The translations under genes and the position numbers were made by a program. Below are positions 1 through 64,000 of a stretch of 64,000 nt of DNA, piece by piece (position 1 is the first letter of the stretch; each line of letters opens with the position of its first letter). The notes under the pieces were generated by a model. It was given only the letters and a program-made list of their open reading frames with translations. It searched no databases and had not been told where the DNA came from. The stretch comes from Arthrobacter sp. MYb214 (GTDB taxonomy: Bacteria; Actinomycetota; Actinomycetes; Actinomycetales; Micrococcaceae): positions 1-64,000 of the forward strand of contig NZ_PCPZ01000003.1 of the NCBI RefSeq assembly GCF_002979865.1, written 5' to 3'.

Positions 1-1
1 C

Positions 2-337
2 CGGCACTGCCGCACCCCGTTCTGCGACGGCATCGTGGAGGAAATAGACCACGTCAAGCAATACGCCCGCGGAGGCAAGAGCACCGTCTTCAACGGCGAT
101 GGCCGATGCGCTAGTTGCAACAAGGCCAAGGAAGCCGCCGGCTGGTACGAATACACGAGCTACGGCAACGGCCACACCATCATGATCTGTCCCGGCTCGG
201 CGATGTCCTACAAGTCCACCGCGCCACCAGCCACGGGCTACGCGCACAAGCCGTTCCCGCAATTGAGACGCGACTCGAAATGGATACAGCAACTCAAGGA
301 ACGGCTGAAGCCCCCACCCGACCAACCGGATCCATGA
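2..337 (+). CDS. HNH endonuclease, C-terminal part (5' end outside window)
   Basis: The reading frame is open from the first full codon at position 2, so the gene begins upstream of the window; the internal GTG at 35 is not a real start. The visible 111 residues carry a zinc-ribbon type HNH core: a Cys pair (CRTPFC), the ExDH segment (EEIDHVKQYARGG), an Asn, and a second Cys pair followed by Asn and Lys (CASCNKAK). This resembles the C-terminal HNH domain of the abundant actinobacterial DUF222/HNH proteins, but the DUF222 part cannot be seen. The tail is basic and proline-rich. The biological role of these proteins is generally not known. Confidence 0.75.
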   Translation, partial: RHCRTPFCDGIVEEIDHVKQYARGGKSTVFNGDGRCASCNKAKEAAGWYEYTSYGNGHTIMICPGSAMSYKSTAPPATGYAHKPFPQLRRDSKWIQQLKERLKPPPDQPDP

Positions 338-593
338 GCCGCGAGGTAAACCGATCGTTTGCACCGCTCGCCGCTATTACGTAACCACGCATCACCCCGT
401 CCCACCCCTGCTTGGCGCGCTAATCCAAACCGCCTGGCATGCATCCGCCACGCAACACTTCGATTTTCGTGCACCGCGCAAGCTGGCACCTCGTTACCGC
501 ACTGGCTTGGCACCTCTTCTTGCCGCTCATCGTGCAGATGCTGAACCCGCGAGATGCGCCACGACCACCATGCGAAGTTTTTCACCATGAGGC

Positions 594-622
594 TTGACTG
601 TGACGTGAGCCACTGAAATGAT
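594..622 (+). promoter_or_regulatory. Probable sigma-70 type promoter of the creatininase operon
   Basis: A -35 box TTGACT at 594-599 is followed after 17 bases by AATGAT (617-622). The segment CTTGAC-T-GTGACG matches the creatinase promoter at 3400-3412 except for one base, so the two promoters appear related. An inverted repeat CACTGAA-N4-TTCAGTG (611-628) covers the -10 region. The -10 assignment is inferred from spacing. Confidence 0.5.
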
Positions 623-627
623 TCAGT

Positions 628-652
628 GCAACACTGTTGCGCTTCTTGCAAC
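628..652 (+). promoter_or_regulatory. Three-half-site operator GCAAC-N3-GTTGC-N7-GCAAC (copy 1)
   Basis: Half-sites lie at 628-632 (GCAAC), 636-640 (GTTGC) and 648-652 (GCAAC). The same three half-sites with identical spacing occur at 3434-3458 upstream of creatinase. The site falls just downstream of the predicted -10 box, a position suited to repression. The likely binder is the IclR protein encoded at 6388-7161, which is an inference from cluster membership. Confidence 0.6.
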
Positions 653-717
653 CGTATTCCGATACCGAATCTTTCCCGCCTGCGGCATTACTTGCCCCAC
701 GGGTCCAGGAGAATTCC

Positions 718-1512
718 ATGCACTCAGTATTCATAGACGAACTCGATGCCCAGACTTACGCCGAGAACGTAGCGCGTACCGGATCCACCATTATCATCCC
801 GGCCGGAGCGACCGAACAGCACGGACCTCACATGCCACTGGGCGTAGATGCCATGCTCTCGCGTTCCATCGCAGAAGCCGTCGCGCAACGCACAGGTGCT
901 TTGGTTGCGCCGGCGTTGAGCTACGGGTACAAATCCCAGCCCCGCTCCGGCGGCGGCAACCACCGCAAAGGCACCACCAGCCTCGGCGGCACTTCGCTTA
1001 GCTTGATGATTGAGGACGTAGTTGCATCCTTCATCTCCCAGGGCTTCGATAATGTTGTCGTCCTCAACGGGCATTTCGAGAACTACCAGTTCATCTACGA
1101 AGGATTGGACAACGCAGTAGTCAAGTGCCGAGCCGCCGGCGCGGCGTCGCGCGCCATCCTGCTGTCTTACTGGGACTTTGTCGATGAGGAAACCTTGGCC
1201 AAGGTCTTCCCCGACGGCTTCCTCGGCTGGGACATCGAGCACGGAGGCATCCTCGAAACTTCCTTGATGCTCCTGCTCCACCCGCACCTGGTAAACATGG
1301 ATCGGGTTGTCGACCACCCGCCCGCTAAGCTCGCGCCCTATGACATCTTCCCGGAGGATCCGTCACGCACCCCGGACAGCGGTTGCCTCTCTTCTGCGAA
1401 GGGCGCCACGGCAGATCGCGGCCAGCTGCTATTCGAAACCGTCACAAACCAAGTTGCCGATGCACTCAAAGGCGAGCTGCTGCTGGGCAACATCAGCATC
1501 GAGGTGAAATAG
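718..1512 (+). CDS. Creatininase (creatinine amidohydrolase)
   Basis: Cytoplasmic metalloenzyme of the creatininase family, opening creatinine to creatine. The start ATG at 718 follows AGGAGAATTCC and gives 264 residues, the usual family size. Metal and active-site residues of Pseudomonas putida creatininase are recognisable with a one-residue offset: Glu33 and His35 in TEQHG, Asp44 in GVDA, His119 and Glu121 in NGHFEN, then Trp171 and the EHGGILETS segment. The stop is one base before the start of the BCCT transporter, so the two are one operon. Related creatininase-family amidases exist (e.g. MftE-like), but the adjoining creatinase makes creatinine the likely substrate. An upstream in-frame extension to 637 runs through the operator and is rejected. 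Confidence 0.88.
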   Translation: MHSVFIDELDAQTYAENVARTGSTIIIPAGATEQHGPHMPLGVDAMLSRSIAEAVAQRTGALVAPALSYGYKSQPRSGGGNHRKGTTSLGGTSLSLMIEDVVASFISQGFDNVVVLNGHFENYQFIYEGLDNAVVKCRAAGAASRAILLSYWDFVDEETLAKVFPDGFLGWDIEHGGILETSLMLLLHPHLVNMDRVVDHPPAKLAPYDIFPEDPSRTPDSGCLSSAKGATADRGQLLFETVTNQVADALKGELLLGNISIEVK

Positions 1513-1513
1513 C

Positions 1514-3259
1514 ATGTCTGTGGATAGCTCGACATCCCAAGACAGGAAAAAGTCCGCGAAAGCACCCCGGACCCCTGAAGGCACTAAGAAGCAAGTTGAG
1601 GTACCACGTTTCATGGGGCGGCACATACCGCCCATGGATCGACTGCTCATTCGCGTAATCCCCCCAGTACTGATTATCGCCGTGATGATTTGGGTCCTGT
1701 CCAATCCAGAAGCCGCCTCAGCCGCGATTTCCGAAATGCGCACTTTCGTCACCGGAAAATTCACCTGGCTCTTCATCTTGTATTCAGTATTCACAGTGGT
1801 GGTGTGCATTTGGCTCTCCATGAGCCGAGTAGGCAAGATCCGTCTCGGCGGCCCGAACGCCAAACCGCAGCACAGCAAATTCGCTTGGTATTCCATGCTG
1901 TTCGCTTGCGGCCAAGGCATCGGCTTGATCTTCTGGTCAGTTGCCGAACCAATTATGCTGCGCGATGAAAATCCCGTGATCCCGGCAGGGCCAAACGGTG
2001 GCGGCGAAGAAGGGGCCATTGTTTGGACCTACTTCCACTGGGGCTTGACCGCCTGGGCCATGTATTGCGCCGTTGCAGTGTGCTTGGCCTACTCGCATCA
2101 CAACCTCGGCAAGACGTTGACTTTTCGCGAGGCTACCGTGGATATCCTGCCCCGATGGTCGCGACGCGGAGCCGGCGTCATCGTTGAGCTCCTGGCAATT
2201 ATCGCGACCGTACTCGGCCTGGCTACTTCCTTCGGATTCGCAGCCATGCAGTTCACCTCCGGACTGACTTCCTTCACTGGATTAACCGCCAGCCCAATGA
2301 TGTGGTTCATGGTCATTCTGATCTTCGCTGGCATCACCTCTATTTCGGCTATCGTCGGCATCAGCAAGGGCATGGCACGGATCAGCGGATTGAACTCGAT
2401 CCTCAGTATCGTGCTGATCGCAGCGGTGCTGGTTTTCGGCCCATCGCTGTACATCATCTCGAATCTGTCCCAGACCTTTGGCAGCTTCTTCACGAACTTC
2501 GCGAATATGAGCCTGTGGACCGATTCAGGATTGGCCGCCAACACCCTGGATTCATGGCAAGACAGCTGGAATGGCTGGTGGACGGTCTTCATCTGGTGCT
2601 GGGTTATTGCCTTCTCCCCATTCGTGGCCGGATTCATTGCCCGCATTTCGCGTGGCCGTACCATCCGCGAATTCGTTCTCGGCGTGACCATCATTCCTTC
2701 ATTGATCGTGATGGTTTGGGTTGCAGTGATCGGCTCCGCAGCACTCTACTACGATGACCAGACTGATCGCGGCATCAGCAGTGCAGTCGCCGGGGACACT
2801 TCCTCCGGCTTGTTCGTCATGCTTGATTCCTTGCCTGTCGTCGGCACGGTCCTGCTAGTTGTTTCCACCATCCTGGTGGCCACCTACTACGTGACATCCT
2901 TGGACTCTGGCATTTACGCACTCAGTGAATTCGTCTCCGCCCCGGGCAAATCCGGTCCAGTCTTCCGTGTAGTCCTCGTGCTGTCTGTCGCGACGGTGAC
3001 CACCGTGCTGCTGACCATGGGCGGAACCGCGGTGGTCGATACGGTCCAAACTGGCACCATTATCGGCGCCTTCCCCTTCTCCTTCGTGATCATTTTGATG
3101 ATCATCAATTTGATCCGGAGGCTGCTCAAACGAGACAAGGCGATCAAGCAGCTGGAAAAGGACATCAACAACCCCGACCCGAATCTGGTCTTCGTAGCCG
3201 ACCCCGATGGCGGCGGAGCGATCCTCAAGGAAGACCCAGGACAGGACCCACAGAATTAA
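1514..3259 (+). CDS. BCCT-family transporter, probable creatinine/creatine uptake
   Basis: Integral membrane secondary transporter of the betaine/choline/carnitine family, 581 residues with about 12 hydrophobic segments. A 45-residue hydrophilic N-terminus precedes the first segment (near 45-65) and a charged tail of about 50 residues follows the last. The Trp-rich family signature is visible around 355-375 (WNGWWTVFIWCWVIAFSPF). The start ATG lies one base after the creatininase stop, so translation is probably coupled. A hairpin at 3285-3318 follows. Family members carry quaternary or zwitterionic amines; creatinine or creatine as substrate is inferred only from the neighbours. Confidence 0.85.
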   Translation: MSVDSSTSQDRKKSAKAPRTPEGTKKQVEVPRFMGRHIPPMDRLLIRVIPPVLIIAVMIWVLSNPEAASAAISEMRTFVTGKFTWLFILYSVFTVVVCIWLSMSRVGKIRLGGPNAKPQHSKFAWYSMLFACGQGIGLIFWSVAEPIMLRDENPVIPAGPNGGGEEGAIVWTYFHWGLTAWAMYCAVAVCLAYSHHNLGKTLTFREATVDILPRWSRRGAGVIVELLAIIATVLGLATSFGFAAMQFTSGLTSFTGLTASPMMWFMVILIFAGITSISAIVGISKGMARISGLNSILSIVLIAAVLVFGPSLYIISNLSQTFGSFFTNFANMSLWTDSGLAANTLDSWQDSWNGWWTVFIWCWVIAFSPFVAGFIARISRGRTIREFVLGVTIIPSLIVMVWVAVIGSAALYYDDQTDRGISSAVAGDTSSGLFVMLDSLPVVGTVLLVVSTILVATYYVTSLDSGIYALSEFVSAPGKSGPVFRVVLVLSVATVTTVLLTMGGTAVVDTVQTGTIIGAFPFSFVIILMIINLIRRLLKRDKAIKQLEKDINNPDPNLVFVADPDGGGAILKEDPGQDPQN

Positions 3260-3284
3260 GCAGTAGAACCCGCATTGGCATGAA

Positions 3285-3318
3285 GGCCGCGATGCTCGCC
3301 ATGATGAGCTTCGCGGCC
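3285..3318 (+). terminator. Hairpin after the creatininase-BCCT operon
   Basis: Stem GGCCGCGA (3285-3292) pairs with TCGCGGCC (3311-3318), extended by GCTC/GAGC across one T-T mismatch, with an eight-base loop. No T-run follows, so it may be a factor-dependent or weak terminator. Confidence 0.5.
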
Positions 3319-3400
3319 TCCTGCATTACCTCGTGGTTTTCATATTCATGCAGGACAATTCCGATCTTGTGCACTGCAGAAAAAGTTTTCACAATCGCCC

Positions 3401-3429
3401 TTGACAGTGACGCAGCGCACACATAATCT
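3401..3429 (+). promoter_or_regulatory. Probable sigma-70 type promoter of creatinase
   Basis: A consensus -35 box TTGACA (3401-3406) is followed after exactly 17 bases by TAATCT (3424-3429). The -35 side matches that of the creatininase promoter. The operator starts five bases after the -10 box. Confidence 0.65.
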
Positions 3430-3433
3430 AAAT

Positions 3434-3458
3434 GCAACGGCGTTGCATTGAGCGCAAC
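3434..3458 (+). promoter_or_regulatory. Three-half-site operator GCAAC-N3-GTTGC-N7-GCAAC (copy 2)
   Basis: Half-sites are at 3434-3438, 3442-3446 and 3454-3458, with the same spacing as copy 1 at 628-652. Here the first two belong to a perfect palindrome, AATGCAACG-G-CGTTGCATT (3431-3449). A palindrome plus a third direct repeat two helical turns away recalls the arrangement reported for the IclR protein PcaU. The site overlaps the predicted transcription start. Confidence 0.65.
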
Positions 3459-3554
3459 ACGTACTTCTTCTCCGGCGATTCCCATGAATCCTCGCAATCC
3501 ATCTGATTGGGCCGGCCTCCCTTGACAGTTGATTTCCCACAAGGAGCCAAAACC

Positions 3555-4808
3555 ATGACTACCGCCAATATCGCCACCAATGTTTCCGAACTGGCCCGAC
3601 TGAAGACCCTGCACAACGGCGCCAAGGAGCAGCTGACCTTCTCGGATGCCGAGTTCGAGCGCCGCCTGGCCGGCCTGCGCCAGATCATGGCCACGAAGTC
3701 GCTGGACGCAGTCATCCTGACCAGCTACCACGGCATCAAGTACTACTCGGACTTCCTGTACACCACCTTCGGCCGCAACTACGCGCTGGTGGTCACCGCC
3801 AGCAACTCCACCACCGTCACCGCGAACATCGATGCCGGCATGCCATGGCGCACCAGCTACGGCGACAACATCGTGTACACCGACTGGAAGCGCGACAACT
3901 TCTTCTACGGCCTGCAGGAAGCACTTAAGCGCGACGGCGTGAAGGCAACCCGGATCGGCGTGGAAGACGACTTCCTGCCGGGCCGCACCCGCCAGCAGAT
4001 CGCCGACACCTTCGACGGCGCAACCCTGGTGGATGTCTCGCAGGACGCCATGCGCCAGCGCATGATCAAGTCCGCCGAGGAAATCGAGGTCATCAAGCAC
4101 GGTGCACGCATCGGCGACCTGGGCGGCGAAGCCATCAAGGCAGCGATCCGCGAAGGCATCAGCGAATACGAGGTCGCACTGATCGGCACCGAGGCGATGG
4201 TGCACGAGATTGCCAAGACTTTCCCGCACCGCGAAGTGCGCGATACGTGGGTCTGGTTCCAATCGGGCATCAACACCGATGGCGCCCACAACTGGGCCAC
4301 CACCCGCAAGCTTGAGCGCGGGGACATCCTCTCGCTGAACTGCTTCCCGATGACCTCCGGCTACTACACCGCGCTGGAGCGCACCCTGTTCCTCGGCGAG
4401 CCGGATGCCCGCAGCCTGGAACTGTGGAACGTCAACGTCGAGGTCCACAAGCGTGGCCTGGAGCTAATCAAGCCCGGAGCAGTCTGCAAGGACATCGCAG
4501 CGGAGCTGAACGAAATCTACATCTCCCACGGCCTGCTGCCGAACCGCACCTTCGGCTACGGCCACTCCTTCGGCGTGCTCTCGCACTACTACGGCCGCGA
4601 AGCTGGCCTGGAACTGCGCGAGGACATCGAGACTGTCCTGGAGCCGGGCATGGTCGTTTCGATGGAGCCAATGATCACCGTCGCTGATGGCGAGCCAGGT
4701 GCCGGCGGCTACCGCGAGCACGACATCCTGGTCATCGGCGAGGACGGTGGCGTCGAGAACATCACCAAGTTCGGCTTCGGCCCGGACAACAACATCATCG
4801 ATGCCTAG
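3555..4808 (+). CDS. Creatinase (creatine amidinohydrolase)
   Basis: Cytoplasmic enzyme hydrolysing creatine to sarcosine and urea; it has the pita-bread fold of M24 peptidases without metal. The ATG at 3555 has AAGGAG eight bases upstream and gives 417 residues. Active-site residues of the Pseudomonas enzyme (His232, Glu262, Glu358) correspond with a constant 13-residue offset to His245 in DGAHN, Glu275 in TALERTLF and Glu371 in SMEP. The segment GYGHSFGVLSHYYGREAG is also typical. It is transcribed from its own promoter and operator, separately from creatininase, and is followed by a strong terminator. An M24 prolidase is the alternative, but the metal ligands of prolidases are absent. Confidence 0.92.
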   Translation: MTTANIATNVSELARLKTLHNGAKEQLTFSDAEFERRLAGLRQIMATKSLDAVILTSYHGIKYYSDFLYTTFGRNYALVVTASNSTTVTANIDAGMPWRTSYGDNIVYTDWKRDNFFYGLQEALKRDGVKATRIGVEDDFLPGRTRQQIADTFDGATLVDVSQDAMRQRMIKSAEEIEVIKHGARIGDLGGEAIKAAIREGISEYEVALIGTEAMVHEIAKTFPHREVRDTWVWFQSGINTDGAHNWATTRKLERGDILSLNCFPMTSGYYTALERTLFLGEPDARSLELWNVNVEVHKRGLELIKPGAVCKDIAAELNEIYISHGLLPNRTFGYGHSFGVLSHYYGREAGLELREDIETVLEPGMVVSMEPMITVADGEPGAGGYREHDILVIGEDGGVENITKFGFGPDNNIIDA

Positions 4809-4821
4809 GGGCAACTGATAA

Positions 4822-4860
4822 CCGTGGGGCGGGGCCCGAGCCCCGCCCCACGGCTGCTTT
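4822..4860 (+). terminator. Strong rho-independent terminator after creatinase
   Basis: A perfect 14-bp stem CCGTGGGGCGGGGC (4822-4835) / GCCCCGCCCCACGG (4840-4853) with a CCGA loop, followed by CTGCTTT. Confidence 0.75.
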
Positions 4861-5000
4861 AGCCATCTGGGGCGCAGCAAGCAGGGGGCTGTGCCTAGAA
4901 CCGAAGACCACCCACCGGTCTGTCGAAACACTTCATCATTCCAGCGGCATCAAAGCCAGGACTGGCCAAAGCCGTTGCCCTCCAGAGGCGGTTTCACCCC

Positions 5001-6356
5001 ATGAACCATTCCAGCAATTCCCCATTGCAAGCCCCCACCGGAACCACGGCCGCAGCGTCCACCTGCGTGCCCCAGTCCCGCACCATTGACGCGAAGACCC
5101 GCCGCAAGGTGATCGCTGCCAGCTTCATCGGCAACTTCGTGGAATGGTTCGACTACGCAGCCTACGGCTACTTCGCCGTCACCATCGCCGCCGTATTCTT
5201 CCCCAGCGACGACCCCCAAGCTGGTCTGCTGATGACTTTCGGGGTATTCGCCATCTCCTTCCTGGTCCGTCCTGTCGGCGGGTTCATTTGGGGGCATCTG
5301 GGCGACAAGATCGGCCGGCGTGAAGCCCTGTCGTGGTCGATCCTGCTGATGACCGGTGCCACCTTCTGCATAGCGCTGCTCCCCGGCTACGCATCCATCG
5401 GTTTTGGCGCGCCTCTGCTGCTCCTGGCCCTGCGTCTGGTCCAGGGCTTCTCTGCCGCCGGCGAGTATGCCGGCGCCTCCGCCTTTCTGGTCGAGTACGC
5501 GCCGGCCAACCGGCGCGGCCTATACGCGGCAGTGGTTCCGGCGAGCACTGCCACCGGCCTGCTCTTCGGCTCACTGATGGCCGCCGGGCTGACCGGGTTG
5601 CTGTCAACCGGGGATCTGGAGTCCTGGGGATGGCGCATACCGTTCTTGCTGGCCGCGCCCATGGGGCTCATTGGCCGCTATATCCGCACCAAGCTGGAGG
5701 ATTCACCAGCTTTCCTTGAAGCATCATCCGAGTCCTCCACTCCTGAGGGATCCCCAGTCGGGTCGTTGCTGAAGAACCACTGGCGCCAGCTGGTCCAGGC
5801 TGCGGGTGCGGTGCTGCTGAACGCCGTGGGCTTCTATGTAATCCTTTCCTACATGCCGACTTATCTATCCGAAGAGCTCGGACTGGACGCCACCCGTTCC
5901 TACCTGGCAACGACCGTTGCGCTGTTGGCCTACGTTGGTTTCATCTTTGTCACCGGCATGCTTTCGGATCGTTTCGGACGCAAGCGCGTCTTGATCAGCG
6001 CATCGATTCTGTTCATCCTGTTCACCGTTCCTGCCTTCATGGCTTTGGAATCAGGAAACTTCCTGGTCATTGTCTTGGTCCAGATCCTGCTCGGCGCGAT
6101 GCTCACGCTCAACGACGGCACCCTTCCGAGCTACCTCGCGGAAATGTTCCCCACCAAGGTCCGCTACTCCGGCTTCGCAGTGTCGTTCAACCTCTCGAAT
6201 GCATTGTTTGGCGGAACCGCACCGTTCGTGGCCACATTACTGATTGCCACTAGCGGCAACGTCCTTGCCCCCGGCTGGTACTTGATGGGCGCAGCGGTGA
6301 TTTCGCTGGTGGCGGTGGCCTGCTCGGTCGAAACCAGCCGCAAACCACTAGTCTGA
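5001..6356 (+). CDS. MFS transporter, metabolite:H+ symporter (MHS) type
   Basis: Twelve-segment major facilitator of 451 residues, inner membrane. The N-terminus has the MHS-type pattern (SFIGNFVEWFDYAAYGY, about residues 38-54), and motif A is present between segments 2 and 3 as GHLGDKIGRRE; a second such loop, SDRFGRKRV, lies between segments 8 and 9. MHS carriers import organic acids, betaines and related small molecules. Its place between creatinase and the IclR gene suggests import of creatine, creatinine or a breakdown product such as sarcosine; this is inference. The start at 5001 follows CAGAGGCGG. The preceding terminator implies a separate transcript, but I see no clear promoter or operator copy in 4861-5000. 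Confidence 0.8.
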   Translation: MNHSSNSPLQAPTGTTAAASTCVPQSRTIDAKTRRKVIAASFIGNFVEWFDYAAYGYFAVTIAAVFFPSDDPQAGLLMTFGVFAISFLVRPVGGFIWGHLGDKIGRREALSWSILLMTGATFCIALLPGYASIGFGAPLLLLALRLVQGFSAAGEYAGASAFLVEYAPANRRGLYAAVVPASTATGLLFGSLMAAGLTGLLSTGDLESWGWRIPFLLAAPMGLIGRYIRTKLEDSPAFLEASSESSTPEGSPVGSLLKNHWRQLVQAAGAVLLNAVGFYVILSYMPTYLSEELGLDATRSYLATTVALLAYVGFIFVTGMLSDRFGRKRVLISASILFILFTVPAFMALESGNFLVIVLVQILLGAMLTLNDGTLPSYLAEMFPTKVRYSGFAVSFNLSNALFGGTAPFVATLLIATSGNVLAPGWYLMGAAVISLVAVACSVETSRKPLV

Positions 6357-6387
6357 GCCGTAGGATAGTAGCAACTCAGGAGGGGAA

Positions 6388-7161
6388 ATGACTGAAATTC
6401 GCAGTGAAACCCGAGGCACCTCGGTGATCGTCAACGTGCTCGATGTGCTCCGTTGCTTCACCGTTGAGCGCCCGGTAGTGGGCGTCACCGAAATCGCGGA
6501 GCAGGTCGGCCTCCACAAATCGAGCGTCTCGCGCATTCTGGCCACCCTTGAGCAGGAACGCGTTGTGGATCGCGACGCGGAAACCCGCAAGTACCGCTTG
6601 GGTGTCGGCCTGATTGCCATTGCCGGACCATTGCTTGCCAACCTGGACGTGCGGCAGGTGGCTTACCCCATTCTGGAAGATCTGCGTGAAGCTACCGGCG
6701 AGACCGCTGTACTGAACATCTGGGACGGCAGCGAGTCGATTTCGGTAGAACAGCTGCCTTCAACCCATCTGGTCAAGCACACCTCGGTCATGGGGTCGCG
6801 GTACCGTTCGGGGCTGAGCGCTACCGTCCAGGTATTCCTCGCCAATGAGGATCCAGTACGCCGCGCGGAGCTGATCTCCAACGGAGAGATCGATCTTGCC
6901 GGCACGGCCCCCGCCGAATACCAGGCACGCCTGGATCTTGTACGCGAGCTGGGCTACGCGGTCAACTACGGCGAGACCTCCGCCGAGGAGGTCGGAGTGG
7001 CCGCAGGAATTCTCGATCACCGCGGTGAACTCGTCGCCTGCGCCATGACCGCCGCTCCGTTCTACCGCATCGGCGCCGATGAGCTGGAGCAGCTTTGCTC
7101 CAGCACCCGTGCCGCAGCAAGGCGAATCAGCACCAGGCTGGGATACCAGGCGGAGGGATAG
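6388..7161 (+). CDS. IclR-family transcriptional regulator (probable creatinine regulon regulator)
   Basis: DNA-binding repressor or activator of 257 residues. The N-terminal winged helix spans about 10-75 (VTEIAEQVGLHKSSVSRILA is the helix-turn-helix), followed by the IclR effector domain to the end. Start ATG 6388 has AGGAGGGG just upstream. It lies 31 bases after the MFS gene and two bases before the cupin gene, so these three are probably co-transcribed. The paired three-half-site operators at 628-652 and 3434-3458 are the obvious candidate targets, because IclR proteins such as PcaU use palindrome-plus-direct-repeat sites. Effector unknown, presumably creatinine, creatine or sarcosine. 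Confidence 0.85.
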   Translation: MTEIRSETRGTSVIVNVLDVLRCFTVERPVVGVTEIAEQVGLHKSSVSRILATLEQERVVDRDAETRKYRLGVGLIAIAGPLLANLDVRQVAYPILEDLREATGETAVLNIWDGSESISVEQLPSTHLVKHTSVMGSRYRSGLSATVQVFLANEDPVRRAELISNGEIDLAGTAPAEYQARLDLVRELGYAVNYGETSAEEVGVAAGILDHRGELVACAMTAAPFYRIGADELEQLCSSTRAAARRISTRLGYQAEG

Positions 7162-7163
7162 CC

Positions 7164-7580
7164 ATGGATCCGTTTGAAGCGCGCGATGCCCATGCCTTCG
7201 ACTACCGGATGCACGAAGGCTCAGCCATGAAGGTCAGCCACCACTTCGCCGGGCACACCGGGATGCCGGTAGCCATCCAGACCTGGGTGATAGAACCAGG
7301 CGGCTTCGAGGGCTTCCATCGCCACGAGGGCCAGGGAGCTTTGCAGGAGTTCTACCAGGTGATCGAGGGCCGGGCGCGGATGCGGGTCGGCGAGCGCGTA
7401 TACGAGCTCGGTCCCGGTGACAGCGTATTGGCCGATGCCGGAGTGGACCACGACCTGTGCAATCCCGGCGGCACGGACCTGCGCGTGCTCACTGTTTGGG
7501 GCCCGCCGGGCGCCGCCGACTTCTCGGACTTCGGTTCGCACCAGATTGCGCAGCGCGGTCATCCAGGCGGCCTGGCTTAG
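7164..7580 (+). CDS. Small single-domain cupin protein
   Basis: A 138-residue beta-barrel protein with both cupin motifs: GGFEGFHRHEGQGALQEFYQ (metal-binding His, His and Glu, roughly residues 46-65) and the second motif near GPGDSVLADAGVDHDLCNPG. The ATG at 7164 lies two bases after the IclR stop with GGAGGGA before it, so it is translationally coupled to the regulator. Reaction unknown; such proteins can be isomerases, dioxygenases or binding proteins. Its coupling suggests a part in creatinine or downstream metabolism, but nothing in the sequence proves it. Confidence 0.75.
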   Translation: MDPFEARDAHAFDYRMHEGSAMKVSHHFAGHTGMPVAIQTWVIEPGGFEGFHRHEGQGALQEFYQVIEGRARMRVGERVYELGPGDSVLADAGVDHDLCNPGGTDLRVLTVWGPPGAADFSDFGSHQIAQRGHPGGLA

Positions 7581-7637
7581 CTGGGAGTTTGCCCGAGGGC
7601 CTTTTGCCACCCCTCACCCCGGTGCTGAAGTGGTTCC

Positions 7638-8225
7638 ATGGATTACAACATCGGCTATTTCATCGGTTCGCTCGCCACGAACTCCATCAACCGCGTCCTG
7701 TCCAAGGCCCTGATAGCCCTGGCACCTGAAAACCTCAGTTTCACGGAAATCCCGATCAGCGATCTGCCCTTGTATAGCGCTGACTACGATGATAATTATC
7801 CCGAAGCCGGGACCGCGCTAAAGACCGCCATCGAGGCCTCGGACGGCCTGCTATTCATCAGCCCGGAGTACAACCGTTCAATTCCCGGTGCGCTGAAAAA
7901 TGCCATCGACTGGGGTTCGCGGCCCTGGGGCACCAACTCCTTCGCCCGCAAGCCCACCGGCCTGCTCGGCGCTTCGGTCGGAGCCATCGGTACCGCGGTC
8001 ATGCAGTCCAGCATGCGCAGCGTCCTCAGCTTCCTGGATGCCCCGCAGCTGAACTCCCCCGAGGTCTACCTGCAGTACCGTCCCGAAGACTTCGGCGAGG
8101 ACGGGAGCATCAGCAACCCGGACACCGAGAAGTTCCTGGCCCACTACATGGGCGAATACGCGGCGTTCGTTGAGCGTGTGCTCGATGCGACAGCTGCGGG
8201 TCATATCGGAGACGAAGGAATGTAG
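7638..8225 (+). CDS. NAD(P)H-dependent FMN reductase family protein
   Basis: Flavodoxin-fold protein of 195 residues in the NADPH_FMN_red family (ArsH/SsuE/azoreductase-like). Typical segments are the N-terminal phosphate-binding loop IGSLATNSINRVL (about 8-20) and SPEYNRSIPGALKNAIDW (about 75-92). Such enzymes reduce FMN or quinones in the cytoplasm. It lies 57 bases after the cupin gene on the same strand, with a CC-rich intergenic segment and no clear promoter, so it could be part of that operon or separate. The exact substrate cannot be named. Confidence 0.8.
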   Translation: MDYNIGYFIGSLATNSINRVLSKALIALAPENLSFTEIPISDLPLYSADYDDNYPEAGTALKTAIEASDGLLFISPEYNRSIPGALKNAIDWGSRPWGTNSFARKPTGLLGASVGAIGTAVMQSSMRSVLSFLDAPQLNSPEVYLQYRPEDFGEDGSISNPDTEKFLAHYMGEYAAFVERVLDATAAGHIGDEGM

Positions 8226-8241
8226 CCGCCTCCAACGTCCA

Positions 8242-8814
8242 CTAGCCGCGCGAGTACTCGGCAAGACAGACTCCGGAGGCAAAAGACTGCATGTTCTCCA
8301 GCCTCCAGCGATCCGGGGCATACCCTGTGTCCCCGAAGAGCTTGATACCCGACCCGAACATCACCGGCTGCACCTTCAGGGCCAACCTGTCGATGTCCGG
8401 CCGGAGCCTGGCGGCCAATTGCCCTCCGCCGCACAGCCAGATGCCGTCACCCGGTTGGGATTTGAGTTCCCCGATGACCTCTCGCGGATCCGCACTGGTG
8501 AACTGCACCTCTTGGCTTCCTGGAGGTGAAGAGTGCTCGCGCGTGAAAACAATCTGTCTCAGATGCGAGTACGGGCTGGGCAGTGCTGGCAAGCCGACCG
8601 CGTAGGTATTCCATCCCATCAGCACCGTATCGAAAGGGCACCCCTCGATAGGCAGTCCAGCCGACTCTGCCAGCTGGGTCGGCGCGGTGCCGCGGTAGCG
8701 GTCCCAGATGGGCGCCGCGTGGTCGCCAGCCACCGCGAATGCATCGAATTCGCCGTGAGGACCGGCAATGTACCCGTCCAAGCTCACTGCAACGAAGTAG
8801 GTTAGTTCTCTCAT
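8242..8814 (-). CDS. Dihydrofolate reductase-like (RibD C-terminal domain) protein
   Basis: A 190-residue NADPH-binding reductase of the RibD_C/DHFR-like group. It opens with the usual RELTYFVAVSLDGYIAGPHG and contains the nucleotide-binding part GDGIWLCGGGQLA near residues 125-137. Start chosen at 8814, preceded by GGGAGAATCA; a longer frame to 8862 would add 16 residues without a ribosome site. These small actinobacterial proteins are usually called dihydrofolate reductase family, but they rarely act as housekeeping DHFR, and the natural substrate is unknown. Convergent with the FMN reductase gene, 16 bases apart. Confidence 0.78.
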   Translation of the reverse strand: MRELTYFVAVSLDGYIAGPHGEFDAFAVAGDHAAPIWDRYRGTAPTQLAESAGLPIEGCPFDTVLMGWNTYAVGLPALPSPYSHLRQIVFTREHSSPPGSQEVQFTSADPREVIGELKSQPGDGIWLCGGGQLAARLRPDIDRLALKVQPVMFGSGIKLFGDTGYAPDRWRLENMQSFASGVCLAEYSRG

Positions 8815-8901
8815 TGATTCTCCCTTGGCTCGAAGACGGAATCGTCTGGGAAATTGAGCCAACCCTACAGCATGGCCTGTTGGGAACTTGGGAGAATGCG
8901 A

Positions 8902-8943
8902 AAAAACCGGGAAACATCATTTCTGATGTTTCCCGGTTTTTTT
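8902..8943 (-). terminator. Bidirectional rho-independent terminator after tRNA-Ala
   Basis: A perfect 19-bp stem (8902-8920 with 8925-8943) around the loop TTTC, starting with six A and ending with six T, so it works on both strands. It lies five bases past the tRNA 3' end and separates it from the reductase gene. Confidence 0.85.
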
Positions 8944-8948
8944 CCATT

Positions 8949-9024
8949 TGGTGGAGGTAAGGGGATTCGAACCCCTGACCTTCTGCATGCCATGCAGACG
9001 CGCTACCAACTGCGCCATACCCCC
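8949..9024 (-). tRNA. tRNA-Ala (anticodon GGC)
   Basis: 76 bases including an encoded CCA. The acceptor stem GGGGGTA / TACCTCC contains the G3-U70 pair, the identity element of alanine tRNAs. The anticodon stem TCTGC/GCAGA encloses the loop ATGGCAT, giving anticodon GGC. The T-loop TTCGAAT is present. No neighbouring integration or attachment duplication was seen. Confidence 0.97.
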
Positions 9025-9214
9025 AAACGAGGTGATTCCAGTGGCTTGCACAACCCCTGAACCGAGATAAAACTTTACCGGAGCACTGCCGAAAACTCCA
9101 AATCGGCTGTTCGAGACGCTGGTCACAATCCTCTATTCACACGGTGCTCCCCAAGTGGAAGAATATGGGTCGGGACCTGCCGGCCCCACCCATTCCTTCG
9201 AAAGGCGCAATCCC

Positions 9215-9640
9215 ATGACCATCGGACTGACCCCATACCTGCGTTTCGCCGGAGACGCCAAAGAAGCTATGGAGTTCTACCACCAGGTACTCGGTGGCGA
9301 GCTTTCCATGATGACCTTCCAAGAAGGCATGAATGACAACAATCCGGCCGTTGCCGACCAGATTATGCACTCCTCGCTATTCGTTGAACGCGGCCTGCAC
9401 TTCATGGCCTCGGACACCCCGCCCGAAATGGACGTCCGGGGCAATGGCGTGATCGCGCTAAGCAGCGACGGGACGGCCGGAGCCGACGCGGAGACCCTGA
9501 CCCGGTGGTGGGAAGGATTGGGCGAAGGCGGCCAGATCAACATGCCATTGGAGCGGGCCCCGTGGGGCGACTCCTTCGGCGAGCTGCGCGACAAGTTCGG
9601 CGTGGTCTGGATGTTCAACATCACCGCGTTGGCCAGCTAG
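9215..9640 (+). CDS. VOC-superfamily (PhnB/glyoxalase-like) protein
   Basis: A 141-residue vicinal-oxygen-chelate fold protein of the PhnB type, starting TIGLTPYLRFAGDAKEAMEF and ending with WGDSFGELRDKFGVVWMFNI, both characteristic. The ATG at 9215 (after GAAAGGCG) is preferred to the in-frame ATG at 9155, because the family begins at this point. Members bind metal or small molecules; the function is usually unassigned. Convergent with the MFS gene, eight bases apart. Confidence 0.8.
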   Translation: MTIGLTPYLRFAGDAKEAMEFYHQVLGGELSMMTFQEGMNDNNPAVADQIMHSSLFVERGLHFMASDTPPEMDVRGNGVIALSSDGTAGADAETLTRWWEGLGEGGQINMPLERAPWGDSFGELRDKFGVVWMFNITALAS

Positions 9641-9648
9641 CCCAAGCG

Positions 9649-10875
9649 CTAGTGGGTGCGCGCCTGCTCGCGGGCTTCCAAAGCTTCGCGGCCTACGAGC
9701 AGGCCCACCTTCTTCGCGCGGATCTGGGTTATCCACGCGATCAGCAGGCCCAAGGCGGCCAGCCCAGCGCCAACCACAGATGGGGCGCGGAAGCCGTAAC
9801 CGGCGGCAATCACCGCGGCACCCAGGGCGGCGCCCAGCGCGTTGGCAACATTCAGCGCCGAGTGGTTCAGCGAAGCAGCCAGCGACTGCGCATGCGGGGC
9901 CGAATCCATCAGCAGCGTCTGCAACGCAGGGATCAGCAGGGAACCCACTGCGCCCATCACGAAGACCATGATCATCGTCGGAACCACCCAGCTGGTCACG
10001 GCAGCGAAAATCAGCATGGTGGCGATCATGAAAACGGAAGAAAGCTTGATCGCGCCGAAGATCGACCAGTCGGCAAGCCTGCCACCGGCCAGCGAACCAA
10101 CGACCATGCCTACGCCATAGAGCGCCAAAGCCAACGGCACCAGCTCAATTGGCAGTCCTGCTTCTTCGGTCAGCGTGGGCGAAATGTAGGAGTACACCGC
10201 GAAGAATCCGCCGAAGCCGACAATGCCGGTGAGCATCGCCAGCCACACCTGGGCACTCTTCAAGGCGGTCAGCTCGCGGCGGATGCTCGCCCCGGCATCG
10301 GTCTTGCGCCATGGGACGAACAAGCTAATCAGCACAGCGGTCAACACGCCGATCGCAGTGACGACCAGGAACATCGAACGCCAGCCGTATTCCTGGCCGA
10401 GCCGGGTCACCAACGGGACACCGGCAACGTTGGCCACCGAGAGCCCGAGCATCACCCAGGCAATGGCGCGTCCGCGCATCGTGGCCGGAACCAAGCTGCC
10501 GGCAAGCACACCGGCCAGTCCGAAGTAGGCCCCATGCGGCAGGCCTGCAAGGAAGCGGGTCACCAGCATGGTGTTGTAGTCCGGAGCGAAGAATGAGGAG
10601 AGGTTGGCGAGCGTGAAGAAGAGAATCAGCAGCTGCACCGCACGCTTGCGCGGGATCTTGGCAGCCAGCGCAGTGAGCACCGGGGCGCCCACCACCACGC
10701 CGATTGCGTAGGCGCTGATCATCAGGCCCATCTGCGCATAGCCCACTTCCAGATCAGCGGCACCTTCCTGGAGCAAGCCCATCATGGCAAACTCAGTGAC
10801 ACCGATGCCGACGCCGCCCATGGCCAAGGCAACAATTGCCAGCAGTAGTTTTCCGCCAGATACATAGGCAGTCAT
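9649..10875 (-). CDS. MFS transporter, DHA1 (AraJ/Cmx-like) drug or sugar efflux type
   Basis: A 408-residue, twelve-segment exporter. The opening GVTEFAMMGLL at residues 25-35 is typical of the AraJ/PbuE/Cmx group of proton-driven exporters, followed by the motif-A loop AAKIPRKRAV near 70. Substrates in this group range from arabinose and purines to chloramphenicol. Start at 10875, with GAGAAATTGA before it. Divergent from the endonuclease/phosphatase gene; the 145-base space between them contains no regulator gene. Substrate not predictable. Confidence 0.8.
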   Translation of the reverse strand: MTAYVSGGKLLLAIVALAMGGVGIGVTEFAMMGLLQEGAADLEVGYAQMGLMISAYAIGVVVGAPVLTALAAKIPRKRAVQLLILFFTLANLSSFFAPDYNTMLVTRFLAGLPHGAYFGLAGVLAGSLVPATMRGRAIAWVMLGLSVANVAGVPLVTRLGQEYGWRSMFLVVTAIGVLTAVLISLFVPWRKTDAGASIRRELTALKSAQVWLAMLTGIVGFGGFFAVYSYISPTLTEEAGLPIELVPLALALYGVGMVVGSLAGGRLADWSIFGAIKLSSVFMIATMLIFAAVTSWVVPTMIMVFVMGAVGSLLIPALQTLLMDSAPHAQSLAASLNHSALNVANALGAALGAAVIAAGYGFRAPSVVGAGLAALGLLIAWITQIRAKKVGLLVGREALEAREQARTH

Positions 10876-11020
10876 TCAATTTCTCAATTCATGGCAGGGT
10901 CTTGGGAAGCGGCTCCCTCGGCGCTCTTATCCATCGTAGTGACTGCATCGGGCGACAGTGGCAATCCCCGAGCGGAAAATTACGAATCCCACAGTATTTT
11001 GTGCCACTGTATTAAGTCCT

Positions 11021-11962
11021 ATGCCTCATTCATCGCACCATCGCCTGTCGGCCTCGCGAATAATCGCGAGGTTCTTCTTTGTCATGCTCTGTCTCGCGCT
11101 GGCCGGGCTAATGGTGTTCCACCAGCAGATCCCCGATGTCCTGGGTCTCGGATTGATCGTCGATAACCTGGCCCCGTGGATGGGCCTCGGAATTCCAGTG
11201 CTCTTGCTGATGGCCTTGGTGGTGCGCGGACGCATCAGCTTCATCGGCCTGCTCGTACCGGTCGTTGTTTGGGCTGTGCTCTTCGGGCCGGCGTTCCTGC
11301 CTTCGGACCGGCGCGCACCAGAAGCTTCCCTGCTGGTTGCCACGCAAAACGTCCACGAGTCTGCGGGCGTGCAGGCTGCCCGCGAATTGGCAGCCAACGG
11401 CGCGCAGGTCATCACCCTGCAGGAAATCGGTGAAGGCCAGGAGCCGGGAATCACCGCCGAGCTCGCCCAATCCCATCCTTACAGCTACATGGTCAGCACC
11501 GTAGGCGTGTGGAGCGCCTATCCGCTGAAGAATCCAGAGCCCCTGGATCTGGGGCTGGGTTGGGACCGCGCGTTGCGGGTGGACGTGGCCAGCGAAAAAG
11601 GGGATGTCCGCCTGTACGCTGTGCATGCGGCGTCGGCCAGGCCTACCGGCCATCACGAGCGGGACATGATGCTTGCTTCCTTGGCCGGCTACCTCGCCGA
11701 TGACGATTCTCCGAAGATCGTTGCCGCCGGAGACTTCAACGCCACCAGCTCCGACCGCCACTTCGCGCCGGTCGCTAACCAGCTGGAGGAAGCCCACTAC
11801 AGCGACTGGGGCTTGGCCCTGACCTGGCCGCGGTCCCTGTTCCCGATGCTCGGCATCGATCATGTGATGCTACGCGGCGTCGAATCAGCAGGCCTGGAGC
11901 GGCTGGAAATCGCCGATTCCGATCATTACGCGCTCGCTGCCACGATCGATCTGGGGAACTAG
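11021..11962 (+). CDS. Membrane-anchored endonuclease/exonuclease/phosphatase family protein
   Basis: About 313 residues: three hydrophobic segments in the first 100 residues, then an extracytoplasmic EEP (DNase I-like) domain. Catalytic landmarks are TQNVHESAG (Asn), ITLQEIG (Glu), AAGDFNATSSDRHF (Asp-x-Asn) and the C-terminal IADSDHYAL (Asp-His). This organisation is common in actinobacterial cell-surface proteins of unknown substrate. The start is uncertain: ATG 11021 has no Shine-Dalgarno sequence, and a GTG at 10958 is in frame. The stop overlaps that of the AlkB gene in CTAG, so the two genes converge with a four-base overlap. Confidence 0.8.
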   Translation: MPHSSHHRLSASRIIARFFFVMLCLALAGLMVFHQQIPDVLGLGLIVDNLAPWMGLGIPVLLLMALVVRGRISFIGLLVPVVVWAVLFGPAFLPSDRRAPEASLLVATQNVHESAGVQAARELAANGAQVITLQEIGEGQEPGITAELAQSHPYSYMVSTVGVWSAYPLKNPEPLDLGLGWDRALRVDVASEKGDVRLYAVHAASARPTGHHERDMMLASLAGYLADDDSPKIVAAGDFNATSSDRHFAPVANQLEEAHYSDWGLALTWPRSLFPMLGIDHVMLRGVESAGLERLEIADSDHYALAATIDLGN

Positions 11963-12633
11963 TTCCTTTCCAGCCCGGTCTGGCGCAGCGTGATGTTAAT
12001 GCGTCCGCCGCCAAGGCCCAAGCCTGCAGGCGCGGTCCCGGCATGGATCTTGCTCACCCCGTGATAGGCGAAGCGTGAGGGGCCGTCGAAGACGAACAGG
12101 TCCCCCGAAGCCAGCCGTATCTCTTGCCATGGCCGGTTGCGGTTCTCGGTATTGCCCAGGCGGAATGTTGCCGAATCGCCGATGGACAGCGAAACCACCG
12201 GGGCGTTGATGCGCTCTTGCGCATCCTGGTGCATGCCCATGGCGGCCTGCACGTCGTAGTAGTTCACGATAGCCGCATCAGGCTGGTAGTCCTGCGCGCG
12301 CTGCAGGTCCCCCGTAGCTTCTGCGACCGCCTGCTTGCCCAAGCGGACCAGCCAGTCTTCCATGGGCGCCACTGATTGCCCGTCCAGGTCGTCAGCGGTC
12401 TTGGAGTAGCGGTTCGGGCTCCAATGCCACCCCAGGCACAAGCTCTGCACGCTCATCGGATGGCCGTTGACGGCTGTGCGGTGCGGCGGAACAGGCCCGC
12501 TGCCCCATTCGAAGAAGCGCCGGACGATCCACTGCTGCGCGGGCGCGTCCAGCCACCCCGGCAGGTGCCAGGCTCCTGGGCGCAAGGCTCCCCCGCTACG
12601 GGGCAGTGCACTGTCGTCGAACAGGGATTCCAT
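11959..12633 (-). CDS. alkB: AlkB-type 2-oxoglutarate/Fe(II) dioxygenase
   Basis: Predicted oxidative demethylase for alkylated DNA or RNA, 224 residues. Visible are the iron ligands His-x-Asp in MGMHQDAQE, the distal His in FAYHGVSKI and the 2-oxoglutarate-binding arginines in GRINITLRQTG. The segment IVNYYDVQAAMGMHQD matches the bacterial AlkB substrate-lid/iron region. Start chosen at 12633 (MESLFDD), because family members begin close to this point; a GTG at 12690 would add 19 residues and lacks a ribosome site. Stop overlaps the convergent EEP gene by four bases. Confidence 0.85.
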   Translation of the reverse strand: MESLFDDSALPRSGGALRPGAWHLPGWLDAPAQQWIVRRFFEWGSGPVPPHRTAVNGHPMSVQSLCLGWHWSPNRYSKTADDLDGQSVAPMEDWLVRLGKQAVAEATGDLQRAQDYQPDAAIVNYYDVQAAMGMHQDAQERINAPVVSLSIGDSATFRLGNTENRNRPWQEIRLASGDLFVFDGPSRFAYHGVSKIHAGTAPAGLGLGGGRINITLRQTGLERN

Positions 12634-12780
12634 GTTCCCAGCGTGCCCGTTGCAGGCAGAACTCGGCAAGTCTCCCGCGTATTCGCTCACTGAACTTTGC
12701 AGGATCAGCCAGGCCGGTGCCTCGCAACAATATTTACATTAGAGACTTTGTGTTTCGTCTTACCCTCGCGAACATTTCGA

Positions 12781-12794
12781 AAAGGTTAACCTTT
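12781..12794. promoter_or_regulatory. 14-bp perfect palindrome upstream of the SUMT operon
   Basis: AAAGGTTAACCTTT is a perfect palindrome located 105 bases before the leader ORF and 130 bases before the SUMT start, in an AT-rich stretch. It is a plausible dimeric repressor or activator site. The binding protein is unknown. Confidence 0.45.
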
Positions 12795-12885
12795 ACTCGA
12801 ATTATTGCGCTTGAAACATTTGCGATACCTCCGGGAAAACCTGGGCGCCTAAGCTGGGTGCATCCACTAGTTCAAGGAGAATCCC

Positions 12886-12927
12886 ATGTCACCCCTAGAA
12901 ACTCGAGCAGAATCAAGGAAACCATGA
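12886..12927 (+). CDS. Possible 13-codon leader peptide coupled to SUMT
   Basis: An ATG at 12886 with an excellent ribosome site (AAGGAG, seven bases before) opens a 13-codon frame (MSPLETRAESRKP). Its TGA overlaps the SUMT start as ATGA. The SUMT gene's own ribosome site, AAGGAA, lies inside this frame. Such a layout allows translational coupling or control by ribosome movement. No run of one regulatory amino acid is present, so classic attenuation is not indicated. It could also be fortuitous. Confidence 0.4.
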   Translation: MSPLETRAESRKP

Positions 12928-13943
12928 TTGGCATCGACCTCGAACTGCGCGGATGCACTGTGCTGATCGCTGGAAGTAAATCCGGGAGCAAAAATACTGC
13001 GCTGCGCTTCCGGGCGGAGGGCGCCACGGTGCTCACCGCCGACGGGCCCTTCCAGGCAGTACAGTTGCTGGAACAAGCCGGCCTGCTGGTGATCTGCGAT
13101 GCCGAACCGCTGCGCTTCGCCTCGGTGGTGCAGGCCGCGCGCATTCCCGTCATGCACCTTGGACCAGCGACCCGGGCCGGATCCATCACCCTGCTCGGTG
13201 GCGGCCCCGGCGCATTGGACCTGCTGACCCTGCGCGGCGTGCGGGCCCTGGCCGAAGCAGAAGTCGTCTTCGCCGACAGGCTCGGTCCCGCAGCGCACCT
13301 GCCGTCTCTTGCACCGCAAGCTCAAATCGTGGACGTCGGCAAGCTTCCTGGACACCACAAGCTCACCCAACGGGATATCGAAGCCCTGATGATCGAAGCG
13401 GCCCGCGGTGGCGCTGCCGTAGTCCGGCTCAAGGGCGGAGATCCCTTCGTCTTCGGCCGCGGCTTCGAAGAAATCGCGGCCGCTACCGCTGCGGGCATCC
13501 CGATCAGCGTCATCCCGGGACTGAGCTCGTGCATCACCGTGCCGGCAGCAGCCGGCATCCCGGTCACCGCCCGCGGGGTGAACACCATGTTCACCGTGGT
13601 ATCGGCCCACGACCCACTCAGCGATGCGCAGCTTGACCATCTGGCCAAGCTGGGCGGAAGCATCGTGATCCTGATGGGCATGGGCACCATCGAGCAGACC
13701 GTCGCCGGGTTGCACCGGGTCGGCATGGACCCGCAAATGCCATGCGCCATCGTCGAATCCGGCACCACCGACATCCAGCGCACCAGCTGCACCCGGCTAG
13801 CCCATCTCGCCGAAACAGCCCGCGGCCATTCCAACCCTGCAGTCATTGTCATAGGTGAAGTCGCTGGACTGCCGGCCACCCTGGTGAACGCGGCAGCGCA
13901 AGAAGAGCCGGCCACGCTGGCAGCGCAATTGGAAGTGGCCTGA
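12924..13943 (+). CDS. cobA: Uroporphyrinogen-III C-methyltransferase (SUMT), siroheme pathway
   Basis: Adds two methyl groups from S-adenosylmethionine to uroporphyrinogen III, giving precorrin-2 for siroheme or cobalamin. Of 339 residues, the first 80 or so look like a reduced CysG-N-type (precorrin-2 dehydrogenase-like) domain with a degenerate nucleotide loop, followed by the methyltransferase. Diagnostic motifs are LLGGGPGALDLLTLRG (about 92-107) and VVRLKGGDPFVFGRGFEE (about 167-184). Its stop overlaps the start of the HemD-like gene (TGATG), so the two are coupled. Siroheme for nitrite or sulfite reductase is the usual reason for this pair. Confidence 0.88.
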   Translation: MIGIDLELRGCTVLIAGSKSGSKNTALRFRAEGATVLTADGPFQAVQLLEQAGLLVICDAEPLRFASVVQAARIPVMHLGPATRAGSITLLGGGPGALDLLTLRGVRALAEAEVVFADRLGPAAHLPSLAPQAQIVDVGKLPGHHKLTQRDIEALMIEAARGGAAVVRLKGGDPFVFGRGFEEIAAATAAGIPISVIPGLSSCITVPAAAGIPVTARGVNTMFTVVSAHDPLSDAQLDHLAKLGGSIVILMGMGTIEQTVAGLHRVGMDPQMPCAIVESGTTDIQRTSCTRLAHLAETARGHSNPAVIVIGEVAGLPATLVNAAAQEEPATLAAQLEVA

Positions 13944-15043
13944 TGAGCAGCCCCAAACCCTTGGCCGGCTTCCGGCTGGCCGTCACCAGCGACCGCCGTT
14001 CCGCAGAACTCATCGAGGCCTTCGAACGCCGCGGCGCCGAGGTGACCCATACTCCGCTGCTCCAGCTCGCCCCGCTGGACGACGAGCAGCAACTGATCGC
14101 GCAAACGCAAAAGCTGATTGAGGTCCGTCCGCAGGTAGCCGTCATTACAACCGCCTACGGACTGCGCCGCTGGGTTGATACCTCCGAGGCTGCCGGCATT
14201 GGCGACGAGCTGCTGGCAGCGCTCGGGCAGGCGCAGCTCTACGTCCGCGGGGCCAAAGCCCATGGCGCCGTCAAGGCGCTGGGCCTGGAACCGGCCGCCG
14301 TGGCCAAGGACGGGCGCAGCGCCTCCATGCTGGAACTGCTGGAGGGCAAGCTCCAGGGCGCCACCGTCGCCTTGCAGCTTCATGCCGATTCCGACCATGG
14401 AATGCCCCAGAGCCTGCGCGAGCTGGGCGCTCGCCGGGTGCTGAAGGTGGAGCCCTACCGCTGGCAGGACACCAGCAGCGATAGCGGGATTTCTGCTTTG
14501 GTGGAGGGCCTGTGCGCCGCCCACTTCGACGCGGTGACCTTCACCAGCGCGCCAAGCGTGCACGCGCTGTTCGCCGCTGCCAAGGCGCGCAATCGCTTGC
14601 CCGCCCTGCTGCGCTCCCTGGCCGAGCGCGTCGCAGTGGCCACCGTTGGACCGGTGACTGCTGCCCCGCTGATCGAGGCGGGCATCTGCCCGTTGGTTCC
14701 CGAGCGCCATCGCATGGGTGCCATGATCGGCCAGCTCGTGGAGCATCTGGCCTCGCTGGGCACGTTGCAGGCCCAAACGGTCCACGGCCAGGTGCAGCTG
14801 CGCGGTCGTACCCTCTCGGTCCAGGACGAAAACTGCGAGTTGACGCCCGGGCAGGCCGAATTGGTGCGGGCGCTGATCGAGGCCGGCGGCAGCGTCCTCT
14901 CCCGCGACGAGCTGGGGGCCGCACTTCCGGAAGCCAGTTCCAAGCATGCCTTGGATATGACATTGAGCCGGCTGCGCAAGGCGTTGCCGCAACCAGAAAT
15001 CATCGCCACGGTCATCAAACGTGGGTACAGGCTGAACGTATGA
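13943..15043 (+). CDS. Uroporphyrinogen-III synthase domain fused to a winged-helix DNA-binding domain
   Basis: A 366-residue fusion. Residues 1-265 form a HemD-like domain (ITTAYGLRRWVD, VTFTSAPSVHALF and VATVGPVTAAPL are typical). Residues 275-366 form an OmpR-type winged helix (LTPGQAELVRALIEAGGSVL and ALDMTLSRLRKAL ending in VIKRGYRLNV). This architecture is known from actinobacteria and is generally regarded as regulatory, for example for nitrite/sulfite assimilation; a separate housekeeping HemD is expected elsewhere. The start overlaps the SUMT stop. Whether it keeps synthase activity cannot be told from sequence. Confidence 0.82.
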   Translation: MSSPKPLAGFRLAVTSDRRSAELIEAFERRGAEVTHTPLLQLAPLDDEQQLIAQTQKLIEVRPQVAVITTAYGLRRWVDTSEAAGIGDELLAALGQAQLYVRGAKAHGAVKALGLEPAAVAKDGRSASMLELLEGKLQGATVALQLHADSDHGMPQSLRELGARRVLKVEPYRWQDTSSDSGISALVEGLCAAHFDAVTFTSAPSVHALFAAAKARNRLPALLRSLAERVAVATVGPVTAAPLIEAGICPLVPERHRMGAMIGQLVEHLASLGTLQAQTVHGQVQLRGRTLSVQDENCELTPGQAELVRALIEAGGSVLSRDELGAALPEASSKHALDMTLSRLRKALPQPEIIATVIKRGYRLNV

Positions 15044-15089
15044 TCACCCCGATGGGCTTTTTCCCTCCGGGTTACGTAGGATCGATGTC

Positions 15090-15998
15090 ATGGTTAATAT
15101 TCAGGTTGCCGGTGAAGCCCTAGTCGATATCGTCGATGGTGTGGCGCATCCCGGCGGTTCCCCGATGAATGTTGCTGTTGGACTGGGCCGATTGGGCCAC
15201 GAAGTCCTGCTCCAGACGGACATCGGCGATGACGAGCATGGCCGGCTGATCGCCGAACATGTGGCGGCCTCAGGCGTTCAGCTCGCAGCCGGATCACACA
15301 CCGATGCGCAGACTTCCAGCGCCACCGTCGTGCTGGACGAGTCCGGAGATGCCAACTACGAGTTCCAGCTGAACTGCAAATTGCAGAGCATGGCTTCGAC
15401 CCAAGCCACCTTGTTCCATTCAGGATCCGTTGCAGCGTTCCAGGGTCCGAGTGCCGCTCGAATCCATGAGGCTTTCGAGGCTTCCCCACCGGGCCAGATC
15501 CTGAGCTTCGATCCGAACCTGCGTCCGGAGCTGGTCGAGGACCGGGCAGAATCGGTCAAGCAGATCGAGAAGCTGGCCGGGCTGGCGGATATCGTCAAGC
15601 TTAGTGACGAAGACGCCCTGTGGCTCTATCCGGGATGGGACACCAATCGCATCCTGGAGCACTTCTTGGAGCGCGGGGCATCGCTAGCGATCATCACCTT
15701 CGGCGCACGCGGAGCCGAGGCCCGGACCAGGCAAAGCGAGGTCATGGTTCCCTCGATTTCGGTGCGAACCGTAGATACGGTCGGCGCCGGTGATGCGTTC
15801 ATGGCCGGGCTGCTCCACGCCATCTTGGACAGCTCGCTGGCCAAGTCCCTTCGCGATGGCACGCAGCTGGACAGCGTCGAGCTGGAGAAGGTCATGCAGA
15901 TCGCTTCGGTGTGCGCGGGAATCACCGTGTCGCGCGCCGGGGCGAATCCTCCAACCCTTGACGAGCTGAATCATTTCCTCAGTTCCACGACGCGCTAG
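15090..15998 (+). CDS. PfkB-family carbohydrate kinase (fructokinase-like)
   Basis: Cytoplasmic sugar kinase, 302 residues. The N-terminal glycine motif HPGGSPMNVAVGLGRLG (about 20-36) and the C-terminal signature DTVGAGDAFMAGLL (about 227-240), with the catalytic Asp, are intact. Similarity in style is to fructokinases of Micrococcaceae. It precedes an IclR regulator and the sugar/polyol operon, and may phosphorylate a product of that pathway, but it is separated from them by a strong terminator. No good ribosome site is seen before ATG 15090. Confidence 0.83.
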   Translation: MVNIQVAGEALVDIVDGVAHPGGSPMNVAVGLGRLGHEVLLQTDIGDDEHGRLIAEHVAASGVQLAAGSHTDAQTSSATVVLDESGDANYEFQLNCKLQSMASTQATLFHSGSVAAFQGPSAARIHEAFEASPPGQILSFDPNLRPELVEDRAESVKQIEKLAGLADIVKLSDEDALWLYPGWDTNRILEHFLERGASLAIITFGARGAEARTRQSEVMVPSISVRTVDTVGAGDAFMAGLLHAILDSSLAKSLRDGTQLDSVELEKVMQIASVCAGITVSRAGANPPTLDELNHFLSSTTR

Positions 15999-16016
15999 AC
16001 CTTTCATTTCTGGCCG

Positions 16017-16070
16017 ATAGTCGCTGGGATCTCCGCCTGGAATGGCGCTGATCCCAGCGACTATTTATTT
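16017..16070 (+). terminator. Terminator after the PfkB kinase
   Basis: A perfect 15-bp stem, ATAGTCGCTGGGATC (16017-16031) with its complement (16050-16064), encloses an 18-base loop and is followed by TTATTTC. Confidence 0.75.
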
Positions 16071-16199
16071 CATTCGTTGTGGGTGACTAGCACTATCCGC
16101 CGGCAGCCAGCCCAGCAGCCTGGACTATCGAAGGAAACCGCTGACCAGGTTGCTAGAGTTCCTTGCAGAGCACTATGCACGATTCATTGAGGAGGCCCC

Positions 16200-16973
16200 A
16201 TGGGCAGCAAGGTTCCAGCGGCCGATAACACCTTGCGGATCCTCAGGTTGCTGGCCAGCAGGAAGACCCCGACTCCGGCGGCAATGATCGCCACGTTGCT
16301 GGAGCTTCCTCGATCCAGTGTCTACCAGCTGCTGAACGTGATGCTGGAGCACGGATTCATCACCCACTATCCAGAGGACAAATCCTATGGTCTGGGTGTC
16401 TCCGCTTTTGAGCTTTCCAGCGCCTATACCCGCCAGGAACCGCTGGCACGGCTGGGTGCCCCGCTGATTGCCCAGCTGGTCGACAAGGTCGGGGAAAGCG
16501 CCCACCTGGCCGTGCTGCATGGTTCCGATGTTCTCTACATTGTCGAAGAACGCGCCAAGGGCCGGCCATCCTTGGTCACCGACGTGGGTGTTCGCCTGCC
16601 TTCGCACCTGACCGCATCCGGCAGGGCAATTCTCGCCGCGCTGCCCAAATCCCAGGTGCGTGCGCTCTACCCCGGTGCTGCCAGCTTCACGGAGCGAGTG
16701 GCCGAGTCATCGATCTCCAGCTACTCGCAGTTGCGCCGCGAGCTGGACCAGAGCACGCAGCGCGGCTATGCCGTAGAGCGCGGGGATGTCACCCCGGATT
16801 TCCACTCGCTCGCGGTAGAAATCCGGGATTCCAGCGATTGGCCGGTGGCCGCCGTTGCTGTCACCTTCCTGGCCGATCGTGTCCCCGAAGAGCAGTGGGA
16901 GACTCTCCTGCTGCAGATCCGCGCCACCGCTTCGGTGATTACCTCGCGGGTGCAGGGCAAGCGTCCTTCCTAG
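16200..16973 (+). CDS. IclR-family transcriptional regulator
   Basis: A 257-residue regulator: winged helix in residues 8-70 (LLELPRSSVYQLLNVMLEHG), then the effector domain (ESAHLAVLHGSDVLYIVEE and RLPSHLTASGRAILAAL). The start at 16200 follows GAGGAGGCCCC. It converges with the last gene of the sugar/polyol operon, the stops being seven bases apart, so it is a candidate second regulator of that operon or of the nearby kinase; the divergent ROK protein is the other candidate. The effector is unknown. Confidence 0.82.
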   Translation: MGSKVPAADNTLRILRLLASRKTPTPAAMIATLLELPRSSVYQLLNVMLEHGFITHYPEDKSYGLGVSAFELSSAYTRQEPLARLGAPLIAQLVDKVGESAHLAVLHGSDVLYIVEERAKGRPSLVTDVGVRLPSHLTASGRAILAALPKSQVRALYPGAASFTERVAESSISSYSQLRRELDQSTQRGYAVERGDVTPDFHSLAVEIRDSSDWPVAAVAVTFLADRVPEEQWETLLLQIRATASVITSRVQGKRPS

Positions 16974-16980
16974 CCAGGTG

Positions 16981-17991
16981 CTACTGGTTCGAGAATGCCG
17001 CGTCGAAGGACGCTTCGGGGCGCTTGAACAGGAGGCTGCGGATGTAGCCCACAGCTTCCTTCGCACCGTGCAAGCGGTCCATTCCCGCGTCTTCCCATTC
17101 AATGGAGATGGGGCCCTTGTACCCGTGGAACTCCAGTGCGCGGAAGGCATCTTCCCAGTTGATGTCGCCGTGGCCGGTGGAGACGAAGTCCCAGCGCCGG
17201 CGGGGATCGCCCCATGGGAGATGGGAACCCAGGATGCCATTGCGCCCGTTGGGATGATGCATCCGGGTGTCCTTGCAATCCACGTGGTAGATGCGGTCGG
17301 CGAAGTCGGTGATGAATGCGACCGGGTCGATGCCCTGCCAGAACATATGGCTGGGATCCCAGTTCAGCCCGAACGCTTCGCGGTGGCCGATTGCTTCCAT
17401 GGTGCGCACGGTGGTCCAGTGATCGTAGGCGATCTCGGATGGGTGCACCTCCAGGGCGAATTTCACCCCCTGCTCATCGAATTCGTCCATGATCGGATTC
17501 CAGCGATCCGCGAAGTCCTCGTAGCCTGCATCGATGACCTCGCCCGGAACCGGCGGGAACATGGCGACGTACTGCCAGATCTTCGAGCCGGTAAAGCCAA
17601 CCACTACATCGGCACCGAGCTTGCGGGCGACGCGGGCCGAGCGCTTCATGTCCTCGGCGGCCCGCTGGCGGACGCCTTCCCCATCCCCATCGCCCCAGAC
17701 ATAGTCGCGCAGGATGGCCTGGTGGCGGAAGTCGATGGGATCATCGCAGACAGCCTGGCCGCCCAGGTGGTTGGAGATCGCCCAGGCTTTCAGCCCGTAT
17801 TTGTCCAGGATTTCCAGCCGCGACTGGAGGTAGGCCGGATCCTCGTCGGCACGCTTGAGGTCCAGGTGGTCACCGCTGGCTGCGATTTCCAATCCGTCAT
17901 AACCCCATTCTGAAGCCAGCCGGGCGACTTCTTCGAAGGGCATATCAGCCCACTGGCCGCTGAATAGCGTCACTGGATGCGTCGCGTTCAT
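16981..17991 (-). CDS. Sugar phosphate isomerase/epimerase family protein (AP-endonuclease 2 TIM barrel)
   Basis: TIM-barrel protein of 336 residues in the xylose isomerase-like group. Metal-binding segments are visible: ALEVHPSEIAYD (Glu/His), GLNWDPSHMFWQG (Asp/His), YHVDCKDTRM (Asp) and ISIEWEDAGM (Glu). Start at 17991 with GAGGAGAAACCACC. It is the last gene of a seven-gene minus-strand operon, 13 bases after an oxidoreductase gene. It probably isomerises the oxidised sugar or inositol made by the oxidoreductases; similar proteins accompany inositol and anhydrosugar (levoglucosan) clusters. The substrate is open. Confidence 0.8.
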   Translation of the reverse strand: MNATHPVTLFSGQWADMPFEEVARLASEWGYDGLEIAASGDHLDLKRADEDPAYLQSRLEILDKYGLKAWAISNHLGGQAVCDDPIDFRHQAILRDYVWGDGDGEGVRQRAAEDMKRSARVARKLGADVVVGFTGSKIWQYVAMFPPVPGEVIDAGYEDFADRWNPIMDEFDEQGVKFALEVHPSEIAYDHWTTVRTMEAIGHREAFGLNWDPSHMFWQGIDPVAFITDFADRIYHVDCKDTRMHHPNGRNGILGSHLPWGDPRRRWDFVSTGHGDINWEDAFRALEFHGYKGPISIEWEDAGMDRLHGAKEAVGYIRSLLFKRPEASFDAAFSNQ

Positions 17992-18004
17992 GGTGGTTTC
18001 TCCT

Positions 18005-19111
18005 CTAGTCATCGGTGTCGATCCAGTCCCCGGAATCAGCCGATTCCAGAACGGCATCGGTCAAACGGCAGGCGCGGGCGCCATCGGCAAAAGTTGGAAG
18101 CCCTTCGGGTGCTTCGCGACGGATCGCCGCGTAGGTGTCGGCCACGAAAGCAGCGAAAGCATCCAGGTAGCCCATCGGGTGTCCTGCAGGTACCACCGAC
18201 AAGCGTGCGGCATCGGGACTGAGATCAGCGGCCTGGCGGGACAGGATCGAGGACATGTCGGGTTTGCCGATCCACAGTTCTTCCGGCTTTTCCTGCTTGA
18301 ATTCCAGCGCCGACCGGTCTCCGGACAACTCGATGGTCAAGGCGTTTTTCCGGCCGGCGTTGACCTGTGACACCATCAGCGTGCCGATGGCTCCCGAAGC
18401 CATCTGCACAATCAAGGCGGCAGCATCCTCGGTATCGACGTCCACGGCGCCCCGCTGCTTATGGGCAATGGAGGTGGCCGCGTTCAGCCGAACGATCCGC
18501 TCCCCCGCAATGAATTCCAGCAGATCCACCAGATGCGAACCGATGTCCGCGAAGGCCCGCGAAGGTCCGCCTTTGTCCGGTTCTACCCGCCAGTTGCTGT
18601 CGCTGACCGTATGCATCCAGTCTTGCAGGTACTGGCCACGCACGGTCAGCAGCCGGCCAAGTTTCCCTTCCTGCACGTGGGCCCGGGCCTGCCGCACCAT
18701 GGGGTGGTAGCGGTAGACGAACGGCACCGAAGCCACGGCCCGGGAACGCGATGCCAGTAATGCCAGCTCGCCGGCTTCCCGGGCGCTGGTCGCCAGCGGC
18801 TTCTCGCAAACAACGGACAGGCCAGCTGCCAGTGCAGCGGCTGCCTGCTCGGCATGCAACGCATTGGGCGAGGTGACATGCACGGCGTCGCATTGGGCGA
18901 GCAGCGCTTCGACGCTGCCGAAACCGGGCACGCCCAGGGCGGCTGACGCTTGGCGGGTGGATTGCTCGCCGTTGGATCGCACCCCGATGAGCTGGGCGCC
19001 TGCCCGGCGGATCGCATCGGCGTGGGTCCGGGCCATGAAGCCGCCGCCGATGACGCCGACCTTCAGTTCCTGCATGGCCGGTGCAGCCTGCTGGCTGTTC
19101 AACTGGGACAT
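18005..19111 (-). CDS. Gfo/Idh/MocA family NAD(P)-dependent oxidoreductase
   Basis: A 368-residue two-domain dehydrogenase. A Rossmann motif VGVIGGGFMARTHADAI (about 18-34) and the catalytic Lys motif VVCEKPLATS (about 98-107) are clear. A C-terminal alpha/beta domain has FADIGSHLVDLLEF with the conserved Asp-His pair. Members oxidise inositols, glucosides or anhydrosugars. AAGGAATTAC precedes ATG 19111. It stands between a permease gene and an isomerase gene, supporting a catabolic role for the imported compound. Inositol 2-dehydrogenase and levoglucosan dehydrogenase are the main alternatives. Confidence 0.82.
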   Translation of the reverse strand: MSQLNSQQAAPAMQELKVGVIGGGFMARTHADAIRRAGAQLIGVRSNGEQSTRQASAALGVPGFGSVEALLAQCDAVHVTSPNALHAEQAAAALAAGLSVVCEKPLATSAREAGELALLASRSRAVASVPFVYRYHPMVRQARAHVQEGKLGRLLTVRGQYLQDWMHTVSDSNWRVEPDKGGPSRAFADIGSHLVDLLEFIAGERIVRLNAATSIAHKQRGAVDVDTEDAAALIVQMASGAIGTLMVSQVNAGRKNALTIELSGDRSALEFKQEKPEELWIGKPDMSSILSRQAADLSPDAARLSVVPAGHPMGYLDAFAAFVADTYAAIRREAPEGLPTFADGARACRLTDAVLESADSGDWIDTDD

Positions 19112-19129
19112 GTAATTCCTTGTCTTTTC

Positions 19130-19969
19130 TTACTTGACCGCGCCGGAGGACAAGCCTGCGACCAGGTGCCGTTGCGCGAAGAGGAAACCGACCAGCACCG
19201 GAATCGATACCACCACCGAGGCGGCCATCATCTGGTTCCAGTACACATCGGTCTGCGAAGCGTAGGCCTGCAAGCCGATGGACAGCGTCCTGGTGTCCGA
19301 ATTGGTGAGCACACTGGCGAAGAGCACTTCGCTCCAGGAGGTGATGAAGCAGTAGACCGACACCGCGATGATCCCCGGGCGTGCTACCGGCAAGACCACC
19401 TTGAGCAGTGCGCCGAGCCGGCCAAGTCCATCGACCATGGCCGCCTCTTCCAGTTCCTTGGGCATGGCGGCAAAGAAGCCGGTGAGCATCCAGATGGAGA
19501 ATGGCAGGGAGAACGTCATGTAGGTGACGATCAGCCCCAGGTAGGTTCCGTTCAGCTGCAGTCCCACGGCACGCTCCAGCTGGGTGAAGATCAAGAAGAG
19601 CGGCAGCAGGAACAGGATGCCGGGGAACATCTGGGTGGAGAGCACGATCAGCCGGAAGGACCGTGCCCCGCGGAAGTCGAAGCGCGAGAGCGCATAGGCG
19701 GCCAGGATCGCGATGGAAACCGAGAGGATGGTGGCGCTGATGGTCACGATCAACGAGTTGGCGAAGTACTTGCCCAGCGGCACCGTGGTCCAGATATCCA
19801 GGTACGGGGCCAGCGTGATTTCCGAGGGAATCCACTCGAAGGCGCCGCGCACATCCTTGAGGGGCTTGATGGAGGTCGTGAGCACCACGTAGAGCGGCAG
19901 CACGATGATCAGGGTGATGAAGGCCAGTCCGAAAACTCGCAGGATGCGGAAGCCGCGGGTCTCAATCAT
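19130..19969 (-). CDS. Carbohydrate ABC transporter permease (MalG type)
   Basis: Inner-membrane permease of 279 residues with six hydrophobic segments. The EAA loop that contacts the ATPase is ELEEAAMVDGLGRLGALLKVVLP (about residues 182-204). ATG 19969 overlaps the stop of the upstream permease and has GGGAAAGAGC before it; an in-frame TTG at 19996 is less likely. With the partner permease and binding protein it forms a CUT1-type importer. No ATPase gene is in the operon, as is common where a shared MsmK-like ATPase serves several importers. Confidence 0.88.
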   Translation of the reverse strand: MIETRGFRILRVFGLAFITLIIVLPLYVVLTTSIKPLKDVRGAFEWIPSEITLAPYLDIWTTVPLGKYFANSLIVTISATILSVSIAILAAYALSRFDFRGARSFRLIVLSTQMFPGILFLLPLFLIFTQLERAVGLQLNGTYLGLIVTYMTFSLPFSIWMLTGFFAAMPKELEEAAMVDGLGRLGALLKVVLPVARPGIIAVSVYCFITSWSEVLFASVLTNSDTRTLSIGLQAYASQTDVYWNQMMAASVVVSIPVLVGFLFAQRHLVAGLSSGAVK

Positions 19970-20954
19970 CGATGCTCTTTCCCTTCGGCATGACAAGTCG
20001 GATGTAGAACGCTGAGACGATCAGCAGGGCAATCAGCAGGACGACGCTCAAGGCGCCACCCACGCCGAAGTTCCAGTTGTTGAAGGACTGCTGGTAGATC
20101 AACGGGGAAATCAGGGTTGCTTCTTCCGGGGACACCGGGCCGAAGAGCAGGTAGGGGATGTCGAACTGGTTGAACACCCACAGTCCCAGCATCAAAAGCA
20201 GCACCACGTTGGCGTGCTTGATCATTGGCAGGGTGATCCTGGTGAACTGCTTCCACAGGCTGGCTCCATCCAGGGAAGCGGCTTCATAGACTTCGTTCGG
20301 GATGGATTGCAGGGCGGCCAGCAGCATCAGGAAAGCGAAAGGCCAGAATTGCCAGACGGCGACAACCACCATGACAAAGAAGGAATTCCCGCCCAATAGC
20401 CAGAACGGCCCTTCCTCCAGGATCCCGAGGTCTTCGACCAGGAAGCGGTTGACCATGCCGTCGCGCTGGTTGAACATGAACGCCCAGGCGATGGTGGTGA
20501 CGTAGCTTGGCAGTGCGTAGGGAACCAGGAACAGGGTGCGGAAGAATCCGTTGCTGCGGAATTTGGATGCCAGCAAGACCGCGGCGAAGATGCCAAGGCT
20601 CCAGGCGATTGCCACTACCAGGAAGGTGAACAGGAAGGTGCGCCCGAGGGCGTCGAAGAATTGGGAACCGATCGGACCGTTGGGGTCCAGCGCGGTGGTG
20701 AAGTTCTGCAGTCCCACGAACGGGGCCTTGACCCAGTTGGCAATGGAGAACTGGGTCAGCGAGAGGAAGGCGATCCATACGCCGAGCAGCATCGGGATGA
20801 TGTGGATCAGCAGTTCCAGGAATGCTGCGGGAGCTGAGAGCGCATAGGGGAAGAACCGGTCGCGCTTGATTGAACTGCGCTTGATCGCCCTTGAAGCGTC
20901 GCGAGGCTTGAGCGGTTCGCTGATTCGAGGCGGTGTCTGGGCTGGCGCCGACAT
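19962..20954 (-). CDS. Carbohydrate ABC transporter permease (MalF type)
   Basis: Inner-membrane permease of 330 residues; six predicted segments begin near residue 45. The EAA loop is NEVYEAASLDGASLWKQF (about 224-241). Start at 20954, with AAAGGAGACCGA upstream; the frame extends to 20969 with a poorer context. It overlaps the next permease gene by eight bases and follows the binding-protein gene. Confidence 0.88.
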   Translation of the reverse strand: MSAPAQTPPRISEPLKPRDASRAIKRSSIKRDRFFPYALSAPAAFLELLIHIIPMLLGVWIAFLSLTQFSIANWVKAPFVGLQNFTTALDPNGPIGSQFFDALGRTFLFTFLVVAIAWSLGIFAAVLLASKFRSNGFFRTLFLVPYALPSYVTTIAWAFMFNQRDGMVNRFLVEDLGILEEGPFWLLGGNSFFVMVVVAVWQFWPFAFLMLLAALQSIPNEVYEAASLDGASLWKQFTRITLPMIKHANVVLLLMLGLWVFNQFDIPYLLFGPVSPEEATLISPLIYQQSFNNWNFGVGGALSVVLLIALLIVSAFYIRLVMPKGKSIDD

Positions 20955-21049
20955 TCGGTCTCCTTTCATGAAAACGAATTTGGGTGCTGCAACTGGCCGC
21001 GGGGGCGCAAGGAGGTCCGCTCCCGCGGCCAGTGCAACGTGTCGGGCCG

Positions 21050-22402
21050 CTAGCTAGCCGGCATCTGCTTCTGCGCGTCTTCCAATGCCTTGCGGACATC
21101 GGCCTCGGTGATTTTTTCGCCCTGGGCAATCCTGGCGAATTGCTTGGCGATGGCCTCGCCTACGAGGGATTCCATCTGCCCTTCGGTGGGGAACAGCGGC
21201 ATCGGGGCAGCGTTATTGGCCAGGATCTCCTTCTTGGCCTGCTGCTCGGGGGTGTCGAAGGCCGGGTCGTCGAAAGCTTCGGTAACCGATGGCAGCGAGG
21301 TGTACTTGGCGTTCAGCTTCTTCTGCTCATCGACGCTGAGCAGGTGGTTCACGAATTCAAGGGCGGCATCCTTGTTATCCGAGTTCTCGAAGACGCTCAC
21401 GTTGATGCCGGCAACCAGCGACTGGGTGGCTTCCAGCCCGGTGGCATCGGCGTTCTTCAGCGGGATGGGCGCCATGGCGTAGTCCTTGAAGCCAGCGGCA
21501 TTGAAGGACTTGCCCGGGGCCTGGTCGAAGAACATGGCGGCGTTGCCGTCCATGATTTCCCCTGGCAGCACCGAACCGTCATTGATCTCGGCGTTGGACT
21601 TGGAGACCACGCCGTCCTCGCCCATCAGCTGGATCCAGTCGTTGACGCCGCTGACGACGCCATCATTGGTGAAGTCCGGCTTGCCGTCCGTGGTGTACAG
21701 CTCGCCGCCGTTCTGCATGCCCAGGATGAATGCGGAGTGGGCATTATTGGCGGTACGCTGTCCGGCCAAGGTGAAGCCGTACTGGTCGACCTTGCCGTCG
21801 TCGTCGGTATCCTTGGTCAGCTTCTTGGCGGTGGCCAAGAATTCATCCCAGGTCTTCGGAGCCTGCTTGATGCCGGCTTCCTCGAACATCTTGGTGTTGT
21901 AGTACAGACCGTAGGCCATGGAATACAACGGCAGCGAGGTTGGGGCCTGGCCCTCGGCGCCGCCGGTGGCCAGGGCTGCCGGCACGAACTTCTCGGCTCC
22001 GCCTATGGCCTCCAGCGCCTCGCCTTCAAAGGGGACGAAGGCGCCGCTGGCCTGCAAGGTGGTGGCCCAGGTGTTGCCGATGTTCAGCACGTCCGGCCCT
22101 TCGCCGCTGGAGACGGCGGTGAGGATGCGGTTGTACAGGTCGGCCCAGGGGACGACTTCCAGCTCGACCTCGATGCCGGTTTCCTCGGTGAACCGCTTGA
22201 TGGATTCGCCCAGGATCTCCTCGTCCTGGGTGACCGAGCTGCCCTGGTTCGAAGCCCAGTAGGTGATGGTCCCACCGGCTTCTTCCGAGCCGGAGCCGGA
22301 AGCCGAGCCGGAACAGGCGGCCAGGCCGCTGAGCGACAACGCTGCGATGGAGGTAATCGCCGTGAAGCGCCCCAGCTTGCTCTTGAAATGTGGTGCAGAC
22401 AT
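21050..22402 (-). CDS. Extracellular sugar-binding lipoprotein of the ABC importer
   Basis: Family 1 solute-binding protein, 450 residues. It has a lipoprotein signal with lipobox LAAC near residue 29, followed by a Ser/Gly-rich linker and the mature domain (GTITYWASNQGSSVTQDEE). It captures a sugar or polyol outside the membrane and delivers it to the MalF/MalG-type permeases encoded downstream. The wide intergenic gap before the permease gene (about 95 bases) is usual for an extra stable binding-protein message, but I found no clear hairpin there. Confidence 0.87.
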   Translation of the reverse strand: MSAPHFKSKLGRFTAITSIAALSLSGLAACSGSASGSGSEEAGGTITYWASNQGSSVTQDEEILGESIKRFTEETGIEVELEVVPWADLYNRILTAVSSGEGPDVLNIGNTWATTLQASGAFVPFEGEALEAIGGAEKFVPAALATGGAEGQAPTSLPLYSMAYGLYYNTKMFEEAGIKQAPKTWDEFLATAKKLTKDTDDDGKVDQYGFTLAGQRTANNAHSAFILGMQNGGELYTTDGKPDFTNDGVVSGVNDWIQLMGEDGVVSKSNAEINDGSVLPGEIMDGNAAMFFDQAPGKSFNAAGFKDYAMAPIPLKNADATGLEATQSLVAGINVSVFENSDNKDAALEFVNHLLSVDEQKKLNAKYTSLPSVTEAFDDPAFDTPEQQAKKEILANNAAPMPLFPTEGQMESLVGEAIAKQFARIAQGEKITEADVRKALEDAQKQMPAS

Positions 22403-22448
22403 GTTTATTCCTTTTCAGGTGCGGATGATGCTGTCAAGGGGTGGTGCT

Positions 22449-23561
22449 TCAGGCAAGGATGCCGGGAGCCGAAGGATCCCAGGCTGGGTCCAGCAGCGCG
22501 ATGGGCTCGACCGTCGAGGCCACGTCGATGAATGCTCCCGATTCCATTGCTTCCGCGGCGCAGACCATGATGTCCAGGACGTGGAACGCCAGTTCGCCGG
22601 GCACGCGTTCCTTGCGTCCCTCGCGGATGGCTTGGGCGAGTTCGGCAACGCCGGTGCCGCGCCCGTAGGTGGATCCTTCGGCGGTGACAACGCTCGGCTC
22701 CTGGTCCTCCAGGTGCAGGATGGTGTCTCCGGTGAATTCGTTCGGATCCGGCAGCTGCGCGGTGCCTTCCGTTCCGGAGATCTCCACGAACCCTGCACGC
22801 TTGAGCTTGGAGTCGAAGCTGAAGATGCACTGCGCACTGGCCCCGGATTCGAAGGAGAGCAGCGCTCCGACGTGGGTTGGGACCTCGACCGGGAAGCTGG
22901 TTCCGGCCTTGGGGCCTGCACCGATGACCCGCTGCGCGCGGGCCTGCGAACCCAGGGCGGCAACCTTGGCTACCGGGCCGAAGACCCGCACCAGGGTGGT
23001 CAGGTAGTAGGGCCCGAGGTCGAAGAGCGGTCCTGCGCCGTGGGCGAAGAGGAATTCCGGGCTGTGGTGCCAGGATTCCGGGCCGGGGCCCTGGAAGATG
23101 GCCAGGCCCGAAAGCGGGGTGCCGATGGCGCCTGCTTCAATCTGCCGCAGGCCGGTCTGCAGGCCCGCACCCAGGATGGTATCCGGGGCCACGGCGACGC
23201 GGACTCCTGCTGCCTTGGCGGCTTCGACCAGCTGCCGTCCGGATTCGCGGTCCAGCGCGTAGGGCTTCTCGCCCCAGACGTGCTTGCCGGCGGCCACCGC
23301 CTGCAGGGCTACCTCGACATGAACTGCCGGGATCGTCAGGTTCACGACGATCTGGATGTCTTCGCGGGCCAGCAATTCAGCATAGGTTCCCGAGGCTTCC
23401 ACGGACCATTTGCGCGCTTGGCTTGCTGCGCGCTCGGTATCCAGGTCGGCGATGAACCGCACGGCGAGGTCCGGGAATGCGGTGAGGTTCTCCAGGTACT
23501 GGTCGCTGATGGTGCCGGCTCCGACAATGCCCACGCCCATGGGCTGATTCTGAAATTCCAT
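22449..23561 (-). CDS. Gfo/Idh/MocA family oxidoreductase, second copy
   Basis: A 370-residue dehydrogenase distinct from the one at 18005-19111. It has the Rossmann motif VGIVGAGTISDQYLENL (about 10-26) and the catalytic motif HVWGEKPYALD (about 93-103), where the usual EKP is kept but followed by Tyr. The C-terminal domain includes LFDLGPYYLTTLVRVFGPV, in which the usual GxHxxD pattern is replaced by GPYYLT, a feature of the LgdB-like or YrbE-like side branch. Second gene of the operon, six bases after the first. Confidence 0.82.
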   Translation of the reverse strand: MEFQNQPMGVGIVGAGTISDQYLENLTAFPDLAVRFIADLDTERAASQARKWSVEASGTYAELLAREDIQIVVNLTIPAVHVEVALQAVAAGKHVWGEKPYALDRESGRQLVEAAKAAGVRVAVAPDTILGAGLQTGLRQIEAGAIGTPLSGLAIFQGPGPESWHHSPEFLFAHGAGPLFDLGPYYLTTLVRVFGPVAKVAALGSQARAQRVIGAGPKAGTSFPVEVPTHVGALLSFESGASAQCIFSFDSKLKRAGFVEISGTEGTAQLPDPNEFTGDTILHLEDQEPSVVTAEGSTYGRGTGVAELAQAIREGRKERVPGELAFHVLDIMVCAAEAMESGAFIDVASTVEPIALLDPAWDPSAPGILA

Positions 23562-23566
23562 AATCC

Positions 23567-24307
23567 CTAGTTCTTTTCTGCTACGAGGTAGGCGCGGCTT
23601 TCGGACACGGCCTGGAAGATGTCGCCTGCGAAGTCATCGAGTTCCACCACATGCAGCATGCCGCTGGTGGCGTCGATGATCTGGTCGATCGGCATGGATC
23701 CGCTGCCCACCGGAACCTGTTCCTTGTGGTTCTTGGACTTCGGCCCGTCCTTGATGTGCAGGGCCACGACGCGGGGTGCCAGCGCTTCAAGCAGCTGGAG
23801 CACATCGGCGCCGCCCACGGCAACCCAGTAGGTGTCCACTTCCAGGACGACTTCCGGGTCCAGCAAGCTAGCCAGGTATTCCAGGGCCGTCTTGGAATTG
23901 ATCTTGCTGGAGATCTCCCAGTCGTGGTTGTGGTAGCCGACCTTGATGCCGTATTCGGCACCGCGCCGGGATGCGGCGTTGAGCTTCTGCGCGATGGCAC
24001 CGATGGACTCGGCATCCTGCCACTGCTCCGCCGGGATGAACGGATCGATGACGGTGCTGATGCCGAGTTTGCCGGCCGCGGCGAAGACCTCGTCGTAGTC
24101 CGAGGAGAGCAGCGGTGCGTGCGCCGTTGGCGCGCTGAGTTCGTTCTCGGCCAGCGCCTGTGCATACTCGTCAGCGCGGGCCACGAAGTTGTACGGCTCG
24201 ACTTGCGTGTAGCCGATGCCAGCTACGCGTTCGAGCGTCGCGGCCAGGTTCTCTGCGATGTGCTCGCGCAGCGTGTACAGCTGGATTGATAGGTCGTGGG
24301 CAGGCAA
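23567..24307 (-). CDS. Sugar phosphate isomerase/epimerase family protein, first gene of the operon
   Basis: A 246-residue TIM-barrel protein (IolE/IolH/EboC-like). Metal-ligand segments include KVGYHNHDWEI (His), VVLEVDTYWVAVGG (Glu, Asp) and VALHIKDGP (His, Asp); the last conserved Glu is in LHVVELDDF. The start is TTG at 24307 with CAGGAGACGCC, a good ribosome site at correct spacing. It begins the minus-strand operon, and its promoter lies at 24370-24398 in the space shared with the ROK gene. Confidence 0.8.
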   Translation of the reverse strand: MPAHDLSIQLYTLREHIAENLAATLERVAGIGYTQVEPYNFVARADEYAQALAENELSAPTAHAPLLSSDYDEVFAAAGKLGISTVIDPFIPAEQWQDAESIGAIAQKLNAASRRGAEYGIKVGYHNHDWEISSKINSKTALEYLASLLDPEVVLEVDTYWVAVGGADVLQLLEALAPRVVALHIKDGPKSKNHKEQVPVGSGSMPIDQIIDATSGMLHVVELDDFAGDIFQAVSESRAYLVAEKN

Positions 24308-24369
24308 AGGCGTCTCCTGAAAGAAGTGGTGGGTGCGATCCAGATGCTCATGACTTGCATCACATCTTG

Positions 24370-24398
24370 AGACTAGTTTTACTTTTGTCGATAGTCAA
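24370..24398 (-). promoter_or_regulatory. Probable promoter of the sugar/polyol operon
   Basis: Read on the minus strand: -35 TTGACT (24393-24398), a 17-base spacer, and -10 TAGTCT (24370-24375). The repeat TGTCGATA lies in the spacer and overlaps the -35 box, so a bound regulator would block it. Confidence 0.5.
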
Positions 24399-24414
24399 TA
24401 GAAGTATGTCGACA
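24386..24414. promoter_or_regulatory. Tandem TGTCGAYA repeats, probable ROK operator
   Basis: TGTCGATA (24386-24393) and TGTCGACA (24407-24414, itself a palindrome) are direct repeats exactly 21 bases apart, two helical turns. They lie between the divergent operon and the ROK regulator gene and flank the minus-strand -35 box. Confidence 0.45.
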
Positions 24415-24465
24415 TTCTCATAAAGTGTTTCGGCTTCGCGTCCATTGCTGTGTTTTACTGGGTTC

Positions 24466-25680
24466 ATGGCCAATCCTTCGAGCCCCCAAAGCATGCAATT
24501 CGCCCGCGGCGCCAGTGGGGCAGGCAACGTCTTGCAACTGTTCATGGACGGTGCCGCGCACAGCCGCACGGACCTTGCCGCCCTGACCGGCATGGCTCGC
24601 TCCACCCTGCAAGAGCGCCTCGACGTGCTCATCCAGCTGGGCCTGGTTGGCACCATCGCGGATGGCGCGTCCACCGGAGGCCGCCCTCCCCAGCGGCTTG
24701 CCCTGCTCCCCGATGCCCGCCTGGTGCTGGCCGTCGATCTGGGAGCCAGCCACCTGCGCGTTGCCCTGACCGATCTGGCCCCCACTCCCCTAGTGCAATC
24801 CCAGGCTCCCATTTCCTTCGCCGACGGCCCGGTGGCGATCTTGCAGACCGCGATGGATCTGGCCGATGGCTTGCTCGATTCGCTGGGCCGCACCCGTGAC
24901 GATGTCATTGCCATAGGCATGGGAGTGCCAGGGCCGGTGAATTTCGAGACCGGCCGTCCCGCCAATCCGCCCATCATGCCCGGATGGGACGACTTCGACA
25001 TCCCCGCTTGGTTCCAGCAGCAGCTGGACGCCTTGGTGGTCGTGGACAATGACGTCAACCTCATGGCCATTGGCGAGAAGGACCAGCTGGAGACCGGCAG
25101 CGAGGACTTCATTTTCGTCAAGCTGGCTACCGGCATCGGCTCGGGCATCATTTCCGGAGGGCTGCTGCAACGCGGAGCGCAGGGCACAGCCGGCGATATC
25201 GGGCACGTGCGCATCCGCCGCGGCGATGGCATCTACTGCCATTGCGGCAATGAAGGCTGCCTGGAAGCCGTAGCCGCCGGACCCAAAATTGCCACCGCAT
25301 TGCGGGCGCAGGGCATCGAAGCGCACAGCAACACCGATGTGGTCGCCCTGGTGAACTCGGGGAACATCCAAGCGATCCATGCAGTGCGCCAAGCCGGCCG
25401 CGACTTGGGCGAGGTATTGGCTGCCAGCGTGAGCTTGCTGAACCCGTCGCTGATCGTGGTGGGCGGTCGGATCTCCGCCGCCGGAGAGCACCTGCTGGCA
25501 GGCATCCGCGAGGTGGTCTACCAGCGCGGAGCGCCGCTTTCCACCCAGCACCTGCAGATCCGCACCTCGCGCAGCTGGGAAGTTGGAGCCCTGCGCGGAG
25601 CCAGCATGATCGCCATCAGCCAAGCCCTGAGCCCGGAGGCCATCGAACGCAGCGCGCTGGCGCTGATCCCCGCCACCTAG
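24466..25680 (+). CDS. ROK-family transcriptional regulator
   Basis: A 404-residue regulator: an N-terminal winged helix (LAALTGMARSTLQERLDVLIQLG, about 34-56) and a sugar-kinase-like ROK domain. The ROK domain keeps the phosphate loop VLAVDLGASHLRVAL and the zinc motif YCHCGNEGCLEAVAAG. It is divergent from the sugar/polyol operon and is the most likely sugar-responsive repressor of it. The start is uncertain: ATG 24466 has no Shine-Dalgarno sequence, and ATG 24493 is also in frame. Confidence 0.84.
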   Translation: MANPSSPQSMQFARGASGAGNVLQLFMDGAAHSRTDLAALTGMARSTLQERLDVLIQLGLVGTIADGASTGGRPPQRLALLPDARLVLAVDLGASHLRVALTDLAPTPLVQSQAPISFADGPVAILQTAMDLADGLLDSLGRTRDDVIAIGMGVPGPVNFETGRPANPPIMPGWDDFDIPAWFQQQLDALVVVDNDVNLMAIGEKDQLETGSEDFIFVKLATGIGSGIISGGLLQRGAQGTAGDIGHVRIRRGDGIYCHCGNEGCLEAVAAGPKIATALRAQGIEAHSNTDVVALVNSGNIQAIHAVRQAGRDLGEVLAASVSLLNPSLIVVGGRISAAGEHLLAGIREVVYQRGAPLSTQHLQIRTSRSWEVGALRGASMIAISQALSPEAIERSALALIPAT

Positions 25681-25810
25681 GAGCTGGAGGCAACCGGAAA
25701 TTCCTCCGATTCTGAAATACCGGACAGCTCTGCCCATTCTCCGGTACCCAAGCCATGGCCGATAGCCAATGATGGAATCAGTTAGCTACGTTACATCGTA
25801 AGGAATTGCC

Positions 25811-27487
<1,677 letters not shown>

Positions 27488-27496
27488 GACGCGCAC

Positions 27497-27540
27497 ATAG
27501 CCTGAGGCACCACTGTTTGTGGTGCCTCAGGCTATTTATT
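27497..27540 (+). terminator. Terminator between hutU and dps
   Basis: A perfect 17-bp stem, 27497-27513 with 27519-27535, loop TGTTT, followed by TTATT. It probably serves both convergent genes. Confidence 0.8.
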
Positions 27541-27565
27541 CAATTCCAGGACCGCGCGGCCCGGT

Positions 27566-28075
27566 TTACGGCTTGCGGGTTTCCGCGCTGATAAACCAGG
27601 CTTGCTGCTCCAGATCCGCAATGTACTGGTGCAGGATATCGGCGGTGGTCGGATCCGCTTCATCCACCGGGTCATGGACCTCTCGCATGACTGCCACAGT
27701 GGTCTGCAGTGCCTTGACTACCATGTCCACTGCATTGGTGGTCAGGATTTCGGTATTCACGGGTTGTTCCAGCTTCGTGTACTTCGTGACCGTTGCTGCC
27801 AGCCCGTCCGGAGTGGCATGCAAAGCTCGCATCCGCTCGGCGATTTCATCCGAGCCGCGGCGCGCGATGTCAACGATTTCGTCGAGGTTCTGGTGCAGGT
27901 CGCGGAAGTTGGGACCAACGACGTTCCAGTGGATTTGCTTGCCCACCAATTGCAGGTCCAGCAGCTGGATCAGCACGGTCTGCAAGGACTCGCGCAGCAC
28001 TTCCGGAGCCACGAACCCGTTTTCTGCGTTTTCGCGATCAGTTTTCTTTGCTGGAGTCTTCTTCGAATTAGCCAA
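27566..28075 (-). CDS. dps: Dps family ferritin-like DNA-protection protein
   Basis: A 169-residue four-helix protein that oxidises and stores iron with peroxide and may coat DNA as a dodecamer. The intersubunit ferroxidase ligands are present as QIHWNVVGPNFRDLHQNLDE (His, Asp, Glu). A Lys/Ala-rich N-terminus (residues 1-15) resembles the DNA-binding tails of other Dps proteins. Start at 28075 with AAGGAGAAGC. Usually induced by oxidative stress or starvation; no operator was recognised. Confidence 0.92.
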   Translation of the reverse strand: MANSKKTPAKKTDRENAENGFVAPEVLRESLQTVLIQLLDLQLVGKQIHWNVVGPNFRDLHQNLDEIVDIARRGSDEIAERMRALHATPDGLAATVTKYTKLEQPVNTEILTTNAVDMVVKALQTTVAVMREVHDPVDEADPTTADILHQYIADLEQQAWFISAETRKP

Positions 28076-28454
28076 TGCTTCTCCTTACGTTGTCATGGAC
28101 GCTTGGGGCAAGACCTTTCTCGGTGTCCCAGTCTGGACACTATCGATTTACCGGGCAGATTCCGACCGGATGGACAATTCTTTCGGAGAACGTTCAGCTT
28201 TCTCTTCGCGCCTGTTGAGCAATTCCAGAAGCCGCCATGGCAGCTGCGGAAAATCCTCCTTGTCCCTCGGGTTCCCGGGAATGGCGATTCCTTTAGCACG
28301 CAGTAGTGAATATTGGCCGAAGTCTCTGAACACCATGGGTATTGGCTTAACTGCGGGTTTCCAGCGGCTCTGAGCTTCCCCGAAATCCTTGAACCGGGCT
28401 TTTTCTACGCATAGCGTAGGGCAAGTCAGGAACCACCGACCCACGGAGGACAGC
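28076..28454. other. Intergenic region between dps and the low-complexity gene
   Basis: No gene is convincing in these 379 bases. A minus-strand frame (28148-28336, about 62 residues, ending GNPRDKEDFPQLPWRLLELLNRR after its middle) looks protein-like in composition but has no ribosome site at its ATG. It could be a small gene or chance. The promoters of dps and of the low-complexity gene should lie here. Confidence 0.35.
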
Positions 28455-28808
28455 ATGTCTGAGCAGGATGCAAACGAGCAGTTCGGGAACTTCGACAACA
28501 ACGAATCTGAAGGCTTCGAAAGCCAGTCCAATTCAGATTTCGGATCAAATGACAATGGCGGATTCGAAAGCCAGCAGTCAGAACAGCAGTCCTATGGCGG
28601 TGGCGAAAGCCAGCAGTCAGAACAGCAGTCCTACGGCAGCGACAGCCAGTCCGGACAGCAGTCGGAGCAGCAGTCCTACGGCGATAGCAACGAATCCGGT
28701 GAGGAATCGTTTGGCGGCGAAAGCCAGTCCGGACAGCAGTCCGATGGCCAATCGTATGGAAACGATGAAAGCCAGTTTGGTTCCGAAGAGCGGAATGAAG
28801 GATTCTAG
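28455..28808 (+). CDS. Highly biased Ser/Gln/Gly/Glu low-complexity protein
   Basis: A 117-residue protein with a good ribosome site (GGAGG before ATG 28455). About 26 residues are Ser, 21 Gln, 19 Gly and 18 Glu; there is no Ile, Leu, Val, Trp, Pro, Thr, His, Lys or Cys, and only one Arg. Aromatic residues (4 Tyr, 8 Phe) sit regularly in SYG and FES/SFG settings. The middle repeats ESQQSEQQSYG and related units (about residues 38-75), encoded by near-identical 30-base DNA repeats. The composition is that of an intrinsically disordered, prion-like domain. No signal peptide or membrane segment. Function unknown; it is flanked by terminators, so it is its own transcript. Confidence 0.7.
   Translation: MSEQDANEQFGNFDNNESEGFESQSNSDFGSNDNGGFESQQSEQQSYGGGESQQSEQQSYGSDSQSGQQSEQQSYGDSNESGEESFGGESQSGQQSDGQSYGNDESQFGSEERNEGF
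28570..28638 (+). repeat. Tandem DNA repeats inside the low-complexity gene
   Basis: Two near-identical units of about 30 bases, each encoding SQQSEQQSYG, start near 28570 and 28609. A third diverged unit follows near 28655. They suggest growth of the gene by internal duplication. Confidence 0.65.
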
Positions 28809-28820
28809 GAACCAAATAGC

Positions 28821-28840
28821 CCGGTAGGTTCGCCTGCCGG
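28821..28840 (+). terminator. Small TTCG-loop hairpin after the low-complexity gene
   Basis: CCGGTAGG-TTCG-CCTGCCGG forms an eight-pair stem with one G-U pair and a stable UUCG tetraloop. There is no T-run; it may stabilise the 3' end of the message. Confidence 0.4.
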
Positions 28841-28872
28841 CTCAAATCGTGCCCCTTCTCCCCCTGGGCACT

Positions 28873-28923
28873 AGTAATCGCTTCACTGCTTGCACTGGGC
28901 AAGCGGTGAAGCGATTACTTTTG
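28873..28923 (+). terminator. Long rho-independent terminator
   Basis: A 21-base arm (28873-28893) pairs with 28899-28919 with one mismatch, followed directly by TTTT. It isolates the low-complexity gene from the downstream lipoprotein gene. The rest of the 28924-29081 gap shows only upstream sequence of the lipoprotein gene. Confidence 0.78.
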
Positions 28924-29081
28924 TCCCCGCACGGAATCGTCAGCAAATTGCATGGTTGCGTGCTCCCGGGGCACGAGAACTCATTCGTTCCTGAGCCGTT
29001 CGCGTTGGTCATTTATCGTCATTCAACGCAGAATGTATCTATACCGCGTGTCCAAATGCGCTGGCCGGTTCGATTGACAGG

Positions 29082-29660
29082 ATGGTTATGTTCTCGAAAA
29101 TTACCAAACGCCTCGCTGGGCCGCTGGCGGTTGGAATCCTTGCAGTCGCACTGGCAGGTTGCGTGAGCATCCAACCCTCCAGCGAAGAGACAAGCGCACC
29201 AGCAGAAGAAAGCATGGCACCGGAGAACGCCGGGCCTATCGAAGGCAGCGTCACCCCAAGCTCCAAAGCCCCAGAAGGCGCTTCTACTGGTACTCCCAAT
29301 GTTCCGAAGGCACCTGCGGACAGCACCTTCCAGTCCGTCTATGATTTCCTCGATGCGCAAGCGACCGAAATCAGGTGCACGGGCGGCATGGATATCTCTG
29401 AAATGGGTCAAATGCTGAAGCTCATCGGCGATTGCCAGAACGTCACCGTCTCTGGTTCCGGAAACATGATCGTCGCTCCGCACATCAAGAATCTTGAGCT
29501 GGACGGCAGCGGTAATATCGCAGCGGTCAAGAACATCAAGCACGTAACCTTTAGCGGCATCGGCAATTCTGCCGCATCCCTTAACGAGAACGCCAAGGTC
29601 ACGGACAACGGCTCGTCCAACAAATTTGGCGAGGAAGCCTTCGAAGGCATCACCTTCTGA
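29082..29660 (+). CDS. DUF3060-type lipoprotein
   Basis: A 192-residue predicted lipoprotein: signal peptide with lipobox LAGC near residue 27, a disordered Ser/Pro/Glu linker (30-80), then a short beta-rich domain. The domain repeats a VSGSGNMIV / ELDGSGNIA / FSGIGNSA pattern. This Gly-Asn-turn repeat is the hallmark of DUF3060, expected to form a parallel beta-helix-like stack. Function unknown. The start could also be the ATG at 29088. It is followed by a clear terminator. Confidence 0.72.
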   Translation: MVMFSKITKRLAGPLAVGILAVALAGCVSIQPSSEETSAPAEESMAPENAGPIEGSVTPSSKAPEGASTGTPNVPKAPADSTFQSVYDFLDAQATEIRCTGGMDISEMGQMLKLIGDCQNVTVSGSGNMIVAPHIKNLELDGSGNIAAVKNIKHVTFSGIGNSAASLNENAKVTDNGSSNKFGEEAFEGITF

Positions 29661-29674
29661 AACCGGAACCCCTG

Positions 29675-29705
29675 AACGGGCCTCCAATTGGAGGTCCGTT
29701 CTTTT
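29675..29705 (+). terminator. Terminator after the DUF3060 lipoprotein
   Basis: Stem AACGGGCCTCC / GGAGGTCCGTT with one G-T pair and an AATT loop, followed by CTTTTCT. Confidence 0.8.
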
Positions 29706-29829
29706 CTCCCTCCAGGGCACTGTCTGGCATTTCGGACAGATGACCCGAATATCAGTGCCGTGCAAACTCGTTCTGCCGAACAATGGAGATTAGAGACCTC
29801 ATTGCAGCGTAGAGAACGGATTGAAAATC

Positions 29830-31371
29830 ATGGCTACTTCCCCGCACGTAACCCTGGACCTAGCTGGCGCCACCGCCGATGACGTGATTGCGGTAGCCCG
29901 GCACAACGCGCAGATTAGCCTCGCGCCTCAGGTTCTTGAAGAACTGGCAGCAGTCCGCGCACACATTGATGCCCTGGCTTCAGCCGACACCCCGGTCTAT
30001 GGCATTTCCACCGGGTTCGGCGCCCTGGCAACGCGCCACATCGCTCCCGAGGACCGCGCTAAACTGCAGCGTTCGCTGATCCGCTCGCATGCAGCCGGCA
30101 TGGGCGACCCAGTTGAGCGCGAAGTGGTGCGCGCGCTGATGTTCCTGCGCGCCAAGACCCTGGCCTCGGGCCGCACCGGCGTGCGCCCGGTAGTGCTGGA
30201 AACCATGGTTGGACTGCTTAATGCCGGCATCACCCCGGTGGTGCGTGAGTACGGTTCGCTGGGTTGCTCAGGAGACCTTGCTCCGCTCTCCCACTGCGCA
30301 CTGGTCTTGATGGGCGAAGGCGAGGCCACTGACCGCGAAGGCGTGAAGCGCCCAGTGCCGGAGCTCTTTGCTGAAGCAGGACTGGAACCTGTCGAACTGG
30401 CGGAGAAGGAAGGCCTGGCGCTGGTCAACGGCACCGACGGCATGCTCGGCCAGCTGCTGATGGCACTGGCAGACCTGGAAGAGCTCGCAGACATTGCCGA
30501 TGCCACCGCGGCCATGAGCGTCGAAGCCCAGCTGGGCACCGACCAGGTCTTCCGTGCTGAACTGCACGAACCGCTGCGCCCGCATCCGGGCCAGGGCCGC
30601 AGTGCTGCGAACATGTTCAGCTTCCTTTCGGGCTCCCCCATTGTCGCTTCGCACCGCGAAGGCGACGGCCGGGTGCAGGATGCCTACTCGCTGCGCTGCT
30701 CCCCGCAGGTTACCGGCGCAGTGCGCGACACCATCGCCCATGCCCGCCTGGTCGCCACCCGCGAATTGGCGGCAGCCATCGATAACCCTGTCGTGCTGCC
30801 ATCGGGTGAAGTCACCTCCAACGGCAACTTCCACGGTGCTCCCGTGGCGTACGTCTTGGACTTCTTGGCCATTGCCGTAGCTGACCTGGGATCCATTGCA
30901 GAGCGCCGGACCGATCGCATGCTCGACCCGGCTCGTTCCCGCGACCTGCCAGCGTTCCTTGCCGATGACCCGGGCGTGGATTCGGGCATGATGATCGCCC
31001 AGTACACGCAGGCCGGACTGGTCGCGGAGAACAAGCGTTTGGCCGTACCGGCCAGCGTGGATTCCATCCCGTCATCAGCGATGCAGGAAGACCACGTTTC
31101 CCTAGGTTGGCACGCGGCGCGCAAATTGCGCACCTCGGTCGCCAACCTGCGCCGCATCCTGGCAATTGAAATGCTGATTGCCGGCCGAGCCCTGGATCTG
31201 CGCCAGCCATTGCAGCCTGGCCCGGCTACCCGCGCCGTATTGGAGCTGCTGCGCACCAAGGTTGCAGGCCCGGGCGAGGACCGTTTCCTCTCTGCCGAGC
31301 TGGAAGCTGCTTGCCAGTTGCTGGCCTCCGGGGAAGTGCATCGCGTGCTGGAAACCCATCTGCCAAAGTAG
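29830..31371 (+). CDS. hutH: Histidine ammonia-lyase
   Basis: First step of histidine degradation: removes ammonia from L-histidine to give urocanate. The 513-residue length is standard. The catalytic Tyr region PVYGISTGFGALA (about 55-67) is intact. The prosthetic MIO group is made from residues 146-148, which here read Cys-Ser-Gly (GSLGCSGDLAPLSH) in place of the more usual Ala-Ser-Gly. Start at ATG 29830; the TTG at 29821 is in frame but less likely. It is on the same strand as hutU but separated from it by dps and two other genes. No hutI is in the window. Confidence 0.95.
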   Translation: MATSPHVTLDLAGATADDVIAVARHNAQISLAPQVLEELAAVRAHIDALASADTPVYGISTGFGALATRHIAPEDRAKLQRSLIRSHAAGMGDPVEREVVRALMFLRAKTLASGRTGVRPVVLETMVGLLNAGITPVVREYGSLGCSGDLAPLSHCALVLMGEGEATDREGVKRPVPELFAEAGLEPVELAEKEGLALVNGTDGMLGQLLMALADLEELADIADATAAMSVEAQLGTDQVFRAELHEPLRPHPGQGRSAANMFSFLSGSPIVASHREGDGRVQDAYSLRCSPQVTGAVRDTIAHARLVATRELAAAIDNPVVLPSGEVTSNGNFHGAPVAYVLDFLAIAVADLGSIAERRTDRMLDPARSRDLPAFLADDPGVDSGMMIAQYTQAGLVAENKRLAVPASVDSIPSSAMQEDHVSLGWHAARKLRTSVANLRRILAIEMLIAGRALDLRQPLQPGPATRAVLELLRTKVAGPGEDRFLSAELEAACQLLASGEVHRVLETHLPK

Positions 31372-31481
31372 CCGTTCGCGGCCAACTGTGTGGGGTGCCG
31401 GACAATGCCCGGGCATCTGCGCGCAAGAGGCGTAAGCTTGGATACCGGGAAACCACTTACCTCGCGTGAAAGAATCGTCTA

Positions 31482-31904
31482 ATGCAACGCACCATGTTCA
31501 AGTCCAAGATCCACCGGGCAACTGTCACCCAGGCAGACCTGCACTACGTAGGCTCGGTCACCGTTGACTCCGAGCTGCTCGAAGCCTCGGATATCCTGCC
31601 CGGCGAACTGGTCAGCATCGTAGACATCACCAACGGCGCCCGCCTGGAAACCTACACCATCGCCGGCGAGCCGGGCAGCGGGGTCATCGGCATCAATGGT
31701 GCGGCAGCGCATCTGGTGCACCCCGGCGACCTGGTCATCCTGATCAGCTATGCGCAGATGGAAGACGCCGAGGCTCGTGGCTATGTGCCGAGCGTGGTGC
31801 ATGTGGATGCCGATAACAAGATCATCCACCTCGGCGATGATCCTGCCGAAGCGGTGGCCGACGGGGTGCAGACCCCGCCGCACGCACTGCTGAACAGCAA
31901 GTAG
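31482..31904 (+). CDS. panD: Aspartate 1-decarboxylase (pyruvoyl-dependent)
   Basis: Converts L-aspartate to beta-alanine for pantothenate and coenzyme A. The 140-residue proenzyme cleaves itself between Gly24 and Ser25 (HYVGSVTVD), the Ser becoming the pyruvoyl group. Lys9 in FKSKIHRA and the [12 protein letters not shown] segment are as in other PanD proteins. It is convergent with the UvrA-like gene, stops seven bases apart, and stands alone without panB or panC. Confidence 0.93.
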
Positions 31905-31911
31905 TCCAGCT

Positions 31912-34368
31912 TCACAAGGCCAGCCGGCGCGCAAGGTATTGCGCGGTTCTGCTGGCCTTGTCTTGCGCCACCGCCGTTGGGGTCCCCTCGGCAACGATGC
32001 GCCCGCCGCCATCCCCGCCGGCCGGCCCCAAATCGATCACCCAGTCGCTTGCGGCAACCACATCCATCTGGTGTTCCACCACGATGACGGTGTTGTCCTG
32101 GTCGACCAGCTGCTGCAGCTGCGATACCAGCAGCTGCACGTCGGCAGGGTGCAGTCCGGTGGTGGGCTCATCGAGAAGATAGAGCGTGTGCCCGCGGCGC
32201 TGGCGCTGGAGTTCGGTGGCCAGCTTGATGCGCTGGGCTTCGCCGCCGGACATTTCGGTAGCTGGCTGTCCCAGCTGCAGATACCCCAGTCCGACTTCGC
32301 GCAGGGTCGCCAGGGCCCGTGCCGCGGAAGGGATTCCGGAGAGGAATTCTTCGGCTTGGCTGACGTCCAGTTCCAGGATCTGGGCAATGTTCTTGCCCTG
32401 GTATTCGACGTCCAGGGTCTGCTGGTTGTACCGGGTTCCGCGGCATTCGGGACACGGCCCGTAGGTCCCTGGCAAGAAGAGCAGCTCGATTTCCAGGTAG
32501 CCTTCGCCCTGGCAGTTCTCGCACCGCCCGCCGGCAACGTTGAAGGAGAAGCGTCCGGCACTGTAGCCGCGTTGCCTGGACAGCGGCAGCTCGGAGAAAG
32601 CCTTGCGGACCGCATCGAACAGGCCCGTGTAGGTAGCGACATTGGATCTGGGCGTGCGCCCGATGGGTTTTTGATCCATGAGCACTACGCGGCTTAGCTG
32701 GTCTGCGCCGGTGACCTCGGCGATCACCGCGCGATCCGCCGTCGCTTCCGGATACTCCGGCCCGGCAAGCACCGGGCCGCCCGCAGCCTGGGCCAGGGCA
32801 CCGCAGACCAGGCTGGACTTGCCCGATCCCGACACGCCGGTGACCGAACAGAAGACCCCCAGCGGGAACGCGGCGTCCACGTCGTCCAGGTTGTGCAGGT
32901 TCACCCCGCGCAGCTGCACCCATCCTTGGGCTTCGCGCGGCTCGCGGTGCGGCGCAGGCCCGGGATCGAGGAAGCGCCGGGTCACGGATTCCTGAATTCC
33001 GGACAGGCCGGAAACTTCTCCGCTGTAGAGCACCTGCCCGCCGTTGCTGCCCGCCCCGGGGCCGACATCGACAATCCATTGCGCACGGCTGACCACATCC
33101 ATATTGTGCTCCACCACGAATACCGAGTTGCCTTCGGCCTTGAGCGCGTCGAGCACCTCGATCAGCGGCTGCACATCGGCCGGGTGTAGCCCGGCAGATG
33201 GCTCATCGAGCACGTAGATGACGCCGAACAGTCCCGCGCGCAGCTGGGTGGCGATGCGCAGGCGCTGCATTTCCCCCGGCGACAGCGTCGGGGTGGCGCG
33301 GTCCAGGCTCAGGTATCCCAGCCCGAGCTCGACCAGCACCTGGATTCGGCCCAGCAGGTCGGCGCTGATGATGCTCGCGACTTCGGCCTGCGCCTCTGCC
33401 TGGGCATCAGCCGCGAAGGGGCGCAAGAGCTCGGCCAGGGAGCTGAGCGGCTTGCCGTTGAATTCCGCGATATCCAGGCCGTCGAAGGTGACCTGTAGCG
33501 CATCGGGGCGCAATCCCGTCCCCGAGCACGCCGGGCAATCCTGCGAATGCATGAAAGCCAGCGCCTTGGACCGCAGGTTCTCGCTCTTCGAGGTCGCAAC
33601 CGTGTGCCGGACGTAGCGTTCGGCACTCCAGAACCGGCCCTTGTACGGTTTGGCCACGCGATCCCGTTCCGGGGTGACTTCCACGACTGGCTGGTCTTCG
33701 GTGAACAGCAGCCACTTCCGTGTTTCCGCGGTCAGCTGCTGGAACGGAACGTCGATGTCGTAGCCCAGGTGCGTGGTGATGTCCCGCAGGTTCTTGCCCT
33801 GCCAGGCGCCGGGCCAAGCCGCAATCGCGCCGTCCCTGATGCTCAGGGAGGAATCCGGGACCAGCGATTCCTCGCTGACCGAATGCACCGTTCCCGCACC
33901 GTGGCATTGCGCGCAGGCGCCGGCCGCGGTGTTGGTGGAAAAGGCATCCGAATCCAGCCTCGCCGCACCCTGGGGGTAGGTTCCTGCGCGGGAGAACAGC
34001 ATGCGCACGGAGTTGGACAGCGTAGTCAGGGTCCCGACGGTGGAACGGGAACTGGCAGCACCACGCCGTTGCTGCAGGGCCACGGCCGGTGGCAGCCCGG
34101 AGATGAATTCCACCTTGGGCGTGTGCCCCTGGGCAATCAGCCGCCGCGCGTAGGGAGCCACCGATTCCAGGAATCGGCGCTGGGATTCAGCGAAGATGGT
34201 TCCGAAGGCCAGGGAAGATTTCCCGGAACCGGAGACCCCGGTGAAGGCGACAATGGCATCGCGCGGAATGCGCACTTCGACATTGTCCAGGTTGTTCTCG
34301 TTGGCACCCCGCACATGGATGAATCCGTCATGGTCGGCAGGTGCCCGGAAGGATGCAAAGCTCTTCAT
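31912..34368 (-). CDS. Short UvrA-like ABC-type ATPase (UvrA2 type)
   Basis: About 818 residues, shorter than housekeeping UvrA (about 950). Two ABC modules are present, with Walker A GVSGSGKSSLAFGT near residue 45 and GVSGSGKSSLVCGA near 515. Two ABC signatures follow (LSPGEMQRLRIA, MSGGEAQRIKLA), plus zinc fingers (CAQCHGAGT, CPACSGTG, CENCQGEG with CPECRGTRYN). It appears to lack much of the UvrB-binding insertion, as do UvrA2 proteins linked to drug or DNA-damage tolerance in actinobacteria. Start at 34368 with GGGAAAG; ATG 34392 is in frame. A true uvrA is expected elsewhere. Confidence 0.85.
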   Translation of the reverse strand: MKSFASFRAPADHDGFIHVRGANENNLDNVEVRIPRDAIVAFTGVSGSGKSSLAFGTIFAESQRRFLESVAPYARRLIAQGHTPKVEFISGLPPAVALQQRRGAASSRSTVGTLTTLSNSVRMLFSRAGTYPQGAARLDSDAFSTNTAAGACAQCHGAGTVHSVSEESLVPDSSLSIRDGAIAAWPGAWQGKNLRDITTHLGYDIDVPFQQLTAETRKWLLFTEDQPVVEVTPERDRVAKPYKGRFWSAERYVRHTVATSKSENLRSKALAFMHSQDCPACSGTGLRPDALQVTFDGLDIAEFNGKPLSSLAELLRPFAADAQAEAQAEVASIISADLLGRIQVLVELGLGYLSLDRATPTLSPGEMQRLRIATQLRAGLFGVIYVLDEPSAGLHPADVQPLIEVLDALKAEGNSVFVVEHNMDVVSRAQWIVDVGPGAGSNGGQVLYSGEVSGLSGIQESVTRRFLDPGPAPHREPREAQGWVQLRGVNLHNLDDVDAAFPLGVFCSVTGVSGSGKSSLVCGALAQAAGGPVLAGPEYPEATADRAVIAEVTGADQLSRVVLMDQKPIGRTPRSNVATYTGLFDAVRKAFSELPLSRQRGYSAGRFSFNVAGGRCENCQGEGYLEIELLFLPGTYGPCPECRGTRYNQQTLDVEYQGKNIAQILELDVSQAEEFLSGIPSAARALATLREVGLGYLQLGQPATEMSGGEAQRIKLATELQRQRRGHTLYLLDEPTTGLHPADVQLLVSQLQQLVDQDNTVIVVEHQMDVVAASDWVIDLGPAGGDGGGRIVAEGTPTAVAQDKASRTAQYLARRLAL

Positions 34369-34421
34369 CTTTCCCACACTATGCGCCTGCACGGGGCGAA
34401 CTCAATTCGCACCTCGCGCGC

Positions 34422-34787
34422 TCACCCTTCGGATTGGCAGGCCGCGTCGGGGCATCCTTGCCAGGTCTTCGAGAAGTATCCGACGATATCGGTACTGTGT
34501 TCCCACGGGTAGATTTCATCGACCTTCCCGCGGATACGCATCGCTGCCTGCTCCACGGCCAGGTGGAAGAACCGGCAGACCTGTGAGTAGTGCCAGAGAT
34601 CCGCAATCAGCTCGGCCAGCTGTCCATGGGCCAGCGGCCGGCCGGGTCCAAATCCTGCTGCCGCCATAGCCTGGAGCACGATCTCCTCCGTGAGTTCATG
34701 GCCTTTGCCGCAATCGCACCAGGCCAGGCCCTGGCTGGGCATCGACCACACATCAATGCTGCTCCCGGCGGCGCCATCAGGTTCCAT
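34422..34787 (-). CDS. Uncharacterised protein with a CDCGKGH motif
   Basis: A 121-residue protein that I do not recognise. ATG 34787 is chosen because GGAGGAG lies six bases upstream; the frame extends to 34886. A Cys-x-Cys-x3-His motif (AWCDCGKGHELTEE, near residue 23) could bind metal, and another Cys pair is near the C-terminus (GCPDAACQ). The middle (LAELIADLWHYSQVCRFFHLAVEQAAMRI) is helical and amphipathic. It precedes the UvrA-like gene on the same strand (54 bases), so they may be co-transcribed. Confidence 0.5.
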   Translation of the reverse strand: MEPDGAAGSSIDVWSMPSQGLAWCDCGKGHELTEEIVLQAMAAAGFGPGRPLAHGQLAELIADLWHYSQVCRFFHLAVEQAAMRIRGKVDEIYPWEHSTDIVGYFSKTWQGCPDAACQSEG

Positions 34788-34954
34788 CTGCTCCTCCATC
34801 ATCGAATTCTGCTTGGCTCCCGAATGTACCGGCCGCGACCTACAGTTTGGCCCGGCGGGCCGGCAGGCTCTTGCCTGCACCGGCATTGCTTGGCATAGTC
34901 GTTTGAGCCGGCGGGGTTCAACCAGCTGGCGGATTGAGGCCGAGGAGAACAGTG

Positions 34955-35440
34955 ATGATCAAGCGTTCCCACCCCGATACCAGCGATGGCGCACCACACC
35001 GGCAGTGGAACGAGCTGCTGCAGGAAATGCGGGTGATGCAAACTGGTGTGCAGATCCTGGCTGCTTTCCTGGTGGTTTTGCCCTTCCAGGCGAGGTTCGA
35101 GATGCTCAGCCGAACCGACGAGGTGGTCTACATCATCTTGCTGGTGGCGGCCACTGTGCTGATTCTGCTGCTGATCACCCCCGTGGCCGTGCACCGGTAT
35201 CTCTTCGGGCAGCGGCTCAAAGAGCAGACGGTCAGCTTGGGCCACGCCATCGTGAAGATCGTGGGCATCGGCGTGGGGCTGCTGGTCTCGGGTTGCGTCT
35301 GGTTTGTGCTGCAGGTGCTCTTCGGCTGGCAAATCGGGGCCTGGATCGGAGGGCCGCTGATCCTGGTGGCCTTGTTCCTGCTGGTGGCGCTGCCGCGGAT
35401 CCTGATCCGGGTTGGACCAGAGAACGGCTCGGGGCACTAG
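34955..35440 (+). CDS. DUF6328-type membrane protein
   Basis: A 161-residue protein with four hydrophobic segments after a hydrophilic 30-residue start. The segment WNELLQEMRVMQTGVQILAAF, then LPFQARFEMLSRTDEVVY, matches the conserved head of actinobacterial DUF6328 proteins. ATG 34955 has GAGGAGAACAGTG before it. Function unknown. Convergent with the MpaB-like gene. Confidence 0.7.
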   Translation: MIKRSHPDTSDGAPHRQWNELLQEMRVMQTGVQILAAFLVVLPFQARFEMLSRTDEVVYIILLVAATVLILLLITPVAVHRYLFGQRLKEQTVSLGHAIVKIVGIGVGLLVSGCVWFVLQVLFGWQIGAWIGGPLILVALFLLVALPRILIRVGPENGSGH

Positions 35441-35452
35441 GCTTCGGGCCGG

Positions 35453-36253
35453 CTAGGCCATCTTGTCGACGCGGCGCAATATCAGCCGCATCGGGGCATG
35501 CCTGAGGACTCGCGGCAGCAGCCGCGTGGCGGCCCTGGCGACGGCGATGACGCGGGCGTTGCGCCTCGCGGCTTTCCCGGTGAGGCGATAGCCGAAGCCC
35601 TCGCGCACCGGGGCCGGCAGCTGGGCGATGGTCACGTCGCGCATCAGCGGCATGCCGATCCGGACCCACCATGGGGCATTGCGTGCTTCGAAAAGTTCGC
35701 GGGCCAGCGCCCGGGTCCGGTCGGTGACTTCCAGCTCCGCTTGATTCTGTGCAAAGTACTGCTCAAAGCCGCCGAGGTCCTGCGGCCAGTAGTCGACCGG
35801 CATCTGCAAGGCCTCACCGAGCCGTGCGTACTGCAGGTAGAGCTCTTCCTGGTCTGCCTCGTTTTCATCCAGGATCTGGCCGGCAATTACGCGGGCCGAA
35901 TCATAGAGCGTGGCCGCCACCCACAACTGCAGCCTGGGATCCAGCGCAGAATACGCGGGCCTGCCCTCGTCACGTGTTGCGCGAATGGGCCGGTGCGCCG
36001 CGTCCACATGGGCGATGATCTTGCGCTGCTGTTCTGCTGTGCCATTGCTCAATGCATAGATATAGCCGAGGGTATGAATCAGCCGGCTGAGCGGGTTGGC
36101 GGCGAAATCAGAGTGCTCGGCAATGGCCCGGCCAATCTGCGGGTGGGCCAGCTGAAGCAAGATGGCTCGGCCCGCTCCGAGCAGCAGCCCGGCTTCCGGC
36201 GCGATGCGGGAGAAGGGCTCGCCGTTCTCTGCGGCCAGGTTCCTTTGCGTCAT
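35453..36253 (-). CDS. MpaB-like (DUF2236) oxygenase family protein
   Basis: A 266-residue helical protein of the DUF2236/MpaB group, heme-related oxygenases that include latex-clearing-protein relatives. It has the conserved FSRIAPEAGLLLGAGRAILLQLAHPQIGRAIAEHSDF head (about 14-49; His candidates for heme) and the RLIHTLGYIYAL segment. Many Micrococcaceae and mycobacteria carry several copies of unknown substrate. It could act on lipids or terpenoids; no neighbour suggests which. Confidence 0.78.
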   Translation of the reverse strand: MTQRNLAAENGEPFSRIAPEAGLLLGAGRAILLQLAHPQIGRAIAEHSDFAANPLSRLIHTLGYIYALSNGTAEQQRKIIAHVDAAHRPIRATRDEGRPAYSALDPRLQLWVAATLYDSARVIAGQILDENEADQEELYLQYARLGEALQMPVDYWPQDLGGFEQYFAQNQAELEVTDRTRALARELFEARNAPWWVRIGMPLMRDVTIAQLPAPVREGFGYRLTGKAARRNARVIAVARAATRLLPRVLRHAPMRLILRRVDKMA

Positions 36254-36316
36254 GACCCCAATTCTAGGCAGTCGGCTAGCCCAAGGTCATTGGCGCCGAT
36301 GGCTGCAGGAAGTCGC

Positions 36317-36508
36317 TCAGGATTCTTGCGTCGCACCCTTCTTCAGCAGGACAACGACGGAAGCTGCGGCCATGAACACGGTTCCCGCGATCACCGCAAT
36401 GCTCTGGGGCGTCTGGCCCGGGTCGCTGGACAACGCCGGCACGGTGAGAATCAGGACGGCCGCCCCCAGCACCATGAGGGCAAAAGCTGCATAGAACATC
36501 TTCTTCAC
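36317..36508 (-). CDS. Small two-segment membrane protein
   Basis: A 63-residue protein starting with GTG at 36508, with GAGGAGA at a good distance. Two hydrophobic segments (FYAAFALMVLGAAVLILTV and SIAVIAGTVFMAAASVVVLL) are joined by a short polar loop, and the tail is KKGATQES. No known family recognised. It is 53 bases after rbsD on the same strand and might be transcribed with the ribose operon, but a ribose role is not implied. Confidence 0.6.
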   Translation of the reverse strand: MKKMFYAAFALMVLGAAVLILTVPALSSDPGQTPQSIAVIAGTVFMAAASVVVLLKKGATQES

Positions 36509-36561
36509 TGCGTCTCTCCTCGGGTAGCGCGCTGCCGCGAAACAGCTGCGGCATCCGGTGC

Positions 36562-36945
36562 CTAGAATGCTACCCCACAGTGCAGGATCGCGTTGGCGTA
36601 GGGGGTAGCTTCCCCCGTGCGCACAATGACCTTGGCCTGGGGCAGTTGGGCTTTCAGCTCTTCGTGGGTGAGGAAGTCCGGGTCCAGGCCCTTGGCCAGG
36701 CACAGTTCCTGGACCGGGCCGTTCTCGGCTTCGGCCGCCAGGGTGCTGTTCTCGATCACCATGTTCCGGGCCAGGACCTCGAGCACCTGATCGAAGCTGG
36801 GCAGCCCCTGCACCAAGGCCAGATCGATGACCAGTGGGCCTTCGGGCAGCGGCAGGCCGCAGTCCGCTATCACCACGGTGTCGGTATGCCCGCACTTGGC
36901 CAGGGCGGCCAGCAGCGGGGCATTGAGAATTTCGGATTTCAGCAC
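36562..36945 (-). CDS. rbsD: D-ribose pyranase
   Basis: Interconverts beta-pyranose and furanose forms of ribose so that ribokinase can act. The 127-residue length is close to the family norm, and KCGHTDTVVIADCGLPLP with the catalytic His near residue 19 is present. The C-terminal IVRTGEATPYANAILHCGVAF is also typical. It is the last ribose gene of the operon, 34 bases after rbsK. Confidence 0.93.
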   Translation of the reverse strand: MLKSEILNAPLLAALAKCGHTDTVVIADCGLPLPEGPLVIDLALVQGLPSFDQVLEVLARNMVIENSTLAAEAENGPVQELCLAKGLDPDFLTHEELKAQLPQAKVIVRTGEATPYANAILHCGVAF

Positions 36946-36979
36946 AGCGGCTTCCTTAGGTCTTGCTCGAAAAGGGGTC

Positions 36980-37903
36980 TCAGAGGTTCTGCAGGGAACG
37001 CGGGTAGGAAGCTTGGGCTCCGTGCGCCTGCACCGTCAGCGCGGCGAACTTGCCGGCGAATTCTGCGGCCTGCGCCAGGTCATCGCCCTTGGCCAGGCGG
37101 GCAGCCACCGCACCGGTGAATGCGTCGCCGGCACCGGTGGTGTCCACGGCCTTGACCTTCACGGCGGGCAGCGCGCGAACCTGGACCCCGCCGTTCTCCC
37201 CTGGGAACCGGTCGGCAACCAGGCAGCCATTGGCGCCGAGGGTGATGACCACGCTGGCGATGCCCTCGTCGACCAGCATCCCGGCCAGGCGCTCGTACTT
37301 GCCGTCGAACCGGCGAGCCGGGTGCGGGTTCAGCTGCTGGAGCACGGCTTCGGCCTCATGCTCGTTGACCACCAGCGGGTTGGCCTTGAGCAGGTACTCG
37401 CGGTCCAGTTCGATCACCGGCGCCAGGTTGAGCACGATGCGCTGTGTGGCAGCATCCATGGCGGCCTTGATGCCCGAGGCAGGAATCTCGCCCTGCAGCA
37501 CCAGGATGCCCTCGATGCCCCCGGCGCCCTGCACAGCCTCGCCGGAGACGGTCGAGTTGGCCCCGGAGACCACGGCAATGGAGTTCTCCGCGCCACGGTC
37601 CACCTGGATGATGGCTACGCCGGTCGGCTCGCTGGTGCGGGCCACGCGATCGAGCTTCACGCCGGCTTCCTCGAGCTGGCCCAGCGCGATTTCGGCGTGC
37701 GAGTCGTTGCCGACGGCGCCGATGAATTCAGTGGCGGCACCGGCCAGCGCGGCGGCCAGCGCCTGGTTGGCGCCCTTGCCGCCGGGCGAGAGCTGGTAGG
37801 AGTCTGCCAGCACGGTTTCACCCGGGCCGGGAAGGCGGGCCATCAGCGCGGTGATGTCCACGTTGCTAGAGCCCACAATGGTGACCTGGATGTCCTGCTG
37901 CAT
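36980..37903 (-). CDS. rbsK: Ribokinase
   Basis: ATP-dependent kinase making ribose 5-phosphate, 307 residues of the PfkB family. It has both signatures: SPGGKGANQALAAALAG (about 39-55) and VDTTGAGDAFTGAVAARL (about 244-261) with the catalytic Asp. The Asn/Asp-rich head VTIVGSSNVDITALM is typical of ribokinases. Start at 37903 after AGAGGAAATAGC. It lies between rbsB and rbsD. Confidence 0.93.
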   Translation of the reverse strand: MQQDIQVTIVGSSNVDITALMARLPGPGETVLADSYQLSPGGKGANQALAAALAGAATEFIGAVGNDSHAEIALGQLEEAGVKLDRVARTSEPTGVAIIQVDRGAENSIAVVSGANSTVSGEAVQGAGGIEGILVLQGEIPASGIKAAMDAATQRIVLNLAPVIELDREYLLKANPLVVNEHEAEAVLQQLNPHPARRFDGKYERLAGMLVDEGIASVVITLGANGCLVADRFPGENGGVQVRALPAVKVKAVDTTGAGDAFTGAVAARLAKGDDLAQAAEFAGKFAALTVQAHGAQASYPRSLQNL

Positions 37904-37977
37904 GCTATTTCCTCTGGTTCTCTCCACCCGGCGGCCGATGGGCGCCGGTGCACTGCTTGATTGCCGCTAAGGGCAGA

Positions 37978-38913
37978 TTACTCGCCTGCGTAGTCGGCGA
38001 CGTTCTTCTCGTCTACCGTGTCAACGGCGACCTGCACGTTGGCTTCGACTTCTTCGCCCTTGATGGCCTTGGCCAGGATCTGCACCGACTGCTTGCCCAG
38101 CTCGGCTGGGTTCTGGGCGATGGTGGCAACCAGGGTGCCATCCTGGACTGCCTTGAAGCCGTCGTCGGTGCCGTCGAAGCCGACTACCAACACGTCCTTG
38201 CCGGCCTTGTCGCCCAGTGCCTGGATGGCGCCCAGGGCCATTTCGTCGTTCATCGCCAGCACGCCAGCGGCATCCGGGTTGGCCTGCATCAGGTTGGTGA
38301 CCACGTCCAGTGCTTCGGCTCGGTCGAAGTTGGCGGTCTGCGAGGAGACGACCTCGATGTCCTTGAACTCGGCCAGGCCCTTGTCGAAGCCTTCGCCGCG
38401 CTCGTTGGTTGCCGAGGCGCCTGGAACACCTTCCAGCACGATGATCTTGCCCTTGCCGCCCAGCGCCTCGCCCAGCGCCTTGGCAGCCTGCTCGCCGCCG
38501 GCAACGTTATCCGAAGCCACGAAGGAAGCGATCTTGGTCTCGCCCACCGCGCGGTCAACCGCAACGATCGGCAGGCCGGCCTCGGCCACCGGTTTCAGGC
38601 CGGCTTCAGCGGTTTCGGTATCCACGGCGTTGATGATCAGGCCGGCCGAGCCGTTGGTTGCCGCGGTTGCCAGCTGGTTGGCCTGGGTTGCGGAGTCGTT
38701 CTGCGCGTCGACGACGGACAGGTCGATGCCCTGCGCTTCGGCCTCGGCCTGGGCGCCGTCACGCAGGTCGACGAAGAACGGGTTGTTCAGGGTGGACACT
38801 GCCAAGGTGGCCGAGCCGGCCTCTGCTTCGGTGCCGCGGTTGCAGGCGGCCAGGCCGGCCACCAGGGCCAGTCCGACGCTGACGGCTGCGGTCTTGCGGA
38901 TGATGTTCTTCAT
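37978..38913 (-). CDS. rbsB: Ribose-binding lipoprotein
   Basis: Extracytoplasmic periplasmic-binding-protein (type 1) of the ribose importer, 311 residues. Signal peptide with lipobox LAAC near residue 24. The mature part begins with ATLAVSTLNNPFFVDLRDG, and the ligand-side segments IINAVDTE, VDRAVGE, AMNDEMALG and VVGFDGTDDG are typical of RbsB. ATG 38913 has AAAGGAGAACCCC. Positioned after rbsC in the operon. Confidence 0.92.
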   Translation of the reverse strand: MKNIIRKTAAVSVGLALVAGLAACNRGTEAEAGSATLAVSTLNNPFFVDLRDGAQAEAEAQGIDLSVVDAQNDSATQANQLATAATNGSAGLIINAVDTETAEAGLKPVAEAGLPIVAVDRAVGETKIASFVASDNVAGGEQAAKALGEALGGKGKIIVLEGVPGASATNERGEGFDKGLAEFKDIEVVSSQTANFDRAEALDVVTNLMQANPDAAGVLAMNDEMALGAIQALGDKAGKDVLVVGFDGTDDGFKAVQDGTLVATIAQNPAELGKQSVQILAKAIKGEEVEANVQVAVDTVDEKNVADYAGE

Positions 38914-38962
38914 GGGGTTCTCCTTTGAACTTTTCTTGAATTGCTGGGTACGGAGGGAAAAT

Positions 38963-39931
38963 CTAGTGCTTGACGTTCTTGCGGCGCAGCACGTCGAAGC
39001 CCACGGCGATCGCAATCACGGCGCCGATGACTACCTGCTGCCAGAAGGCGGAAACCGAAAGCAGGTTCAGCCCGTTGCGGATCACGGCCAGCACCAGGGC
39101 GCCGATCAGGGTGCCGGAGATGCGTCCCACGCCGCCGGAGAGCGATGCGCCGCCGATGACCACGGCCGCGATGGCATCCAGCTCGTAGCCCGAAGCCAGG
39201 GTCGGCTGGGCAGAATCCAGGCGCCCGGCCAGGATCATGCCGGACAAGGCCGCGAAGACGCCGGAGATGACGAAGACGGTGACCAGCACGCGCTTGACCG
39301 GGATGCCCGACAGGCGCGCGGCTTCGGTGTTGCCGCCCACGGCGAAGGCGTTCTTGCCGATGACGGTGCGGTTGAGCACGAAGGCGGCAAGCAGGCCGGA
39401 GACGACCAGGATCAGAATCGGCACCGGGATCGGGCCCAGGTCATCGCCCAGCCAGGACACCGAGGAGCTGGTGGAGATCGGCCGGCCATCGGAGATCACC
39501 AGGGTCAGCCCGCGCACCACGGTGAGCATCGCCAGCGAGGCGATGAAGGTGGGCAGCTTGCCGTAGGCGCTCATCGCACCAGTCACCCAGCCGCACAGTG
39601 CACCGACGGCCAGGCCGATCGGGATGGACAGGCCATCGGGCAGGCCGGCGGTGGTGATGGCATAGGAGGAGCCCATGGCCGAGAGCGCCGCGACCGAGCC
39701 GACCGAGAGGTCGATGCCGGCGGCGACGATCACGAAGGTCATGCCGAAGGCCATCACCGCGATGGTGGAGACCTGGATGCCGATGTTCATCAGGTTCGGT
39801 CCGGTCAGGAAGCGCGGGGTGGCGATGAACAGGGCCAGGCAAAGAATGACCAGGCCAACCAGGGCTCCGTTGTTGGCAAGGAATGCCTTGAAATCAAAGC
39901 CCTTCTTCGGGGCAGTAGCTACGCTGCTCAT
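38963..39931 (-). CDS. rbsC: Ribose ABC transporter permease
   Basis: A 322-residue membrane protein with about ten segments; the BPD_transp_2 family motif GIDLSVGSVAALSAMGSSYA (about 70-89) is clear, as is ASLSGGVGRISGTLIGAL. Its start overlaps the rbsA stop by one base (TAATG), so translation is coupled. Partner of RbsA and RbsB. Confidence 0.93.
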   Translation of the reverse strand: MSSVATAPKKGFDFKAFLANNGALVGLVILCLALFIATPRFLTGPNLMNIGIQVSTIAVMAFGMTFVIVAAGIDLSVGSVAALSAMGSSYAITTAGLPDGLSIPIGLAVGALCGWVTGAMSAYGKLPTFIASLAMLTVVRGLTLVISDGRPISTSSSVSWLGDDLGPIPVPILILVVSGLLAAFVLNRTVIGKNAFAVGGNTEAARLSGIPVKRVLVTVFVISGVFAALSGMILAGRLDSAQPTLASGYELDAIAAVVIGGASLSGGVGRISGTLIGALVLAVIRNGLNLLSVSAFWQQVVIGAVIAIAVGFDVLRRKNVKH

Positions 39932-41445
39932 TACTTGGTTCCCATTTCTTCTTCGCGGTGCACATTGCTGACGGCCAGGGACATGATGGCGTCCTGGGTG
40001 GCTTCTTCGGTGGCCAGTTCCCCGGCGATGCGTCCCTGGCTCATGACCAGGACGCGGTCGGACATGCCCAGCACTTCGGGCAGTTCGCTGGAGGCCATCA
40101 ACACGCAGCCTCCGGAGGCGGTGATCTCATTGATCAGTTCGTAGATTTCGACCTTCGCTCCCACGTCCACGCCGCGGGTCGGCTCGTCGAGCAGCAGCAC
40201 CTTGGCCCCGGCGGTGAACCAGCGGCCGAACACGGCCTTCTGCTGGTTTCCGCCCGAGAGCGAGCGGATGGGCGCATCGATGCTGCCCATGCGGATGCGC
40301 AGGCGTTCGGCGACCTGCTGCGCGCGGGCCTTCTGGCCCTTGCGGTCCACCAGTCCGTTCTTGGCGGTGGCGGCCATGGTGGCGTAGCCGATGTTCTCGG
40401 CCACCGAGGCATCCAGCACCAGGCCCTGGGTCTTGCGGTCCTCGGGAACGTGCCCGATCCCAGCGCGGGTAGCTGCAGCGACGTCGAAGCTGGCCAGCTT
40501 CTTGCCGTTGACCGCCACGACGCCGCTGGCGTACTTGTCGGCTCCGGCGATGGCGCGGATCAGCTCGGTGCGCCCGGCACCCATCAGGCCGGCCAGGGCA
40601 ACCACTTCGCCGGGGCGGACTTCCAGCGAGATGTCCTTGAGCATGCCCTCGCACAGGTTCTGCACGCTCAGCAGCGGCTTCTGGCCTGGCTCGGTGGCTA
40701 CGCGCGGGAACTGGGCGTCGATGTCGCGGCCGACCATGAGCCGGACCAGCTCGTTCTCCTCGGTGTCCGCCGGCACGGTGGCAATGAATTTGCCATCGCG
40801 CAGCACGTTCACGAAGTCGCCGATTTCGGCAATCTCATCGAGGTGGTGGCTGATGAACACCATGCCCACCCCTTGTTGCTTCAAGGTGGCGACCACCGAG
40901 AACAGGTGCGCGATTTCGGCCTTGGTCAATGCCGCGGTGGGCTCATCGAGGATCAGCACGCGGGCGTCCAGGCTCAGCGCCTTGGCGATCTCCACGAGTT
41001 GCTGCTGGGCCAGGCCCAGCTGGCCCACCGGCGTATCGACATCCAGCGCCAGTCCGAGCTTGTCCATCGCTTCGCGGGCGATCTGGCGCATGGCGCGGCG
41101 GTTGATGATGCCGAATTTGCGCGGCACGCGGCCCAGGGTGATGTTCTCGGCGATGGTCATCGACGGGACCAGGTTCAGTTCCTGGTGGATGGTGGCGATG
41201 CCCAATGCCTCGGAGGCCTTGGTGTTGGGAATCTTCACGGCCTTGCCGTCCACCAGGATCCGGCCGGCGTCCGGCTCGTGCACGCCGGCGATCATCTTGA
41301 TCAGCGTCGACTTGCCTGCGCCGTTCTCGCCGAGCAGCACCGAGACCTTGCCGGCATGCACCTCGACGGTGACCTCGTCGATCACCTGTACCGGGCCGAA
41401 GGACTTGCAGACCTTGTCCAGGACCAGCAGAGCGTCATTACTCAT
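39931..41445 (-). CDS. rbsA: Ribose ABC transporter ATP-binding protein (double ATPase)
   Basis: A 504-residue protein with two ABC domains: Walker A GENGAGKSTLIKM near residue 37, signature QLGLAQQQLVEIAKAL and Walker B VLILDEPTAAL in the first; GLMGAGRTELIRAI (degenerate Walker A) and LSGGNQQKAVFGRWF in the second. This pattern of one intact and one degenerate site is usual for RbsA/XylG. Start at 41445 with GGAAGGAACG. First transporter gene after rbsR. Confidence 0.93.
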   Translation of the reverse strand: MSNDALLVLDKVCKSFGPVQVIDEVTVEVHAGKVSVLLGENGAGKSTLIKMIAGVHEPDAGRILVDGKAVKIPNTKASEALGIATIHQELNLVPSMTIAENITLGRVPRKFGIINRRAMRQIAREAMDKLGLALDVDTPVGQLGLAQQQLVEIAKALSLDARVLILDEPTAALTKAEIAHLFSVVATLKQQGVGMVFISHHLDEIAEIGDFVNVLRDGKFIATVPADTEENELVRLMVGRDIDAQFPRVATEPGQKPLLSVQNLCEGMLKDISLEVRPGEVVALAGLMGAGRTELIRAIAGADKYASGVVAVNGKKLASFDVAAATRAGIGHVPEDRKTQGLVLDASVAENIGYATMAATAKNGLVDRKGQKARAQQVAERLRIRMGSIDAPIRSLSGGNQQKAVFGRWFTAGAKVLLLDEPTRGVDVGAKVEIYELINEITASGGCVLMASSELPEVLGMSDRVLVMSQGRIAGELATEEATQDAIMSLAVSNVHREEEMGTK

Positions 41446-41466
41446 TTTCGTTCCTTCCATCCTCGC

Positions 41467-42501
41467 CTATGCGCCGGTGGCGGGTTGCGTTGGGGCCAGC
41501 GACTCACGCGCGGTGAATCGGCTGATGAATTCTTGGGGCTCGGGGCTCTTGCCCGCCATGACGTCCTGGAGCGCGGTGACCGCGGCGCGGCCCATGCTGG
41601 TCAGGTCGTGGCTGATCGTGGCGATCGGCGGATCGTGCATGAGCATTGCATCCACCTCGTCGAAGGTGATCACCGAGAGCTGCTTCCCGATCCGGATGCC
41701 GGCTTCGCGCCACACGGTCAGTGCGCCGATGGCCATCGGCGCATCGGCGATGACCACCGCGGTCGGCTGCAGTTCATGGCCCAGCAGCCAGCGGGCGCCT
41801 TCGGCACCCGAGGCGGCGCGGAAGTCGCCGGCAAAGTGCAGGGCAGGATCGGTATCCAGGCCGTTGGCGGCCATCGCCGAGTCGAAGGCGCTGTGGCGTT
41901 CGCGGGCGGTGGATGCGTGGTCCGGGCCGCCCAAGAAAGCGATTTTGGCGTGGCCCAGGGCCTTCAGCCGCGCGATGGCTTCTTCCAGGGCGCCGGTGCT
42001 GGAGGCGGTGATGGATGGGATGCGAAGCTCGGGCAGGGTGCGGTCGACGAAAACCAGCGGAGTGCCCGAGGCAATGATGCGCTGCATCATCTGGCTTGGC
42101 CGGTCGGCGTCTTCATCAAGGCCCTGGGGAACGAGAATCAATCCGTCAACGCGGCGCGAAAGCATCGCGGCGAGGAACTGGTCCTGCTGTTCGGTGTCCT
42201 CGTTGGCATTGCCGATGAAGGTCATCATTCCCGCGGCGTGGGCCTGCTGCTCGACGGCATGCGCGAGATCGGAGAAGTAGGGGTTGCGCACATCGGATAT
42301 CAGCAGCGCGATGGTGTCGGTTTTGGTGGAGCGCAGGGAGCGGGCCTGGGCATTGGGCACGAAACCCAAATCCTTGGCGACAGCTTCCACTTTTTCGCGG
42401 GAAGCGGCCGAAGTGGCGGGGTGGCCGGATAGAACGCGCGAGGCAGTCGCGGAAGATACTCCGGCTGCAAGTGCCACATCCTTGATGGTGACAGCGTTCA
42501 T
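41467..42501 (-). CDS. rbsR: LacI-family repressor of the ribose operon
   Basis: A 344-residue regulator: a LacI helix-turn-helix (TIKDVALAAGVSSATASRVLSG, residues 5-26), hinge helix to about 60, then the sugar-binding domain resembling RbsB. As in Bacillus, it is the first gene of the operon it is expected to control. The 30-bp perfect palindrome at 42524-42553 lies 22 bases upstream of the start and is the likely autoregulatory site. Ribose or ribose 5-phosphate would be the usual inducer. Confidence 0.9.
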   Translation of the reverse strand: MNAVTIKDVALAAGVSSATASRVLSGHPATSAASREKVEAVAKDLGFVPNAQARSLRSTKTDTIALLISDVRNPYFSDLAHAVEQQAHAAGMMTFIGNANEDTEQQDQFLAAMLSRRVDGLILVPQGLDEDADRPSQMMQRIIASGTPLVFVDRTLPELRIPSITASSTGALEEAIARLKALGHAKIAFLGGPDHASTARERHSAFDSAMAANGLDTDPALHFAGDFRAASGAEGARWLLGHELQPTAVVIADAPMAIGALTVWREAGIRIGKQLSVITFDEVDAMLMHDPPIATISHDLTSMGRAAVTALQDVMAGKSPEPQEFISRFTARESLAPTQPATGA

Positions 42502-42523
42502 GTCGATAAGCCCCTTTGCTTAC

Positions 42524-42553
42524 GTGTAATCGATTCCATGGAATCGATTACAC
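42524..42553. promoter_or_regulatory. 30-bp perfect palindrome, ribose operon operator
   Basis: Both arms (GTGTAATCGATTCCA and its complement) match perfectly around the centre between 42538 and 42539. Within it, two 8-bp palindromes AATCGATT (42529-42536 and 42542-42549) are 13 bases apart, each with the central CG step common in LacI-family sites. A minus-strand -35-like TTGACT is at 42577-42582, so the palindrome lies where polymerase would bind or start. Confidence 0.8.
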
Positions 42554-42731
42554 AGTTTTCCGCACAAAGAAATTTAAGTCAATACGCTGCCCCTGGGCCT
42601 CGGATAATCCTTATCCGTGGAGCAGAATTTTTAGGCTCGTGACTAGCCGCTTTCAGTTGTCAGAGGTCTCCAGCCCGAATTGCCCAATAATCAAAGTCAC
42701 CTCGCGACCAGCTGGCCCGATGGTCGCTAAG

Positions 42732-43418
42732 ATGGTGCTTGTGTCGGTCAACCAGCTTTCAGATAGCGCCCAGAACTATCTCAAGATCATCTTCGGTCTC
42801 AACGAGTGGTCGAGCGATCCGGTAACCGCCAGCATCATCGCCAGCAAATCAGGCATGAAGCTCTCCACGGTTTCCGGCGCCCTGGGCAAATTGCGCCAGC
42901 AGGGCCTGCTCGACCATGCGCCCTATGGCGCCGTAACGCTGACCGAACTGGGACGCGAGTATGCGGTGACCATGGTGCGCCGCCATCGCCTGATCGAAAC
43001 TTTCCTGGTGCAGATGCTGGGCTACCGCTGGGACCAGGTGCATGACGAGGCCGAGAGCCTGGAGCATGCGGTATCCGATTTCATGATCGAGCGCATCGAC
43101 AGCTTGCTGGAGCACCCCACCCGCGACCCGCACGGCGACCCCATCCCGACGGCCGAAGGCCGCATTTCCATCCCGCAGGCGTTCAACCTGAGCGAAGCCA
43201 GCGATGACGCCCAGGTGGTTGTCGAACGCATCGCCGATGACGATTCGCAGCTGCTGCAGTATTTCTCCGATCATCGGATCGTTGTCGGCGCGCAACTGCG
43301 CATTACCGCTGGCGAGCAATTCTCCGAGACAGTGAATGTCCAGGTCTGCTCAACTGGCGAAACCCTGCGCTTGGGTTCGCGTGCAGCCGCGGCCGCATGG
43401 GTCTCCCTTCTCCCCTGA
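42732..43418 (+). CDS. mntR: DtxR-family metal-dependent repressor, manganese type (MntR-like)
   Basis: A 228-residue regulator: winged helix (GMKLSTVSGALGKLRQQGLL, 41-60), metal-binding/dimer domain, and a C-terminal SH3-like (FeoA) domain. Metal ligands align with DtxR: His85, Glu89, His104, Glu111, His112 equal DtxR His79, Glu83, His98, Glu105, His106. The position of DtxR Cys102 is Glu108, as in manganese-sensing MntR, which argues for manganese over iron. Asn15 stands at DtxR Met10. The nearby manganese-type importer supports this. The start is uncertain (ATG 42720, ATG 42732 or GTG 42741; no clear ribosome site). Confidence 0.8.
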   Translation: MVLVSVNQLSDSAQNYLKIIFGLNEWSSDPVTASIIASKSGMKLSTVSGALGKLRQQGLLDHAPYGAVTLTELGREYAVTMVRRHRLIETFLVQMLGYRWDQVHDEAESLEHAVSDFMIERIDSLLEHPTRDPHGDPIPTAEGRISIPQAFNLSEASDDAQVVVERIADDDSQLLQYFSDHRIVVGAQLRITAGEQFSETVNVQVCSTGETLRLGSRAAAAAWVSLLP

Positions 43419-43535
43419 ATAGCCTTTCCAGGTCCTGGTCAACGGCAAGCGGAAGGCCCGTGGCATCGCCGCGTCCCTGCACCCAGGGTGCTGATTGTCC
43501 GGCCAATAGTCTAAAGTGATGATCAACCAGGGATA

Positions 43536-43572
43536 CTGCAATGTACAAGTTTTACATGGGGGTACATTGCAG
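43536..43572. promoter_or_regulatory. 11-bp inverted repeat upstream of the secreted nuclease
   Basis: CTGCAATGTAC (43536-43546) and GTACATTGCAG (43562-43572) are perfect inverted copies separated by 15 bases. Either a bipartite protein-binding site or an RNA hairpin at the 5' end of the nuclease message. The binder is unknown. Confidence 0.5.
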
Positions 43573-43619
43573 CATTCTTGGCGAACTCCTGCGCTCACAC
43601 TCTCTTGAAAGACATCACC

Positions 43620-44582
43620 TTGCCAAGAAAACTCATTGCTGCGCTCTGCGCTGCAGTTTTGGTGCTCGCTGGATGCAGCGCACCGGCAGAACCCTCGGCA
43701 CTTACCGGGATGGATCCCGCACCGGTTGAAGACCTGCTGGCAACAGATCGGCCATTGCTGGTTGAACGGGCTGCCACCAGCAGCAAGAAGGTCCTTCCCG
43801 GGGCGAAGCTCAAGGGCCCCAAGGCCACCGCAATGCTCAAGACCCTGCCGGTAAAGGGCAAGGCGGCCGCCACTGGGTACAACCGGAACAAGAAGTTCGG
43901 CAATGGGTGGAAGGACTTCGACAAGGACAAATGCGATGAACGCCAGGACACCTTGTCCCGGGACATGTCCAAGGTGAAGTTCAAGGACCGCAAGAAGTGC
44001 ACCCTAGCTTCGGGCACGTTGCATGACAGCTACACCGGCAAGAGGATCAACTGGAAGGTCAAGTCAGGCAGCGTCGACATTGACCACGTGGTTTCCCTGA
44101 AGAACGCGTGGATCTCCGGCGGCCAGAAGCTTTCCCAGGCCCAGCGCCAGGCTCTGGCTAACGACCCGCTGAATTTGATGGCCGCTGATGCCTCTGCCAA
44201 TCGCCAAAAGGGCGATAAGAACACAGCTGAATGGCTCCCCAAGAACAAGTCCTTCCGATGCCAGTACGTAGCCACCCAGATCAGCGTCAAGAAGAAGTAC
44301 GCGCTGTCGGTCACCAAAGCCGAAAAGCAGGCCATGGCCAAAGTGCTCAAGAGCTGCCGCAACCAGAAGGCCGCGAAAGTCACCACGATCAAGCCTGCCG
44401 GTTCCAAGCCCAAGGCATCACCGAAGAAGGACGTGCACAAGGCTCCTTCCGTGGTCAAGGGCACCGTGCATCCGGGCGCTTACTGCAAGCAGGCAGACAA
44501 AGGAAAGCGCGGCAAGTCCAAGGCCGGCAAGCTCTACACCTGCAAGACCGACGCCAAGGGCAAACTGCGCTGGCGCGCCTAA
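43620..44582 (+). CDS. Secreted HNH (DUF1524-type) nuclease lipoprotein
   Basis: About 320 residues. Lipoprotein signal PRKLIAALCAAVLVLAGC, lipobox LAGC near residue 19. The nuclease domain follows: WKVKSGSVDIDHVVSLKNAW with the catalytic Asp-His (about 145-164), then NDPLNLMAADASANRQKGDK (HNH Asn and Lys). A basic linker and a C-terminal YCKQADKGKRGKSKAGKLYTC motif (a Cys-containing module found on such secreted nucleases) end the protein. Very Lys-rich. Probably acts on extracellular DNA. The start is uncertain: TTG 43620 fits the signal peptide best; TTG 43578 is in frame. Confidence 0.8.
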   Translation: MPRKLIAALCAAVLVLAGCSAPAEPSALTGMDPAPVEDLLATDRPLLVERAATSSKKVLPGAKLKGPKATAMLKTLPVKGKAAATGYNRNKKFGNGWKDFDKDKCDERQDTLSRDMSKVKFKDRKKCTLASGTLHDSYTGKRINWKVKSGSVDIDHVVSLKNAWISGGQKLSQAQRQALANDPLNLMAADASANRQKGDKNTAEWLPKNKSFRCQYVATQISVKKKYALSVTKAEKQAMAKVLKSCRNQKAAKVTTIKPAGSKPKASPKKDVHKAPSVVKGTVHPGAYCKQADKGKRGKSKAGKLYTCKTDAKGKLRWRA

Positions 44583-44870
44583 TGCCGCTTGCAGGTCCCG
44601 ATCGAGCCAACTGATTCAGCTGCCCATCCGGGCGCAGCGCAGGGCAGCGCCCTTCCAGTTAGCAGGGTGGTCGGGTGGAGGTTCAAGCCATGCGCCGGAT
44701 CGCCCGGATCCGGATCCAGCCATGAATCGAGAGGACTGCCGCAGCGTTGCCGGCCATGGGAAGTACGCTGATTCGCTGATGCGTGCATCCATTGCCCATC
44801 AGCTGTCGCCGGCGAGCGCACGTCTCACACGCCATTTTCCTTTCAGCTGCGGGAAACTTGCCACCGCCTT
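44583..44870. other. Intergenic region without recognised gene
   Basis: This 288-base region lies between the convergent nuclease and permease genes. It holds short GC-rich inverted segments (for example near 44630-44652) that could help termination, but I see no T-tailed terminator and no believable small gene. Confidence 0.4.
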
Positions 44871-45746
44871 CTACGTGTTCGCCGCAAGCGCCTTGCGCCG
44901 CCCCTTGCTGGCCAGCCGGGTGGCAATGAGTCCTTGCTTCGGACTGAACAGATAGGCAATTCCAAAAATCGCCGCCTGGGCCAGAACCACCATTCCGCCG
45001 GTTGATGCATCGAGGTAATAGCTCATGTAGACACCCAGGATTCCTGCACAGGCTGCGAGGATCGGTGCGATCAGGAGCATCTTCCCGAATCGATCGGTCA
45101 ACAGGTAGGCCGTGGCGCCGGGGATGATCAGCATGGCAACTACCAGGATGACGCCCACCGCCTGCAAAGCCACAACAGAGGTCATGGCCAATAGCCCCAG
45201 GAGCACCGCGCCGATGATCCGCGGGCTCATCCCCAAGGCATGTGCGTGCGTTTGGTCAAAGGCATAGAGGGTGAAGTCCTTGCGCTTGAGAATCAGGATG
45301 GCGAAGGTGATCGCGCCAAGCACCAGGACCTGCCACAGGTCATTGGCCGAGACGCCCAGCAAATTGCCGAAGATGATGTGGTTTAGATCCACATGGCTCG
45401 GCGTGACCGAGACCAGCACCAGCCCGATGGAGAAGAGCGTGGTGAAGACGATGCCAATGGCAGCATCTTCCTTGAGCTTGGTGGTGTCGCGGACTCCCCC
45501 GATCAGGGCCACCGCGAGGAATCCGAAGACCAGGGCACCCAGGGCAAAGGGAGCACCCACGATGTAGGCCAGCACGACTCCGGGCAAGACCGCATGCGAG
45601 ACTGCATCGCCCATCAGCGACCAGCCAATGAGGACCAGCCAGCAGGACAGGACCGCGCACAGTACGGCGGCGATGATCGTAACCAGCAGGGCGCGCACCA
45701 TGAAGGTGTAGCCCAGCGGCTCAGCTAGCAATTCAATGAGGTTCAT
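44871..45746 (-). CDS. mntC: Metal ABC transporter permease (ABC-3 family, manganese type)
   Basis: A 291-residue permease with about eight hydrophobic segments; GDAVSHAVLPGVVLAYIVG (about 51-69) and ALQAVGVILVVAMLIIPGATAYLL are characteristic of ZnuB/MntC/TroC permeases. It overlaps the ATPase stop by four bases. The symbol is by analogy; metal identity comes from the binding protein and the MntR-like regulator. Last gene of the operon. Confidence 0.85.
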   Translation of the reverse strand: MNLIELLAEPLGYTFMVRALLVTIIAAVLCAVLSCWLVLIGWSLMGDAVSHAVLPGVVLAYIVGAPFALGALVFGFLAVALIGGVRDTTKLKEDAAIGIVFTTLFSIGLVLVSVTPSHVDLNHIIFGNLLGVSANDLWQVLVLGAITFAILILKRKDFTLYAFDQTHAHALGMSPRIIGAVLLGLLAMTSVVALQAVGVILVVAMLIIPGATAYLLTDRFGKMLLIAPILAACAGILGVYMSYYLDASTGGMVVLAQAAIFGIAYLFSPKQGLIATRLASKGRRKALAANT

Positions 45747-46498
45747 TCCCCGCCTCGCTTCATGGGATCCAGCCCGAAGGCCAGGGCCAGGTTTTCTGCC
45801 TGCAGCACGAGATCCGGATGGCCATGCATCAGCACCTTGCGCATCAGGAGCACCGCTTCATCGGCAAGTTCCGGAAGCGCGTGCAGGTCGTGGGTGGAAA
45901 TCAGCACGCTGCCGCCTTCATCAGCAACTTCGCGCAACAGCTTGGTGATCGTTGCTTCGCTGCGTTTATCCACGCCTGCGAAAGGCTCATCGAGCAGCAT
46001 GATATTGGCGCCCTGGGCAATGCATCGGGCGACGAAGGCACGCTTTTTCTGGCCTCCGGAGAGCTGGCCGATTTGCCGGTTGGCAAAACTGGCCAGCTCC
46101 ACCCGTTCGAGGGCTTCATCCACGGCGGCGTGGTCCCTCTTCCTGGCTCTCCTGGTCCATCCCATTTGCCCGTAGCGCCCGGTCATCACCACTTCACGCA
46201 CCGAGATCGGGAAGTTCCAATCCACGGCTTCGCTTTGCGGCACGTAGGCAAGCTGCCCGCTTTTCCGAGCTTGCAGCGGGTCGGTGCCGTTGATGCGCAC
46301 GCTGCCCGTGTCGGGCTTGATCTGCCCCATGATGGTTTTGAACAGCGTGGATTTGCCCGAGCCGTTCATCCCGACCAGGCCGCAGACCCGACCGCGGCCC
46401 AACTGCAAGGAGGCATGGTCCAGGGCCAGCACGGGGCCGTAGTGGACGGTCGCGGCCGACACATCAATTGCGAGGGCATCGCTGGGCTTCGCGTTCAT
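45743..46498 (-). CDS. mntB: Metal ABC transporter ATP-binding protein (manganese type)
   Basis: A 251-residue single ABC domain: Walker A GMNGSGKSTLFKTIMG (about 43-58), signature QLSGGQKKRAFVARCIA and Walker B NIMLLDEPFAGVD. It starts within the end of the binding-protein gene and overlaps the permease gene by four bases, so the three genes are a tight operon. The symbol is by analogy with manganese importers. Confidence 0.87.
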   Translation of the reverse strand: MNAKPSDALAIDVSAATVHYGPVLALDHASLQLGRGRVCGLVGMNGSGKSTLFKTIMGQIKPDTGSVRINGTDPLQARKSGQLAYVPQSEAVDWNFPISVREVVMTGRYGQMGWTRRARKRDHAAVDEALERVELASFANRQIGQLSGGQKKRAFVARCIAQGANIMLLDEPFAGVDKRSEATITKLLREVADEGGSVLISTHDLHALPELADEAVLLMRKVLMHGHPDLVLQAENLALAFGLDPMKRGGE

Positions 46499-47451
46499 GG
46501 TGTTCCGCCTTTCAAGGCACGGGCGATGGTTCTGGTGTCATGCGAGATCAGGTCCAGGTAGCTGGGTACTGGACCACCAGGCTCGGATAGCGAGTCCACA
46601 TAGAGCGTTCCGCCATAGGAGGCATCGGTGGATTCGACGACTCGTTGCATGGCCGCATCGGAGACCGTGGATTCGCAGAAGACCGCAGGAACATCGTTTT
46701 CCCTGACAAAGTCAATCGCCGCGGCGACCTTGCGCGGCGTAGCCTGCGATTCCGCGTTGACGGCCCAGAGATACTTTTCGGCCATGGCGGTATCCCGGGC
46801 CAGATAACTGAAGGCCCCTTCGCAGGTAACCAGTACCCGCTGGCGTTCGGGGATCTCTGCCAGTGCCGCTTCGAGCTCGTCGTGGACCTTTTGCAGTTCG
46901 GCTTGGTAGGCCTTGGCGTTGTCCCGGTAGTCGCGCGCATGGGCCGGGTCCAGTTCGGTAAATGCATCTGCCATGCGGTCCACGTAGATTTTCACGTTCA
47001 ATGGACTCATCCACGCATGCGGATTGGGCTTTCCCGCACCTTCTTCCTGGACGATATCGATGGCCTCGATCCCCTGGCTGACGGTGGCATGCGGAGCGTC
47101 GTTGCCTTCGACGAATTGCTGGAACCAGGCTTCGAGGTTCAGACCGTTATCGAGAATCAGGTCCGCATGCGATGCCCGGCGCAGATCATCAGGGGTAGGT
47201 TCGTAACCGTGGATCTCCGCACCAAGACGGGTAATGGATTCAACGCGCAGGTGATCACCTGCGACATTCTGGGCGATGTCCTGCAGGACCGTGAAGGTTG
47301 TCAGCACCACCGGCCGGTGGTCTTGGCTGTCGGCGGGCACGGCACTTTGGCTACCGCCGCATCCAGCGAGCGCGAACAGGCATGCCAAGCCAGCGGCCAG
47401 CCAGCCTGCGCGTTGCCCCGCACGTGATCGGGGCTTGAGGGTTCGCACCAT
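46495..47451 (-). CDS. mntA: Manganese-type metal-binding lipoprotein (ZnuA/TroA/PsaA family)
   Basis: A 318-residue cluster A-1 binding protein, lipobox LAGC near residue 31. Metal ligands: His in EIHGYEPTPDDL, His in GKPNPHAWMSPLN, Glu in AVFCESTVSDAAM and Asp in LYVDSLSEPGG. His-His-Glu-Asp is the manganese/iron set of PsaA-type proteins; zinc-specific ZnuA has a third His and a His-rich loop, which is absent. Start at 47451; TTG 47466 is in frame. The promoter region carries the inverted repeat at 47492-47516. Confidence 0.87.
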   Translation of the reverse strand: MVRTLKPRSRAGQRAGWLAAGLACLFALAGCGGSQSAVPADSQDHRPVVLTTFTVLQDIAQNVAGDHLRVESITRLGAEIHGYEPTPDDLRRASHADLILDNGLNLEAWFQQFVEGNDAPHATVSQGIEAIDIVQEEGAGKPNPHAWMSPLNVKIYVDRMADAFTELDPAHARDYRDNAKAYQAELQKVHDELEAALAEIPERQRVLVTCEGAFSYLARDTAMAEKYLWAVNAESQATPRKVAAAIDFVRENDVPAVFCESTVSDAAMQRVVESTDASYGGTLYVDSLSEPGGPVPSYLDLISHDTRTIARALKGGTP

Positions 47452-47491
47452 TGCACACCATTCCAAATCTCGCCATGACGATTAGTTCGTC

Positions 47492-47516
47492 CCCCTCAAT
47501 CATAATGTTTGAGGGG
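47492..47516. promoter_or_regulatory. Inverted repeat CCCCTCAA-N9-TTGAGGGG upstream of mntA
   Basis: A perfect 8-bp inverted repeat, 47492-47499 with 47509-47516, overlapping a minus-strand -10-like TATGAT. It lies 41 bases upstream of the metal importer start and is the best candidate for the MntR-like repressor site, although I cannot match it to a published MntR consensus. Confidence 0.5.
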
Positions 47517-47564
47517 TCGAACATTGCAAGTTCGCGTCGGCAGATTTCGGTGCGCCCTACTGCA

Positions 47565-48530
47565 TCAGACCCCCAGCAGGGTATTAACCAGCCTGGCTGC
47601 GGTGCGGGCCGTTCTTCCGTCAATATCCAATGATGGATTCAATTCGACAACATCGACCAGCGCCAGCTTGTCACTGCGCGCCAGCATCGCGCAGACCCCG
47701 TGGATTACTTCCAGCGGCACCCCGAATCCGGCAGGGGCGCTAACCCCGGGGGCGACCGAGGCAGGAAGCACATCCAGGTCAATGGTCAGGTACAGCTTGT
47801 CTACGCTCTCCATGAAGTCGGCAACGAAGGCCAGGACGGAAGGCAGCTGCCCGGCAGTGCACTGCTCGTCAAGCAGGTAGCGCACTTCCAGGGCGCGGGC
47901 CTGCTCGAAGAGGACCCGGGTATTGTTCGGTTTGCTGATGCCCACCACGGCATAGTTGAAATCTTGTCCCGCCGCCTGCAGGTCCTTGGCAATATCCAGG
48001 AAAGGAGTGCCGCTGCTCCGCCGCGGAGCACTGCGCAGATCGAAATGCGCATCCAGATTCAAGATGCCCAGCCGAGTTCCAGGCTCTTGGCTGCAATGCC
48101 GGAAAAGGCCGTTGAACGAACCGTAAGCCGTTTCATGGCCGCCGCCGAGCACGACTGGAAGCATCCCTCCTCCGAGCAAAGCGCTCACCGACTGCGCCAG
48201 CCGCTCCTGCCCTGATTCAAGCTCATCGCCAGATACTGCGACATCACCAGCATCAATCAGGAGCCGTGGCTCGTGGATAGCAAGGGAACCCAAGGCGGCA
48301 CGCAGCGCCTGTGGTCCTTGCGCCGCCCCGGCCCGGCCCTCGTTGCGCAGCACGCCGGCATCCGAAGCGAAACCGAGCAGCGCTGCCGGTCCCCGCCCGC
48401 TGGACTGGTCGTCAGCCTTGCGGTTGATTTGCTGATGCCATCTCAGGTGCTGCTCGCCGGCACCGTCATTGCGCCCGCTCCACGTAGCCGCTGCCCGGTC
48501 AACAGCCAATTCCGGCTTAAAATTCTCCAT
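47565..48530 (-). CDS. hutG: Formimidoylglutamase (arginase family)
   Basis: Hydrolyses N-formimidoyl-L-glutamate to glutamate and formamide, the last step of one histidine pathway. Of 321 residues, the binuclear manganese ligands are visible: His in LGGGHETAYGSF, Asp-x-His-x3-Asp in LNLDAHFDLRSA, and Asp-x-Asp in LTIDLDVLPASVAPG. The segment GRAGAAQGPQALRAAL is typical of HutG. It is far from hutU and hutH but directly upstream of the manganese importer genes on the same strand, suggestive because the enzyme needs manganese. Other arginase-family members (agmatinase) are less likely. Confidence 0.85.
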   Translation of the reverse strand: MENFKPELAVDRAAATWSGRNDGAGEQHLRWHQQINRKADDQSSGRGPAALLGFASDAGVLRNEGRAGAAQGPQALRAALGSLAIHEPRLLIDAGDVAVSGDELESGQERLAQSVSALLGGGMLPVVLGGGHETAYGSFNGLFRHCSQEPGTRLGILNLDAHFDLRSAPRRSSGTPFLDIAKDLQAAGQDFNYAVVGISKPNNTRVLFEQARALEVRYLLDEQCTAGQLPSVLAFVADFMESVDKLYLTIDLDVLPASVAPGVSAPAGFGVPLEVIHGVCAMLARSDKLALVDVVELNPSLDIDGRTARTAARLVNTLLGV

Positions 48531-48608
48531 AGTTCCAGCTGACCAGAGACACCGCGAGTACGCTATGCCCCCTGCGCATCTTCGTCTGAAACACCAGACA
48601 GCAGCAGA

Positions 48609-50570
48609 TTAGCGGGTTCGCAGCGCCCCGTAGTCCAGCGGACCTCCCGTGGCCGAGTTGCCGTAGACCTCCACATGGATGTGATCCATATGCATCGTGG
48701 TGTCATTCCAATTGCCGGTGAACTGGTTTCCGTACTTTCCTGATCCGGAATACGGCGTCCAGCCTGTCGTGGGAAGCCAAATCCGGTCTTGCCAGATCAG
48801 GTAATAGATACCCAGCTGACTGCGGTTATCCAGCAGGAACTGGGCCAGCTTCTTGCCCTGGGCAACCCGCTGCCTGTTCTTGTAGTCGCGAATCATCAGG
48901 TCCACGGCCTTCCCGGAGCTGTGCCCGGCAGAGCCGCTTCGAATGGTATGAATGGCGCTGATAGTATCGCCGGTCTTCCCCTGCAACGCAGCGATGACGC
49001 GCTGCGCATCGGGTTGCAACGTTCCCGGCTCATTTTTGGAAAGGTAGTTTTCCTTGACCCAGCCGGTGGCCTGGGGAGCGGCGACTTGCGCCCATCCGGA
49101 ATCGCTGCGCAGGTAGGCGACTTTCTGCCCCGCTGGCAGCACGGCTTTGCTCTGGTGGCTGATTCCCGCGCCGGCGCGGAGGTTCACGTTGGTTGTGGTC
49201 CAGCGGTATTCGGCTTTCGGTGCCGGTGCCGGTCGCGGCGCCTGCGGTTTGCTAGTAGCAAGATAGCCATTGCTGATCCATCCGGTGCCCTGCGTTGAGG
49301 CAACTCGCGTCCAGCCATTGGCCGTTCCCAGGACGCTGACCTGCTGGCCCTTGGAGATGACCGCCAGTGATTTATGGCCGGTGGAGTACCCGGAGCGCAG
49401 GTGCACATTAGCCGTCGTCCAGCGCTTGGCCTGCTTCAGCGGCGTGTAGGCCTTGGCCACCAGTACGCTTGATGGAACCCATCCCATCGTCTTGGAAGTC
49501 TTCACTCGCGCCCAGCCATTCGACGTGCCGTGCAGGGTGAGCTTGGACCCCGCTGGCACGGTCCCCAGGGACTTGGCAGAGCCCGAAGCGCCGACGCGCA
49601 GGGCGGTATTAGCCAGGATCCAGCGAGCCGATGGGTTGGCGGGCTTGTAGGCGGTGCTGGACAGGCTAGTGCTAGGCACCCAGCCGGTGCCGCGCTGGGA
49701 CTTGATCTGGGACCAGGAACCTCGGGTTGCGTACAAGCCGACTTTTTCACCCGGCGCAAGGCTTCCAAGGGATGGAGATGAGCTGCGATTGGACTGGCGC
49801 AGGACGCTGCTGCTGATCAGCCAACGGTTCCCGATCGTTTTCCGGGTTGCTGCCGGTTGCGACGACAGCTGCTTGGCCGGCAGCCAGCCGCGTTTTCCGG
49901 CAGAAATGGCATAGGTCCACGAGCCTGACGTGCGCAGCCACTCGACTTTGGCTCCAGCTGGAACACCCGCAACGCGTGCCGCTTTGGCAGAGGCGGACTT
50001 GCGCAGCACTTGCGCGGTTTTCGCATACCGGTACACCGGCGCGGGCATTGCGGTAGACAGCTGGCTGGTGGGCACGAAACCGGTGATCTTGCCGATTCTG
50101 ATCCGGCTCCAGGAACCGGTTGCGCCCAGGCGCTGGACCTCGGCTTTGCGCATGGCCCCGGTCAAGGCCGCGGATGCCGCCGATGCCTTCTTGCGCACCG
50201 GCTGGAAGGAAATCAGATAGCGCACGGCTGAGGTCTTGGGCTTTGCCGGCGCCAGCGCTTTCGGCGTTGCCAGGTACTTGGCCGAGACCCAGCCGGTCTT
50301 CTTCATGTAGCTCGCTTGCACCCAGCCCGATGAACCCTTGGACGCGAGGAGCTTGGCACCTTTGGGAATGACTAGCAGCGACGCGGATCGGGCCGATGGC
50401 GACTTGCGCAAATTCAGGTTGGTGGTGGTCTGCTTGGCAATTGCCGGAGGAGCGGCAGCGAGTTGCGCCAGGCCGGCTGGAGCCTGCGTTGAGGCGCTGG
50501 CGCCAGCTGCGGTCCCGAAGGACAGCATCAGGACCAGCAGCAGGCCCAGTACACGTTTAGAGAATTTCAA
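48609..50570 (-). CDS. Secreted protein with seven SH3b repeats and a C-terminal VanY-like (ARB_07466) domain
   Basis: About 653 residues with a Sec signal (KRVLGLLLVLMLSFGTAAGASA). Seven bacterial SH3 repeats of about 60 residues follow, each ending GWV/GFV/GWL/GWI-x4-(Y/Q/S/V)L; the last has NVNLRAGAGISHQSKAVLPAG. The C-terminal 115 residues resemble the ARB_07466/VanY-like fold, with possible metal ligands in GHSSGKAVDLM and MHMDHIHVEVYG. It probably binds and perhaps trims peptidoglycan. The start is uncertain: TTG 50570 is chosen to begin at the signal peptide; the frame is open to TTG 50648. No clear ribosome site. Confidence 0.8.
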   Translation of the reverse strand: MKFSKRVLGLLLVLMLSFGTAAGASASTQAPAGLAQLAAAPPAIAKQTTTNLNLRKSPSARSASLLVIPKGAKLLASKGSSGWVQASYMKKTGWVSAKYLATPKALAPAKPKTSAVRYLISFQPVRKKASAASAALTGAMRKAEVQRLGATGSWSRIRIGKITGFVPTSQLSTAMPAPVYRYAKTAQVLRKSASAKAARVAGVPAGAKVEWLRTSGSWTYAISAGKRGWLPAKQLSSQPAATRKTIGNRWLISSSVLRQSNRSSSPSLGSLAPGEKVGLYATRGSWSQIKSQRGTGWVPSTSLSSTAYKPANPSARWILANTALRVGASGSAKSLGTVPAGSKLTLHGTSNGWARVKTSKTMGWVPSSVLVAKAYTPLKQAKRWTTANVHLRSGYSTGHKSLAVISKGQQVSVLGTANGWTRVASTQGTGWISNGYLATSKPQAPRPAPAPKAEYRWTTTNVNLRAGAGISHQSKAVLPAGQKVAYLRSDSGWAQVAAPQATGWVKENYLSKNEPGTLQPDAQRVIAALQGKTGDTISAIHTIRSGSAGHSSGKAVDLMIRDYKNRQRVAQGKKLAQFLLDNRSQLGIYYLIWQDRIWLPTTGWTPYSGSGKYGNQFTGNWNDTTMHMDHIHVEVYGNSATGGPLDYGALRTR

Positions 50571-50715
50571 TGTCAGTGCTTTCGAGCAAGGGCATATTGC
50601 CGTTTCCTGCGGCCCACGGAAGTGCACAGCGATCCGCTGTGGTGACAATTGCTGTTACCGCCAAGGAAATCATGACACAGGCATGGCGGTTTCACCGCGC
50701 TTGGATTCTAAGGTT

Positions 50716-51369
50716 CTAGCGTGCCTTGGAAATAACGAAAGCGGTGACAGATCCGGGTTCGATTTCAGTTCGCCCGGCATCCTGGATGACAGGTCCAGCG
50801 GCCTGCCGCGACAAGCGGTCGAATTCCTTGCGCGGCAGGTGCTTGATGCCCACCGGAGCATGGGCGTGGAGCCACGCTTCGACCTCTTCCGCTGGGGATT
50901 CTGTCAGCCAGGCGAACAGCGCGTGCGCTGCCTGCGCCGCGGCCTTGCCTGTGGACATGTCCAAGGATTTGTTCAGCACGATGCTGATCTGCGCATCCAG
51001 GACTTCCTCCGCTTTTGGAAGCTGCGTGCCGGAGACCTGCAACTTGGCAATCAGCTTCGGCAAGTCCGCGGCCGGCAATGGAGGCAAGCCAACGGCTCGG
51101 GCCTTGCCCACTTCACTGACCATTTGCTCAGGGAACATCTCCAGCACCTTGGCGAACATCTTGGGATTAGCCCGGCGTACCGATTTGGCGTAGGCCTGTG
51201 AAGCCCACTGCTGCCAATCCGGGTTCTGCGGATCTTGCAGATAGGCAATCACAGCTGCTCGCGCCACCGCTGACAGACCCTCGTCCTCGCTCGACGGATC
51301 CTCCTTGTCGATTCGCAGGATGATGGGCTGGACCAGTTCTCCGGGGTCGCGATCGCGCAGTTCAGTCAT
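50716..51369 (-). CDS. PTH2-family (archaeal-type peptidyl-tRNA hydrolase) protein with N-terminal extension
   Basis: A 217-residue protein. The C-terminal half (about 125-217) begins with DAQISIVLNKSLDMSTGKAAAQAAHA, the PTH2 signature with the conserved Lys, Gln and His. The N-terminal 120 residues are hydrophilic with a helical DWQQWASQAYAKSVRRA stretch and are not part of PTH2. Bacteria use the unrelated Pth1 for housekeeping, so this is probably accessory or has another substrate. Start at 51369 in a weak ribosome context. Confidence 0.72.
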   Translation of the reverse strand: MTELRDRDPGELVQPIILRIDKEDPSSEDEGLSAVARAAVIAYLQDPQNPDWQQWASQAYAKSVRRANPKMFAKVLEMFPEQMVSEVGKARAVGLPPLPAADLPKLIAKLQVSGTQLPKAEEVLDAQISIVLNKSLDMSTGKAAAQAAHALFAWLTESPAEEVEAWLHAHAPVGIKHLPRKEFDRLSRQAAGPVIQDAGRTEIEPGSVTAFVISKAR

Positions 51370-51387
51370 AGTCTTATTCTATGGCGA

Positions 51388-51894
51388 GTGGTGGCCCTGA
51401 AATACTCGGAGCGGACTAGCAGTGCCCCGACTGGCGAAGCCGATTGCTCCCCGGCTTCCACCGCGTGCACAGCGCGGCATTGCGCCATGTTCCAATGCTT
51501 GGCTTACTGCTGGCCTATGGGCCCGAGCACTGGTGCTTCGGGGAACGGCAAGCTGACCAGCAAGCTGATTCCAATCACCTCCGCGAACACCACCGTTTCG
51601 CCAGTGGGCGTGCAGTTCATCGAGCCCACGGTACGTACCGATGGGCTGGGCACCGTGCTGCTCGATGAGGCTGTCGGCAAATCGTGGTGGACCCTGCTGT
51701 TCCGGGCAACGATCCAGCGGAGATCCTGCCGGCGCGCACTCTTGCCAACTACGAGGAGCTGGGCGCGCCTGGTGCCGTTGTCCTAGAAATCCATTACGGA
51801 TGGCCCGCAAGCCTTTGATGCTGTCTTGGCAGCAATGAACTTCCAGGGTGCAGTTCGCGTCGTTGCGGATATTTGGCCAGCACCGGCTAACTAG
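51388..51894 (+). pseudogene. Decayed gene remnant, possibly the C-terminus of an FAD monooxygenase
   Basis: No single frame is convincing, but protein-like text continues across frames. One frame gives LIPITSANTTVSPVGVQFIE, then GLGTVLLDEAVGKSWWTLLF (to about 51700). After a one-base deletion, a second frame reads PGNDPAEILPARTL and GAVVLEIHYGWP. After another shift near 51810, a third reads AFDAVLAAMNFQGAVRVVAD and stops at 51892-51894. The order resembles the C-terminal part of MhpA-like flavin hydroxylases, which is a tentative reading. No start or promoter is seen, so only a 3' fragment remains. Confidence 0.5.
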
Positions 51895-51910
51895 CGGCTT
51901 GGACTCTTGC

Positions 51911-52729
51911 CTAGCGCCGCCGCACCTTGCGAACAATCAGCAAGATGACACTGGTAAGCATGGCCGTCGCCAAGCTGACCAGCAGCGGAGTCTGCCACGG
52001 AATTTCCAGGACACTTCCGGTGAATTGTTCCCAGAAGGAGCCGACGGTCTTCCAGCCAGTGGTCTTCGATCCAATAACTCTGGCCGCGCTTTCCACGACT
52101 GCCGGCATCATCCATTGGATAGCCAATGCGAAAACCCACATCAGCAAGTTCATGATCCTCGAGAACCCGACGAATCCCAAAATGAGGCCGAGGATCAGCG
52201 GCCCGGAATACCAAAGGTAAACGTAGTACGACTGGGCGCCCGCAACGAGCGATGCGATGATCTGCAGCCAATAGCTCACGCCCACAGTGAGCGTTGCATA
52301 GAAGAGCACCGCTATGGGCAGCCGCAATTTAGTGGCCAGGAAATACCAGGCTTGGCTGACCAGCAGCAGGCCACCGAAAACCCAAAGATGGCGAATCGAA
52401 CCTGGGGAGAGTTCCCCGTCCAAGAGCCCCGGTTCGAATGCGTGGAGTCCTTGGAACCCCAGGCCCAAGAGTCCCAGGACCATGCCCACGGCAGTCACGA
52501 TGGCAAAGCCGGTGCGGCTATATCCAATGCGTCGGGCAAACCAGCTGCCCCAGAGGGTGATCACGGAGAAAATCACCAGTAGCCCTTGGGCGTCGTCGCT
52601 GGCATGCGGGAGAATTGAGCGGTCTTCCTGACCGATCCATAACCACGGCAACACCACGATCGCAGTGATCAGCAATCCGGCGACCAATTGCATCCACCAG
52701 TTTTGCCAGACGCGCCTCATTGAACCCAC
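51911..52729 (-). CDS. Multi-spanning membrane protein of unknown function
   Basis: A 272-residue protein with seven or eight hydrophobic segments and a basic C-terminal RKVRRR. GTG 52729 is chosen because GAGGAG lies five bases before it; ATG 52720 has a weaker site. No family is recognised. Several Trp-rich segment ends and the internal FWEQFTGSVLEIPW loop are notable. It is flanked downstream by the pseudogene and upstream by a long hairpin. Confidence 0.6.
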   Translation of the reverse strand: MGSMRRVWQNWWMQLVAGLLITAIVVLPWLWIGQEDRSILPHASDDAQGLLVIFSVITLWGSWFARRIGYSRTGFAIVTAVGMVLGLLGLGFQGLHAFEPGLLDGELSPGSIRHLWVFGGLLLVSQAWYFLATKLRLPIAVLFYATLTVGVSYWLQIIASLVAGAQSYYVYLWYSGPLILGLILGFVGFSRIMNLLMWVFALAIQWMMPAVVESAARVIGSKTTGWKTVGSFWEQFTGSVLEIPWQTPLLVSLATAMLTSVILLIVRKVRRR

Positions 52730-52858
52730 TCTTACTCCTCGGTGTACCTACGCGCTCATTGTTCCAGAGCCAGAGCGAAGCATCGCGAATGCCGGCAGGC
52801 GTTTCCTCCAACTCGCTCGGAGCTTGTGATTCGAACGTCAGCGATTTTGGCAGAAATG

Positions 52859-52910
52859 CCAGATGGCCCGTGGGCATTCCACCCAACTGGAATGCCCGCG
52901 AGCCATCTGG
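52859..52910. repeat. 52-base interrupted inverted repeat
   Basis: CCAGATGGC (52859-52867) pairs with GCCATCTGG (52902-52910), and the inner GGGCATTCCA (52872-52881) pairs with TGGAATGCCC (52888-52897). The two stems are separated by a symmetric four-base internal loop and closed by a six-base loop. There is no T-run on either side, so it is not a classic terminator. It may be a structured RNA end, a protein site or a small mobile-repeat relic. Confidence 0.55.
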
Positions 52911-53185
52911 ACTATGTCTTCTACCTTGCCTTGGCGTGGGTGGCCAGGGCTCCTTGATCCCGTAAATGCAGATGGTTTACGTCATCAGGCGGTCCTCGTT
53001 GATTTCGGCGGTAACCTGTTCAACTTCATCTACCAACAGTGAACTACACATAGATCACACTGTGCAACAGGCGTGCTAACAACTAGTCAATATGATCAAT
53101 CATGCAAGGAATATTCCGTTATTATTCGCCATTTTGCCGTGAGATCTGAATCACAAATTTTGATCAGGAAATGCGGCTGGGACTA
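52911..53185. other. AT-rich intergenic region upstream of the MerR gene
   Basis: From about 52960 the composition becomes clearly more AT-rich than its surroundings. It contains several promoter-like segments (for example around TTAACAACTAGTCAATATG, 53080-53095) but no coding frame. Such a change is common for regulatory regions or transferred segments. Confidence 0.4.
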
Positions 53186-53216
53186 TTGACCTTGACGTTG
53201 CGTCAACCATTAGCGT
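53186..53216 (+). promoter_or_regulatory. MerR-type promoter with 19-base spacer and central palindrome
   Basis: -35 TTGACC (53186-53191) and -10 TAGCGT (53211-53216) are 19 bases apart, the long spacing used by MerR-family promoters. The spacer holds the inverted repeat TTGACG-TTG-CGTCAA (53192-53206), the expected site for the MerR protein itself. The transcription start would fall at about 53223, right at the ATG. Confidence 0.7.
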
Positions 53217-53223
53217 GGTAGCC

Positions 53224-54015
53224 ATGAAGGATTCAACTAGCCACGAGCCGGCAGTTCACCACTCGATTGCGCATGTCTCAAAATCCGCTGGCATCAGCAG
53301 CCGTACCTTGCGGCACTACGACCAGATCGGCTTGCTGAAACCTGACTACGTGTCCGCCAACGGCTACCGGTTCTACACCGACGGGCAGCTGGTCCGGCTC
53401 CAGCAGATTCTCCTGCTCAAGCAGCTGGGCATCAAGCTGGAGACCATCGCTGAAATCCTGGACGAGCAACGCGATGAACTGGCCGCGCTGAGCACACATA
53501 AGGAACAGCTCCATAGGCAGCGTGCGGCGCTGGACCGGCAGATCGCGGCCTTGGAGCACAGCATTTCAACACTAACGACAGGAGGAAACATGGAACCGGA
53601 AAAGAGCTTTGACGGCTTCAACGAGCAGTACAAGCAAGAGGTCGCCGAACGCTGGGGCGCCGACGCGTATGAAGCATCGAATCGCTGGTGGCGTTCCAAA
53701 ACCGGGGACCAGCAAAACGCATTCATGGAAGAGGTGAAAATGCTCAATCAGGATTGGATTATGGCGGGCAAGAATTCCGTCCCAGCGGACAGCTTCGAAG
53801 CCCAGGAATTAGCGGCTCGACATGTGCGCTGGCTCCAGAGCGCCAAGGGCACCCCGCTGGATTCCGGCGATCCGGCACAGCACAAGGCATATATCTGCAA
53901 TCTCGGCGAGATGTATGTCGCTGATCCGCGGTTTGCAAAGAACTACGGCGGATACGCGGAGCTGGTTCGCGACGCATTGCGGATCTTTGCAGAACGGGCT
54001 ATCGAGCTGGACTAG
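53224..54015 (+). CDS. MerR-family regulator with TipAS-type drug-binding domain
   Basis: A 263-residue regulator: an N-terminal MerR helix-turn-helix (SAGISSRTLRHYDQIGLLKP, about 20-39), a long dimerisation helix (about 75-118), and a C-terminal TipAS domain (RWGADAYEASNRWWRSKTG). In Streptomyces TipAL this domain binds thiopeptide and other antibiotics covalently. ATG 53224 has no ribosome site and coincides with the predicted transcription start, so the message is probably leaderless; a GTG at 53215 is in frame. It probably activates its own gene. Confidence 0.85.
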   Translation: MKDSTSHEPAVHHSIAHVSKSAGISSRTLRHYDQIGLLKPDYVSANGYRFYTDGQLVRLQQILLLKQLGIKLETIAEILDEQRDELAALSTHKEQLHRQRAALDRQIAALEHSISTLTTGGNMEPEKSFDGFNEQYKQEVAERWGADAYEASNRWWRSKTGDQQNAFMEEVKMLNQDWIMAGKNSVPADSFEAQELAARHVRWLQSAKGTPLDSGDPAQHKAYICNLGEMYVADPRFAKNYGGYAELVRDALRIFAERAIELD

Positions 54016-54020
54016 GCTGT

Positions 54021-54049
54021 GGCTGTTCCCGATGGACTCGGGAACAGCC
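54021..54049. terminator. Hairpin between the MerR gene and the small HTH gene
   Basis: A perfect 12-bp stem GGCTGTTCCCGA / TCGGGAACAGCC with a five-base loop between convergent genes; no strong T-run. Confidence 0.6.
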
Positions 54050-54062
54050 AAGGGCACCGCAT

Positions 54063-54269
54063 TCAGCTCTGGGATTCGTTCGCGATATCGTCGCGGGCCT
54101 GCGCATAGCGTTCTTGGATATAGTTCTCCAGTGCAACGCGTTCCACGCGCCACATGCCCCGCCCGCCAATTTGGATGGCCGGCAGCTCGCCGCTTTTCAC
54201 CAAAGCGCGGACCTGGGGCAGCTTCACATTCAGTTCCTCTGCCACGTCTTCCAACCGCAAAAACCTCAT
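54063..54269 (-). CDS. Small helix-turn-helix (MerR/excisionase-like, HTH_17) protein
   Basis: A 68-residue DNA-binding protein: FLRLEDVAEELNVKLPQVRALVKSGELPAIQIGG is a winged-helix HTH_17 fold followed by WRVERVALENYIQERYAQA. Conserved single-domain proteins of this type occur widely in actinobacteria, some related to BldC-type developmental regulators. ATG 54269 is preceded by GGAAGACG-like sequence at a distance and lacks a strong site. No phage genes surround it, so a true excisionase role is unlikely. Confidence 0.72.
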   Translation of the reverse strand: MRFLRLEDVAEELNVKLPQVRALVKSGELPAIQIGGRGMWRVERVALENYIQERYAQARDDIANESQS

Positions 54270-54433
54270 ATCAACAGGTTACTGTGATTAGCGCCCATTT
54301 GATCTCAGCCTGGTTATTTTGTGGATAAAAGATGGCTTTTCGCCCGAGCATTCGCCCTGTTGACCCCAGTAGCCGACTTGCACGCAATAATATCGGCCAA
54401 TCCGCGCAACACATTTGGGATTCACTGGTCATA

Positions 54434-54462
54434 TTGACTAAAATCTAGGTTGGTACTTATGC
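54434..54462 (+). promoter_or_regulatory. Probable promoter of the Lrp-type gene
   Basis: -35 TTGACT (54434-54439), a 17-base spacer, and -10 TTATGC (54457-54462), 34 bases before the start codon. Confidence 0.5.
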
Positions 54463-54496
54463 ACGCGCAACACAACCTGTCTCAGGAGACCACCAC

Positions 54497-54979
54497 ATGA
54501 ATTCGGATACGTATCAGCTCGATGAAACCGACCGGCGTATCCTTCTGGCACTCGATGCGGATCCGCGTGTGCCGATCATGATGCTGGCGCAGCAGCTGGG
54601 CCTGGCCCGCGGCACCGTGCAGACTCGTTTGGAACGCTTGGCCCATTCAGGTGCGTTGCGCCCGAACACCGCGCGAATCCTCCCTGCGTCCATGGGCCGT
54701 GGCGTCAGCGCTTTCGTTAGCGCTGAATTGAACCAGGCCAGCTTGAATGAGGCCATCGCCGCACTGCGCCAGATTCCCGAGGTTCTGGAATGCGTCGCGC
54801 CGGCGGGAGACACGGACCTGTTGATTCGTGTGGCCGCGACTGACCCGGATGACCTGTACCGGGTCAGTGAAGAGATCCGCCTCTGCCCGGGCATAACCCG
54901 CACTTCCACTTCGATGATCCTGCGCGATGTCATCCCATTCCGCACTACCGAGCTGCTCAAGAAGCTGAGCCAGGACTAG
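54497..54979 (+). CDS. Lrp/AsnC-family transcriptional regulator
   Basis: A 160-residue regulator: AsnC-type helix-turn-helix in residues 8-60 (LDETDRRILLALDADPR, LARGTVQTRLERLAHSG), then a RAM ligand domain (VSAFVSAELNQ through GDTDLLIRVAATDPDDLY). ATG 54497 has CAGGAGACCACC. It is convergent with an MFS gene; target and amino-acid ligand are unknown. Confidence 0.87.
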   Translation: MNSDTYQLDETDRRILLALDADPRVPIMMLAQQLGLARGTVQTRLERLAHSGALRPNTARILPASMGRGVSAFVSAELNQASLNEAIAALRQIPEVLECVAPAGDTDLLIRVAATDPDDLYRVSEEIRLCPGITRTSTSMILRDVIPFRTTELLKKLSQD

Positions 54980-55008
54980 CTCCCAGTATGTTGGAGTCCA
55001 ATGCGTAA

Positions 55009-55051
55009 ACGCCGTTGCCGGCACCGCAAGGTGGCCGGCAGCGGCGTTTGG
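55009..55051. terminator. Convergent terminator between the Lrp and MFS genes
   Basis: AAACGCCG (55009-55016) pairs with CGGCGTTT (55044-55051), with GCCGGC/GCCGGC pairing inside after a small internal loop. A likely two-way terminator ending in TTT. Confidence 0.6.
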
Positions 55052-55053
55052 CA

Positions 55054-56247
55054 TTATGGCCTGTTTGGAACTTCTTCAAGAATGGCAGCGGGCAGATACT
55101 TGGCCGAGCGGTACACCTGCATCATGGATAGCAGGCAGAGCACGGCAAGCAGGCCAATGAATAGAGCAGGATGAGCGACCGTGCGCCACAGTGCAAAGAA
55201 TGTCGGGAAGCTGAACCCGATGAAACAGCACATGTAGAACCGGCCGGTCAATTTGCCGACGTCGGCGCCGCCGGCAAGATCCAATACCTGGCTTAGCCCG
55301 GCAACCAGCAAAATGCCATTGGCCGAACCGGCTATGGCGAATGCGATAATTCCCAAGAATTCTGAGCCGCTCAGCGACACTGCGATCATCATTAGCAGTG
55401 CAGCCAGCGAGGTAGCCAGTCCAGCCATGAGCAGCTTGATCTTGCCCAAGTCATTGAATCTCTTGACGAATGGCTGGATCAAGGTGCCCATGCCCATGGT
55501 GACCGCGACTGCCAAGGTGGTGTAGAACAGGCTGGATTCACCGGCGCCGTTGCTCAGCGCCGGAACCACGGCAAACCCTGTTGCCGCCATGCCAAAGACC
55601 CATGGGGCTGCGGGCAAGACAATGCGGTAGAACCGCTGGAGGTTTGCCGGAGTCGTCACGTCGGCCTCCAGGTGATGCCCTGCCCGGTCAGTGACTCGGT
55701 CTTCTCGGGCGGTGAACATCAACAGCAACCAGGAAAGCGCCGCGGCGGCATGAACGATGTATGCCAGTTCCGGGCTGCCGCTGGTCCCGACAATTGCCCC
55801 TGAAATGACCGGTCCCAGCGCGAAGCCCAAGGACGTGCACAGCGCGGCACGAGTCGCGCCGGCAGCTCCCGGGCTAAGCAGCTTCACCCAGCTGGTGATG
55901 GCAACCATGGCCAGGCCCATGCCCAAGCCGGTCAGGATGCGTCCCGCATAGAGACCGGACTCGTGAACCGATCCGAAGATGAGCCCGAGGGATCCCAGAA
56001 TGGAGCAGGCCAGGGCAAGCAGCGAAAATGGCTTGCGCCCGAACTTGTCCGCCAGCGGGCCGCCGAAAGCCAACGCCGGGATCATGCCCGCCAGGTAGCT
56101 GCCCATGACCAGCATGGCCTCGAACTCACTGAGCGCGCGGAATTGCTGGTACCAATTGATCAGCGATACGTATTGGTTGGCACACCAACCAGTGAGCACA
56201 AGGCATACGCCCGGAAGCCACCACGGAGTTGCCTTTCGGGTGGTCAT
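55054..56247 (-). CDS. MFS transporter
   Basis: A 397-residue, twelve-segment carrier with a motif-A loop GGPLADKFGRKP (about 61-72) between segments 2 and 3 and a half-matching FVKRFNDLGKIK loop in the second half. Start at 56247. It lies 14 bases downstream of the arsenate-mycothiol transferase gene on the same strand, so the two are probably co-transcribed. A role in arsenical or oxyanion efflux is possible from this link, but MFS proteins of this group are mostly sugar-like or drug transporters. Confidence 0.78.
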   Translation of the reverse strand: MTTRKATPWWLPGVCLVLTGWCANQYVSLINWYQQFRALSEFEAMLVMGSYLAGMIPALAFGGPLADKFGRKPFSLLALACSILGSLGLIFGSVHESGLYAGRILTGLGMGLAMVAITSWVKLLSPGAAGATRAALCTSLGFALGPVISGAIVGTSGSPELAYIVHAAAALSWLLLMFTAREDRVTDRAGHHLEADVTTPANLQRFYRIVLPAAPWVFGMAATGFAVVPALSNGAGESSLFYTTLAVAVTMGMGTLIQPFVKRFNDLGKIKLLMAGLATSLAALLMMIAVSLSGSEFLGIIAFAIAGSANGILLVAGLSQVLDLAGGADVGKLTGRFYMCCFIGFSFPTFFALWRTVAHPALFIGLLAVLCLLSMMQVYRSAKYLPAAILEEVPNRP

Positions 56248-56261
56248 GCGAACAGTGATTT

Positions 56262-56666
56262 CTACCGCTCCAACTCGTGGAACAGTTCACGGACGCGATC
56301 AGCAATTTCATCGCGGATCATGTTCATTCTTTCGGCACCGGTGATGCCGTCTTCACTGGGTTCGTAGGTGACCCAGCGTTCGGTCTTGATGGACGGATCG
56401 AATTGCGGATTCGCATCGGAGCCAAGGATTACCACGCGGTCAACTTGCTCGACGACGCGAGGGTCGATGGCCTTGGGCGTGCCCTGCGACATGTCCGCGC
56501 CGGCCTGCGAGAGCGATTCAACCGCTTCGTGGTTGATGCCTGAACCTGGGTTGGTTCCAGCCGAGTAGCTGGTAACTTTCCCTTCAGAAATGTAGTCCAT
56601 CAATGCGGCCGCCATTTGCGATTTGCCTGCATTGCGGGAGCAGATGAAAAGTACCGAGTTAGCCAT
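56262..56666 (-). CDS. Arsenate-mycothiol transferase / LMW phosphatase-fold protein
   Basis: A 134-residue low-molecular-weight phosphatase fold. It resembles the corynebacterial ArsC1/ArsC2 enzymes that join arsenate to mycothiol for mycoredoxin-dependent reduction: SAGTNPGSGINHEAVESLSQ, then GADMSQGTPKAIDP and VDRVVILGSDA. The P-loop reads CSRNAGKS with Cys9, where phosphatases have Arg two places before the final Ser's neighbour (CX5R); here it is Lys15. The usual Asp-Pro acid motif is Glu-Pro (TYEPSEDG). Both differences also fit the mycothiol-dependent arsenate enzymes. First gene of a two-gene unit with the MFS gene. Confidence 0.8.
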   Translation of the reverse strand: MANSVLFICSRNAGKSQMAAALMDYISEGKVTSYSAGTNPGSGINHEAVESLSQAGADMSQGTPKAIDPRVVEQVDRVVILGSDANPQFDPSIKTERWVTYEPSEDGITGAERMNMIRDEIADRVRELFHELER

Positions 56667-56833
56667 GAACCTATTGAACCATTTGCGCGCCGGTTAGGAG
56701 CCTTTGGACGAGAAGGTTGCGAAGCAGGCAAAGACCTGCCCTTGGAGAAAGCAAACAGCACTCCCGCTATAGCTAAAAGTGGCGGATTTGGCTACGGTTG
56801 GAAATACTCAGCCCAAGGCAATAGGAGAAAACG

Positions 56834-57082
56834 TTGCTTGCTCTACATAAGAAGATGATTGTATCCGGCGTCGTCATCGTGTTGGCAGGCGTTCTCATCA
56901 GCAGCATCTTGCCCGTCCTGGCGATGTGGAGCTTCGACTCCGGTTTTGGAAGCAGCCCTTTGGGCAGCGCGCCGCTGGCTTTCCTTAATTCATTGATCCA
57001 GAGCGCGCTCATCCCCTTCGGCGCCGTGCTGGCCGCCATCGGCGTGGCCAAGCACATGACCCGGGCCGACGCCGCCGACTAG
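56834..57082 (+). CDS. Small two-segment membrane protein
   Basis: An 82-residue protein starting with TTG at 56834, with TAGGAG six bases before it. Two hydrophobic segments (IVSGVVIVLAGVLISSILPVL and SLIQSALIPFGAVLAAIGVA) flank a Gly/Ser-rich loop. No known family. Convergent with the APC transporter gene. Confidence 0.6.
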   Translation: MLALHKKMIVSGVVIVLAGVLISSILPVLAMWSFDSGFGSSPLGSAPLAFLNSLIQSALIPFGAVLAAIGVAKHMTRADAAD

Positions 57083-57118
57083 CGGCAAGATAGCTCCTGC
57101 GGCGGCGGCACCGAACAC

Positions 57119-57155
57119 GAAGGACCACCCGCGATTCGTTCGCGAGTGGTCCTTC
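57119..57155. terminator. Convergent hairpin terminator
   Basis: GAAGGACCAC pairs with GTGGTCCTTC at the base and CGCGA with TCGCG at the top with one mismatch between, loop TTCGT. It serves both flanking genes. Confidence 0.7.
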
Positions 57156-57173
57156 TGGTTCGTTGCGCCGGTC

Positions 57174-58697
57174 CTACTTCAGCAGCTTGTAGGTCTTGAT
57201 GGTTTCTCCCTTGAAGAACGCCGGGTGGCGCACCCGCATCCACAGCATGATGCCAACGCCCAGCAGCAGCACGCCGACCCCGAGGATGAACACCATGCCC
57301 ACTCCCCCGATATTGGAGCCCGAACCGTAGTCCGGATTCATGGATTCGATGGCGGTGGCAAAGAACATCACCAGCAAGACGACGCCACCTGCCAACGGCG
57401 CCAAGAACTTGCAGAAGAAGTTCCTGGCATTGGAGAACAGTTCCCCGCGGAAGTACCAGACGCAGGCCAAGGCGGTCAGCCCGTAGTAGAAGCAGATCAT
57501 CAGGCCCAGCGCCGTGATCGTGTCCCACAATGCGTTCTCCGAGAGCAGCCTGGTGACCACGTAGAACACGGCAGCGGCAGCAGCGGAGGCGAAAGTCGCC
57601 ACCGACGGGGACATGAAGCGCGCGGAGATCTTCGCGAAGCTGGAGGGCAGCGCCTTGTAGTAGCCCATGGCCAGCAAGGTGCGTGCCGGCGAAACCATGG
57701 TGGATTGCAGCGAGGCCGCGGAGGAGGACAAGATGGCCAAGGACATCAGCATCGCCAGCGGGCCCATGACCGGACCGGAAAGCACCGCGAAAATTGATTC
57801 CTGGTTCTCCGGGTTGCCTGCGCCCAGGCCCGTGGTGCCCACCCCGGCCCAGTAGATCACCCCGAGGGATACGGCCAGGTACAACGCGATGATCACCAGC
57901 ACCGTCCAGGTGGCACCGCGTCCGGGGACCTTCTTCGGATCGGTGGTTTCCTCGTTCATGGTCAGGGTGACATCCCAGCCCCAGAAAACGAAGATGGACA
58001 GCGAGATGCCCGCGGCGAAGGCCGAGAAGGTATCGATGCCGGCCGGATTGAACATCTGCCAGGTGATGGGTGTCGGATCATTGGGCTGGCTGGAGGTCAG
58101 GGCCATGACCGCGAAGAGCAGCAGCACCGCCACCTGGAACCCGACCAGCACGTACTGGAAGACCTTCGTGGCGTTCATGCCCCGGTAGGAGATCCAGGCG
58201 GCCACCGCAATGAACACCAGCGTGGTGGGGATGTTGACCCACAGGTTGCCGGTCAGCTCCGCAATCCACGGCTGGCCGGTGAGCTGGGCAATCAGGATAT
58301 AGAAGAAGTCCACGGCCACTGCCGCCAGGTTGGAGAGCACAATCACCGTCGCAGCGATCAGGCCCCAGCCTCCCATCCAGCCGATCATCGGGCCGAAGGC
58401 ACGCGTCGCCCAGGTGAAGGAGGTGCCCGAATCGGGCATGGCGCTGTTCAGCTCGCGGTAGCCCAAGGCCACCAGCAGCATCGGCAGGAATCCGGCCAGC
58501 AGGATCGCAGGCAGGCTGGTGCCGACTTCGGCCACCGTGGCGCCGAGGCCTGCGGTGAGGGTGTAGGCCGGGGCGATGCAGGAGATGCCGATAACGACAA
58601 GCCCCAGAACGCCAACGGTGCCCTTGGACAGTCCTTTTTCGTGCAGTCCGCTCTCGGAGCGTGCAGGCGGCGATGCCTGCCTCAAGTCGTGCGACAT
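57174..58697 (-). CDS. APC-superfamily amino acid/amine permease
   Basis: A 507-residue permease with about twelve segments. The head LSKGTVGVLGLVVIGISCIAPAYTLTAGLG (about 21-50) is typical of the APC group that includes putrescine and GABA carriers. The start at 58697 follows AAGGTAACCACC. It is on the same strand downstream of the universal stress and putrescine oxidase genes, suggesting import of putrescine or another amine for that oxidase. Substrate assignment is by neighbourhood. Confidence 0.83.
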   Translation of the reverse strand: MSHDLRQASPPARSESGLHEKGLSKGTVGVLGLVVIGISCIAPAYTLTAGLGATVAEVGTSLPAILLAGFLPMLLVALGYRELNSAMPDSGTSFTWATRAFGPMIGWMGGWGLIAATVIVLSNLAAVAVDFFYILIAQLTGQPWIAELTGNLWVNIPTTLVFIAVAAWISYRGMNATKVFQYVLVGFQVAVLLLFAVMALTSSQPNDPTPITWQMFNPAGIDTFSAFAAGISLSIFVFWGWDVTLTMNEETTDPKKVPGRGATWTVLVIIALYLAVSLGVIYWAGVGTTGLGAGNPENQESIFAVLSGPVMGPLAMLMSLAILSSSAASLQSTMVSPARTLLAMGYYKALPSSFAKISARFMSPSVATFASAAAAAVFYVVTRLLSENALWDTITALGLMICFYYGLTALACVWYFRGELFSNARNFFCKFLAPLAGGVVLLVMFFATAIESMNPDYGSGSNIGGVGMVFILGVGVLLLGVGIMLWMRVRHPAFFKGETIKTYKLLK

Positions 58698-58775
58698 GGT
58701 GGTTACCTTAAACAATTAGCGAGGTGTGAGTGCGTCGGCCAGAAGTACCGAGCCACCTTCCGTCAGGGGTCAGAT

Positions 58776-58811
58776 GGGCACCGTCCGCGTGCTTCGCGAC
58801 GGCAAGTGCCC
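58776..58811 (-). terminator. Hairpin between the USP and permease genes
   Basis: GGGCAC (58776-58781) pairs with GTGCCC (58806-58811), with CGCG/CGCG and CGT/ACG pairing inside. No T-run; it might partly separate the oxidase-USP message from the permease message. Confidence 0.4.
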
Positions 58812-58848
58812 GGGGAACAAGGATCGTGCAGGAATGATGCGCTGCCTT

Positions 58849-59721
58849 CTAGCTGGCAGCCTCGAGGGTCGGGACGACGCCCATCGGGACGTTGAGCTGG
58901 CCCAGGATCCGCTGGGCCTTGGGGCCGATGAACAATCGGCGCGGGGCGGCCAGCCGGGCCGATCCCAGCAGTGCCAGGTCCCCGTCCTGCCAGGACAGCT
59001 GGGCGGCCGCTTCGTCCAGGCCGCGCCCGGAGACCACCTCGACTACCGCCTCCAGGCCCAGGGAACCGGTCAGTTCCTGCAGGTAGCTGCGGGTTTGGGC
59101 CAGATGGTCATCCAGCTCCAGCCGGGGGTCAGCCAGATCCATATGGGAGACCAGCGTGGCCACGCGCAGCGGCAGTCCGCAGGCGGCGGCGATCCGCGCC
59201 GAGAGGCCGATGACTTCCCGTGCCCCCGGGCGGTCCCCCACGAATGCGGTCAGCCTGGTGATCTTCCCGCCGGCTGCGCGCAACGTGGCCAGGGAGGCCG
59301 GCGAGGACATGAACACGGCCATCGGCGAGGAATGCAGCAGCGCATTGGCGATCGCCCCTGGGCTGAAGAATCCGGCGCGGTGGCGCTTGCGGCCGCCCAG
59401 CACGATCCCGTGGGCCCCGAATTCCTCGCCCAGGCCAATGAGCCCCTCGGCCACCGAGGGCACGGAACGGGCTACCACCGAGGTGGCGATTCCTTCCGGC
59501 ACCAGGGCCAGGGCCTGCGCCGCCCAGCGGTCCACCTGGTCGGAAAGGATGGAGGAGAACCCATGGTCCCCGCCGGGGTAGACCGCGTTGAACGGGGTGG
59601 CGGCAGGCAGCACGATGGCGATCCGCAAGGACGCGTCGCGGGTACCGGCCACCAGGGCGCTGGCCAGTTCGATGGCTTCGGCACCGCGCTGGTCCGCGGT
59701 GTAACCTACGAGCAATTTCAT
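58849..59721 (-). CDS. Universal stress protein family (tandem UspA domains)
   Basis: A 290-residue protein with two UspA-like halves (about 1-145 and 150-290). The ATP-type glycine loop G-x2-G-x9-G is recognisable in HGIVLGGRKRHRAGFFSPGA of the first half and in LALLGSARLAAPRRLFIG of the second. The start follows the putrescine oxidase stop by a few bases, so they are co-transcribed. This pairing of a stress protein with an amine oxidase is unusual in function but common in amine clusters of Micrococcaceae-like genomes. Confidence 0.78.
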   Translation of the reverse strand: MKLLVGYTADQRGAEAIELASALVAGTRDASLRIAIVLPAATPFNAVYPGGDHGFSSILSDQVDRWAAQALALVPEGIATSVVARSVPSVAEGLIGLGEEFGAHGIVLGGRKRHRAGFFSPGAIANALLHSSPMAVFMSSPASLATLRAAGGKITRLTAFVGDRPGAREVIGLSARIAAACGLPLRVATLVSHMDLADPRLELDDHLAQTRSYLQELTGSLGLEAVVEVVSGRGLDEAAAQLSWQDGDLALLGSARLAAPRRLFIGPKAQRILGQLNVPMGVVPTLEAAS

Positions 59722-59724
59722 GGC

Positions 59725-61152
59725 CTAGGCACTGGCCTTTTCCTTGGACGGGGTCAGCGTGGCAACGCCATCGTAGCTCTGGTCGTAGGCGGTGCCATCC
59801 AGTGCGGCGATGATGCGCGCGGCCGAGCGGCGGCCCATGCGCACCGCGCCGTCCACGTGCTGGAAGCCTTCGCCGGCCAGATCCGAGGAGGAGAAGTAGA
59901 TCGGTCCGACATTCTCGTTCTGCGCCGGGCCGAAGCGGTGCAGCCCGCCCAGGTCGTAGCTGGTGGCGTAGGCGCCGCGGGTCCATTCCTCGGCGGCGAA
60001 GTCCGAGAGGTAGAAGACCTTGGGATCCAGTGCCTTCTCGCCCAGGTAGCCGGCCATGGCCTTGAGGATCACCGCGCGGCGCTGTTCCTCGTCCAGTTCC
60101 CACATGGCGTCGGCCTTCAGATCCGAGATGAAGCCGACCAGTGTGCCGGTTTCCTCCCCGGCATAGGTGTTGTCGTAGAGCTCCTGGACCAGGCTGCTCG
60201 GGCCGAAGCAGGTGCCCGACAGGCCCTCTTCGCGCCAGAACGGGGTGTCGTAGACGGCGTGGACCTTGATGACCAGGCCCATGGACTGGTGCTGGTGGGT
60301 GATCTGCTGCTTGCGCGGCAGCGCCGGGACGTAGGAAATGCGCGAGTACAGGTTCGGCGGTACCGCCAGCACGGCCTTCTTCGCCGAGACGGTCACGGTG
60401 CTCCCGTGGGCCACCACCCCGCCATCGAACCATTCGAGCTTGAGCACGGGGTTGTCCAGGAAGACGGTCTGCTGGCCCAGCTTCTCGGCCAGCGTCTTGG
60501 ATACGCCCTGCATGGTGCCCACAATGCGCCGGTCCAGGATGAAGTCCTCGTCCACCAGGTTGTCGAAGGAGCCGGCCGAGGACGCCATGAGCACCGCCTG
60601 CAGCGCGGAGAAGGTGTGCGCCGGCTTGGTCAGCATGCCCCCGGCGATGAACAGGCCCACGTTGTTGCAGGCCAGCTCGTCGGCACAGTGCTGGCGCAGG
60701 AAGTGGTGGAAGGAGACCTGGTCCAGCTCCTGGGCCTGAGGGTGCTCCCACGGCTTGTCCGGGTCCATTTCGGCGGCCAGCTGGTTCATGAGTTCTACCA
60801 GCTTGTCCATTTCGGCCACGGTGCTGGCGGCCACCGGGAAGTCCTCGCCCTCATAGGCGATCCGCTCGCCTTCCCCGGTGAGGTAGACGCTCTTGCCCGC
60901 CTTGTAGCGTTCGAAGGTCTCGATGCCAAGTTCATTGATCAGCGAGTAGAGGCCGGTCTGGTCGGGGCTGATCCACTGGCCGCCGATCTCGATGGTCGCA
61001 CCGTCCATGATGTCGGTCCAGGTGCGCCCGCCGACGCGGTCGCGGGCTTCGAGCACCGCGACGGACTTGCCGGCCTTGCTCAGCTCATAGGCTGCTGTCA
61101 GTCCCGATGGCCCTGCACCGATGACGACGACGTCGCGTTCCAGATGTTGCAT
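59725..61152 (-). CDS. puo: Putrescine oxidase-like flavin monoamine oxidase
   Basis: Oxidises a diamine, most likely putrescine, to aminobutyraldehyde, ammonia and hydrogen peroxide. A 475-residue flavoprotein, close in length to the Kocuria and Rhodococcus putrescine oxidases. FAD motifs: VVVIGAGPSGLTAAYELSKAG (residues 8-28), EARDRVGGRTWT, the C-terminal EEWTRGAYATSY and the FSSSDLAGEGFQHVDGAVRMG flavin end. The Glu residues used for diamine binding lie in the substrate region and cannot be verified by eye. Divergent TetR gene and operator upstream. Confidence 0.84.
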   Translation of the reverse strand: MQHLERDVVVIGAGPSGLTAAYELSKAGKSVAVLEARDRVGGRTWTDIMDGATIEIGGQWISPDQTGLYSLINELGIETFERYKAGKSVYLTGEGERIAYEGEDFPVAASTVAEMDKLVELMNQLAAEMDPDKPWEHPQAQELDQVSFHHFLRQHCADELACNNVGLFIAGGMLTKPAHTFSALQAVLMASSAGSFDNLVDEDFILDRRIVGTMQGVSKTLAEKLGQQTVFLDNPVLKLEWFDGGVVAHGSTVTVSAKKAVLAVPPNLYSRISYVPALPRKQQITHQHQSMGLVIKVHAVYDTPFWREEGLSGTCFGPSSLVQELYDNTYAGEETGTLVGFISDLKADAMWELDEEQRRAVILKAMAGYLGEKALDPKVFYLSDFAAEEWTRGAYATSYDLGGLHRFGPAQNENVGPIYFSSSDLAGEGFQHVDGAVRMGRRSAARIIAALDGTAYDQSYDGVATLTPSKEKASA

Positions 61153-61172
61153 GATCGACTCCCTTGCACATT

Positions 61173-61193
61173 TAAATGAATAAGGTTCATTTA
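61173..61193. promoter_or_regulatory. TetR-type operator TAAATGAA-N5-TTCATTTA
   Basis: A perfect 8-bp inverted repeat (61173-61180 and 61186-61193) between the oxidase operon and the TetR gene. It is just downstream of the minus-strand promoter at 61204-61232, as expected for a repressor site. Confidence 0.7.
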
Positions 61194-61203
61194 CCTGTCA
61201 TAT

Positions 61204-61232
61204 AGCATAGGGTACGAAGATCCAGTTGTGAA
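61204..61232 (-). promoter_or_regulatory. Probable promoter of the putrescine oxidase operon
   Basis: On the minus strand: -35 TTCACA (61227-61232), a 17-base spacer and -10 TATGCT (61204-61209). The TetR operator starts eleven bases downstream. Confidence 0.5.
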
Positions 61233-61258
61233 GCACCCCACGTCAGGAAGAGGTCCGC

Positions 61259-61906
61259 ATGAGTGAAACGGAAGCCAGGCGAGCCGGGCGCCCGCGCAAG
61301 GCGGTGCTGAATCGGGAGCGCATTACCGAGCACGCGCTGGAACTTGTTTCCGGGGACGGCTACGAGTCCCTGACCATGCAGCGGCTGGCAAAATCCCTGG
61401 GCGTCTCTCCATCGGCCCTCTACAACCACGTCGATTCCAAGCACGACCTCCTGCAGTGGATCCAGGAACTGGTCATGGCCGATATAGACACCTCGGTATT
61501 CGACCAAGCCGATACCAAGCAGGCTTTGCTTCAATGGGCTACGAGCTACCGGAACGTCTTCGCGCGGCACATTCCCCTGATTCCGGTCATCGCGGTACTG
61601 CCCGTCTCCGATTCGCCGCGCACCTTGGGAATGTACGAGCGCGTTGCCGAAGCGCTGGCAGACTTCGGCATGGCAGAGAACGAGATTGTTCCGACGATTG
61701 TCGCACTGGAATCATTCATCTTCGGCTCGGCCATGGATACGGCCGCTCCGCATGACATTTTCGACACCAGCAATCACCAGGATCTCACTCCGCATTTCAC
61801 CCAGGCTGTGGCCGCGCAACGCCGATCAGAGCTTGATACCAGCGACGATTCGTTCCAGCGCGGGTTGTCGGCTCTCGTTGCCGGCTTGCTGGCGAACGGA
61901 AGCTGA
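61259..61906 (+). CDS. TetR-family regulator of the putrescine oxidase cluster
   Basis: A 215-residue repressor: helix-turn-helix in residues 17-65 (ITEHALELVSGDGYESLTMQ, LGVSPSALYNHVDSKHDLLQ), then a TetR_C-type effector domain. It is divergent from puo across a 106-base space that contains one clear inverted repeat. AGGAAGAGGTCCGC precedes ATG 61259. Putrescine or a related amine is the expected effector, by inference. Confidence 0.86.
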   Translation: MSETEARRAGRPRKAVLNRERITEHALELVSGDGYESLTMQRLAKSLGVSPSALYNHVDSKHDLLQWIQELVMADIDTSVFDQADTKQALLQWATSYRNVFARHIPLIPVIAVLPVSDSPRTLGMYERVAEALADFGMAENEIVPTIVALESFIFGSAMDTAAPHDIFDTSNHQDLTPHFTQAVAAQRRSELDTSDDSFQRGLSALVAGLLANGS

Positions 61907-61908
61907 GC

Positions 61909-62130
61909 ATGGGCTATCCGGAGCAGCGGCCGCCGAAGAAGGGGCTTAGCGCCAAGCAATGGGCAGCTATTGCACTGGTGATCCTCGCGGTGGTCTTCAT
62001 GCTGCAGAACCTGGCCTTCGTCCGCGTTGAATTCTTCTTGATCCATTCCACGGCCCCGCTGTGGCTTGTCCTGCTCATTACCCTGGCCGCGGGGTATGCC
62101 ATCGGGTGGTTCTCCAGACGGCGAGGCTAG
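61909..62130 (+). CDS. LapA-domain (DUF1049) small membrane protein
   Basis: A 73-residue protein with two segments: LSAKQWAAIALVILAVVFMLQNLAFVRVEFF and APLWLVLLITLAAGYAIGWFSRRRG. The N-Q-N-x-x-x-V-x-v-x-F pattern after the first segment (MLQNLAFVRVEFF) marks LapA-like proteins. It starts two bases after the TetR stop. Function in actinobacteria unknown. Confidence 0.75.
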   Translation: MGYPEQRPPKKGLSAKQWAAIALVILAVVFMLQNLAFVRVEFFLIHSTAPLWLVLLITLAAGYAIGWFSRRRG

Positions 62131-62315
62131 TCGTCGAGGATTGCCCACTCCCCTACCTGCTCGTTATCCGAGTCGTAGACATCTTCCTGGGCGCCGGCAA
62201 CGATCGGATACATCGTGATGTTCGTCGACCAGTCGCGCAGAATCTTCTGCAGCTCCTCCAATGGCTTGAGCTGCATGTTCTCGGTATCGAAGTTAACTTC
62301 CAAAACAAAACGCAT
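62127..62315 (-). CDS. Small acidic uncharacterised protein
   Basis: A 62-residue acidic protein starting at 62315 with GGGAGCAGGCC before the ATG. Its stop overlaps that of the convergent LapA-like gene. No signal, segment or known motif; the head MRFVLEVNFDTENMQLKPLEELQKIL looks like a beta strand followed by an amphipathic helix. Confidence 0.55.
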   Translation of the reverse strand: MRFVLEVNFDTENMQLKPLEELQKILRDWSTNITMYPIVAGAQEDVYDSDNEQVGEWAILDD

Positions 62316-62418
62316 GGCCTGCTCCCGTCCTTCCCGTTGCCGCCATCCTATGCCTGCCGGGCAAGAAATACGAGACTTGCCGCAAGCCCGGCCTCGGAGT
62401 AAGCACCTGGTCCGGAAA

Positions 62419-62462
62419 CAGGAAAACGGGATCCCGAGTTGCCTCGGAATCCCGTTTTCCTG
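62419..62462. terminator. Strong hairpin terminator
   Basis: A 14-bp perfect outer stem, CAGGAAAACGGGAT (62419-62432) with 62449-62462, with CCGAG/CTCGG pairing inside. It probably terminates the minus-strand gene at 62479-62850. Confidence 0.75.
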
Positions 62463-62478
62463 GAAATGCTTGCGAGAG

Positions 62479-62850
62479 CTACTGGCTTGCGCCCATGTAG
62501 CTCAGCGACTGGAGAGCTTCATTGCCGCCGACCTTGTACAAAGCCAAGACCAGGCCGCCGAAGACGATGCCCATGATGGCAGAAAAGCCGAGCGAGATCT
62601 TGACCAGCGAACGAACTTCGCCGCGGCTAACCTCGGCTTCATCGTTGAGGTAGCGAGCCGCGCCCTGAGTGAAGCTGGCTGCCGGGGTCAATGCGGGAAC
62701 TGGTGCGGTGAGCAGGTTCGAGGCCGTATCGGTGGCTCCACCGCGCAGATGGGCAACAGTGGTGCGGTTCTTCCGATCCTGGCGGAGCTTGACGATGTTG
62801 GCGCCGTGGCGTGCCAAGAGGATGTCTTCACCGAGTGGGATCGAGGCCAT
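62479..62850 (-). CDS. Uncharacterised protein with one C-terminal membrane segment
   Basis: A 123-residue protein; ATG 62850 has TAGGAGC at good spacing. The first 80 residues are hydrophilic and carry a basic patch (LARHGANIVKLRQDRKNRTT). A single segment near residues 88-110 (SLGFSAIMGIVFGGLVLALYKV) is followed by a short tail. No known family; topology suggests a tail-anchored protein. Confidence 0.6.
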   Translation of the reverse strand: MASIPLGEDILLARHGANIVKLRQDRKNRTTVAHLRGGATDTASNLLTAPVPALTPAASFTQGAARYLNDEAEVSRGEVRSLVKISLGFSAIMGIVFGGLVLALYKVGGNEALQSLSYMGASQ

Positions 62851-63150
62851 TGTTGTTGCTCCTAAAGAATTAACGCTGCTGCATTTCCAGTCATATCCAT
62901 CATTTCCGACCATTTATCTATTGAGAAGTGGTTTGTTCAGAACCCCACATGCCCCTGTGATGCAATCCGCATGATTCAGGGGTTAAATCGGCTTTTCCGG
63001 TGACCGGGGACATAGTTTCCCGGAATTGCGCGAGGTTAATTACCTGCCTGCATTCCGCTGGCACCTGCCGTTTATTCCCGACGCCATTTCCCGGTTCATC
63101 AGCTTTGGATAAAGACGGGGCCAGCGGCCGCCCAAGGGCCCTTGACGCGG
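62851..63150. other. Intergenic region upstream of the 62479-62850 gene
   Basis: 300 bases with no credible gene. The left part is AT-rich near 62880-62935 and probably holds the minus-strand promoter. No hairpins of note until the element at 63151. Confidence 0.45.
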
Positions 63151-63184
63151 CTGAGCCCCAGTCCGGAAATGGACTGGGGCTCAG
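63151..63184. terminator. Hairpin after the small membrane gene
   Basis: A perfect 14-bp stem CTGAGCCCCAGTCC / GGACTGGGGCTCAG with a GGAAAT loop, 26 bases downstream of the minus-strand stop at 63210. No T-run follows. Confidence 0.6.
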
Positions 63185-63209
63185 CATCGTCAGCGCATGG
63201 GTGCAAACC

Positions 63210-63455
63210 CTATGCGGTCTTCAGGTCCTGCCCATCCTGCTTTCGCTGGCGCTTTGCCGCGCGGATCTGCAGTACCAGATCGTGGTTCGACAGGTCTTCC
63301 GGCGAGGCAACGCCGCGCTTCCGGGCCTTGGCAACCAGGGCCTGGCGGATTTCTGCCTGGTGGGTGCGCTTGTACCGGATCACCAGCACAACGGTTGCGA
63401 TGGCCAGAACAATCAAGGTCACCAGTGCGGTGACAACAGTTGCGTCAAAATGCAT
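63210..63455 (-). CDS. Small single-segment membrane protein
   Basis: An 81-residue protein: one hydrophobic segment at residues 8-27 (VTALVTLIVLAIATVVLVI), then a strongly basic, helical cytoplasmic tail (RYKRTHQAEIRQALVAKARKRG). GAGAAG lies three bases before the ATG, and a better-spaced GGAGG is farther up. No known family. Confidence 0.55.
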   Translation of the reverse strand: MHFDATVVTALVTLIVLAIATVVLVIRYKRTHQAEIRQALVAKARKRGVASPEDLSNHDLVLQIRAAKRQRKQDGQDLKTA

Positions 63456-63655
63456 TATCTTCTCGACCTCCCCATTCTTTCAGTCGCAGCTGCGGTGGGG
63501 TCCGTTGCTTGTCTGGAGAACCGATCCCCAGCTGCCAACGGGCCGCAGCCATGCTAAGAGAAGAACATCAAGTTTAGCATGTTTCTTCGACCAACGCAGG
63601 GCTGCGGGTTGTTCCTGCGAACATCGGCGAGATGGAAATCGGTCAAGAATGGGGC

Positions 63656-64000
63656 CTAGTACTCTCCGCTGCCGTGGCCGTGTTCGAATACCAGGGAGGT
63701 TTGGGTGGTGGCCACGGCCGGATTGGCCGAGAGGTTATCGAGCACGAACTGGCGCACATCCGAAGAATTGCGCACCGCTACGTGCAGGACGAAGTCGTCA
63801 GCGCCGCCCAGGAAGAACAGCTGTCGCACCCCCGGTTTGCTGCGCATGTCAGTAGCGAAGTTCGACATCAGGTGACGGGCTCCGGGACGGATTTTCACGA
63901 AGATCAGCGCTTCGAGCTCCCGGCCCAGAACCTGCGGATCCACTTCGATGGTGAAGCGCGAAATCACTCCCGAATCGCGCAAGGCATTCAACCGCGCCAG
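63656..64000 (-). CDS. Lrp/AsnC-family regulator, partial (5' end outside window)
   Basis: The frame is open to the last base of the window, so the start lies beyond 64000. The visible 114 residues are the end of the helix-turn-helix (LARLNALRDSGVISRFTIEV) and the RAM domain (EALIFVKIRP, LFFLGGADDFVLHVAV). The middle helix-turn-helix is not visible. The C-terminus ends in GHGHGSGEY-like sequence. Ligand and targets unknown. Confidence 0.85.
   Translation of the reverse strand: MARLNALRDSGVISRFTIEVDPQVLGRELEALIFVKIRPGARHLMSNFATDMRSKPGVRQLFFLGGADDFVLHVAVRNSSDVRQFVLDNLSANPAVATTQTSLVFEHGHGSGEY

Follow-up and report, generated by a model that had tools for sequence, protein, structure and literature searches.

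In the 64,000-nucleotide stretch of Arthrobacter sp. MYb214 DNA analysed here (the window), the interval 28455–28808 on the forward strand is a real gene, preceded by a conserved promoter-like element and a ribosome-binding site, followed by a terminator and written in host-like codons. Its product is an acidic protein of 117 residues that, judged from the sequence, seems to have more in common with stress-protecting "hydrophilins" than with human FUS. The frame is under selection, and composition, charge and aromatic content are constant among its relatives. Among the genomes searched the gene is specific to Glutamicibacter, and it is selected yet dispensable. We tentatively favor, at somewhat less than an even chance, the view that this genuine gene encodes a hydrophilin-like stress protein, disordered and strongly acidic, on which a "sticker-and-spacer" layout is superimposed and which would act as an accessory protectant. 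The locus has the following features.

27566..28075 (−): dps, ferritin-like (PF00210), the divergent neighbor; Lys-rich N-terminal tail at residues 2–14, ANSKKTPAKKTDR
28389..28394 (+): putative −35 element TTGAAC; TTG invariant in 10 of 10 aligned sequences, the window included
28412..28417 (+): putative −10 element TAGCGT, 17 nt past the −35; TAGC invariant in 10 of 10
28424..28444 (+): short conserved 5' leader of the GTCAGGAACCACCGA type; ordinary RNA fold (z 0.75)
28445..28449 (+): ribosome-binding site GGAGG, five bases before the ATG; GGAGGAC invariant in 10 of 10
28455..28808 (+): acidic low-complexity protein, 117 amino acids
28455..28499 (+): conserved N-terminal motif MSEQDANEQFGNFDN, with fewer synonymous changes than the remainder
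28565..28699 (+): internal DNA repeats, encoding ESQQSEQQSYG-type units
28874..28918 (+): intrinsic-terminator-like hairpin, 20 pairs counted, with a T tail
29082..29660 (+): lipoprotein-like DUF3060 protein, the downstream neighbor

Reading frame and composition of the acidic protein

The complete 117-residue frame of the original prediction is exact, running from ATG to TAG, and its account of a Ser/Gln/Gly/Glu/Asp/Asn composition with spaced Tyr/Phe and QQSYG repeats is confirmed. The protein is composed of S26 Q21 G19 E18 N10 D8 F8 Y4 and one each of M, A and R; the eight residues S, Q, G, E, D, N, Y and F account for 97% of it. QQSYG occurs three times and [QE]S[YF]G five times. The count of 26 acidic residues against one basic agrees with the approximate figure given earlier. 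I, L, V, P, K, C, W and H are entirely absent, and for I, L and V an absence over 117 residues has p ~2e-13 under the composition of the 48 window ORFs used as genes. The earlier statement that there are no aliphatic residues thus holds for I, L and V but not for Ala, which is found once, at residue 6. At the DNA level the gene contains a 30-nt exact repeat at 28565 and 28604 and a 45-nt period repeat of 2.0 copies at 28611–28699.

The codon-usage index of the frame is 0.72 against a background median of 0.65, i.e. host-like, and none of 1000 random synonymous versions reached it. Of the three ORFs compared, only this frame fits the host: an overlapping plus-frame ORF (0.44) and an antisense ORF (0.39) both look non-coding. 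Codon usage, dN/dS and the existence of relatives together argue against a chance ORF or a wrong frame.

The protein (P0001) has no family match in NCBIfam or in Pfam at E <= 1, the latter including the OB-fold domain PF00436, and no match among PDB sequences. It is probably cytoplasmic, as by eye it lacks a hydrophobic stretch for a signal peptide. Nothing points to a phage or plasmid origin: tblastn against 50,697 records from phages and 72,556 from plasmids gave no match. None of 112 pattern stretches examined on viral contigs was confirmed as a relative, and three members of the family gave no PHROG match. Within the 3.72-Mb genome itself, probably that of a Glutamicibacter, no paralogue was seen: the second protein match (E 0.345) looks like a chance frame, and the next match to the leader DNA is 19 bases long (E 0.18). 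Among the literature matches listed for Glutamicibacter and Arthrobacter arilaitensis, the titles and abstract openings contain nothing on the gene and no expression data for it.

Promoter-like element, leader and terminator

TTG-N17/18-TAGC and GGAGGAC are invariant in all 10 sequences of an alignment that counts the window and leaves out G004, G012 and G015. The hexamers upstream of the leader may be read as a promoter; the putative −10 reads TAGCCC in G016 and G008. An inverted repeat with perfect arms, CTACGC-ATA-GCGTAG (28405–28419), covers the putative −10; its left arm is not conserved in relatives. No RNA element was recognized: the leader folds without unusual features, and the sole Rfam match, to the sodF sRNA, is sub-threshold (E 0.22) and sits on the terminator hairpin. 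The gene had been described as isolated by terminators; this is accurate downstream, where a strong one lies at 28874–28918, but the scan found no strong terminator between the gene and divergent dps.

Distribution among genomes

A DNA model of the leader and N-terminus detected traces of the gene in 13 of 18 Glutamicibacter genomes and no convincing relative in the 377 genomes of the family outside the genus; two weak matches to the leader model there, in G175 (E 5e-4) and G303 (E 7e-4), were judged unrelated by eye. A protein profile matched 11 of 395 family genomes, every one Glutamicibacter, and one of 396 genomes of the order, the window's own. The profile overlooked G011 and G015, which the DNA model did detect, so diverged relatives in other genomes could also have escaped it.

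The original prediction had proposed a search for orthologues with varying repeat number and had held that broken frames in relatives would speak against it. Nine genomes carry intact frames of 76–157 residues (G000, G001, G002, G004, G006, G007, G013, G014 and G016), and defects are confined to a minority of four: G008 has a TAG at codon 24, G015 retains only a remnant, and the start position reads ACG in G011 and ATA in G012, with 135 and 94 codons open, respectively. In the last two, ATG is replaced behind a GGAGGAC site while the frame stays open, which points to either recent loss or the use of a weak start. G002 and G012 also contain a degenerate stretch resembling the leader and N-terminus, interrupted by stops (L084 and L085, centre; E 0.0016 and 0.0017), possibly a dead older copy of the gene. 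The DNA model did not find the gene in G003, G005, G009, G010 or G017. With no copy found in five of the 18 genus genomes, and four others carrying a broken or oddly started one, any role must be dispensable. Intact copies are found in both halves of a weakly resolved, midpoint-rooted dps tree, which is most simply explained by an old gene that was lost several times.

Apparent selection on composition, charge and aromatic spacing

Pairwise dN/dS is 0.18–0.28 in five of six ortholog pairs, the G016–G004 value resting on a single change of each kind; in the sixth, G000–G001, dS was not computable. The repeats make the ortholog alignments uncertain. Amino-acid differences remain within the eight residues SQGEDNYF in 26/33, 24/28, 41/45, 11/11, 17/19 and 43/51 cases (79–100%), compared with an expected 39–41%. 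The net charge per residue (NCPR) is −0.17 to −0.26 in all nine intact orthologues, and the aromatic fraction is 9–11% in eight of them and 4% in G002. DNA-level alignments, which are not scored by residue, show aromatic positions to be the best-kept class (41/60), followed through by Ser (68/122), Gln (54/102), Gly (72/154), acidic residues (59/151) and Asn (26/80); one of the six pairs, G000–G001, aligns poorly at the DNA level (aromatics 2/10). Acidic positions shift among orthologues, yet net charge stays near −0.2.

Phe or Tyr recurs about once per 7–15 residues in acidic, Ser/Gln/Gly/Asn-rich spacers, and Phe–Tyr swaps occur among orthologues. The aromatics are more evenly spaced than in 95% of shuffles in six of nine orthologues (the window protein and five others), a set in which G016 and G004 are near-identical; G001, G007 and G002 fall short of this level. 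Even spacing may partly be a by-product of repeat duplication. Taken with the dN/dS values and the confinement of changes to eight residues, the best-kept aromatics make both composition and spacing look selected.

The termini are conserved as well, with a start of the form MSEQDxNEQFGNF and an EGF end in seven of nine intact orthologues, G002 and G014 differing at the C-terminal end. Across 28 pairs of eight orthologues, codons for identical residues changed in 83 of 337 cases within the first 15 codons and 435 of 1032 in the remainder, a deficit that is likely due to translation initiation; the seven pairs with G002 break this trend (46/82 against 58/134). The G008 stop was considered as a natural test of released selection, but past it there are 6–7 nonsynonymous and 4 synonymous changes relative to sisters, a per-site ratio of ~0.39 that gives no clear sign of release.

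These values bear on whether the gene is a decaying, weakly useful orphan with little present function, its repeats expanding by replication slippage. The internal DNA repeats, and the nine of 18 genus genomes in which the gene is not found, broken or oddly started, are what such an orphan would leave; dN/dS well below 1 and the retention of composition, promoter-like element and ribosome-binding site are not, and we regard this explanation as unlikely.

The conserved ends raise a further alternative, that the protein is a decoy or adaptor acting through its termini, e.g. a mimic of the SSB tail, itself ending in an acidic residue, Gly and Phe (EGF). One of the three SSB loci of this genome encodes a protein ending ADEPPF after a Gly/Gln/Asn-rich disordered tail, and both proteins end in Phe with acidic residues close by. 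The acidic protein nevertheless lacks the Pro before Phe and any OB-fold (SSB domain) match, and with the divergent ends of G002 and G014 this makes the decoy reading very improbable.

Comparison with hydrophilins and FUS-type domains

Passages of PMC7448490 give the two compositional hydrophilin criteria as more than 6% glycine and hydrophilicity above 1. Glycine makes up 16.2% of the 117-residue protein and 8.5–23.1% over the nine orthologues. GRAVY is −1.81, and −1.49 to −1.81 across all nine; taking −1.81 as a hydrophilicity index of +1.81, a sign convention we assumed, places them all above 1. The disorder-type composition noted earlier is borne out, as the charge-hydropathy rule for disorder puts all nine intact orthologues on the disordered side. 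The protein thus resembles hydrophilins and LEA-like bacterial stress proteins in its glycine content, strong hydrophilicity, disorder-predicting composition, small size and position beside a stress gene, and differs from them in matching no Pfam or NCBIfam family. It is also unlike hydrophilins generally in being very Ser/Gln-rich, with regular aromatics and almost no Lys, and its conserved termini and aromatics exceed what a plain hydrophilin needs.

The domains of FUS and its FET relatives, a class marked by phase separation or labile fibers, are Ser/Gln/Gly-rich with spaced Tyr/Phe in QSYG-like motifs, as is the protein described here. It also shares with them evenly spaced aromatic stickers in polar spacers, so that Tyr/Phe stickers could be proposed to drive its self-assembly into stress bodies, condensates of a liquid or gel kind. 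The spacing statistics above, the QSYG/QSFG motifs and the Phe–Tyr swaps are in keeping with this. According to a review, simple SYGQ repeats are enough for recruitment to stress granules, and recruitment in one screen rose with the number of charged residues (PMC7865556). Charge is where the likeness fails. The charged fraction is 0.23 and NCPR −0.21, compared with charged fractions of 0.02–0.10 in the six wild-type prion-like domains described in sections of PMC11820118, where variants of higher NCPR phase-separate less; the description of the protein as very close to FUS is not supported. Acidic insertions, according to PMC7865556, hinder isolated FUS-type domains from assembling and favor their assembly with the RNA-binding domain. 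The protein is stand-alone, with no RNA-binding domain and 26 of 117 residues acidic, and a net charge of about −0.2 per residue should oppose self-assembly. The high charge argues instead for contacts with basic partners, and we consider FUS-like self-assembly improbable.

Excerpts of a review (PMC11175392) discuss bacterial prion-forming proteins, including RepA WH1, Clostridium Rho and Campylobacter SSB, in which prion-like composition was the lead, as it is here. Those are domains of larger nucleic-acid-handling proteins, whereas the present protein has no recognized folded part and its charge is high.

The dps neighborhood and a possible Dps partner

Adjacency to a stress-response gene, also part of the original prediction, stands: the neighbor is dps. 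The dps gene, the acidic gene and the DUF3060 gene are all positioned between hutU and hutH. The order is hutU, dps(−), acidic gene, DUF3060, hutH in G000, G001, G004, G008 and G016, and hutU, acidic gene, dps(−), DUF3060, hutH in G006, G007 and G013; in G014 the gene is on the same side of dps as in the latter three. The G001 copy was missed by BLAST but seen in the other comparison of gene order. It adjoins dps in eight of nine genomes with an intact frame, and lies ~22 kb away in G002 and ~205 kb away in G012. As hut genes flank the locus on both sides, its stability may be the only reason why the gene stays close to dps.

The Lys-rich tail of Dps, together with reports that Dps tails bind DNA (PMC7023142) and that Dps condenses with DNA (PMC10906006), suggests a rival reading. 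The protein would be a polyanionic, aromatic-studded chain that binds the basic N-terminal tails of Dps in this genus and competes with or joins DNA in Dps–DNA coacervates, thereby adjusting how the nucleoid is compacted and released. The divergent arrangement here, the placement beside dps in two different gene orders and the effect of acidic insertions on FUS-type assembly with an RNA-binding domain fit this proposal. Against it, the basic tail persists in genus genomes without the acidic gene, and dps and the gene lie far apart in G002 and G012. We think a Dps partner unlikely.

Small acidic ORFs near dps were sought with limits of 45–220 residues, GRAVY < −1.15, net charge per residue < −0.1 and an RBS-like site. 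In 27 stretches, 25 of them with dps, there were 14 such ORFs in the 87.5 kb near dps, eight of which belong to the Glutamicibacter family, and three in the other 402.5 kb (one the G002 family copy, two ~2 kb from dps). The own-genome background is three in 400 kb, or ~0.03 expected per locus. Among 32 loci without an intact copy nearby, five have an unrelated small acidic hydrophilic ORF within 1.5 kb of dps: three of 10 genus loci, two of seven from near kin (L091–L097) and none of 15 from other genera (L098–L112). In 14 of these last 15, compared with L091–L093 and the genus loci, Dps starts at an MKAS-type core without the basic tail seen in Glutamicibacter-type Dps; the remaining one, L108, has a stop in the matched Dps stretch. 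Binomial values against the background are 0.002 for 3/10, 6e-5 for 5/17 and 0.001 for 5/32, with cut-offs set after seeing the data, unproven ORFs (one, in G003, a Pro-rich frame) and about three clades of related loci contributing, so that these statistics only suggest a test.

One ORF of this kind is found in another genus of the family (G043; L113:7834, also L091 from 406): 135 residues, acidic and Gln/Glu/Ser-rich with GYSEQ repeats, convergent with dps, and with a net charge of −0.21 per residue, equal to that of the 117-residue protein. No homology to the Glutamicibacter family was detected. Similar acidic proteins of 50–51 residues, with RGPI and an RFDAG end, are found ~0.5–2 kb from dps in G002, G012 and G011 (L043:6233 (−), L053:10038 (+) and L052:8571 (+)).

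More broadly, bacteria with basic-tailed Dps might repeatedly recruit unrelated tiny acidic disordered proteins beside dps, as polyanionic co-coacervate partners that set the tightness of DNA packing or the speed of release, the Glutamicibacter protein with its even aromatics being the most elaborate; we rate this generalization as improbable.

Proposed role and implications

As a hydrophilin-like protectant, a kind of protein expected to accumulate under water deficit or similar stress, the protein would stay in solution because its charges repel one another, and through its aromatic and acidic side chains it could form many weak contacts that shield protein surfaces which are basic or exposed. 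Cell drying, starvation or nucleoid compaction may be the trigger. It would then be a dispensable, auxiliary protectant and not a prion-like scaffold that self-assembles. If the link to Dps were true, it would be a dedicated tuner added to nucleoid condensation during starvation. The gene encodes a bacterial protein that stands alone and whose sequence and length (76–157 residues) drift, while its charge, composition and aromatic content appear to be under selection. Its natural length variants, the stop mutant and the species without the gene provide a ready test set for bulk disorder properties in a bacterial cell.
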